A DNA stretch of 21,891 nt from a virus. Of this stretch, positions 1 through 21,891 are shown piece by piece. The notes under the pieces are model-generated. The model saw nothing but the letters and a program-made list of their open reading frames with translations, was not told the DNA's origin and ran no database searches. Both the position numbers and the translations under genes were made by a program. Each line of letters starts with the position of its first letter. The first letter of the stretch is position 1. The stretch lies in IMG/VR virus record IMGVR_UViG_3300025652_000644, positions 1 through 21,891 of that record. The stretch is one strand, 5' to 3'.

Positions 1-325
1 CTTTCCCTACAAGTCTCGCAAGGTAGTTTACCGAAGTTGAGCCATTAGGCATCGCTGTATTTATATATAACCTTGTAATAGCCGACCAATTAGTTCCTTG
101 ACCGCCATAATTTTCAAAAGATATCGTACCTTCCGGTCTTTCGCTCGGATCTGGTTCTAAAACAATAAACTGCCAGCTAATATTCTTGAGATAGCTATTT
201 ATAGAGTAGTTAGATAGTGCTTGAACAGAGAAGTTTTTAGTCTGCCCATTTTCTACCGATGTTCCGATTACTATATCAGAGCCATCCGGTTGTGATTTTA
301 ACTGGTAAGACGATATTCCACTCAT
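1..325 (-). CDS. virion (fibre-like) protein, partial, 3' end missing
   Basis: The minus-strand frame opens with ATG at 325-323 and stays open to the window edge, giving about 108 residues that begin MSGISSYQLKSQPDGSDIVI. Its start overlaps the stop of the upstream fibre gene (TAATG), so the two are probably translated together. The sequence is rich in Ser, Asn, Gly and Thr, has no membrane segment, and reads like a phage tail or baseplate-associated protein. That is inferred from composition and from the neighbour. I do not recognise a specific family. The C-terminus lies outside the window. Confidence 0.75.
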   Translation of the reverse strand, partial: MSGISSYQLKSQPDGSDIVIGTSVENGQTKNFSVQALSNYSINSYLKNISWQFIVLEPDPSERPEGTISFENYGGQGTNWSAITRLYINTAMPNGSTSVNYLARLVGK

Positions 326-1329
326 TAGTTAAATACTCTTATTTCTATTATGGTTGATTGAATTCCTCCGAATCCAAAATCATCCTTTACAAAGGTTGCT
401 TCCGCAGTGCCGTTGAACTCATAATAACCAGTGATTATTTTTATTGTTTGACTATCGTGAAATCCTGTCATTGTGGGATTTTGAGATCTTGCTGATCTAT
501 ATCCACCTGTAATAACCATAGCTTCGCCGTCAGCTGGATAAGTACCGCTTGCCATAAACAGCGTTGTGTACCCTGTGCTGTAACCTATTCCTGTAAAAGA
601 AATACTAGTGTCATTTGATAAAACAGAATAAGTTGGATTATTGTTTCCTGATTGAGTCAGTTTCACAAAAAGAGAAGTATATGGCGGTGCGCTACTTGCG
701 TACTGAGGAACATTTAAAACTCCTCCTACTAAAGTGGCTGCGCCTGAAGTTCCTGTAGTAGTTAAGCTAGAAAAAGCTTGAGTCTCAGGATTTATCCAGG
801 CTGTACCCGTAGCGGTTGAGCTTAATACTTGTCCCGATGTACCTACACTAGAAGAAGCATCAGCCAATGTTGATGTTATTCTAACAGTATCTAGTACTGT
901 GTCACCTGTAACGCTTAAGTCATTACCAACAGATACGTCATTAAGGGCTATAACATTATTGTTTCCAGTAATATTACCTCCAATAACAGCTGATCCAGTA
1001 GTGGCTAAATCACTAATGTTAGCAGTTCTTGTAACTGTAAGATCTCTACCAGCTATTAAATCGTTTGAAGCGTTTAAATCACCTGTTACGTTTATACTAG
1101 AAGCAGTTTCACTCATTAAAGAATCCGTCAACGTATCTGTGTCAGACCACTTAGGAATAAAAGTAGCGGTTCCAGAGCCGTTAGTAAGGCTCGATGTTGT
1201 TATAATGTAACTAGATAAATCACCTATTTCTAATGTGTTTGTTCTATTGTCGCTAGATATGTCAACTACTGTTAGTAGATCACCTGTTGCTAGCGCTCCT
1301 ATTTGTGGGTAGCTATAATTTATTGCCAT
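325..1329 (-). CDS. tail fibre / virion-associated repeat protein
   Basis: This is a 334-residue protein very rich in Thr, Ser, Gly and Asn. Residues about 80-150 carry short repeats of the type TGDLNASNDL, AGRDLTVT, GNITGNNNVI and GNDLSVTGD. Such beta-strand repeats are common in trimeric fibre shafts of marine phages. The C-terminal 120 residues are less repetitive and end with a hydrophobic strand (TIIEIRVFN). No signal peptide is visible. It is read as a virion structural protein, most likely a fibre or tail-associated protein, from composition and repeats alone. It lies between a lysine-rich small protein (3 bp away) and the partial fibre-like gene (1-bp overlap), which suggests a late, leftward operon. 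Confidence 0.65.
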   Translation of the reverse strand: MAINYSYPQIGALATGDLLTVVDISSDNRTNTLEIGDLSSYIITTSSLTNGSGTATFIPKWSDTDTLTDSLMSETASSINVTGDLNASNDLIAGRDLTVTRTANISDLATTGSAVIGGNITGNNNVIALNDVSVGNDLSVTGDTVLDTVRITSTLADASSSVGTSGQVLSSTATGTAWINPETQAFSSLTTTGTSGAATLVGGVLNVPQYASSAPPYTSLFVKLTQSGNNNPTYSVLSNDTSISFTGIGYSTGYTTLFMASGTYPADGEAMVITGGYRSARSQNPTMTGFHDSQTIKIITGYYEFNGTAEATFVKDDFGFGGIQSTIIEIRVFN

Positions 1330-1332
1330 GTC

Positions 1333-1605
1333 TTATTTTTTAGATTGTTTTTTCTCTGCTTTTGTACCGTCTTTCTTACCCTTCGCTTGTGTTCCACCTC
1401 TGTTATGAGATGACGATGTGAATTTTCCAGTATTGTGATCGTAGTCTTTACCAACTAACCAATTTGACCCATGCTTTTTAATCGCTTCTCGCCTCTTTTT
1501 CTGACTATCTGCTCTTTTAGCTTTCCTGTCTGTTGAGTTAGCCGCTTTTAAGTCTCGCACTGCTTTAGCCTTCGCTGCTGCTGGACTGAGTTTTTGTTTT
1601 CCCAT
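1333..1605 (-). CDS. lysine-rich small basic protein (late operon)
   Basis: This 90-residue protein is exceptionally basic: Lys plus Arg make up roughly a third of it, with a KAKAVRDLKAAN segment near the N-terminus and a GKKDGTKAEKKQSKK tail. It has no membrane segment. A short central part (KHGSNWLVGKDYDHNTGKF) looks ordered, and the rest is probably disordered and nucleic-acid binding. It is the first gene of the leftward transcript and lies 3 bp ahead of the fibre gene. Similar tiny basic proteins sit among virion genes of many marine phages, but I cannot name a family. A DNA-packaging or virion-associated DNA-binding role is only an inference. Confidence 0.6.
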   Translation of the reverse strand: MGKQKLSPAAAKAKAVRDLKAANSTDRKAKRADSQKKRREAIKKHGSNWLVGKDYDHNTGKFTSSSHNRGGTQAKGKKDGTKAEKKQSKK

Positions 1606-1679
1606 ATTAGTTAATTTGCATAGTCTTTATACTTACACAAAACGCTGTTATTTTACACACCCAATAAATACCAATAGTA

Positions 1680-1722
1680 TGACAATAGCCCCTTACTCTA
1701 TAACTTATAAGGCTAATGTCAC
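1680..1722. repeat. inverted-repeat element, copy 1 of 3
   Basis: The left arm TGACAATAG and right arm CTAATGTCAC are complementary apart from one A-A mismatch. Inside them, CCCCTTA and TAAGG can extend the stem. The same arms recur at 2737-2782 and 9443-9486 with different centres. It lies in the divergent intergenic region. It could be an operator, a transcript hairpin or a small mobile palindrome; the sequence does not decide between these. Confidence 0.7.
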
Positions 1723-1747
1723 AGTTTTTAAAAAGTTATTAAATATA

Positions 1748-1770
1748 TAGGGGTATGGTGTTACCCCCTA
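1748..1770. other. GC-rich hairpin
   Basis: GGGGTA (1750-1755) and TACCCC (1762-1767) pair around a 6-base TGGTGT loop. Flanking TA/TA pairs extend the stem if C1768 is bulged. It stands out in an AT-rich intergenic region. No clean T-tract follows on either strand, so it is not a convincing intrinsic terminator. An RNA structure or a protein-binding palindrome is possible. Confidence 0.45.
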
Positions 1771-1958
1771 TCTCTCTGATTTCCAACGACTTACGGAAAC
1801 ACATTTCATTTTACCGGGTCCCCCAACTTTATTTTCGTTTTTTGATATATATACGTGGTTTTCAGCGTGTTACATTGTAGCATTAAGCTTTTTCCCTGGT
1901 ATTTTTATCTTTTTTCTTTAGAAAAATGTATAGCATACTACCGCTATCGCCGAGAACT

Positions 1959-2001
1959 TTACAAAAATAATACGCTTGTCGTTAGATAATATAACTGTAA
2001 C
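1959..2001 (+). promoter_or_regulatory. bipartite promoter-like motif, copy 1
   Basis: Left box TTACAAAAATAATACG (1959-1974), 10 variable bases, right box GATAATATAACTGTAAC (1985-2001). The start codon of the small membrane protein follows 14 bases later. GAGAAC sits just upstream (1952-1957) and GTATAGCA lies at 1928-1935; both features are shared with other copies. The right box contains a -10-like TAATAT. Promoter function is inferred from repeated placement ahead of genes. Confidence 0.7.
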
Positions 2002-2015
2002 CAAATAACTATAAC

Positions 2016-2129
2016 ATGAAACATTTAAATCTTAATTCAGTAATCAAATTAATTTCTTTATCTACTATTCTATTCTTATCAATAATAGTTTTAGTTGATA
2101 CATTACAAAATGGTTCTAACCTTTTATAG
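2016..2129 (+). CDS. small membrane protein, 37 aa
   Basis: A short frame of 37 residues (MKHLNLNSVIKLISLSTILF at the start) directly follows promoter motif copy 1 and stops just before copy 2. Residues about 9-27 form one uninterrupted hydrophobic stretch long enough to cross a membrane, with Lys and His before it and a short polar tail after it, so an N-in single-pass protein is likely. It is the first rightward gene. Its own promoter and tight fit between two motif copies support it as real. Many phages express such mini-proteins early to alter the host envelope or block superinfection, but nothing here shows the function. Confidence 0.6.
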   Translation: MKHLNLNSVIKLISLSTILFLSIIVLVDTLQNGSNLL

Positions 2130-2138
2130 TGGAGAACA

Positions 2139-2181
2139 TTACAAAGAAAATACGAGCATCAATAGATAATATAACTGTAAC
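2139..2181 (+). promoter_or_regulatory. bipartite promoter-like motif, copy 2
   Basis: Left box TTACAAAGAAAATACG (2139-2154), spacer of exactly 10 bases, right box GATAATATAACTGTAAC (2165-2181). It carries GAGAAC immediately upstream like copies 1 and 4. The 75-residue gene starts 28 bases downstream. Confidence 0.7.
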
Positions 2182-2209
2182 TAAATAATAATAATTAAAT
2201 ATAATAAAC

Positions 2210-2437
2210 ATGGAAACATTAAAAACCAAAAGATTCGTAGTAAGAAAATCATTAGTAGGTAAGAATCAAATCATTGAAGTAACATTCAAATCTGGAAAAC
2301 AAGTAACATACAATCATGATAAGGTATATGATATAATGAAAGACAAACTAGAAACTATGAATTGTTTCATCAAATATAAGTCTTATACTTCATCAACAAG
2401 TATTCCAGTAATCTTAAGGGACAAAGAAATAGTCTAG
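2210..2437 (+). CDS. unknown 75-aa phage protein, paralogue A
   Basis: This 75-residue soluble protein begins METLKTKRFVVRKSLVGKNQ and shares roughly three quarters of its residues with the 75-residue product at 2997-3224. Both have a basic N-terminus, a beta-like VGKNQIIEVTFK segment and a conserved KYKSYTSST...PVILRDK C-terminus. I do not recognise the family, and there are no catalytic signatures. It is the first gene of the transcript expected from motif copy 2 and is followed by two mini-genes. Conservation of both copies suggests selection for dosage or for two related targets. A host-interaction role would fit an early phage locus but is not shown. Confidence 0.75.
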   Translation: METLKTKRFVVRKSLVGKNQIIEVTFKSGKQVTYNHDKVYDIMKDKLETMNCFIKYKSYTSSTSIPVILRDKEIV

Positions 2438-2476
2438 TCCCTTTCAAACAAATCATTAACACTTAAATATATAAAC

Positions 2477-2596
2477 ATGTCAAATTACTTTACAACAATC
2501 GAAAAGATATCGTGGAACTTATACGATAAATCATACACTAAATTATCATCAGAAGAAAAGTCTAACGTAACAGAAGTATATTATGATTTCTACTAA
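2477..2596 (+). CDS. unknown 39-aa mini-protein
   Basis: A 39-residue frame starts MSNYFTTIEKISWNLYDKSY and ends TEVYYDFY. It is rich in Tyr, Ser and Glu with no membrane segment. It starts behind an AAATATATAAAC leader typical of this genome, and its last 14 bases overlap the start of the next gene. Position, spacing and overlap argue that it is translated, but I recognise no family and claim no function. Confidence 0.5.
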   Translation: MSNYFTTIEKISWNLYDKSYTKLSSEEKSNVTEVYYDFY

Positions 2597-2732
2597 ACCA
2601 ACACATCGATCAGAGGTACATACAAGACCTGACGGAACTAAGTACGTTAAATGTATTCGTATAAACAAAGAAGAAATGCCTTTCACTGACGAACAAAAAG
2701 GCATACAAAGATGGCTTGAACAATACAAGTAA
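2583..2732 (+). CDS. unknown 49-aa protein, paralogue of 3949-4101
   Basis: This 49-residue product shares a clear pattern with the 50-residue product at 3949-4101: SEV, then T-(R/K)-x-DGTKYV, then R-(I/V)-N, then (F/M)T(D/E)-x-QKGI-x-RWL-x-(Q/K)YK. Conservation of this pattern between two copies about 1.4 kb apart shows that both are real genes. The start overlaps the end of the 39-residue gene in another frame. The protein is small, polar and probably folded around the C-terminal Trp-containing helix. Family and function are unknown. The stop is followed within 5 bases by inverted-repeat copy 2. Confidence 0.7.
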   Translation: MISTKPTHRSEVHTRPDGTKYVKCIRINKEEMPFTDEQKGIQRWLEQYK

Positions 2733-2736
2733 AACA

Positions 2737-2782
2737 GTGACAATAGCCCCTTACTAGATCTTAATTAACACCCTAATGTCAC
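2737..2782. repeat. inverted-repeat element, copy 2 of 3
   Basis: Arms GTGACAATAG (2737-2746) and CTAATGTCAC (2773-2782) match the other two copies. The left-centre CCCCTTACT equals copy 1, while the right-centre ACACC does not pair with it. The arms are therefore better conserved than the full stem, which argues for a protein-binding site or mobile palindrome over a simple RNA hairpin. It lies between the end of a mini-gene and tandem promoter motifs. Confidence 0.7.
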
Positions 2783-2838
2783 ACTTTTCTTTACGTAGCT
2801 TTTCGCTATGTATAGCATAGTGTATAGCACTTCGCTTT

Positions 2839-2881
2839 TTACAAAGAAATTACGCTTCGCTTAAGATAATATTTAATAGAC
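2839..2881 (+). promoter_or_regulatory. bipartite promoter-like motif, copy 3 (degenerate)
   Basis: Left box TTACAAAGAAATTACG (2839-2854), a 10-base spacer and a right box that starts GATAATATT but lacks the terminal TGTAAC. Two GTATAGCA octamers precede it (2810-2817, 2822-2829). No gene starts right after it; copy 4 follows about 80 bases later. It may be a decayed duplicate or a weaker tandem promoter. Confidence 0.5.
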
Positions 2882-2917
2882 ACTCTCGTGTATAGCACCT
2901 CGCTCTGCTCGAGAACG

Positions 2918-2960
2918 TTACAAAAATAATACGTACTTGTTATGATAATATAAATGTAAC
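2918..2960 (+). promoter_or_regulatory. bipartite promoter-like motif, copy 4
   Basis: Left box TTACAAAAATAATACG (2918-2933), 10-base spacer, right box GATAATATAAATGTAAC (2944-2960). It has GAGAAC just upstream and GTATAGCA at 2890-2897. This copy shows the full outer inverted repeat GTTACA ... TGTAAC. The paralogue-B gene starts 36 bases downstream. Confidence 0.75.
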
Positions 2961-2996
2961 CAAAATAAATAAATAATAACTTAAATAAATAATAAA

Positions 2997-3224
2997 ATGG
3001 AAAACTTAAAATCAAAACGCTTCGTAATCAGAAAATCATTAGTAGGTAAAAACCAAATAATCGAAGTCACTTTTAAAAACGGTAAACAAGTAAGTTACAA
3101 CCACGACCTCGCTTTCGAGATAATGAAAGACAAATTAGAGTCAATGGAGTGCTTCAAAAAGTATAAATCTTACACTTCTTCAACCTCACTACCAGTAATT
3201 TTAAGAGATAAAGTAATTATTTAA
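2997..3224 (+). CDS. unknown 75-aa phage protein, paralogue B
   Basis: This 75-residue protein (MENLKSKRFVIRKSLVGKNQ at the start) is the closest relative of the product at 2210-2437. Differences are mostly conservative (Val/Ile, Thr/Ser, Asp/Glu), and the C-terminal KYKSYTSST and VILRDK blocks are identical. Codon choice differs more than the protein, so the duplication is not recent and the protein sequence is under selection. It has its own promoter motif (copy 4) and is followed by a possible terminator hairpin at 3244-3266, so it may be expressed alone. Function unknown. Confidence 0.75.
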   Translation: MENLKSKRFVIRKSLVGKNQIIEVTFKNGKQVSYNHDLAFEIMKDKLESMECFKKYKSYTSSTSLPVILRDKVII

Positions 3225-3243
3225 TCAATTAAGTGTTGAGAGA

Positions 3244-3266
3244 GATGGTGTAGTACCTCACCCATC
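3244..3266 (+). terminator. possible terminator hairpin
   Basis: GATGGTG (3244-3250) pairs with CACCCATC (3259-3266) if one C is bulged, around an 8-base loop, and is followed by ATTTCTTT. It lies 20 bases after the paralogue-B stop. The stem is modest and the T-tract imperfect, so this is a weak call. The rest of the 3225-3436 gap holds only an 18-codon frame (3327-3383) that I do not annotate. Confidence 0.35.
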
Positions 3267-3373
3267 ATTTCTTTCAACAAATAAAACAACACCTCTGACG
3301 GAGTTTAAAATACTACTCTTACATCAATGTATATAAATAACTTACGGTGTATTAGAATCAGTGAAAACACTGT

Positions 3374-3416
3374 CTACAAATAAAATACGTCTACTCGTAG
3401 ATAATATAAATGTAAA
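3374..3416 (+). promoter_or_regulatory. bipartite promoter-like motif, copy 5
   Basis: Left box CTACAAATAAAATACG (3374-3389), 10-base spacer, right box GATAATATAAATGTAAA (3400-3416). The Cys-rich mini-protein starts 20 bases downstream. Confidence 0.65.
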
Positions 3417-3436
3417 AACTAATAAATATAAATAAT

Positions 3437-3532
3437 ATGATGAGTAATTGTTGTGGCGCCGAGCCAAGTTACCTAAGTGACGAACTATGTGGAGATTGCC
3501 TAGAGTGGGCAGAATTTGATAATGAAGAATAA
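3437..3532 (+). CDS. 31-aa Cys-rich mini-protein (possible zinc knuckle)
   Basis: A 31-residue frame reads MMSNCCGAEPSYLSDELCGD, then CLEWAEFDNEE. The arrangement CCGAE...C-G-D-C is a compact four-cysteine pattern that could bind one zinc ion. Tiny SNCCGA-type proteins are common in phage genomes. A second start (3440) would remove one Met. It directly follows promoter motif copy 5 and precedes the 67-residue gene by 15 bases. The acidic C-terminus argues against plain DNA binding; a protein-protein role is possible. Confidence 0.55.
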   Translation: MMSNCCGAEPSYLSDELCGDCLEWAEFDNEE

Positions 3533-3547
3533 ATAAAATATAATATT

Positions 3548-3751
3548 ATGAGTAATACAAAAAATAAAACTTATTTATGGAATGAAGAAACCATAAACTA
3601 CTTTCAATTCACAAGTTGTTACATATCAGGTGAAGAGCTTTATGAGAAAATACAAGAGTTCGTAGAAACTGACTGTGTAATAGAAGATGGCGAGACTGAA
3701 GAAGATTTAGTAAACGACCTTTACAAACAAATTACGTCCGCTCACGGATAA
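3548..3751 (+). CDS. unknown 67-aa acidic protein
   Basis: A 67-residue, strongly acidic protein; the second half is full of Glu and Asp (QEFVETDCVIEDGETEEDLV). No motif or membrane segment is visible. Its last codons (LYKQITSAHG, stop) lie within promoter motif copy 6: the coding sequence supplies the left box and the stop TAA is part of GATAATATA. It probably belongs with the Cys-rich mini-protein in the transcript from copy 5. Small acidic phage proteins sometimes mimic DNA or inhibit host enzymes, but nothing specific supports that here. Confidence 0.65.
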   Translation: MSNTKNKTYLWNEETINYFQFTSCYISGEELYEKIQEFVETDCVIEDGETEEDLVNDLYKQITSAHG

Positions 3752-3763
3752 TATAAATGTAAC
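3721..3763 (+). promoter_or_regulatory. bipartite promoter-like motif, copy 6
   Basis: Left box TTACAAACAAATTACG (3721-3736), 10-base spacer, right box GATAATATAAATGTAAC (3747-3763). The left part is coding sequence of the preceding gene, whose stop falls at 3749-3751. The next start codon is 16 bases downstream. Confidence 0.7.
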
Positions 3764-3779
3764 AAATAAAATATATAAT

Positions 3780-3947
3780 ATGAATAGAGAATTTTTTCAC
3801 ACAGTACTAATTACAGTAACAAACCTAACTATCAAAGCGGTTATGGTATCACTAACAAGTTTAGCGGCAACAGGTATTGCTGTATTAATATTCAAACTAG
3901 TAACTAATCCAAACTCTTTCAATAGTGTTGGCGGCTTTATCAAGTAA
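3780..3947 (+). CDS. small membrane protein, 55 aa
   Basis: A 55-residue product starts MNREFFHTVLITVTNLTIKA. It carries a hydrophobic region from about residue 20 to 40 (VMVSLTSLAATGIAVLIFKL) suited to one transmembrane helix, possibly preceded by a shorter amphipathic helix. It begins 16 bases after promoter motif copy 6 and ends with TAA-T-ATG, joining it to the next gene. The longer reverse-strand frame across this region is not supported, because the plus strand carries a promoter and two adjoining genes. Function unknown; an inner-membrane protein is the only inference. Confidence 0.6.
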   Translation: MNREFFHTVLITVTNLTIKAVMVSLTSLAATGIAVLIFKLVTNPNSFNSVGGFIK

Positions 3948-3948
3948 T

Positions 3949-4101
3949 ATGAGTACAGAGTATAAATCAGAGGTGAAAACCAAGGCAGATGGTACAAAGT
4001 ATGTACAAGTAACACGAGTGAATGTAATAGAACCTGAGATGACCGAGCAACAAAAAGGTATCGCTAGATGGTTAACAAAGTATAAAACTAATAATGTATA
4101 A
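3949..4101 (+). CDS. unknown 50-aa protein, paralogue of 2583-2732
   Basis: This 50-residue product (MSTEYKSEVKTKADGTKYVQ at the start) matches the 49-residue protein at 2583-2732 through the SEV, DGTKYV, RVN and QKGIARWL-x-KYK blocks. The start follows the previous stop as TAA-T-ATG, and its own stop joins the next gene the same way, so three genes are likely translated as a coupled set from motif copy 6. The pairing of a membrane mini-protein with this paralogue is not repeated at the other locus. Function unknown. Confidence 0.7.
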   Translation: MSTEYKSEVKTKADGTKYVQVTRVNVIEPEMTEQQKGIARWLTKYKTNNV

Positions 4102-4102
4102 T

Positions 4103-4276
4103 ATGAAATTAGACAAGAATGAATTAAGCTTAGTGATACTAGGTATGGAAGCGTTAATGGAGCAATTAAAAGATGATGATATTAGAGATGTATTAGACGA
4201 GAAAGAAAACAGAAGAAGATACTATGAGTGTTGGGATATAGCGAACAAAGCAAGAACTTTACTATCACAAAAATAA
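4103..4276 (+). CDS. unknown 57-aa helical protein
   Basis: The product starts MKLDKNELSLVILGMEALME and is helical and charged, with EKENRRRYYECWDIANKART near the C-terminus. An in-frame ATG nine bases upstream (4094) would overlap the previous gene. I prefer 4103 because it gives the TAA-T-ATG junction seen at several other places. The last codons (SQK, stop) overlap promoter motif copy 7. A fold similar to small helical phage proteins of unknown function is likely; no specific family is recognised. Confidence 0.65.
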   Translation: MKLDKNELSLVILGMEALMEQLKDDDIRDVLDEKENRRRYYECWDIANKARTLLSQK

Positions 4277-4307
4277 TACGTTACGAGTAAGATAATATAA
4301 ATGTAAT
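4265..4307 (+). promoter_or_regulatory. bipartite promoter-like motif, copy 7
   Basis: Left box TCACAAAAATAATACG (4265-4280), 10-base spacer, right box GATAATATAAATGTAAT (4291-4307). The stop codon of the upstream gene lies inside the left box. The next start codon is 15 bases downstream. Confidence 0.7.
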
Positions 4308-4322
4308 TAAAATATATATAAC

Positions 4323-4499
4323 ATGCAAGCATTAAAATTTAAAAGTAAAACAAGATTAATATTCAACGGTATATTATACAGAGGCTTTAGTATCAGTGAG
4401 ATACCTAGCGCTTTCGGCTTCATCTACGACGAGAACAATGATAAAGATGGTATAACAGAGTGGTTTAATTATAAAGGTTTAACTTGGATAGCGGAATAA
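4323..4499 (+). CDS. unknown 58-aa protein
   Basis: A 58-residue frame starts MQALKFKSKTRLIFNGILYR and ends FNYKGLTWIAE. It is mixed beta in character, with a central acidic loop (YDENNDKDG) that could be a calcium-like or simply flexible segment. It sits 15 bases after promoter motif copy 7 and joins the next gene through TAA-T-ATG. These two features make it a real gene despite its length. No family or function can be assigned. Confidence 0.65.
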   Translation: MQALKFKSKTRLIFNGILYRGFSISEIPSAFGFIYDENNDKDGITEWFNYKGLTWIAE

Positions 4500-4500
4500 T

Positions 4501-4818
4501 ATGAGAAAACTAAAGATAGACGAATTAGATAACGTAAACCTTAATGGTTACAAGGTAGGTGAATTAAATGGTTTTACCTACAAACAAATAAAAAAAGCGT
4601 TAGGTAAACCAACATTCAAACCAAGTTACTCAGGTGATGGCAAGGTACAATACGAGTGGGTTGTGTTATACACTGACAAAGTGTTCAGAGTTTACGACTG
4701 GAAAACCTATGATAAAAAATATACTAAAAAATCACTAACAACATGGAGCGTCGGTGGTAATACAAGCTGTGACTGGTTCTTACAAACGTTAGTAGCTAAA
4801 ATACAAGCAAATGATTAA
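4501..4818 (+). CDS. unknown 105-aa protein
   Basis: A 105-residue soluble protein (MRKLKIDELDNVNLNGYKVG at the start) with a middle part rich in Trp, Tyr and Lys (YEWVVLYTDKVFRVYDWKTY) and a C-terminal SCDWFLQTLVAK helix. The pattern suggests a small alpha/beta domain, but I recognise no family. Its end overlaps the DnaA-like gene by 8 bases, so the two are probably co-translated. The shared transcript with a DnaA-type DNA-binding domain makes a replication-linked or regulatory role possible; this rests on context only. Confidence 0.7.
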   Translation: MRKLKIDELDNVNLNGYKVGELNGFTYKQIKKALGKPTFKPSYSGDGKVQYEWVVLYTDKVFRVYDWKTYDKKYTKKSLTTWSVGGNTSCDWFLQTLVAKIQAND

Positions 4819-5197
4819 CATAAAGCAAATAAGAGACATAGTAGAAGACAATGTAGGTTTTAACCTTGAAATTAAAGGTAGAAAACGTTATCACTCAGAT
4901 GCTCGAGCATTATTTTATAAGCTGTGTCGAGAATATACTAACGACACTTTTGAAACTATCGGTAACGAGTTGAATAAGAATTATGCTACCGTTGTTCACG
5001 GCGTACATAAAGTATTTCCAGTGACAGATCAAGTGCTATACACAAGCATCAAACAGCAAATTAATAACTCCGGCAGGCGAGCTATCGGTATCAAAGCATT
5101 AAACACTATAGCTAGCGTAGAGTACGGTGTCAACTGGAGTGATTTAAACGAAGAGCAATTAGAATTTATTCAACAGAATTACTTCTTACAAAAATAA
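4811..5197 (+). CDS. stand-alone DnaA domain IV-like DNA-binding protein
   Basis: This 128-residue protein resembles the C-terminal DNA-binding domain of the initiator DnaA. Residues about 28-68 read ARALFYKLCREYTNDTF, then ETIGNELNKNYATVVHGVHKV. This parallels the DnaA pattern of an Ala-rich helix, an LT-S-ExIGxxFG-type turn and the signature xHTTVxHAxxKI; here DHTTVLHA becomes NYATVVHGV. Neither the AAA+ ATPase domain nor a Walker motif is present, so it can bind DNA but not act as a full initiator. Known phage proteins of this type may bind DnaA boxes, steer host replication or repress genes. Its stop lies inside promoter motif copy 8. The domain call is fairly strong and the role is open. 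Confidence 0.75.
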   Translation: MINIKQIRDIVEDNVGFNLEIKGRKRYHSDARALFYKLCREYTNDTFETIGNELNKNYATVVHGVHKVFPVTDQVLYTSIKQQINNSGRRAIGIKALNTIASVEYGVNWSDLNEEQLEFIQQNYFLQK

Positions 5198-5228
5198 TAC
5201 GATCACTCGTAGATAATATATATGTAAC
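5186..5228 (+). promoter_or_regulatory. bipartite promoter-like motif, copy 8
   Basis: Left box TTACAAAAATAATACG (5186-5201), 10-base spacer, right box GATAATATATATGTAAC (5212-5228). The left box encodes the last residues (LQK) and stop of the DnaA-like gene. The next start codon is 13 bases downstream. Confidence 0.75.
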
Positions 5229-5241
5229 AAAAATAAAAAAT

Positions 5242-5514
5242 ATGAAACTAATTAAAATCACAAGCAGAGGAAGTTTACACTTCGAACTATCAGACGGCAG
5301 AATAGGTACAGTATCTGAATCAGGTTATGTACGAGTAAATACTAAGCATGACAATTTCTATCACAGAAAACGTTTATTCTATCAAATCAACAAGAAAACA
5401 CCGTATGCAAATGAAAGAAATCCAGAGTGGATAAACTTCAAACGCGAAACAATTCCAAACCACGTCGATAGAATAAAATTCCTTTACGCATTTAACCAAA
5501 AAAACTGTCAATAA
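5242..5514 (+). CDS. unknown 90-aa basic protein
   Basis: A 90-residue, basic protein (MKLIKITSRGSLHFELSDGR at the start). The first 35 residues look like a small beta-barrel or SH3-like strand set (HFELSDGRIGTVSESGYVRV); the rest is rich in Tyr, Asn, Lys and Arg. This could be a small nucleic-acid-binding protein, but no family is recognised. It is the first gene after promoter motif copy 8 and joins the next gene through TAA-T-ATG. Confidence 0.65.
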   Translation: MKLIKITSRGSLHFELSDGRIGTVSESGYVRVNTKHDNFYHRKRLFYQINKKTPYANERNPEWINFKRETIPNHVDRIKFLYAFNQKNCQ

Positions 5515-5515
5515 T

Positions 5516-5806
5516 ATGAAAGACTTAAATCAAATAGAAAAAAGACTAAAAAAATCTGCTGAAGAAGAACTAGAGCTAGTAGTAACTAGCTTCGCAAGAT
5601 CATTAGAATTTTTAGCAGACAGGTACGGTGGTGGTAGATGGTTCGATTTATCTGAAGACATAGTAAGTCACTCACATCACTCATCGTCTTGTATGAATCA
5701 TTATAGATTTAAAGAAGCTTTATTGAAATCACTAAAAAAGTCTTATGTTGAGGCAATGGTAGCTAAAAAATCAAAAGAATTAATTGAAAAACTAGAGCTA
5801 ATATGA
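5516..5806 (+). CDS. unknown 96-aa protein with His-rich loop
   Basis: A 96-residue, largely helical protein with a charged N-terminal coiled segment (KRLKKSAEEELELVVTSFAR), a central GGGRWFDLSED turn and a striking SHSHHSSSCMNHYRF loop that could bind a metal. The C-terminal third is a Lys/Glu-rich helix. The stop overlaps the next start as ATGA. I do not recognise a family. The His/Cys loop is the only feature suggesting a cofactor, and nothing identifies a reaction. Confidence 0.65.
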   Translation: MKDLNQIEKRLKKSAEEELELVVTSFARSLEFLADRYGGGRWFDLSEDIVSHSHHSSSCMNHYRFKEALLKSLKKSYVEAMVAKKSKELIEKLELI

Positions 5807-5979
5807 AACTAACTTGGGAAGAAATTAAAGATATTGCTAACCGTTTAGACGAGATAATAGGTGACAACTTTCACGACGCTATGTGGAACACTATAAGCGA
5901 AAGAGATATTGACTATGACTTTGAAGTAAGTGACGAAGATATACTATCAATTAAAGAACAATTAAAAAGAATATTATAA
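5803..5979 (+). CDS. unknown 58-aa acidic protein
   Basis: A 58-residue acidic product (MKLTWEEIKDIANRLDEIIG at the start), probably two or three helices, with a DIDYDFEVSDEDI acidic stretch. Its start overlaps the previous stop (ATGA) and its own stop overlaps the next start (TAATG), so it is locked into a translationally coupled run. That context is the main support. No family or function recognised. Confidence 0.65.
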   Translation: MKLTWEEIKDIANRLDEIIGDNFHDAMWNTISERDIDYDFEVSDEDILSIKEQLKRIL

Positions 5980-6164
5980 TGAAGATGCAATTAAAAGTAA
6001 ACAGAATATCCGCTACGATGTTAGATAAACTATCAGACGTATGCGAATGGGAACTCGATGGTGATCACATCATAGAAGACGGCGACGAGTTTACTGCTAT
6101 ACACACCGAGCTTATGCACCGTGTAATTAGCCGTATGTATCAAGATATAAACTTAGGTAGATAA
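5979..6164 (+). CDS. unknown 61-aa protein
   Basis: A 61-residue product starting MKMQLKVNRISATMLDKLSD, with a WELDGDHIIEDGDEF acidic middle and a HRVISRMYQDI helix at the end. It is the last gene of the coupled run from motif copy 8 before the structured non-coding region at 6165-6406. Start M3 is possible. No family recognised. Confidence 0.6.
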   Translation: MKMQLKVNRISATMLDKLSDVCEWELDGDHIIEDGDEFTAIHTELMHRVISRMYQDINLGR

Positions 6165-6184
6165 ACTAGACTAGTAGCTTAATT

Positions 6185-6385
6185 AGACGCATAGGAACTC
6201 AGGGAGGAGATACGTGTGTACATAAGCAAATTGCTAGTTACTAAGTGAAAGAGCTACGATGAAATACACGTAAACTCGACTAGCTGGTAATACGCTCAGC
6301 GAATAAATAACAATGGTAAATGACTGAGTAAGACGTGTATGGTAATGAAGATAATTTCAAGTGGGTTCGATTCCCACCGCGTCAC
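6185..6385 (+). ncRNA. structured non-coding RNA with tRNA-like T-arm (identity unknown)
   Basis: No reading frame crosses this gap (6165-6406). Its 3' end carries a perfect T-arm: GTGGG (6361-6365), loop TTCGATT, CCCAC (6373-6377). The next seven bases sit where a tRNA acceptor strand would be, and GCGTC (6379-6383) pairs with GACGC (6186-6190) about 190 bases upstream. In exact tRNA register the outer and inner acceptor positions are mismatched. A possible variable arm TGAA/TTCA (6346-6349, 6356-6359) precedes the T-arm. Inside, ATACACGT (6264-6271) pairs with ACGTGTAT (6333-6340), GCTAGT (6233-6238) with ACTAGC (6279-6284), and CTCAG (6295-6299) with CTGAG (6324-6328). TACGTGT (6211-6217) competes for the ACACGTA strand. 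No ordinary D-arm or anticodon arm is evident and no CCA is encoded. Options are an interrupted or decayed tRNA, a reduced tmRNA-like molecule, a tRNA-mimic, or an attachment-site remnant carrying a host tRNA 3' end. Confidence 0.5.
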
Positions 6386-6406
6386 TAACTAATTAAATTA
6401 AAAGTT

Positions 6407-6670
6407 ATGAGTAAAAAAGTAAATGGCTGGAGTAACTATGCCACGTGGAGAATTCACGCAGAAATACTTGGTAATATAGAGTTTGACTATGTAGTTCAGC
6501 CAAGCGAATTAAAAGAAATAGTTGAAGATTGTGTGTTTAGAAACCCAAACACCTGCAGTACACCTTACTTAATAGAAGATTATGCGAGAGCATTTTTAGC
6601 TGAAGTAGAATATATCGAGTTAGCTACAGCGTATAACGAAGATTACAAACAAAATACGATCACCGTATGA
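6407..6670 (+). CDS. conserved phage protein with N-terminal GWSNYATW motif
   Basis: An 87-residue protein starting MSKKVNGWSNYATWRIHAEI. An N-terminal GW-(S/T)-N-(Y/W)-x-TW motif is a recurring signature in small phage and plasmid proteins of unknown function; that is recalled family knowledge, not a search. The middle is acidic (KEIVEDC) and the C-terminal helix contains YARAFLAEVEYIELA. It begins 21 bases after the tRNA-like element without its own promoter motif. Its last codons and TGA stop fall inside promoter motif copy 9. Function unknown. Confidence 0.7.
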   Translation: MSKKVNGWSNYATWRIHAEILGNIEFDYVVQPSELKEIVEDCVFRNPNTCSTPYLIEDYARAFLAEVEYIELATAYNEDYKQNTITV

Positions 6671-6685
6671 TAATATATATGTAAC
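6643..6685 (+). promoter_or_regulatory. bipartite promoter-like motif, copy 9
   Basis: Left box TTACAAACAAAATACG (6643-6658), 10-base spacer, right box GATAATATATATGTAAC (6669-6685). The upstream gene reads through the left box and stops with TGA at 6668-6670, at the edge of the right box. The next start codon is 16 bases downstream. Confidence 0.75.
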
Positions 6686-6701
6686 AAATAAAAATAAAAC
6701 A

Positions 6702-6944
6702 ATGAAAAACTTACTAGAAAGACTAAAGCCAGAAATAAGATTAAAACTAGAATCAAACAGAGATAGATATGCATCAAGCGTTGATAGAATATTTGTAAAA
6801 CTAAGCAGTGAATTATTTTACGATAATCTTTCAATGAGTACTATCGGTAGTATATACACATTCGCTGAAGTAGATTTAATAAAAACAAGTGTATGGGATC
6901 TAAAATACGGCGATAATATTTTAAACTTAGAAGATGATGACTAA
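6702..6944 (+). CDS. unknown 80-aa protein
   Basis: An 80-residue protein starting MKNLLERLKPEIRLKLESNR, helical in its first half and ending in an acidic NLEDDD tail. No recognised motif or membrane segment. Its last codons overlap the start of the next gene by about 11 bases. It is the first gene after promoter motif copy 9 in a three-gene run. Function unknown; the acidic tail could contact a partner protein. Confidence 0.65.
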   Translation: MKNLLERLKPEIRLKLESNRDRYASSVDRIFVKLSSELFYDNLSMSTIGSIYTFAEVDLIKTSVWDLKYGDNILNLEDDD

Positions 6945-7155
6945 ATATGAAATACAAGACAGAGCTAGCAATAAAGCTTTTGCTAAAATCTCGATGTTAA
7001 AAATAGAGATCGATCAACTGTCATACGACATAAAACATAAGTTAACTGGTCCAATCACTATGAACGAACTAGAGTTACTACTATCAAGTACAGAAAAAGA
7101 GCTACAAGTGTGGCAATATATAACAGAATCAATAGAAAAATCAAATAAAGAATAA
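6934..7155 (+). CDS. unknown 73-aa coiled-coil-like protein
   Basis: A 73-residue protein starting MMTKYEIQDRASNKAFAKIS, with long helical, heptad-compatible stretches (SMLKIEIDQLSYDIKHKL; LELLLSSTEKELQVWQYI). Start 6937 is equally possible because two ATGs are adjacent. It overlaps the gene before it and lies 3 bases ahead of another coiled-coil protein, so the pair may form a complex. Function unknown. Confidence 0.65.
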   Translation: MMTKYEIQDRASNKAFAKISMLKIEIDQLSYDIKHKLTGPITMNELELLLSSTEKELQVWQYITESIEKSNKE

Positions 7156-7158
7156 ATT

Positions 7159-7512
7159 ATGGAAGCACAATCATTAGAAAACAGAATTGAAACACTAGAA
7201 ACAATGTTAGCACAAGCTAAACAAGACGCAAATCAAATGACCAAAGAGTTGTCATTAGCAAAAATCGCGCTAGAAAAAATTAATCTACCTAAAATAACCA
7301 AGGAAACTGTAGATGAAATCAGAGAAGCTATTACTCAAACAATTAGCAACTATGACTTCGATAGATCAGACTCTTATTCTTATGAGTTAGAAATTGATTA
7401 TGACAATAGAATACAGTTAGGTAGTATTGAGTTTGACGCAGCTGATGACCTTGCTGAATATATATCAGACAGTGTTGAAGAGCTATTCAATATAATTGAT
7501 GACGAAGAATAG
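7159..7512 (+). CDS. coiled-coil protein of unknown function, 117 aa
   Basis: A 117-residue acidic protein. Residues 3-45 form a clear coiled coil (ENRIETLETMLAQAKQDANQ, continuing with Leu/Ile heptads). A second half carries acidic, Tyr-rich segments (YDFDRSDSYSYELEIDYDN) and an AADDLAEYISDSVEELF helix. It is the last gene of the run from motif copy 9 and stops directly before the left box of copy 10. It could be a scaffold or an inhibitor protein; no family is recognised. Confidence 0.7.
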   Translation: MEAQSLENRIETLETMLAQAKQDANQMTKELSLAKIALEKINLPKITKETVDEIREAITQTISNYDFDRSDSYSYELEIDYDNRIQLGSIEFDAADDLAEYISDSVEELFNIIDDEE

Positions 7513-7555
7513 TTACAAAAATAATACGACACAAGTAAGATAATATATTAAAATA
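7513..7555 (+). promoter_or_regulatory. bipartite promoter-like motif, copy 10
   Basis: Left box TTACAAAAATAATACG (7513-7528), 10-base spacer, right box beginning GATAATATATTAAAA (7539 onward) without the terminal TGTAAC. The preceding TAG stop abuts the left box. The Gp88-like gene starts 7 bases after the motif window ends. Confidence 0.65.
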
Positions 7556-7562
7556 ATACATC

Positions 7563-8168
7563 ATGAATTTACTAACTCAAAACTCAAAATTAAAAAAGAC
7601 ATCTAAATCGCTAGGTGTCCGTGTATTCAACTTTGGTATACCAGCTTATAAGTCCGCATCAGGCAAACTAACATGCCCTATGGCAGATGCTTGTGTCAAA
7701 TTTTGTTATGCTAAAAAAGGTGCATACATCTGGTCTAATGTACAACCAGCATTCGAAAAGCGTTATCAATTATCTAAGACAGATGACTTTGTTAATAAAA
7801 TGTACTCAGAAATAGTTAAAAAGAAACCAGACTATGTAAGGGTACACGACTCTGGCGACTATTATTCTAAAAAATACCTAAACAAATGGATCGACATTGC
7901 CTTATTATTTCCAGAAGTTAAGTTTTACAGCTATACCAATATGGTCGAGATGATGCTATACACGTCTCTACCTAGTAACTTCGACATCATATTCAGCGAT
8001 TCAGGCAAACAAAAGCATATGATAGACAAAATACAACACAGGCATACTAAAATATTCTCTAGCAAGGCAGAATTAGATGACGCAGGCTATATTGATGCAT
8101 CTTCTATCGATCTTATGGCAACAAAATGGTTTAATAAAACAAATAAAGTAGGACTAATTATACACTAA
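7563..8168 (+). CDS. Gp88-like phage protein with Cys cluster
   Basis: A 201-residue protein resembling the phage 'gene product 88' family, from memory of the pattern. Residues about 39-51 read CPMADACVKFCYAKKG, a C-x5-C-x3-C-Y-A cluster. These are followed by an aromatic region (YIWSNVQPAF), then RVHDSGDYYSKKYLNKW at about residues 92-108, then FYSYTN. The Cys spacing and the following strand-helix repeats recall iron-sulfur or radical-SAM-like TIM-barrel proteins, but the canonical C-x3-C-x2-C is not exact and the reaction is unknown. It leads the transcript from motif copy 10 and is followed by two small genes. The family call is good; the function is not. Confidence 0.7.
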   Translation: MNLLTQNSKLKKTSKSLGVRVFNFGIPAYKSASGKLTCPMADACVKFCYAKKGAYIWSNVQPAFEKRYQLSKTDDFVNKMYSEIVKKKPDYVRVHDSGDYYSKKYLNKWIDIALLFPEVKFYSYTNMVEMMLYTSLPSNFDIIFSDSGKQKHMIDKIQHRHTKIFSSKAELDDAGYIDASSIDLMATKWFNKTNKVGLIIH

Positions 8169-8169
8169 T

Positions 8170-8352
8170 ATGGAAAGTATGACAGATAAAATAGAACCAC
8201 TAAGAATAACTATTGAGTTTTACAATAAAAAAATATCTACAGAGGTTGATCATTCTGATCTAACACTTGAAGATTTACATGGTATGTGGATAGAGATAGT
8301 AAGAGCCATGGGATATAATGATAGTACTATAAAAGAACAATACGAAGAATAA
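8170..8352 (+). CDS. unknown 60-aa protein
   Basis: A 60-residue protein starting MESMTDKIEPLRITIEFYNK, with a beta strand followed by a helix (DLTLEDLHGMWIEIVRAMGY) and an acidic end. Small phage proteins with a 'DLT-L-E-L...MGY' helix are common and unassigned. It joins the Gp88-like gene by TAA-T-ATG. Start M4 (8179) is possible. Confidence 0.65.
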   Translation: MESMTDKIEPLRITIEFYNKKISTEVDHSDLTLEDLHGMWIEIVRAMGYNDSTIKEQYEE

Positions 8353-8357
8353 ACAAT

Positions 8358-8564
8358 ATGGAAAATCAAACATTACAACAGTTCAAAGATATGCAAAGAC
8401 GTAATATGCAAGAAGCTATTTCAAAAGGTAGGCTCGTAAATAGTGTAACTGGCTTTGAATGCAGCAGAATGCTTGACCGTAGCGTCATTATGAACGAAAA
8501 CAGAAGAATTAAAAAGAAATGGGCTAAATGGTCTAAAGAATCAGAACTTAAAGAACAAGAATAA
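8358..8564 (+). CDS. unknown 68-aa charged protein
   Basis: A 68-residue, strongly charged helical protein (MENQTLQQFKDMQRRNMQEA at the start, NENRRIKKKWAKWSKESEL near the end). It is the last gene before promoter motif copy 11 and follows the 60-residue gene by 5 bases. A reverse-strand frame of equal length covers the same bases but has no context. Function unknown; the basic C-terminal helix could bind nucleic acid. Confidence 0.6.
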   Translation: MENQTLQQFKDMQRRNMQEAISKGRLVNSVTGFECSRMLDRSVIMNENRRIKKKWAKWSKESELKEQE

Positions 8565-8580
8565 AATAACACGAGCGTGT

Positions 8581-8623
8581 TTACAAAAATAATACGTCCA
8601 GCGAACGATAATATAATAAATCA
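8581..8623 (+). promoter_or_regulatory. bipartite promoter-like motif, copy 11
   Basis: Left box TTACAAAAATAATACG (8581-8596), 10-base spacer, right box beginning GATAATATAATAAAT (8607 onward). It lies between a stop and the KTSC gene start at 8637. Its presence rejects an upstream in-frame ATG at 8577 as the true start. ACACGAGCGTGT just before it (8569-8580) is a small palindrome. Confidence 0.7.
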
Positions 8624-8636
8624 AATAAATATATAT

Positions 8637-8858
8637 ATGAGCACATTAACAGAAACAATTAAAGTAGATTCAGTAGCTATTAGTAAAGCTAAATTTAACA
8701 GGGACAATAGCACATTAACACTAAAGTTTAAAAACTTATCAGAGTATGATTACTTTGAAGTACCATTGCATGTGTTTAATGGCTTACGAGAAGCTAACTC
8801 AAAGGGTAGATATATAAACAAGTATGTAATCGGTGAGTATAAATTCAGAAAATACTAG
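8637..8858 (+). CDS. KTSC-domain protein
   Basis: A 73-residue protein starting MSTLTETIKVDSVAISKAKF. It fits the KTSC family: a strand pair of the type TLTLKFKNLSEYDYFEVPLHVF, an Ala/Glu helix, then SKGRYINKYV. KTSC domains are short, often follow enzymatic domains, and their biochemical role is not firmly known. The frame stays open upstream to 8577, but that start falls before promoter motif copy 11, so 8637 is chosen. The next gene follows the TAG stop by one base. Confidence 0.75.
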   Translation: MSTLTETIKVDSVAISKAKFNRDNSTLTLKFKNLSEYDYFEVPLHVFNGLREANSKGRYINKYVIGEYKFRKY

Positions 8859-8859
8859 T

Positions 8860-9123
8860 ATGACAGACAAAGATATTGAAAAATTAGCTAATAAGATAGC
8901 CGATATAATATTTAAAAGGCAAGAAGAATACGATGCTCAATTTCAAATCGACTTAAATAATCTCGCGGACGAAGGCCTTTTGTACAATTTTCCAACTTTA
9001 GATAAAAAATATTTATTACCAGAGTTAGAAGCAGAGCTAAAATCATGTATTGAAAAAGAGGATTATAAGCAAGCGGCTGTATTAGCAAATAAAATTAAAA
9101 AACTAAAAGATGAAAAAAGTTAA
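8860..9123 (+). CDS. small protein with C-terminal UVR-like motif
   Basis: An 87-residue protein starting MTDKDIEKLANKIADIIFKR. The last about 33 residues (LEAELKSCIEKEDYKQAAVL, then ANKIKKLKDE) match the UVR motif that mediates UvrB-UvrC contact and also occurs in McsA and ClpC-type partners. The N-terminal half is a charged helix followed by NLADEGLLYNFPTLDKKYLL. A phage mini-protein with only this motif could bind UvrB/UvrC or a Clp-type partner, but that is inference. An in-frame ATG at 8833 would overlap the KTSC gene, so 8860 is preferred. It overlaps the next gene by 14 bases. Confidence 0.65.
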   Translation: MTDKDIEKLANKIADIIFKRQEEYDAQFQIDLNNLADEGLLYNFPTLDKKYLLPELEAELKSCIEKEDYKQAAVLANKIKKLKDEKS

Positions 9124-9304
9124 TAAGTTTTTAAAAAAAGTATTCAGAAAAAGATTACATTTGTATAGACTTGAATCCTCAATAAGACGATTGAAGTACG
9201 ATATATTAAACGACGTGTTGTTGGATAATAAAATAAACAAAAACAAAGTTGATCTTTTTTATAAGTACAATAGACGTCTACATTTAATAAGATTATTTTA
9301 TTAA
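9110..9304 (+). CDS. unknown 64-aa very basic protein
   Basis: A 64-residue protein starting MKKVNKFLKKVFRKRLHLYR, dominated by Lys, Arg, Leu and Tyr, with a repeated RLHL motif near both ends (residues 15-18 and 56-59). It overlaps the UVR-motif gene by 14 bases. The composition suggests an amphipathic, membrane-active or nucleic-acid-binding peptide. It could also be a fortuitous frame, as AT-rich DNA favours Lys and Tyr; overlap and position give moderate support. Confidence 0.5.
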   Translation: MKKVNKFLKKVFRKRLHLYRLESSIRRLKYDILNDVLLDNKINKNKVDLFYKYNRRLHLIRLFY

Positions 9305-9333
9305 TAGTTTAATTTTTTTTATAAAAAAAATAT

Positions 9334-9459
9334 ATGGGTAAATCAAGTAAAAGATTCATTGAAATGCAACAAGAATTAATGATGAATCAAGATGAAGTAA
9401 ATGAGTTGCATGTAATATATGAAACATTAACGTACCAGGACTGTGACAATAGGGCCTAG
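9334..9459 (+). CDS. unknown 41-aa mini-protein
   Basis: A 41-residue frame starting MGKSSKRFIEMQQELMMNQD behind an A/T-rich leader. It is helical with a Met/Gln/Glu-rich centre. Its last codons (CDNRA, stop) lie inside inverted-repeat copy 3, so the repeat supplies its C-terminus. This, and the regular leader, suggest it is real. Function unknown. Confidence 0.5.
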   Translation: MGKSSKRFIEMQQELMMNQDEVNELHVIYETLTYQDCDNRA

Positions 9460-9486
9460 TATATACTAATAAGGGGCTAATGTCAC
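9443..9486. repeat. inverted-repeat element, copy 3 of 3
   Basis: Arms GTGACAATAG (9443-9452) and CTAATGTCAC (9477-9486) match the other copies. The right-centre TAAGGGG is close to the reverse complement of the CCCCTTA seen in copies 1 and 2. The element contains the TAG stop of the upstream mini-gene and the ATG start (9480) plus an AAGGGG, SD-like stretch for the next gene. It could control translation of the HTH/sigma genes if it folds in RNA, or transcription if bound by a repressor. Confidence 0.7.
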
Positions 9487-10100
9487 ACGAACGAAATCTT
9501 AAATACTTTATAACACGTAGCATCGTATATAGAAGAGATCCTATCAATGATATACCGACTCAGGTTTATGACTGGGGAAGTTACTATGAAAACGGTACTT
9601 TTGAATGCTATAGTTTGTTTAGAAGTAAAGCTAAGATAACGACGTATAAAAGTTTAAAATGGCATTTGTTGGTTCTTTGGTATTTGAATCCTAATCTCGA
9701 CAAAAATAAATTTGAAAATTTATCAAAATATATCTGTGAAAAGTGCAATAACTTTGTTACATTCGATATAGACGAAAGAGTGTTATTAAATATTGTTAAA
9801 GAAGTAGAAGCATGTGATCTTGATAGACCACCAAAAAACAAGCTTAGAAAAATAATATTTAATGACTATAGCTTACTAACTCCAACAGAAAAAATGTCTA
9901 TAGTAGGCAGCATGATTGGAAAGTCTAAGAAAATAAACAAAGATGATATCTACCAATGTATGATAGATATTAATGACAATGGTAATAAAATTACCATAAG
10001 CAAAATAGCAGATATATTAAAGTGTTCATCAAGAACAATACACCGAGCTATGTGCGACAGCTTAAAGAGAGAAAAGGAAATTCTAAATAACCAACAATGA
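9480..10100 (+). CDS. HTH regulatory protein, upstream of sigma factor
   Basis: A 206-residue protein starting MSHERNLKYFITRSIVYRRD. The N-terminal half is aromatic-rich (VYDWGSYYENGTFECYSLF) with one YICEKCNNF CxxC pair near residue 84. Residues about 166-195 form a helix-turn-helix (ITISKIADILKCSSRTIHRA). The likely DNA-binding C-terminus and overlap with the sigma factor gene (ATGA) suggest a regulator, perhaps of the phage transcription programme. The start codon lies in the right arm of inverted-repeat copy 3, preceded by AAGGGG. The family is not recognised beyond the HTH. Confidence 0.65.
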   Translation: MSHERNLKYFITRSIVYRRDPINDIPTQVYDWGSYYENGTFECYSLFRSKAKITTYKSLKWHLLVLWYLNPNLDKNKFENLSKYICEKCNNFVTFDIDERVLLNIVKEVEACDLDRPPKNKLRKIIFNDYSLLTPTEKMSIVGSMIGKSKKINKDDIYQCMIDINDNGNKITISKIADILKCSSRTIHRAMCDSLKREKEILNNQQ

Positions 10101-10852
10101 AAAAGTATAACATTCAAAATTACATCCGATACAAGGAAGACGTGAAGAGATCTATGCCAGTAGATAAGCCTTACGTAGAGTACACGAGAAATCAATTAAT
10201 AGTTAAATTTATGCCATTAGTAGAAAACTTAGCAAGAAAGTTTCCAACATCACAACAAGCTTCAGGTATACTATCTATAGAAGATCTAATACAGATCGGT
10301 AACGAAGCTTTAATAAGAGCAGTTGACAAACTAGATATTGAAGTACTTAAGGTATCTGAAGATGTTGAGAAAACTTTAAAGTCTTTTCTTAGTAAAAGAA
10401 TTAAAGGAGCTATAAGAAGACGTGTTGATATGCACAGAGGTAATATGAGAATACCAGAGCATAAAATAAATGAGATACGTAGTAATCCTCAAGATAAAAA
10501 AATGGTTGCAATGTTCTTTAATAGTATGTTCTTAAGTGTTGACGAACAAGTTAACAACGATGAAAATGAATCGGCTGTTTTCCAGATCCCAGACGAATCA
10601 GAACCTTACAATATACAGTTATTAAATCTGTATTTAGAAAGCCTTCTTAAAAAGCATCTAAATGACAAAGAATACGAGGTAGTAAGACTATCTTATGGTC
10701 TTGATTGCGATAAGCATTCAGCCAAGGAAATAGCAAGTCTATTAAACATAGAAGGAGTTAGCAGTTATGTACGTGTAAGCGAGATAAAAAAGCAAGCAGT
10801 TAACAAACTAATAGAAAGTGTTGATCACTCTCAAGTGATTGACTTCCTTTAA
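10097..10852 (+). CDS. phage-encoded sigma-70 family RNA polymerase sigma factor
   Basis: A 251-residue protein with sigma-70 family architecture. Region 2 lies around residues 35-75 (LVENLARKFPTSQQASGILS, then IEDLIQIGNEALIRAVDKLD), including the typical DLIQ-G-AL-RA pattern. Basic segments (LSKRIKGAIRRRVD) follow. Region 4 lies near residues 190-240 (LNDKEYEVVRLSYGLDCDKH, then SAKEIASLLNIEGVSSYVRV, SEIKKQAVNKL), a HTH for -35-type recognition. It would direct host RNA polymerase to phage promoters, and the repeated bipartite motif is the obvious candidate target. It is overlapped by the HTH gene upstream (ATGA). No region 1.1 is present. Confidence 0.85.
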   Translation: MKKYNIQNYIRYKEDVKRSMPVDKPYVEYTRNQLIVKFMPLVENLARKFPTSQQASGILSIEDLIQIGNEALIRAVDKLDIEVLKVSEDVEKTLKSFLSKRIKGAIRRRVDMHRGNMRIPEHKINEIRSNPQDKKMVAMFFNSMFLSVDEQVNNDENESAVFQIPDESEPYNIQLLNLYLESLLKKHLNDKEYEVVRLSYGLDCDKHSAKEIASLLNIEGVSSYVRVSEIKKQAVNKLIESVDHSQVIDFL

Positions 10853-10928
10853 GTTAGATGATTAAAATGGCCTAAAAACCATGTAATATATGTGATTATA
10901 ATAATAAGCAAATTTTAAAAACAAACGA

Positions 10929-11453
10929 ATGATATTAAACGAGAAATTAGCTACTATCCAAACAAAGTTTAAATCTAAAAAGTCTAGATTTAACTCCTTC
11001 GGTAAATACAACTTCAGATCCGCCGAAGACATTCTTGAAGCAACAAAGCCCTATTTATTAGAACTAGGAGTCTCAGTCGTTATTAGTGAACAACTAATAT
11101 CAACGGATCCATTTCCAATACTAGAGTCAAAAGCTACAGTAACTGATGGCAAAGATGCTATACACGCGACTGCTATTGTCGGTATTGATCTTGATCAGAA
11201 AGGTATGCAAATGCCACAAAAGTTTGGTAGTGCTTCCAGTTATGGAAAAAAGTACGCTCTTGGAAATTTATTTCTAATTGATGACACGCAGGACAGTGAC
11301 GCTGCTAACAGTCACGGTAAATCAAAAGCAGTAAAGCCTAAGTTAGAAGGCCAAGCATTAGTTAAAGCTAAAGAGTTTATAGCTAAAGGCGGTAGTATCG
11401 ATGCTATTAAAGGTAAATACGATATTCCTCCTGCTGTTTTAAAAACATTGTAG
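10929..11453 (+). CDS. ERF-family single-strand annealing recombinase
   Basis: A 174-residue protein with the hallmarks of the ERF superfamily of phage annealing proteins. Near the N-terminus it has FGKYNFRSAEDILEATKPYL, where ERF proteins carry F-K-Y-(A/V)-(S/T)-xxDI...PLL. At about residues 98-120 it has GSASSYGKKYALGNLFLIDD, then TQDSDA, the G-A-x-SY-x-(R/K)-(R/K)-YAL signature. The C-terminal third (KGGSIDAIKGKYDIPPAVLK) is a small helical tail. ERF proteins form rings that anneal single strands during phage DNA circularisation and recombination. The adjoining exonuclease is the expected partner, only one base away. Confidence 0.9.
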   Translation: MILNEKLATIQTKFKSKKSRFNSFGKYNFRSAEDILEATKPYLLELGVSVVISEQLISTDPFPILESKATVTDGKDAIHATAIVGIDLDQKGMQMPQKFGSASSYGKKYALGNLFLIDDTQDSDAANSHGKSKAVKPKLEGQALVKAKEFIAKGGSIDAIKGKYDIPPAVLKTL

Positions 11454-12194
11454 ATGACAGATAAACAAAAAGTTAAAATTCTAAAAGAACTAGAAGATGA
11501 CGAAAAGTATTATGGAGCGTTCGGTAAGCAGTATTTATCGAACTCTGATATACGAGCTCTGTTAAATGATCCTCTAAATTTTAAAAAACCTATTGTAGGT
11601 AATCCAAACTTAGTAAAAGGTGGTTACTTTCATACGTTAGTTCTAGAACCTGATAAGTTAGAGCAATATAAGATCATTGAGGCAGGTAGTAGAAACACTA
11701 AGCTGTATAAGGATTTATCAGGCGGTGAGATGTGTCTGCTACAGAAAGAAGCTGATGAGCTACAAGTGTTAAGAGATAAACTTATGGCAAACGATGTTTG
11801 CAGAGAGTTGATACAAGATATAGATGTAGAGTATGAAGTACCTGGTTTGATTGAACTTGGTGGTGAAATGTGGAAACTTAAAGCAGATATAAAAAACAAT
11901 ACAGAAAGACTAGTTATCGACTTAAAGACCACGTCAAACATTGATAAGTTTGCTTACTCAGCAAAAGAGTATAACTATGATAGTCAAGCTTACATATACT
12001 CATCGTACTTTAATATGGATATGATATTCATAGCTGTAGACAAGATATCAGGTAAAATAGGTATATTCGATTGTTCTAGTAGTTTTTTAGAACGAGGTAA
12101 AGAGAAAGTAGAAAAAGCTATAGAGCAATATAAGCTGTTCTACAAAGACAAAGACTTTGATCCTGCTCAGTACTTAGTAACAAAGACGTTGTAG
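11454..12194 (+). CDS. PD-(D/E)XK recombination exonuclease (RecE/lambda-exo-like)
   Basis: A 246-residue protein. The N-terminus carries YLSNSDIRALLNDPLNFKKP, like the SNS-x-I-x-x-L-x-x-P-x-x-F/Y pattern of RecE-type nucleases. The active site is visible as MWKLKADI (K-x-D) around residue 145 followed by LVIDLKTT (D-x-K) near 158. YDSQAYIYSSYFN follows, as in the QxxxY motif. Such enzymes resect double-strand ends to give 3' single strands for the annealing protein. It starts directly after the ERF stop (TAG then ATG), and its own stop abuts promoter motif copy 12. Substrate polarity cannot be read from the sequence. Confidence 0.85.
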   Translation: MTDKQKVKILKELEDDEKYYGAFGKQYLSNSDIRALLNDPLNFKKPIVGNPNLVKGGYFHTLVLEPDKLEQYKIIEAGSRNTKLYKDLSGGEMCLLQKEADELQVLRDKLMANDVCRELIQDIDVEYEVPGLIELGGEMWKLKADIKNNTERLVIDLKTTSNIDKFAYSAKEYNYDSQAYIYSSYFNMDMIFIAVDKISGKIGIFDCSSSFLERGKEKVEKAIEQYKLFYKDKDFDPAQYLVTKTL

Positions 12195-12195
12195 T

Positions 12196-12238
12196 TTACA
12201 AAAAAAATACGTTAGAAAAACGATAATATATATAACAA
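12196..12238 (+). promoter_or_regulatory. bipartite promoter-like motif, copy 12
   Basis: Left box TTACAAAAAAAATACG (12196-12211), 10-base spacer, right box beginning GATAATATATATAAC (12222 onward). It starts one base after the exonuclease stop, and the SSB-like gene starts 26 bases after it. It is the last clear copy, so all genes from the SSB to nrdA may depend on it or on read-through. Confidence 0.7.
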
Positions 12239-12264
12239 TAATTAATAACTAAAAATCAATTAAA

Positions 12265-12579
12265 ATGGCAAGTATTATTAACGCAAGTATCAATTTAAAC
12301 AATATTGATAAATCAAAGATCATCGATGGTAAAAAAGGTAAATATCTACCTATTAGTATCACTATTAACGACGAGCCTGATCAGTTCGGTAATCAAGGAC
12401 CTATAACAATAGCTCAAAGCAAAGAAGAACGCGAAGCTAAATCAGCTAAAACTTATTTGGGTAATGTAAAAGTAGTTTGGACAAACGGAGATAACGTATC
12501 AGCAGCGCCTAGAGACGGTCAACAGGCTCAAGCACCAGCTCAGTCATTAACTCCTCAAGCGGATGATCTACCTTTTTAA
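12265..12579 (+). CDS. single-stranded DNA-binding protein-like (acidic DDLPF tail)
   Basis: A 104-residue protein. The N-terminal 75 residues are beta-rich (SIINASINLNNIDKSKIIDG, then KYLPISITINDEPDQFGNQG), followed by a Gln/Ala/Pro-rich linker and the terminal ADDLPF. A disordered linker ending in D-D-(I/L)-P-F is the signature of bacterial SSB proteins, where the tip binds partner proteins. The body is shorter than a standard OB-fold SSB (about 110 residues), so it is a divergent phage form. Location between recombination genes and primase-helicase supports the role. Confidence 0.75.
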   Translation: MASIINASINLNNIDKSKIIDGKKGKYLPISITINDEPDQFGNQGPITIAQSKEEREAKSAKTYLGNVKVVWTNGDNVSAAPRDGQQAQAPAQSLTPQADDLPF

Positions 12580-12701
12580 TGGCGATGTATGCAAATGGAA
12601 AAACAGGTGTTATAACATATACCTGTGAAACGTGTGAAAAGATTATGACTGAAGAAGATCATGACTTTTGTGATATGTGCCCTGATTGCTTAGACGGGTA
12701 G
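12579..12701 (+). CDS. 40-aa zinc-ribbon-like mini-protein
   Basis: A 40-residue frame starts at the SSB stop (TAATG overlap). It carries CETCEK near residues 16-21 and CDMCPDC at residues 31-37, so two CxxC pairs could hold one zinc ion. It ends LDG. Its position between the SSB-like protein and the primase-helicase and its one-base overlap make it a credible gene. Function unknown; a zinc-ribbon contact with DNA or a replication protein is possible. Confidence 0.6.
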   Translation: MAMYANGKTGVITYTCETCEKIMTEEDHDFCDMCPDCLDG

Positions 12702-12734
12702 TAACAATTAAATTAAATTAAATACCGCAATTAA

Positions 12735-14441
12735 ATGCAGACAGTAGAGATCAATGGATTCGAGATTGACACGTTCAATCAACATAAGCTTGAAGAGGGA
12801 AAGAAACAAGGTATATGCCCTGTTTGTTCTCACGATAGAAAACCCAAGAATCAAAAAGCACAATGTGCTTCTTACGATTGGGAACGGGGTCTCGGTACTT
12901 GTCATAACTGTAACAACAGTTTTCAACTACATACATATAAACGTAAAGGTGACAGCGAAAAAGTATATGTCAAACCAGAGCCTATAGAAATAGTACAGCC
13001 TGGAACCAAAGTTGAAGGTTGGTTTGAAACAAGAGGTATTTCCAAACAGACCCTTAGTGACTTAAAAATCACTGAGGGACCTGAATGGATGCCACAGACC
13101 GGTAAAACCGAGAATGTAATAAAGTTTAATTATTTCATGGGCGATCAACTTATCAATGTTAAGTATCGTGATGGAAGAAAAAACTTTAAATTATTTAAAG
13201 GCGCTGAGAAAGTGTTTTACAACATAAACAGTATAGTAGGTTATGAGTACTGTGTTATTGTTGAAGGAGAAATGGATGTGCTCGCATTGCATGAAGCTGG
13301 TGTAACTAACGCTATATCAGTACCTAATGGAGCAACATTGAATACTAACAACTTAGAATACTTGGATTCTTGTATTGATTACTTTGAAGACAAAGAAAAA
13401 ATCATATTAGCTGTTGATGATGATGAAGCTGGTCAAGCTTTACAGTCAGAGTTAATAAGAAGACTTGGTTCTGAAGTTTGTTTTATAGCTTCATTTGAAG
13501 ATTGTAAAGACGCTAACGAATACTTAGTAAAACATGGTAAAGAAAAATTATCCCAAAGGATCACCGCAGCGAAACCAGTTCCTCTTGAAAACGTCACAAC
13601 TTTCAGAGATATCGAGGACGAGGTTACTGATTTTGTTAGAAATGGCTTTAAACCAGGATTTCAGGTTGGCCTTGAAAATTTTGATAAAATATTTTCAACT
13701 TACACTGGTCAGTTCATTACTGTTACTGGCATACCAAGTTCCGGGAAAAGTGATTTTGTCGACCAAATGGTTGTTGGCTATAATCAGAATTATGGTTGGA
13801 AAACAGCTTTTGCTTCACCTGAGAATCAGCCGACTTATCTGCACGCTCATAAATTAATGCGTAAGACTTGGCAGGGTATGCCAACAGAGTCTGATATTGG
13901 CGGTGATAGATGGAATCAAATAGCAGATCATTGCAATAGCAATTACTTTCACATTGACATGGAACGTTATACATTAGATTCAGTGCTTAAAAAATCTGCT
14001 GAACTTGTTAAACGAAAGGGCATCAAGTGTCTAGTCATTGATCCATTCAATAAAGTTAGAGACGTAGGTGGTTCTGATGATGTCAATAGATACACTATGG
14101 AGTATTTACAGAAAATAGAAATATTTGCTAAAAAATACGACGTACTAGTTTTTATTGTTGCGCACCCAACTAAAATGTACAAAGATAAAGATGGTAAAAT
14201 TGAAGAGCCTACTATGTACAACATTAAAGGTGGTGGTGAATGGTACGATGCCTCATATCACGGTATATTAGTTCACAGAGACTATGAGAATAAAACGGTT
14301 AAAGCTAAAGTATTAAAGGTTAAGTTCCAAAACCTTGGAGAAAACGGCGCTGAAGCTCACTTTAGATGGGAACCTAAGTCTGGTTGTTTTATACCTCATC
14401 AACCTGTAAACTTAGACGGTGATCCAATGCCTTGGGAATAG
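12735..14441 (+). CDS. primase-helicase (T7 gp4 / Twinkle type)
   Basis: A 568-residue fused replicative primase-helicase, close to the length of T7 gp4. Residues 28-59 form a zinc ribbon (CPVC at 28-31, CHNC at 56-59). The TOPRIM primase core shows VEGEMDVLAL near residue 177 and AVDDDEAG near 226. The RecA-like helicase domain has Walker A GIPSSGKS near residue 332, ASPEN around 357, Walker B CLVIDPFN near 433 and VAHPTK near 478, with a C-terminal FRWEPKSGCF segment. It unwinds duplex DNA as a ring and lays down primers at a fork. It is followed immediately by the next start (TAG then ATG). No DNA polymerase gene follows. Confidence 0.93.
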   Translation: MQTVEINGFEIDTFNQHKLEEGKKQGICPVCSHDRKPKNQKAQCASYDWERGLGTCHNCNNSFQLHTYKRKGDSEKVYVKPEPIEIVQPGTKVEGWFETRGISKQTLSDLKITEGPEWMPQTGKTENVIKFNYFMGDQLINVKYRDGRKNFKLFKGAEKVFYNINSIVGYEYCVIVEGEMDVLALHEAGVTNAISVPNGATLNTNNLEYLDSCIDYFEDKEKIILAVDDDEAGQALQSELIRRLGSEVCFIASFEDCKDANEYLVKHGKEKLSQRITAAKPVPLENVTTFRDIEDEVTDFVRNGFKPGFQVGLENFDKIFSTYTGQFITVTGIPSSGKSDFVDQMVVGYNQNYGWKTAFASPENQPTYLHAHKLMRKTWQGMPTESDIGGDRWNQIADHCNSNYFHIDMERYTLDSVLKKSAELVKRKGIKCLVIDPFNKVRDVGGSDDVNRYTMEYLQKIEIFAKKYDVLVFIVAHPTKMYKDKDGKIEEPTMYNIKGGGEWYDASYHGILVHRDYENKTVKAKVLKVKFQNLGENGAEAHFRWEPKSGCFIPHQPVNLDGDPMPWE

Positions 14442-14690
14442 ATGGCTACTAAAAAAAGTCCATGGGACATGGGAGAATATATGGCTTCTGACAAAGACAA
14501 TAAAGCTTATGATTGGTGTATTAAAAATGGAATATACATATCACCAACAGCTATGTCTGAAGGAGCTTGGTGGTTAGATATAGATAACAACAACAAGATA
14601 AATAGAAGCCCTAAGACATTCACTAAGACTGCAATATGGGAAAAAATGTACGAATACTATAATTATTATTATGACAAATACAAGAAATAA
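14442..14690 (+). CDS. unknown 82-aa protein
   Basis: An 82-residue protein starting MATKKSPWDMGEYMASDKDN, rich in Trp, Tyr and Lys (GAWWLDIDNNNKINRSPKTF), ending in a Tyr-rich MYEYYNYYYDKYKK helix. It starts directly after the primase-helicase stop and overlaps the dCMP enzyme gene by about 20 bases, so it belongs to the replication operon. No family recognised. Confidence 0.65.
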   Translation: MATKKSPWDMGEYMASDKDNKAYDWCIKNGIYISPTAMSEGAWWLDIDNNNKINRSPKTFTKTAIWEKMYEYYNYYYDKYKK

Positions 14691-15321
14691 ATTTAATAAC
14701 GCTACTGAAGCATTTGACTATCTGCTCGATAAGATTAGGCTAGATGGTGTAGACTTTAACGGTACTAAAGCTTTATTTAATGTTGGTTTTTATATGGAAG
14801 ATCCATCTCAAAAAATCATAAAAAATAAAGAACGTAAGTTTAGTGAAAAATATGCTGAGTCTGAATGGCTTTGGTATCTTTCAGGAGATAGAAGTGTAGA
14901 GCGTCTCGGTGCTATACACGGCAGAATTCCTCCGATTTGGCTACGTATGGCTGATGAAGACGGTAATGTAAACTCGAATTATGGTTGGCAATGGAAAAGA
15001 AATAATCAACTGTATAAAGTTATAGCCATGCTTGAGAACAATCCTAACACTAGGCAAGCAACTATTTCTATATATGACGGAAAAGAAATAGACAATTACT
15101 CAAAAGACACGCCATGTACTTATGCAGTTCAGTTTACGATCTTAGATAATAAGTTATGTATGTCAGTTCTGATGCGTTCTAATGATCTCTGGTACGGTTT
15201 CTGTAATGATCAGTATCAATTCGCAACGTTGCAACAAATGGTCGCAGACAGTCTGTCTATTGAGACCGGTTGGTATTACCATTACGCACACAATATGCAT
15301 TTATATAACGATAAACTTTAA
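14671..15321 (+). CDS. dCMP (hydroxy)methylase-like enzyme of the thymidylate synthase fold, C-terminally short
   Basis: A 216-residue enzyme of the thymidylate synthase superfamily. SNYGWQW lies near residue 107, TPCTYAVQF carries the catalytic Cys near residue 149, MRSNDLWYGFCND lies near 168-180, and MHLYNDK near the end supplies the His and Tyr. In E. coli thymidylate synthase the Asn of GLPFN fixes dUMP; here the aligned residue is Asp (GFCND), as in T4 dCMP hydroxymethylase, which has GFRND. SNYGW and MRSND also follow the T4 enzyme. I therefore predict dCMP as substrate, giving 5-hydroxymethyl- or 5-methyl-dCMP. The protein ends about 30 residues earlier than the T4 enzyme, so the C-terminal flap is missing or shortened. 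The neighbour carries a MazG domain that could supply dCMP. Confidence 0.75.
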   Translation: MTNTRNKFNNATEAFDYLLDKIRLDGVDFNGTKALFNVGFYMEDPSQKIIKNKERKFSEKYAESEWLWYLSGDRSVERLGAIHGRIPPIWLRMADEDGNVNSNYGWQWKRNNQLYKVIAMLENNPNTRQATISIYDGKEIDNYSKDTPCTYAVQFTILDNKLCMSVLMRSNDLWYGFCNDQYQFATLQQMVADSLSIETGWYYHYAHNMHLYNDKL

Positions 15322-15333
15322 AAACAGCAAAAT

Positions 15334-16113
15334 ATGTATTATATTTATCACATTCCTGGTAAAAAAATAGGAGCAACACGTAATCTTAAGACAAGAGTAA
15401 CCCTTATGCAAGGCTATAAGGAGGGAGAGTATGAAGTTCTTGAGCAGTCAGAAGATATAGATTATATATCAGATCGCGAAATAGAACTTCAAAAGTCTTA
15501 TGGCTATAAAGTTGACAGACAAAAGTATAACAATTTAATTAAATCAAATAAAATGGAAGTAAACATCACAGAGCAAACAACAACGTTTCCAGTGCCTTTA
15601 AAAAAGCTTAAAGGTAGACTAATGGACTTAGTAGGTATGAAATGGAAAACATCAGAAGGAGAATTTGTATTAGATCAAAAGTCTATTGAATGGATATTAA
15701 AAAATTCTTATGTATCAATGTTTAACGATAAAAGGTGTTTTTTATATAACAAGGCACTAGCTGAGTACTTTAAGGGTGATGCTCCAGTTAAAAAACAAAA
15801 ACCAAAAGACAAAGAAGTTAAAGTTTTTAAAAAGATTAGACAATGGGCAACGGATAGAGGTTTATATGTAGCTGGTGATCCAATTACTCAATATGTTAAA
15901 CTTCAAGAAGAAGCAGGAGAATTAGCTCAAGCTTTACTTAAAGATGATCAGCCTGAAGTTATCGACGCTATTGGCGATATGGTTGTAGTTCTAACAAACT
16001 TAGCTCATCAAAGAGGTGTTAGCATTGAGCACTGTATTAATTCAGCATATGAGGTTATCGCAGAGCGTAAAGGTAAGATGATTAATGGAACGTTCGTAAA
16101 AGAAACATTATAA
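15334..16113 (+). CDS. GIY-YIG-like / MazG pyrophosphohydrolase fusion
   Basis: A 259-residue, apparently three-part protein. Residues 1-65 resemble a degenerate GIY-YIG module: YYIYHIPG, then KIGAT where YIG would stand, NLKTRV, and SDREIELQKSYGY. Residues about 74-160 are a middle domain of unknown type (PLKKLKGRLMDLVGMKWKTS), ending in a Lys-rich linker. Residues 170-255 form a MazG-type all-alpha NTP pyrophosphohydrolase with KLQEEAGELAQALL (EExxE) and VIDAIGDMVVVL (D-x3-D). This domain would cleave an NTP or dNTP to the monophosphate. An in-frame ATG at 15553, behind TTAATTAAATCAAATAAA, could start a second product without the GIY-YIG part. It overlaps the next gene as TAATG. Confidence 0.75.
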   Translation: MYYIYHIPGKKIGATRNLKTRVTLMQGYKEGEYEVLEQSEDIDYISDREIELQKSYGYKVDRQKYNNLIKSNKMEVNITEQTTTFPVPLKKLKGRLMDLVGMKWKTSEGEFVLDQKSIEWILKNSYVSMFNDKRCFLYNKALAEYFKGDAPVKKQKPKDKEVKVFKKIRQWATDRGLYVAGDPITQYVKLQEEAGELAQALLKDDQPEVIDAIGDMVVVLTNLAHQRGVSIEHCINSAYEVIAERKGKMINGTFVKETL

Positions 16114-16436
16114 TGGGCAAGCAGGAAATAGAATTTAGAGACCCAGTTGTAAAAAGAGTTGTAAAAAAGTTTGTTGATAGATCTAACCTAGGGTTTGAAA
16201 AGTACGGTAGAACCTTAGACGCTGAAAGAACTGGTGGTCATAAAGGTTTGTTTGGCTATTTAAACGACGTTCAAGAAGAACTAATGGACGCGATCTTATA
16301 TTTACAAGCAGCTAAGGAAGAGTATTCAGACCTTAAAGAGCAAAAGGAAATAGACACTGAATTAGAACGTATGGAACGTATGAATGTAATTGCTCAAAAC
16401 GGTAACACAGGAGAGCATTATGAAGAAAACTTATAA
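16113..16436 (+). CDS. small helical protein, possibly pyrophosphohydrolase-like
   Basis: A 107-residue protein starting MGKQEIEFRDPVVKRVVKKF. Its core, FEKYGRTLDAER...GYLNDVQEELMDAILYLQAA, recalls the KYG-T-L...L-x-x-(A/V)-x-EE-x-D-A-x-x-YL pattern of short MazG-like or related phage proteins. The C-terminal third is a charged helix. The EELMD segment could bind magnesium, but the full EExxE/ExxD set is not visible, so activity is uncertain. It directly follows the MazG fusion (TAATG) and overlaps the resolvase gene by 17 bases. Confidence 0.65.
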   Translation: MGKQEIEFRDPVVKRVVKKFVDRSNLGFEKYGRTLDAERTGGHKGLFGYLNDVQEELMDAILYLQAAKEEYSDLKEQKEIDTELERMERMNVIAQNGNTGEHYEENL

Positions 16437-16878
16437 ACGTAAAAGTGGAAAAAGAGGTCCAGTAAGAGCAAAGAAGGTATCATATGATGGTATCGACTTT
16501 GCCTCAGGGCTTGAAAAGTATATGTACATAGCTCTTAAAAAAGCTAAGATAAAAACAAAGTACGAAGGAGAAACCTTTGTTCTATTAAATGGTTTTCATT
16601 TTGAAAACGAAGTATATGAAAGACAAGCAAATGGTAAAGGCGACTACGTAAACAGAGGTTGCAAAAGAATATTACCAATAAAGTATACTCCAGATTTCAT
16701 AGGTCAAGACTTTATAATAGAAACAAAAGGTAGAGCAAACGAATCATTTCCAATGCGTTGGAAGATGTTTAAGTTACTAGTGTCTAATCAGTTTCCAGGA
16801 CACACACTTTATAAACCACAAAATCAAAAAGAATGCGACGAGACGGTAAGGCTGATTTTAGAGAAACAAAACACATAG
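16420..16878 (+). CDS. T7 endonuclease I-like Holliday junction resolvase
   Basis: A 152-residue nuclease starting MKKTYKRKSGKRGPVRAKKV. It follows phage T7 endonuclease I: FASGLEKYMYIALKKAKIKT carries the first catalytic Glu, YTPDFIGQDFIIETKG supplies the Asp and the Glu-x-Lys pair (PD-(D/E)XK core), and a basic helix follows. Such enzymes cut branched DNA and help package or recombine phage DNA, dimerising across a junction. I chose 16420 over an ATG at 16390 because GGAGAG lies 7 bases ahead of it, one of the few SD-like sequences in the window. The gene overlaps neighbours on both sides. Confidence 0.85.
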   Translation: MKKTYKRKSGKRGPVRAKKVSYDGIDFASGLEKYMYIALKKAKIKTKYEGETFVLLNGFHFENEVYERQANGKGDYVNRGCKRILPIKYTPDFIGQDFIIETKGRANESFPMRWKMFKLLVSNQFPGHTLYKPQNQKECDETVRLILEKQNT

Positions 16879-17021
16879 CTAGACAAAAATACGCCGAAAG
16901 ACAAATTGATAAGTTTGTGAAGTGGAGCTGGGAAGCTAAAGGCAAAGTAAAGTATTCAGATATAAAACAATTACACAACAGATACGATATAGAATGTTAT
17001 GCAAGAACAAGACGAAAGTAA
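16833..17021 (+). CDS. unknown 62-aa basic protein
   Basis: A 62-residue frame starting MRRDGKADFRETKHIARQKY, with FVKWSWEAKGKVKYSDIKQL and a terminal HNRYDIECYARTRRK. It is strongly basic. The first 46 bases overlap the resolvase gene and a later start is not obvious. The unoverlapped C-terminal half looks like a natural protein and the next gene overlaps its last bases, so a gene is likely although the exact start is uncertain. Function unknown. Confidence 0.5.
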   Translation: MRRDGKADFRETKHIARQKYAERQIDKFVKWSWEAKGKVKYSDIKQLHNRYDIECYARTRRK

Positions 17022-17154
17022 AAAAGGTTGGGCAATAGAAATTGGTATTTACCCAGGAGTATTATTCGGTGTAAGAAGCTACGAGGCGAAAGATGGTAAA
17101 ATACACGTGTTGTATTTACCGCTTATAGATATAGCCTTACATATATATGGATAA
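16999..17154 (+). CDS. conserved small phage protein, 51 aa
   Basis: A 51-residue product (MQEQDESKKGWAIEIGIYPG at the start) containing YPGVLFGVRSYE and HVLYLPLIDIALHIYG. This 'G-x-YPG-(V/I)-LFG-x-R-(S/T)-Y...YLP-(L/F)-(I/V)-D' pattern recurs among small proteins of marine phages near nucleotide genes; that is recalled, not searched. The hydrophobic C-terminal strand or helix could insert in a membrane, but is short. It overlaps the genes before and after. Function unknown. Confidence 0.6.
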   Translation: MQEQDESKKGWAIEIGIYPGVLFGVRSYEAKDGKIHVLYLPLIDIALHIYG

Positions 17155-17311
17155 TGATACAGAGATGAAGTTTGAGACAATAAATATGTTTTTAGGTAAT
17201 GTATTACTAGAAATGAAAAAAGTCTCAATTAAGTCATCTAAACAGGACATGTTAGCTTATATTAGCGCATGGGAAAACGAATTACAAACTATTAAATTTA
17301 TGATACAATAA
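17147..17311 (+). CDS. unknown 54-aa helical protein
   Basis: A 54-residue helical product starting MDNDTEMKFETINMFLGNVL, Met-rich, ending QTIKFMIQ. It overlaps the preceding gene by 8 bases and nrdB by one base (TAATG), so it is probably translated with the reductase genes. No family recognised. Confidence 0.6.
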   Translation: MDNDTEMKFETINMFLGNVLLEMKKVSIKSSKQDMLAYISAWENELQTIKFMIQ

Positions 17312-18279
17312 TGGGATTATTTGACGAGAGAATAGCATACAAGCCTTTTGAGTACCCAGAGTACTACACCGAGGGTTGGCTAAAACAAGCTCAGGCTTTT
17401 TGGCTACATACCGAGATATCAATGCAGAGCGATGTTAAAGATTGGAATGAAAAGTTAAACGCAAAAGAAAAAAACTTAGTTGGTAATATACTACTAGGAT
17501 TCGCGCAAACAGAATGCGCTGTCTCAGATTATTGGACACAAAAAGTTGTTGGTTGGTTTCCTAAACATGAGATACAGCAAATGGCTATGATGTTTGGGTC
17601 ACAGGAGACAATACACGCTGTTGCTTACAGCTACTTAAACGAAACATTAGGATTAGAAGACTATGAAGCATTTTTACACGAACCTGCAACGGCTAAAAGA
17701 TTTGAAAACTTACTTGCCTACTCAGGTAATACTCCTGCTAGTATCGGTAAGTCTCTTGCTATTTTTAGCGCTTTCGCTGAAGGAGTATCTCTTTACTCTG
17801 CTTTTGCTGTGTTATATAGTTTTCAGATGCGTAATCTCCTTAAAGGTGTAGGTCAACAAATGAAATGGTCTGTTAGAGACGAATCTTTACACAGTAAAAT
17901 GGGTTGTAAACTGTTTAGAGACATGTGCTCTGAAAATAATCAACTGTTAGATCTTTGCAGATCAGATGTTACCGATGCCGCAGAGACTATGGTAAAATTA
18001 GAAATAGATTATATTAACAAAATGTTTGAAATGGGAGATGTAGAAGGCATATCTGCTAATGATCTTAAGCATTTTATAAAAAAGAGAACAAATGAAAAAC
18101 TTGTGGAACTTGGCTACGTTGACCTTGGTTCGTACTTCGCGTATGACGAGAAAGCAGCAGCTAATCTTGATTGGTTCTATCATCTTACCGGCGGGGTCAC
18201 TCATACTGATTTTTTCGCGACTAGGCCGACGGATTATTCGAAAGCTGGTGAAGGAGAGGACTTTGAAGACATTTGGTAA
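17311..18279 (+). CDS. nrdB: class I ribonucleotide reductase, beta subunit
   Basis: A 322-residue R2 subunit that generates the radical for reduction of ribonucleotides to deoxyribonucleotides. All six metal ligands appear present: E68 (QTECAVSD; Glu in the place of the usual Asp), E99 and H102 (QETIHAVAYSY), E157 (FAEGVSLY), E191 and H194 (RDESLHSKM). The radical tyrosine position, seven residues after the E99 ligand, is Y106, so it should be tyrosyl-radical competent. The acidic C-terminus (AGEGEDFEDIW) is the type that docks on NrdA. Length is a little below the usual 340-375 residues. nrdA lies about 1.4 kb downstream, separated by small genes and an inserted cassette. Confidence 0.92.
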   Translation: MGLFDERIAYKPFEYPEYYTEGWLKQAQAFWLHTEISMQSDVKDWNEKLNAKEKNLVGNILLGFAQTECAVSDYWTQKVVGWFPKHEIQQMAMMFGSQETIHAVAYSYLNETLGLEDYEAFLHEPATAKRFENLLAYSGNTPASIGKSLAIFSAFAEGVSLYSAFAVLYSFQMRNLLKGVGQQMKWSVRDESLHSKMGCKLFRDMCSENNQLLDLCRSDVTDAAETMVKLEIDYINKMFEMGDVEGISANDLKHFIKKRTNEKLVELGYVDLGSYFAYDEKAAANLDWFYHLTGGVTHTDFFATRPTDYSKAGEGEDFEDIW

Positions 18280-18314
18280 ATTAATAACAATTAAAGAAAT
18301 AGAAGAACAATTAT

Positions 18315-18554
18315 ATGAAAGGAATGAAATCAAGTAAAGTAGATGTTTTAGAGAAAAAAGTAAATGCTTTGATCAATGTAGTAAAACAAATATTAGATGA
18401 AAACGCTTACTTAAAAGACTTATCAGTCGGAACATTAGAAACAGTAAAACAATTTAAAGAGTATGATAAAGCAATTGAAAAGCTCAAAGAGAAACTGGCT
18501 GAAGAAGCTAGTGAGGCCGAAAAAGCTAAAGCCCTGGGAGAGATTATCAAGTAG
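18315..18554 (+). CDS. coiled-coil protein between nrdB and nrdA
   Basis: A 79-residue, almost wholly helical protein (MKGMKSSKVDVLEKKVNALI at the start) with strong heptads and a Lys/Glu/Ala-rich end (IEKLKEKLAEEASEAEKAKA). A start at 18324, three residues later, is equally plausible. It follows nrdB by 35 bases and ends 10 bases before the next start. It may be an assembly or regulatory partner of the reductase, or an unrelated small protein; nothing in it identifies a function. Confidence 0.65.
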   Translation: MKGMKSSKVDVLEKKVNALINVVKQILDENAYLKDLSVGTLETVKQFKEYDKAIEKLKEKLAEEASEAEKAKALGEIIK

Positions 18555-18564
18555 AATAGGTTAT

Positions 18565-18726
18565 ATGGGTAGTGGTTTTTTAATTGCTGCCCAATGGACC
18601 ATACAACCAGAACTGTACGTAATAGGTTTTATATTTGTAGTAGTACAGACAGCATCAAGAAAGCAATGGAATTTAGTTGCTTTAAACATTAATGGGCTAA
18701 TAGCCTGGATAAATCACTTAATATAA
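18565..18726 (+). CDS. small membrane protein between nrdB and nrdA, 53 aa
   Basis: A 53-residue product starting MGSGFLIAAQWTIQPELYVI. It has two hydrophobic segments (about residues 2-10 with 18-28, and 37-52: NLVALNINGLIAWINHLI) separated by a basic turn (ASRKQW), so it probably spans the membrane once or twice. The frame remains open upstream to 18463 but would overlap the coiled-coil gene by 90 bases. The upstream part reads as an unlikely Lys/Arg-rich stretch, so the internal start is chosen. The stop lies one base before the nrdA-like fragment. Function unknown. Confidence 0.6.
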   Translation: MGSGFLIAAQWTIQPELYVIGFIFVVVQTASRKQWNLVALNINGLIAWINHLI

Positions 18727-18727
18727 C

Positions 18728-18799
18728 ATGTGGAATAATGAATGGATCAAAGGAGAAGATTACCCTTTAGTTAAATTATTTTCACTTGTAACTTACTGA
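18728..18799 (+). pseudogene. duplicated nrdA 5' fragment (broken)
   Basis: The 23-codon frame starts with MWNNEWIKGEDYP, then runs into unrelated residues and stops. The intact nrdA at 19711 starts MWNNEWIKGEQYP: 12 of 13 residues and about 35 of 39 bases agree. The homology ends abruptly after the CCT codon. This looks like the original 5' end of nrdA, cut off by insertion of the 1-kb cassette that follows; the functional gene has a second, slightly different 5' end. A translated short peptide is possible but unlikely to matter. Confidence 0.8.
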
Positions 18800-18825
18800 T
18801 TATCAACGCTAAATAAAATAAGTGT

Positions 18826-18873
18826 TTACAGATGATGTAACTTTAAATGTAAACGTGTAATAATATAAATAAC
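18826..18873 (+). promoter_or_regulatory. divergent promoter-like sequence of the cassette
   Basis: TTACAGATGATGTAA (18826-18840) is an inverted repeat of the half-sites that bound the phage promoter motif. It is followed by TGTAAACG and by GTAATAATATAAATAAC (18857-18873), similar to the right box GATAATATAAATGTAAC. The spacing differs from the twelve regular copies and there is no ATACG box. The HTH gene starts 7 bases later. Confidence 0.4.
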
Positions 18874-18880
18874 AAACCAA

Positions 18881-19312
18881 ATGGAAATAGATATGAATAT
18901 AACGAGTTGGTCGGATCAAGACCTTGAATCTCTATGTCTTCCTGAAAACCATAAAATAACTTTTGACGGTTATGAATATTGGTGGTATCATAAAATACAC
19001 GGGAACAAATGGGATCTACATTACGTTAATGGCTTTGAAGACTGGAAAAAACCTTATAGTTGGCTGCAAGCTAGTCTATATAAATGGTCTAAAGAATTAA
19101 CTGATCGTAAAGTAAAATCAGCATCAAGTTATTTTTATCAGATGAAACAAAACTTAGAAAAAACTAAGGAAGTTATGTCTATAAGTAATAACAAGAAGCT
19201 AAAAACAAAAGTTAAAATTAGATTAATCAGAGAGCTAATGCCTAAGGAAACTGTTCAGTACGTTGCTGATGTGTTGAGTATAAGTAGACAAGCTGTTCAT
19301 AGACATTTATAA
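18881..19312 (+). CDS. HTH protein of the homing cassette
   Basis: A 143-residue protein starting MEIDMNITSWSDQDLESLCL. The N-terminal part is aromatic-rich (YEYWWYHKIHGNKWDLHYVN). The C-terminus is a clear helix-turn-helix (TVQYVADVLSISRQAVHRHL). It joins the GIY-YIG gene through TAA-T-ATG, so the two are expressed together and it probably regulates or assists DNA binding of the endonuclease. No known family is recognised. The alternative start M5 (18893) is possible. Confidence 0.65.
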   Translation: MEIDMNITSWSDQDLESLCLPENHKITFDGYEYWWYHKIHGNKWDLHYVNGFEDWKKPYSWLQASLYKWSKELTDRKVKSASSYFYQMKQNLEKTKEVMSISNNKKLKTKVKIRLIRELMPKETVQYVADVLSISRQAVHRHL

Positions 19313-19313
19313 T

Positions 19314-19703
19314 ATGACAAGAATACACGATGATAACAATGGCTACGCAAGTGAGGTAACTTATAAAAGAACACCAGAACAAAACAGGACGTCTAGACAA
19401 AAGTTTTTTGAAAAAATGTACCCTGATGCACCTAGAGAAGGTGTTTATATTATAAAGAACGAGATAAGTAATATAGTATATATAGGAGAGTCAAATAATT
19501 TACCTAGAAGATTAGCTGAGCACGTAGGAGGTTATGACAAAACAAAAAGCTTTCATAAAGGTAAACTTGATAGTTGCTTTGTTAAAGAGTTTTATAGTTA
19601 TGAAGTTATAGAAACCACTAGTAAGCAAGAAAGATTAATTAAAGAAATAGAACTAGAATTTAAACACGAGCCTAAGTATAATAAAAGATGGCGAACAAAA
19701 TAA
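19314..19703 (+). CDS. GIY-YIG homing endonuclease
   Basis: A 129-residue nuclease with a full GIY-YIG module. GVYIIKNE (Y45) and VYIGES (Y56-G58) form the paired strands. R65 or R66 in LPRRLAEH is the catalytic Arg, E106 in SKQERLIKEIEL is the likely metal-binding Glu, and PKYN (N123) closes the module. The N-terminal 40 residues (NGYASEVTYKRTPEQNRTSR) may be a short DNA-binding part. There is no separate long DNA-binding domain of the I-TevI kind; the neighbouring HTH protein could take that role. It lies directly ahead of nrdA and carries the insertion hallmark (duplicated nrdA start). Confidence 0.8.
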   Translation: MTRIHDDNNGYASEVTYKRTPEQNRTSRQKFFEKMYPDAPREGVYIIKNEISNIVYIGESNNLPRRLAEHVGGYDKTKSFHKGKLDSCFVKEFYSYEVIETTSKQERLIKEIELEFKHEPKYNKRWRTK

Positions 19704-19710
19704 ATAAAAT

Positions 19711-21432
19711 ATGTGGAATAATGAATGGATTAAAGGAGAACAGTATCCTGCGTGGGGTGATACGGACGTATACAAAAAGACAATATCCGGGGGATATTTA
19801 TTTGACGGAGAAAATCCTAGAGAAGCATACCAAAGAGTCGCTAAAACTGTTGCTCGTAGGCTTTATAAACCGGAACTTGCTGAAACCTTTTTCGAATATA
19901 TTTGGAATGGTTGGTTATGCTTGGCATCTCCTGTACTTAGCAATACTGGTACTGACCGTGGGTTGCCTATTAGCTGTTTCGGTATTGACGTAGCAGATAG
20001 TATACAAGACATTGGAAGTAAAAATTTAGAGATGATGCTACTCGCTAAGCACGGCGGTGGAGTTGGTATCGGTATCAATCAAATTAGACCCGCTGGCGCT
20101 AAAATAACAGGAAATGGAACATCAGACGGAGTCGTACCTTTTTGCAAAATGTATGATTCAACAATCCTCGCTACCAATCAAGGATCTGTCAGAAGAGGCG
20201 CTGCTTCCGTTAACATCAATATTGAACACGACGATTTCGAGCAGTGGTTGGAAATCAGAGAGCCTAAAGGAGATGTTAACAGACAATCGCTTAATCTACA
20301 TCAGTGCGCAATTGTTGGTGATAAGTTTATGCGAAGGCTTGAACAAGGAGATAAGGACGCTAGGAATAGATGGAGTAAACTACTTAGAAAACGAAAAGCC
20401 ACTGGAGAGCCGTATATTATGTTTAAAGGTAATGTTAATAAGGCAAATCCAGAAGCATATAAACAAAATGGATTAAAAGTGCATATGACGAACATTTGTT
20501 CTGAAATAGCACTACACACCGATGAAACGCATAGCTTTGTATGTTGCTTGTCGTCTTTAAACTTAGCAAAATATGAAGAATGGAAAGACACTAATCTTAT
20601 ACATGACGCCATCTGGTTTCTTGATGGAGTTATGGAAGAATTTATTCAACGTGCAAAAGGCCTCAGAGGATTCGAAAACACTATTCGATCTGCGCAGAAA
20701 GGGCGTGCATTGGGCTTGGGTGTGCTCGGATGGCATACCTACTTACAAGAGAAAGGTATTCCTTTCGAAGGTTTACTTTCTCAGTTTGAAACTAGGAAAA
20801 TATTTTCACAGATCAAAATCGAAAGCGAGAGAGCCTCTAGAGCGCTTGCTGAGGTTTATGGCGAACCTCTTTGGTGTGTTGGTACTGGTATGCGTAATAC
20901 TCACCTTCGTGCTGTCGCTCCTACTGTTTCCAATAGTAAGCTTAGTGGTAATGTTTCTCCGGGTATTGAGCCATGGGCCGCGAACGTATTCACAGAGCAA
21001 TCAGCCAAGGGGACTTTTATAAGAAAAAACCCTACGCTTGAGCAAGTGCTAGAAGATAACGGTTTGAATACTAGTGATATATGGAACAAAATTTTAGTTG
21101 ATGGAGGATCTGTACAAGATGTTAAAGAGCTTAACGATGTTCTTATTGGTAGCCACGACATACCTGTTAAAGAAGTTTTTCGAACTTTTAAGGAAATTAA
21201 TCAGTTAGAGTTAGTAAATCAAGCTGGTTTAAGGCAGCAATATATAGATCAATCAGTAAGTTTAAATCTTGCTTTTCCTTCAGAAGCTACTCCTAAGTGG
21301 TTGAACAAAGTTCATTACGAGGCTTGGAAGTCAGGTGTTAAGACTTTATACTACACTAGAACTGAAAGTGTTTTACGTGGAGATATTGCTCAACAAGCTA
21401 TGAGTGAAGATTGTTTAGCTTGCGATGGCTAA
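19711..21432 (+). CDS. nrdA: class I ribonucleotide reductase, alpha subunit
   Basis: A 573-residue catalytic subunit, shorter than the about 760 of E. coli NrdA because the N-terminal ATP-cone is absent. Visible motifs: SCFGID with C89 (redox Cys), GGVGIGINQIRPAGA, NLHQCAIVGDKFM, NICSEI with radical Cys C263, CCLSSLNL with C279 or C278 (second redox Cys), GLGVLGWHTYLQ, SPGIEPWAANVFTEQSAKGT and TLYYTRTESV. The C-terminal CLACDG (C568, C571) is the pair that passes electrons from thioredoxin or glutaredoxin. Loss of the ATP-cone suggests reduced dATP feedback inhibition. The start has been rebuilt after insertion of the upstream cassette. It is the last gene of the rightward block. Confidence 0.93.
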   Translation: MWNNEWIKGEQYPAWGDTDVYKKTISGGYLFDGENPREAYQRVAKTVARRLYKPELAETFFEYIWNGWLCLASPVLSNTGTDRGLPISCFGIDVADSIQDIGSKNLEMMLLAKHGGGVGIGINQIRPAGAKITGNGTSDGVVPFCKMYDSTILATNQGSVRRGAASVNINIEHDDFEQWLEIREPKGDVNRQSLNLHQCAIVGDKFMRRLEQGDKDARNRWSKLLRKRKATGEPYIMFKGNVNKANPEAYKQNGLKVHMTNICSEIALHTDETHSFVCCLSSLNLAKYEEWKDTNLIHDAIWFLDGVMEEFIQRAKGLRGFENTIRSAQKGRALGLGVLGWHTYLQEKGIPFEGLLSQFETRKIFSQIKIESERASRALAEVYGEPLWCVGTGMRNTHLRAVAPTVSNSKLSGNVSPGIEPWAANVFTEQSAKGTFIRKNPTLEQVLEDNGLNTSDIWNKILVDGGSVQDVKELNDVLIGSHDIPVKEVFRTFKEINQLELVNQAGLRQQYIDQSVSLNLAFPSEATPKWLNKVHYEAWKSGVKTLYYTRTESVLRGDIAQQAMSEDCLACDG

Positions 21433-21482
21433 GTAAACTAATAAGTTTACAAAATAAATAAAAAGTAAACTAATAAGTTTAC
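21433..21482. repeat. tandem palindromes after nrdA
   Basis: GTAAACTAATAAGTTTAC occurs at 21433-21450 and 21465-21482, 32 bases apart. Each has 7-base arms (GTAAACT / AGTTTAC) around AATA, and both are followed by AAAATAAA or AAATAAAG. They immediately follow the nrdA stop. A GTATAGCA octamer on the minus strand (21495-21502) and TAAAC near 21506 complete the region. They may be operator sites or 3'-end RNA hairpins. Confidence 0.6.
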
Positions 21483-21514
21483 AAATAAAGTTTATGCTAT
21501 ACACGTAAACAAAA

Positions 21515-21541
21515 AAAGGGTCCTCAATATGAGGGCCCTTT
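21515..21541. terminator. bidirectional intrinsic terminator
   Basis: AAAGGGTCCTC (21515-21525) pairs with GAGGGCCCTTT (21531-21541) through 11 pairs including one T-G, around a 5-base AATAT loop. A run of A's precedes it and T-rich TCTTATTT follows, so it can end transcripts from both sides. It lies between nrdA (plus) and the convergent minus-strand small genes. Confidence 0.85.
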
Positions 21542-21574
21542 CTTATTTAGGAACGTTAGGTATGGTACGCCTAT

Positions 21575-21652
21575 TTATTTTGTTCCTTTTTCCTTCTTGA
21601 ACATCAACCAGTATAAAAACGAGTTCCATTCTTTTTTTAGTTTTTCTATCAT
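21575..21652 (-). CDS. possible 25-aa mini-protein
   Basis: A minus-strand frame of 25 residues, MIEKLKKEWNSFLYWLMFKK then EKGTK, starts one base after the stop of the next minus-strand gene (TAA-T-ATG, as at other gene junctions). It is amphipathic and positively charged with a hydrophobic centre. It ends before the terminator. The length alone gives no confidence; the coupled junction gives some. Confidence 0.4.
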   Translation of the reverse strand: MIEKLKKEWNSFLYWLMFKKEKGTK

Positions 21653-21653
21653 A

Positions 21654-21839
21654 TTATTTTTTTACACAGTTATTAACCATCTTCGTTTTACCTCCTTTAG
21701 TTTTTTTACCACTTGGAGATTTTTTCTTACCTTCAGCTTTGTAACCTGGCCAACATTTTTGCTTTAATGGTGATCCAATCCAAAAACCATTGTGTCCTTG
21801 TACTCCTAAGCCTTGAGGCCCAATTCCTTTTTTGTCCAT
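21654..21839 (-). CDS. lysine/glycine-rich small protein, 61 aa
   Basis: A 61-residue minus-strand protein starting MDKKGIGPQGLGVQGHNGFW, with a KQKCWPGYKAEGKKKSPSGK segment and a KMVNNCVKK tail. It is very basic and Gly-rich and resembles other small basic virion-associated proteins of marine phages, as does the gene at 1333-1605. It belongs to a leftward run of small genes that continues off the window. Function unknown; two cysteines (about residues 30 and 58) are present. Confidence 0.6.
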   Translation of the reverse strand: MDKKGIGPQGLGVQGHNGFWIGSPLKQKCWPGYKAEGKKKSPSGKKTKGGKTKMVNNCVKK

Positions 21840-21842
21840 ATA

Positions 21843-21891
21843 TTACTTTTTAGTTGTTTTACTCCATCTGGCTTTATAACCTCGAATGTCT
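21843..21891 (-). CDS. small basic protein, partial, 5' end missing
   Basis: The minus-strand frame enters at the window edge and reads DIRGYKARWSKTTKK, then stops at 21845-21843, three bases before the start of the 61-residue gene. Fifteen full codons are visible. The basic C-terminus and tight spacing fit the same run of small basic proteins. No more can be said from this fragment. Confidence 0.45.
   Translation of the reverse strand, partial: DIRGYKARWSKTTKK

Follow-up and report, generated by a model that had tools for sequence, protein, structure and literature searches.

Promoters that depend on a phage-encoded sigma factor have long been known, the middle and late promoters of SPO1 being of this kind. 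The -10 element of sigma-28 promoters (GCCGATAA) also contains GATAA, as does the motif described here, and that motif has neither the -35 element nor the spacing of FliA promoters. Phage-sigma promoters are likewise known in phiEco32 and the Salmonella phage 7-11 (PMC4331800). At T4 middle promoters, a MotA box at -35 to -26 replaces the -35 element and the -10 element is kept, with AsiA taking part in this sigma appropriation (PMC2988021). Finally, the sigma-A box of flavobacteria, TAnnTTTG, lies at -12 to -5 (PMC9723704).

The window studied here, i.e., the whole stretch of DNA that was analyzed, is a linear IMG/VR virus record of 21,891 bases and probably a genome fragment. Its genes encode a sigma factor (10097-10852), an ERF annealing protein, an exonuclease and a DnaB-type primase-helicase, while ribonucleotide reductase genes were judged by eye from the ORFs. 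We consider its twelve 43-bp repeats very likely to be promoters read by the phage sigma factor (probability about 0.85), because of their position, orientation, spacing, start-site signature, conservation and co-occurrence with the sigma gene. An earlier note on this DNA had listed the twelve copies, all on the plus strand; every one was re-read at its coordinates and none was found on the minus strand. TACG, the 10-base gap and GATAATAT are invariant in 12/12 copies, as the note had claimed for the spacer, and ACAAA lies at a fixed distance in all of them (12/12). The tail ATGTAAC (or CTGTAAC) is weaker and missing in copies 2839, 7513, 8581, and 12196. For TACG-N10-GATAAT, 0.053 matches are expected per shuffled window on both strands, compared to 12 observed on the plus and 0 on the minus strand. 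The description of the motif as bipartite needs correction: it comprises three conserved blocks (TTACAAA, AAYACGA, and GATAATAT), and a predicted start-site region accounts for the final 9 bases of the "right box" better than a recognition box does. In agreement with the distances given before, a start codon follows eleven copies 7–36 nt past the 17-base right box. Copy 2839 is the exception, the next copy following 79 nt further on, and copies 1959 and 3374 precede short ORFs only (37 aa at 2016 and one at 3437). The putative promoters are:

1959..2001, plus strand: putative promoter copy 1, before a short ORF from 2016; predicted start site 1997
2139..2181, plus strand: putative promoter copy 2, before ORF 2210; predicted start 2177; kept in 51/58 orthologs
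2839..2881, plus strand: putative promoter copy 3, degenerate tail, in tandem with copy 4, no start codon directly after; predicted start 2877 doubtful
2918..2960, plus strand: putative promoter copy 4, before ORF 2997 (paralogue of 2210); predicted start 2956
3374..3416, plus strand: putative promoter copy 5, before a short ORF at 3437; predicted start 3412
3721..3763, plus strand: putative promoter copy 6, before ORF 3780; predicted start 3759; kept in 0/6 orthologs
4265..4307, plus strand: putative promoter copy 7, before ORF 4323; predicted start 4303; kept in 44/54 orthologs
5186..5228, plus strand: putative promoter copy 8, before ORF 5242; predicted start 5224; kept in 6/21 orthologs
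6643..6685, plus strand: putative promoter copy 9, before ORF 6702; predicted start 6681; kept in 37/40 orthologs
7513..7555, plus strand: putative promoter copy 10, before ORF 7563 (GP88 family, PF17338); predicted start 7551; kept in 16/32 orthologs
8581..8623, plus strand: putative promoter copy 11, before ORF 8640; predicted start 8619; kept in 31/56 orthologs
12196..12238, plus strand: putative promoter copy 12, before ORF 12265 (SSB-like small protein); predicted start 12234; kept in 10/115 orthologs

Two of the listed genes, ORFs 2210-2437 and 2997-3224, encode paralogous 75-aa proteins with a putative promoter before each, and this promoter is common in relatives (51/58). Another observation concerns the non-coding stretch at about 6165-6390, at whose end a tRNA-like arm (gtgggttcgattcccaccgcgtca) is found. 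ARAGORN made no call there, nor did Rfam at gathering threshold; a degenerate or interrupted tRNA is one possibility.

Compared to the described systems, the window resembles phiEco32 and 7-11 (PMC4331800) in having its own sigma-70-family factor and promoters that recur across a gene block and depart from the host consensus. However, the 7-11 motifs are short, with a TGATGT core and in some cases TG and TATA flanks (PMC4331800), while three rigidly spaced blocks are found here, and both promoter sequence and sigma lineage are different. With T4 middle promoters the motif shares what may be a phage factor's box in place of the -35 element and a retained -10 element. In contrast, the MotA box TGCTTtA is absent, the spacer after the left block measures exactly 10 where T4 has 12 ± 1, a phage sigma factor is present and the helix-turn-helix (HTH) protein encoded next to it lacks a MotA-like PDB match. 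Flavobacterial sigma-A promoters are similar in the position of the -10 element and in their A-rich leaders without Shine-Dalgarno sequence, whereas all 12/12 copies carry GATAATAT and not TAnnTTTG. The sigma-70 consensus TTGACA-N17-TATAAT is seen neither in the window copies nor in the profile of 540 sites introduced below, and the earlier remark that the left box departs from a canonical -35 holds, as it is unlike E. coli TTGACA. A sigma-54 promoter (GG-N10-GC at -24/-12) was rejected as well, since the site profile does not show it; the 10-base gap is a chance likeness.

The motif is found with the same geometry in well over 100 uncultured phage genomes of IMG/VR. A scan that allowed gaps of 7-13 returned at least 118 stretches, and among the matches listed all but two had a gap of 10. 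The two others (L046 and L059) lie in records without sigma factor and without HTH protein and are thus probably chance matches. Furthermore, 135 sigma-bearing loci were assembled from three sigma-protein scans, a genome scan and the window itself. When gaps of 4-17 were tested on the first 80 loci of this set, 181 matches had a gap of 10 and 0 any other, and all 181 lay on the sigma-coding strand. Strict matches amounted to 93 in 20 of 30 whole records, against 0 for a reversed-pattern control, while most of the other ten carry motif variants according to a matrix adapted per locus. The sigma gene was present in 31/50 records with the pattern, the remainder being mostly fragments. A few long records (about 50 kb and above) contain a single motif match and no sigma gene; these may be fragments or chance matches. 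Thinned at 97% identity, the group comprises 112 sigma sequences. Our searches of cultured phages did not turn up the motif, nor was it present in the 25 kb read of Cellulophaga phage phi10:1, the nearest cultured relative by primase (44%). Record IMGVR_UViG_3300047157_000162 (129,537 bases; L130 and L141) stands apart by two different sigma/HTH blocks about 62 kb from each other, and represents either two joined phage genomes or a real double-length genome.

Promoter function, as the earlier note had proposed it, is supported by a putative start-site signature and by the position kept before orthologous genes. In 540 non-redundant sites, left after removal of copies >80% alike, the base 7 nt after GATAAT is a purine in 98% (A 47%, G 52%, C and T about 1% each), in tail columns that belonged to the fitted matrix and were not fixed by the seeds. 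G reaches only about 5% at the neighboring positions compared to 52% at +1, and a pyrimidine is found at -1 in 73%. This pattern is, as far as sequence can tell, the signature of a fixed transcription start site. Relative to the predicted +1, GATAATAT lies at -12 to -5, AAYACGA at -28 to -22 and TTACAAA at -38 to -32; consequently, the predicted start falls inside the right box and not 5-12 bases beyond it, as had been assumed. We also considered the motif as an inverted repeat (TTACA..TGTAA, 42 bases, dyad-like) and rejected this: relatives keep mainly the purine in the right arm, which is thus better explained as start-site region. A makes up 58% of the final 20 nt of the leaders, and a Shine-Dalgarno-like word occurs in just 12/562 leaders. 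A further observation comes from L264, L268, L274, and L285, where some putative promoter copies overlap the apparent start codon of the next gene (GATAATATG; for example GATAATATGACTGATGAACAA in L264), so that the predicted transcript would begin after that ATG.

The gene context points in the same direction. Within 60 nt of a start codon lie 68-69% of 671 unique sites, compared to 17% of random positions, and 73% of these 671 sites are intergenic. Homologous regions were checked for a missing motif, the outcome that the earlier note regarded as damaging, and the motif survived: orthologs of the motif-bearing window genes often keep it, with exceptions at ORF 3780 (0/6), ORF 5242 (6/21) and ORF 12265 (10/115). 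Among orthologs of neighboring motif-free genes, 0/31, 0/117, 0/121, 0/82, and 0/79 carry it. The sigma gene itself is preceded by the motif in 15/125 relatives. In 19 records, with circular wrap allowed for, 86/86 tabulated sites lie no further than 10.3 kb upstream or 2.1 kb downstream of the sigma start. Because all 86 sites cluster around the sigma gene, and given the ortholog pattern, the predicted regulon would consist of the small-gene block before sigma and at times sigma itself and the SSB-like gene. This clustering, together with co-occurrence, also strengthens the previously suggested link between motif and sigma factor. The proteins and dyads on which the further argument turns are:

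10097..10852, plus strand: phage sigma factor, 251 aa, sigma-70 region 2 and putative region 4, likeliest reader of GATAATAT
9480..10100, plus strand: HTH protein, 206 aa, C-terminal helix-turn-helix, overlapping the sigma gene start
9444..9485, no strand: dyad TGACAATAG..CTAATGTCA, right arm holding the HTH start codon (9480)
1680..1721, no strand: dyad copy at the head of the early region
2738..2781, no strand: dyad copy in the early region

Region 2 of the sigma factor exceeds the Pfam cut-off (PF04542, 27.3 bits; cut-off 24) and is covered by the PDB profile matches. Region 4 scores 20.8 bits with PF04545, below the curated cut-off of 24.1, and appears as a weak second stretch against PDB sigma factors; it is helical in the predicted model. 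The best PDB match of the sigma profile is FliA sigma-28 of Aquifex (1rp3, E 1.6e-10), yet only region 2 aligns well. Foldseek top matches of the predicted model (pLDDT 72) are dominated by sigma subunits with low TM-scores, probably due to differently placed domains. The window sigma protein had no match in 50,697 phage records at E 1e-5, and with the sigma protein of locus L160 as query, the best matches included only distant phage sigma factors of 24-30% identity. A sigma gene 72% identical occurs on a contig within an Aliivibrio MAG (L200; JAAGZR010000268.1, 1-9870), which looks like a phage contig binned with a bacterium.

The HTH gene lies directly before sigma in most relatives. Both proteins occur in the same 31/50 pattern records, and none of the 50 holds HTH without sigma. 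The HTH protein had no match in cultured phages and no convincing one in the PDB, a fold search gave nothing, and 0/117 relatives have the motif ahead of its gene. Its candidate targets are TTACAAA, the 42-44 bp dyads, or both. The three window dyads follow TGACAATAG-N24..26-CTAATGTCA; relatives have conserved dyads at corresponding places, and the one over the HTH start codon (TGTGACAATAGC..GCTAATGTCACA, 46-48 bases) is kept in nearly all that bear HTH. The dyad pattern gave 153 forward matches compared to 2 in reversed sequence, with more copies near the early-region head. No dyads were found in HTH-less loci and none at the HTH start in the clade with ACGTA at -35. The dyads probably serve as an operator, or else they may form an RNA hairpin that masks the start codon.

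Taken together, we envision that the repeats would drive a block of presumably early or middle phage genes. The RNA polymerase of the host, equipped with the phage sigma factor that we infer to bind GATAATAT, would melt this -10 element, and RNA would begin at the purine 7 nt after GATAAT. The resulting leaders would be short, A-rich and without Shine-Dalgarno sequence. Upstream contacts would be made at TTACAAA and AAYACGA, and the chance that the HTH protein contacts TTACAAA, replacing or assisting sigma region 4, is a little short of even.

The earlier note had assumed recognition by one protein, and a switch of the left block speaks against this. In L121, L137, L138, and L240, TCGAA replaces TTACAAA at -35, and HTH is missing despite enough sequence upstream of sigma. 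An out-of-sample search for the TCGAA pattern, with L120 as positive control, found three more sigma-bearing contigs and HTH in none of them, so that 7/7 sigma-bearing TCGAA contigs lack HTH; on a quick sigma tree these loci form one clade, and the link between HTH loss and TCGAA thus counts as one evolutionary event. Five loci without detected HTH (L247, L248, L246, L227, and L254) were excluded as losses, their contigs being cut close before sigma. No clade-specific residue was found in sigma region 4.2 of the TCGAA clade, whose recognition helix is unchanged, and a -35 block that switches over an unchanged region 4.2 argues for a second reader. One might therefore favor a division of labor in which sigma reads the -10 element only (perhaps also the -26 block) and its HTH partner the -35 block; we hold this tentatively, at odds somewhat below even. 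Of comparable standing, and likewise below an even chance, is the possibility that sigma alone reads all three blocks, the HTH protein acting only as a repressor through the dyads, both those of the early region and the one that covers its start codon. Sigma has a putative region 4, the normal -35 reader, the motif is kept without HTH, and the dyads are absent from HTH-less loci and cover the HTH start like those of an autoregulator. Against this model, two -35 switches, to TCGAA and ACGTA, came without clade-specific changes in region 4.2. In the ACGTA clade, where region 4.2 is ordinary and the dyad at the HTH start is lost, the HTH residues S194G and K196V, just after the recognition helix, are unique (0/120 elsewhere). 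However, the sigma factor of this clade too has many unique residues outside region 4.2, and the ACGTA case is thus weak. The HTH-less clade still has the AATAC block, and L127 and L153 have lost this block though they do encode HTH; hence HTH does not simply read both blocks. Variants with TTGCAAAC occur along with normal HTH and dyad. With whole-protein distances, partial Mantel tests showed no tie between HTH and the -35 block, and neither Mantel tests nor residue-by-residue association assigned the blocks, as signals tracked clades and primase/ERF controls were as high. Swap pairs (similar HTH with diverged sigma, or the reverse) gave mixed results.

Both of these models keep the phage sigma factor as reader of the -10 element. 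It is improbable that host sigma-A reads it instead, with a phage HTH activator on the whole left block and the phage sigma reserved for other (late) promoters. The left block at the location of the MotA box (-35 to -26; PMC2988021) and the adjacent HTH and sigma genes, present in the same records, would suit such an activator, but GATAATAT misfits the flavobacterial sigma-A box at the same location (PMC9723704), the motif persists in the HTH-less clade, HTH occurs without sigma in 0/50 records, and sites gather in the early block near the sigma gene and not at late genes. Many copies in one orientation could also be expected of replication iterons, packaging sites or a mobile repeat; that the repeats are any of these and not promoters is very improbable indeed, given that copies precede start codons and track specific orthologous genes, and that the 10-base spacers are unconserved, the flanks unrelated and a purine present at one fixed position.

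The hosts of the promoter-bearing phages are probably marine flavobacteria, since phages of Cellulophaga, Tenacibaculum, Flavobacterium, and Polaribacter are among those with the closest cultured relatives of the primase and of the SSB-like protein, and since the leaders agree with translation starts in Bacteroidota. Aliivibrio was rejected as host: the sole genome-contig match, a 9.9-kb contig in a MAG, was judged unreliable. A limited literature search found no description of this motif or phage group. The specificity, the layout and the protein pair appear to be new, while phage sigma regulons and -35-replacing activators (T4 MotA) are already known; the "new promoter class" of the earlier note thus holds for the sequence and not for phage-sigma promoters as such.

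For this large group of uncultured phages, the motif provides a readable regulatory code from which predictions of early genes and start sites can be made for phage genomes from metagenomes. The natural -35 switches could serve directly to test which block each protein reads. If sigma and its HTH partner do divide the reading, this would be a new layout for sigma-dependent promoters, and loss or change of the partner would rewrite the -35 element across the whole regulon while leaving sigma untouched.

Follow-up and report, generated by a model that had tools for sequence, protein, structure and literature searches.

A predicted dCMP hydroxymethylase in an exchangeable gene slot of uncultured phages

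A 21.9-kb fragment of an uncultured virus, analysed over its whole length of 21,891 nucleotides (the window), encodes a thymidylate synthase (TS)-fold enzyme next to a MazG-type gene. The question that this locus raises is whether the enzyme makes thymidylate or acts on dCMP, and what its neighbours would contribute. The preliminary description had pointed to three proteins encoded at 14671–16436, and three open reading frames (ORFs) are present there, at 14671–15321, 15334–16113 and 16113–16436. A primase-helicase gene lies upstream of the trio and ribonucleotide reductase (RNR) genes lie downstream. The features used below are as follows.

12735–14441, plus strand: primase-helicase, upstream flank of the slot and marker of phage relatedness
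14442–14690, plus strand: 82-residue ORF that runs into the beginning of the slot gene, present in 58 of 81 loci
14671–15321, plus strand: TS-fold enzyme of 216 residues, predicted dCMP 5-hydroxymethylase (T4 gp42-like), from Pfam PF00303, PDB sequence matches (MilA, T4 dCMP hydroxymethylase) and residue mapping
14693–15328, plus strand: exchange slot, unalignable with otherwise collinear relatives carrying a ThyA-like enzyme (blastn of window positions 11401–17400 against L209 and L220)
14974–14982, plus strand: codons of Ser102-Asn103-Tyr104 (T4 Ser94-x-Tyr96); Ser and Tyr in 81 of 81 relatives
15106–15108, plus strand: codon of Asp146 (T4 Asp145, the water-activating hydroxymethylase signature; E. 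coli TS Leu143), 81 of 81
15115–15117, plus strand: codon of the catalytic Cys149 (E. coli ThyA Cys146, T4 Cys148), 81 of 81
15208–15210, plus strand: codon of Asp180 (E. coli ThyA Asn177, T4 Asp179), cytosine selection, 81 of 81
15334–16113, plus strand: 259-residue GIY-YIG-like/MazG fusion, conserved downstream partner (Pfam, conservation, structure model)
15334–15522, plus strand: GIY-YIG-like domain of the fusion, residues 1–63, with Tyr5, Gly13, Arg21 and Glu49 invariant (conservation, model, I-TevI alignment)
15796–16110, plus strand: MazG all-alpha NTP pyrophosphohydrolase domain, EExxE (192–196) and ExxD (208–211) intact (PF03819/PF01503, structure, conservation)
16113–16436, plus strand: 107-residue helical protein, conserved third gene, 66 of 81 loci, with invariant residues of DxQEExMDAxLY
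16390–16878, plus strand: DUF1064/Holliday-junction-resolvase-like ORF, downstream flank

Residues of the TS-fold enzyme

ORF 14671–15321 matched the Pfam family PF00303 (Thymidylat_synt) with an E-value of 4e-27 and 95 bits (cut-off 24). Its top PDB sequence matches were the CMP hydroxymethylase MilA, one thymidylate synthase and T4 dCMP hydroxymethylase, which outranked the remaining thymidylate synthases. Alignment with E. coli ThyA, T4 gp42 and SPO1 gp29, taken from annotated records, revealed that the shared substrate and catalytic residues are kept (Glu65, Trp90, Tyr104, Arg128, Cys149, Arg169, Ser170, Asp172, His210 and Tyr212). The preliminary description had noted an Asp in place of the dUMP-selecting Asn (GFCND). 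This residue, Asp180, falls exactly on E. coli ThyA Asn177, and because Asp occupies the position in 81 of 81 relatives among the matches listed, and in all 239 typed loci described below, its presence is not a matter of chance. The SNYGW and MRSND blocks that had also been likened to T4 align residue by residue with gp42; one relative, L154, lacks the Arg of MRSND. Features that had gone unnamed point to a hydroxymethylase as well: Asp146, Ser102, a Thr (Thr150) at the ThyA His147 position, which is also Thr in T4 gp42, and the absence of the C-terminal TS tail. The window enzyme ends four residues past Tyr212, and the hydroxymethylase-type family terminates directly after the equivalent of ThyA Tyr209. 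The diagnostic set (Asp180, Asp146, Ser102, Tyr104 and no tail) was invariant in the 81 listed relatives.

PMC6400193 characterises hydroxymethylases by a missing tail together with two sequence marks: an Asp (or Glu) at the third position ahead of the catalytic Cys, and a Ser at the second position ahead of the Tyr. According to the same paper, the T4 D145N mutant does not make the hydroxymethyl product. T4 dCMP hydroxymethylase likewise has no TS tail (PMC5175136, PMC6400193). MetaGPA ranked TS positions 147 and 177 at the top for association with modified cytosine (PMC8670742). The dUMP hydroxymethylase SPO1 gp29 has the Asp before the Cys and an Asn at 177, so the residue before the Cys and residue 177 separate product from base. 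Every available sequence test thus favours a predicted dCMP hydroxymethylase over a thymidylate synthase, as had been proposed.

A standard phage thymidylate synthase, unusual in one residue, is a highly improbable identity for the enzyme. Its family-level matches do carry the name thymidylate synthase, and among 35 large contigs of relatives with this enzyme type, 34 had no second PF00303 match and none had ThyX. However, positions 177 (Asp) and 147 (Thr), the Asp that precedes the Cys by three residues and the missing tail are all invariant, and the NCBIfam TS equivalog model scored 80 bits against a cut-off of 327; we rejected an ordinary thymidylate synthase on its residues. We also consider it unlikely that the enzyme is cytosine-specific but methylating, producing 5-methyl-dCMP as in phage Xp12, whose dCMP methylase is likewise a dCMP-directed member of the TS superfamily (PMC5175136). 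An Asn-to-Asp change by itself suffices for a canonical TS to become a dCMP methylase yielding 5mdCMP (literature cited in PMC8670742), but the water-activating pair Asp146 and Ser102 is present in the window enzyme, the tail with which TS closes itself off for hydride transfer (PMC6400193) is absent, and the failure of T4 D145N described above speaks for hydroxymethylation where this Asp is present.

T4 gp42 (1b49, 1b5e) is the natural comparison for the predicted hydroxymethylase, since its Cys148, Asp145, Ser94, Tyr96, Thr149 and Asp179 are all matched; rows from T4-like phages were approximately 28–39% identical to the window enzyme. Unlike gp42, the window enzyme has a shorter C terminus (216 versus 246 residues), and T4 Arg124 and Arg177 are replaced by Gln129 (Q, H, K or R across the family) and Cys178, so phosphate and folate contacts would differ from T4. 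We count these two replacements, and the loss of the MRSND Arg in L154, against our interpretation. The closest named phage protein, at 48.8% identity and with the same signature, is encoded by the second TS-fold gene of Bacteroides phage BF486P2 (OP172667.1, 22603–23283). BF486P2 differs in that no MazG-fusion gene was found in its locus and in that it carries dut as well as another, divergent TS-fold gene of the Asp type. As the nearest cultured phage it suggests hosts among the Bacteroidota, as do the titles of metagenome-assembled genomes.

From these features we infer a likely pathway in which the window enzyme would be a phage dCMP 5-hydroxymethylase whose product would appear as 5hmC in DNA, encoded in a cytosine-modification slot with interchangeable dCMP enzymes. 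Cys149 would attack C6 of dCMP, with the cytosine recognised by Asp180 and the carbon donated by methylene-tetrahydrofolate. The active site, lacking the tail, would be open to solvent, and water held there by Asp146 and Ser102 would then complete the reaction to 5-hydroxymethyl-dCMP.

Partner genes and nucleotide supply

The neighbouring MazG-type gene, also part of the earlier proposal, proved to be a conserved partner. It is present in 76 of 81 loci with a TS-fold relative, mostly overlapping (often ATGA) or almost touching the TS-fold gene, and its product passed the Pfam cut-offs for both PRA-PH (PF01503) and MazG (PF03819). A structure model, built from 38 of 77 MazG rows, aligned with MazG structures. 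The best match of the MazG domain was the MazG-like pyrophosphohydrolase of cyanophage S-2L (7ody; Z 9.7, 97 residues), and mouse dCTPase (6sqw) matched with a Z of 8.0. In our interpretation the MazG domain probably lowers dCTP and returns dCMP as substrate; the structures that it resembles have differing substrates, which counts against this specificity. A PRA-PH/MazG domain beside an Asp177 TS is a domain pair reported by MetaGPA on modified-cytosine contigs (PMC8670742), in agreement with the arrangement in the window and with the diagnostic TS positions 147 and 177.

ORF 15334–16113 is more than a MazG protein, having an extra N-terminal GIY-YIG-like domain and a middle region, which 7ody and 6sqw do not share. 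Residues 1–63 were modelled as beta-beta-alpha-beta-alpha and aligned with the I-TevI catalytic domain (1ln0; Z 6.3, r.m.s.d. 2.9, 61 residues), although a Z of this size can reflect a common arrangement. The T5orf172 profile reached an E-value of 0.0011, slightly below cut-off, in L147, one of four members scanned. HHalign of this N terminus against the window's own GIY-YIG ORF was not significant, a PDB profile search with the domain returned no relevant match, and the Tyr of YIG is replaced. Because of the modest Z, the non-significant HHalign result and the replaced signature Tyr, nuclease activity of this domain is no more than a possibility. Our searches of open-licence PMC papers turned up no description of a MazG protein fused to a GIY-YIG-like domain.

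We also considered whether the TS-fold and MazG genes are joined by stop-codon read-through, as TAG-interrupted long frames were reported in the genome search and the two genes share a frame in 15 of 77 loci. We rejected this candidate: in 62 of the 77 loci with both genes they are not in one frame, and TGA and TAA are the commoner stops, so the adjacency reflects ordinary tight gene packing. The third gene, which had been proposed to encode another MazG-type enzyme, gave no support for that assignment. Its 107-residue product is helical in a model built from 39 of 67 rows, but none of the comparisons identified it as a MazG-type enzyme, and the ten fold-search matches included none with an E-value below 2.8.

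The preliminary description had seen no dedicated kinase or transferase in the window, and this held when the search was widened to large relatives. A T4 gp1-type kinase (phrog_139) was found in 0 of 56 large contigs, which may be incomplete. Cytidylate kinase (PF02224) and Glycos_transf_2 (PF00535) had no match in 35 of these 56, and carbamoyltransferase had none in the 35 hydroxymethylase-type contigs. One contig in the kinase search, G020, has overlapping ends (approximately 95% identical) and therefore represents a complete genome, of whose ORFs a part was scanned. In T4, gp1 phosphorylates hm-dCMP (per its record annotation). The window differs from T4 in that neither a gp1-type kinase nor a glucosyltransferase gene next to the enzyme was found, and the missing kinase counts against our interpretation. 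Because no phage kinase was found, we propose that host kinases would phosphorylate 5-hydroxymethyl-dCMP, which would then be built into phage DNA in place of dC. MetaGPA followed a carbamoyltransferase branch (PMC8670742), a gene not found in the 35 hydroxymethylase-type contigs. In one relative there are two DNA ligase domains, PF01068 and PF14743, both of which are on the MetaGPA list (PMC8670742).

It is quite improbable that the enzyme instead feeds a thymidylate or other nucleotide pool, its modified dCMP being later deaminated, and has no part in DNA modification. The adjoining RNR genes indicate that the region concerns nucleotide supply, and dCMP deaminase was detected on 5 of the 35 hydroxymethylase-type contigs. 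The other 30, and all 21 ThyA-type contigs, gave no dCMP deaminase match, although a host deaminase could serve.

Two enzyme types in one slot

The slot was surveyed by a search with the MazG alignment only, which contains no TS information. Of the best 80 loci, 78 reached the slot (L150 and L153, at contig edges without a TS, were excluded from counts): 55 held a hydroxymethylase-type enzyme and 23 a ThyA-like one, 15 of the latter forming the ThyA-type set A3. The ThyA-like enzymes are full-length and keep Arg21, Leu143, Cys146, His147 and the C-terminal tail, and have Asp at 177. A further search with them returned Asp177, His147 and a downstream MazG fusion in 80 of the 80 best matches. 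In total we typed 239 viral loci (136 hydroxymethylase-type and 103 ThyA-type) on 215 contigs (126 and 89, respectively; some contigs were found twice and pairs were matched by eye). Each search comprised the best 80 matches, so these frequencies are not population estimates. All 239 have Asp at 177, called by pattern in 135 of 136 hydroxymethylase-type loci, by reading in the last one and in 103 of 103 ThyA-type loci. The residue three before the Cys is Asp in 136 of 136 versus Leu in 103 of 103. Gene order was helicase, slot enzyme, MazG in all 215 loci with both flanks visible.

As a control, 75 of the best 80 genome matches had Asn177 and no MazG, even though the scan pattern itself included the Asp and so favoured Asp matches. 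Four others had Asp and MazG and resembled phage contigs binned into metagenome-assembled genomes (MAGs), and the remaining one, a Bacteroidales MAG, had Asp at 177 and no MazG. A TS tree was built from random rows (14 of 80 and 16 of 80), three of the four phage-like genome matches and 16 of 76 other genome matches. In this quick tree with long branches the two slot types lay far apart, the ThyA-like enzymes grouping with cellular ThyA (branch support 99). Both types are uniformly Asp yet distant, which is most simply read as two separate origins of Asp177 and selection for it in the slot.

Like the window enzyme, the ThyA-like slot enzymes would be expected to use dCMP. By analogy with the Asn-to-Asp change in canonical TS that yields 5mdCMP (PMC8670742), our first guess for the product of the ThyA-type enzymes is 5-methyl-dCMP. 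Despite Leu143, His147 and the tail, a methyl product is weakened by the Trp83 position, which controls the entry of solvent in the E. coli enzyme (PMC6400193) and is Asp in 82 of 84 ThyA-like slot enzymes, and on this sequence evidence hydroxymethylation is also possible. Base composition, read as a trace of 5mC deamination, did not differ (GC 34.0% in 135 hydroxymethylase-type loci and 34.2% in 103 ThyA-type loci), and dihydrofolate reductase, considered as a mark of methyl chemistry, gave no match in any of the 56 contigs, whichever their type, and so was uninformative.

The two types replace each other between close relatives, with helicases up to 96% identical between phages of unlike enzyme type. 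The window helicase is itself nearest to helicases of phages with the other type (L141, 89% identical). By blastn, similarity between the window and L209, on the same contig as L141, ran up to 14692 and resumed from 15329; against L220 it ran to 14692 and resumed from 15320. Against L122 it ran to 14448, reappeared over the 69 bases that end at 14692 and resumed from 15330. Similarity to L154, of like type, was unbroken. In four more unlike pairs, similarity resumed within approximately 15 bases of the slot-gene end in all four; it stopped within approximately 15 bases of the slot-gene start in two, and in the others it ended approximately 120 and 200 bases short of that start.

In trees of 123 distinct helicases (78 and 45), enzyme type changed 17 times with FastTree, at least 10 of the changes being forced by well-supported branches, and 14 times with IQ-TREE, at least nine being forced, versus approximately 37 changes expected under shuffling. 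Enzyme type is thus mostly inherited, with repeated exchange. In the MazG tree there were 18 changes, at least eight of them forced. Frequent recent swapping was rejected, because in only 14 of 112 loci did the closest helicase, at an identity of 80% or more, belong to a locus of the other type; exchange has happened now and then. At 90–95% helicase identity, mean MazG identity was 0.74 in 15 unlike pairs versus 0.82 in 61 like pairs, and the exchange may involve flanking recombination too.

Switching of cytosine modification

Previous work has described phage dCMP hydroxymethylases, the occurrence of Asp177 TS on modified contigs and the pairing of TS with PF01503 (PMC8670742). In our searches of open-licence PMC papers we found no account of the slot exchange or of a natural ThyA-like Asp177 group beside MazG, and neither is described in the sections of PMC8670742 consulted. 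Together with known enzymes, the slot completes a natural two-by-two arrangement of the residue three before the Cys and residue 177: Asp/Asp in T4 and the window enzyme, Asp/Asn in the SPO1 dUMP hydroxymethylase, Leu/Asn in thymidylate synthase and Leu/Asp in the ThyA-like slot enzymes. This arrangement makes the rules of base choice and product choice testable.

Cytosine modification shields phage DNA from restriction. In close relatives of the window phage, an unrelated, cytosine-directed enzyme occupies precisely this place in the gene order, suggesting that the phages of this group swap their DNA-disguising enzyme again and again. Host enzymes that attack modified cytosine include Brig1 (PMC11078745) and CMoRE (PMC12923530). 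We tentatively suggest that the slot between the primase-helicase and the MazG fusion lets related phages swap a dCMP hydroxymethylase (5hmC DNA) for a non-orthologous, ThyA-derived natural dCMP methylase (5mC DNA) while keeping the MazG partner. The base disguise would thereby change with the remaining genome unchanged, and could outrun modification-dependent host defences. If this is true, the ThyA-derived enzymes would form a large group that matches, in nature, the engineered Asn-to-Asp dCMP methylase, and two unrelated cytosine enzymes replacing each other many times would directly show switching selection on the type of modification.

A probable insertion between the ribonucleotide reductase genes, and a GP88 protein

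The genes for the small and large RNR subunits of the window are separated by two ORFs, which were found in none of the 81 relative loci (0/81) that carry a hydroxymethylase-type relative:

Window 18881-19703, HTH ORF and GIY-YIG ORF (the latter matching PF01541 above the cut-off)

This segment is probably a homing endonuclease insertion. Elsewhere, the window encodes a protein with a counterpart in 6 of the 81 loci:

Window 7563-8168, member of the GP88 family (PF17338, E 6e-38)

Other genes of the relatives

Locus L091, from the large relative contig G004, carries a chaperonin with homologs in the other 4 of 5 relatives compared, and a second protein that is conserved in all 5. Two further loci contain giant ORFs; a Pfam search with the larger and a PHROG search with the smaller each returned no matches.

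L091:2551-4104, minus strand, Cpn60/TCP1 chaperonin, 518 aa (PF00118, E 4e-56)
L091:17905-18384, Pyr_excise-type protein (pyrimidine dimer glycosylase)
L092:10705-19446, minus strand, giant ORF, 2913 aa
L193:929-9265, giant ORF, 2778 aa

Variant thymidylate synthase-fold genes

One relative has a hydroxymethylase-type gene in which SSND replaces RSND, with loss of a phosphate-binding Arg, and Bacteroides phage BF486P2 (L002) has two divergent TS-fold genes, each with Asp at position 177 (E. coli ThyA numbering):

L154:2347-2994, hydroxymethylase-type gene with SSND
L002:16271-17032 and L002:19104-19784, TS-fold genes

A Bacteroidales MAG contig (L345, JAAZCF010000165.1) carries a ThyA-like gene with Asp177, in which Trp83 is kept; no MazG fusion was found near it. 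This gene perhaps represents a second natural Asp177 line.
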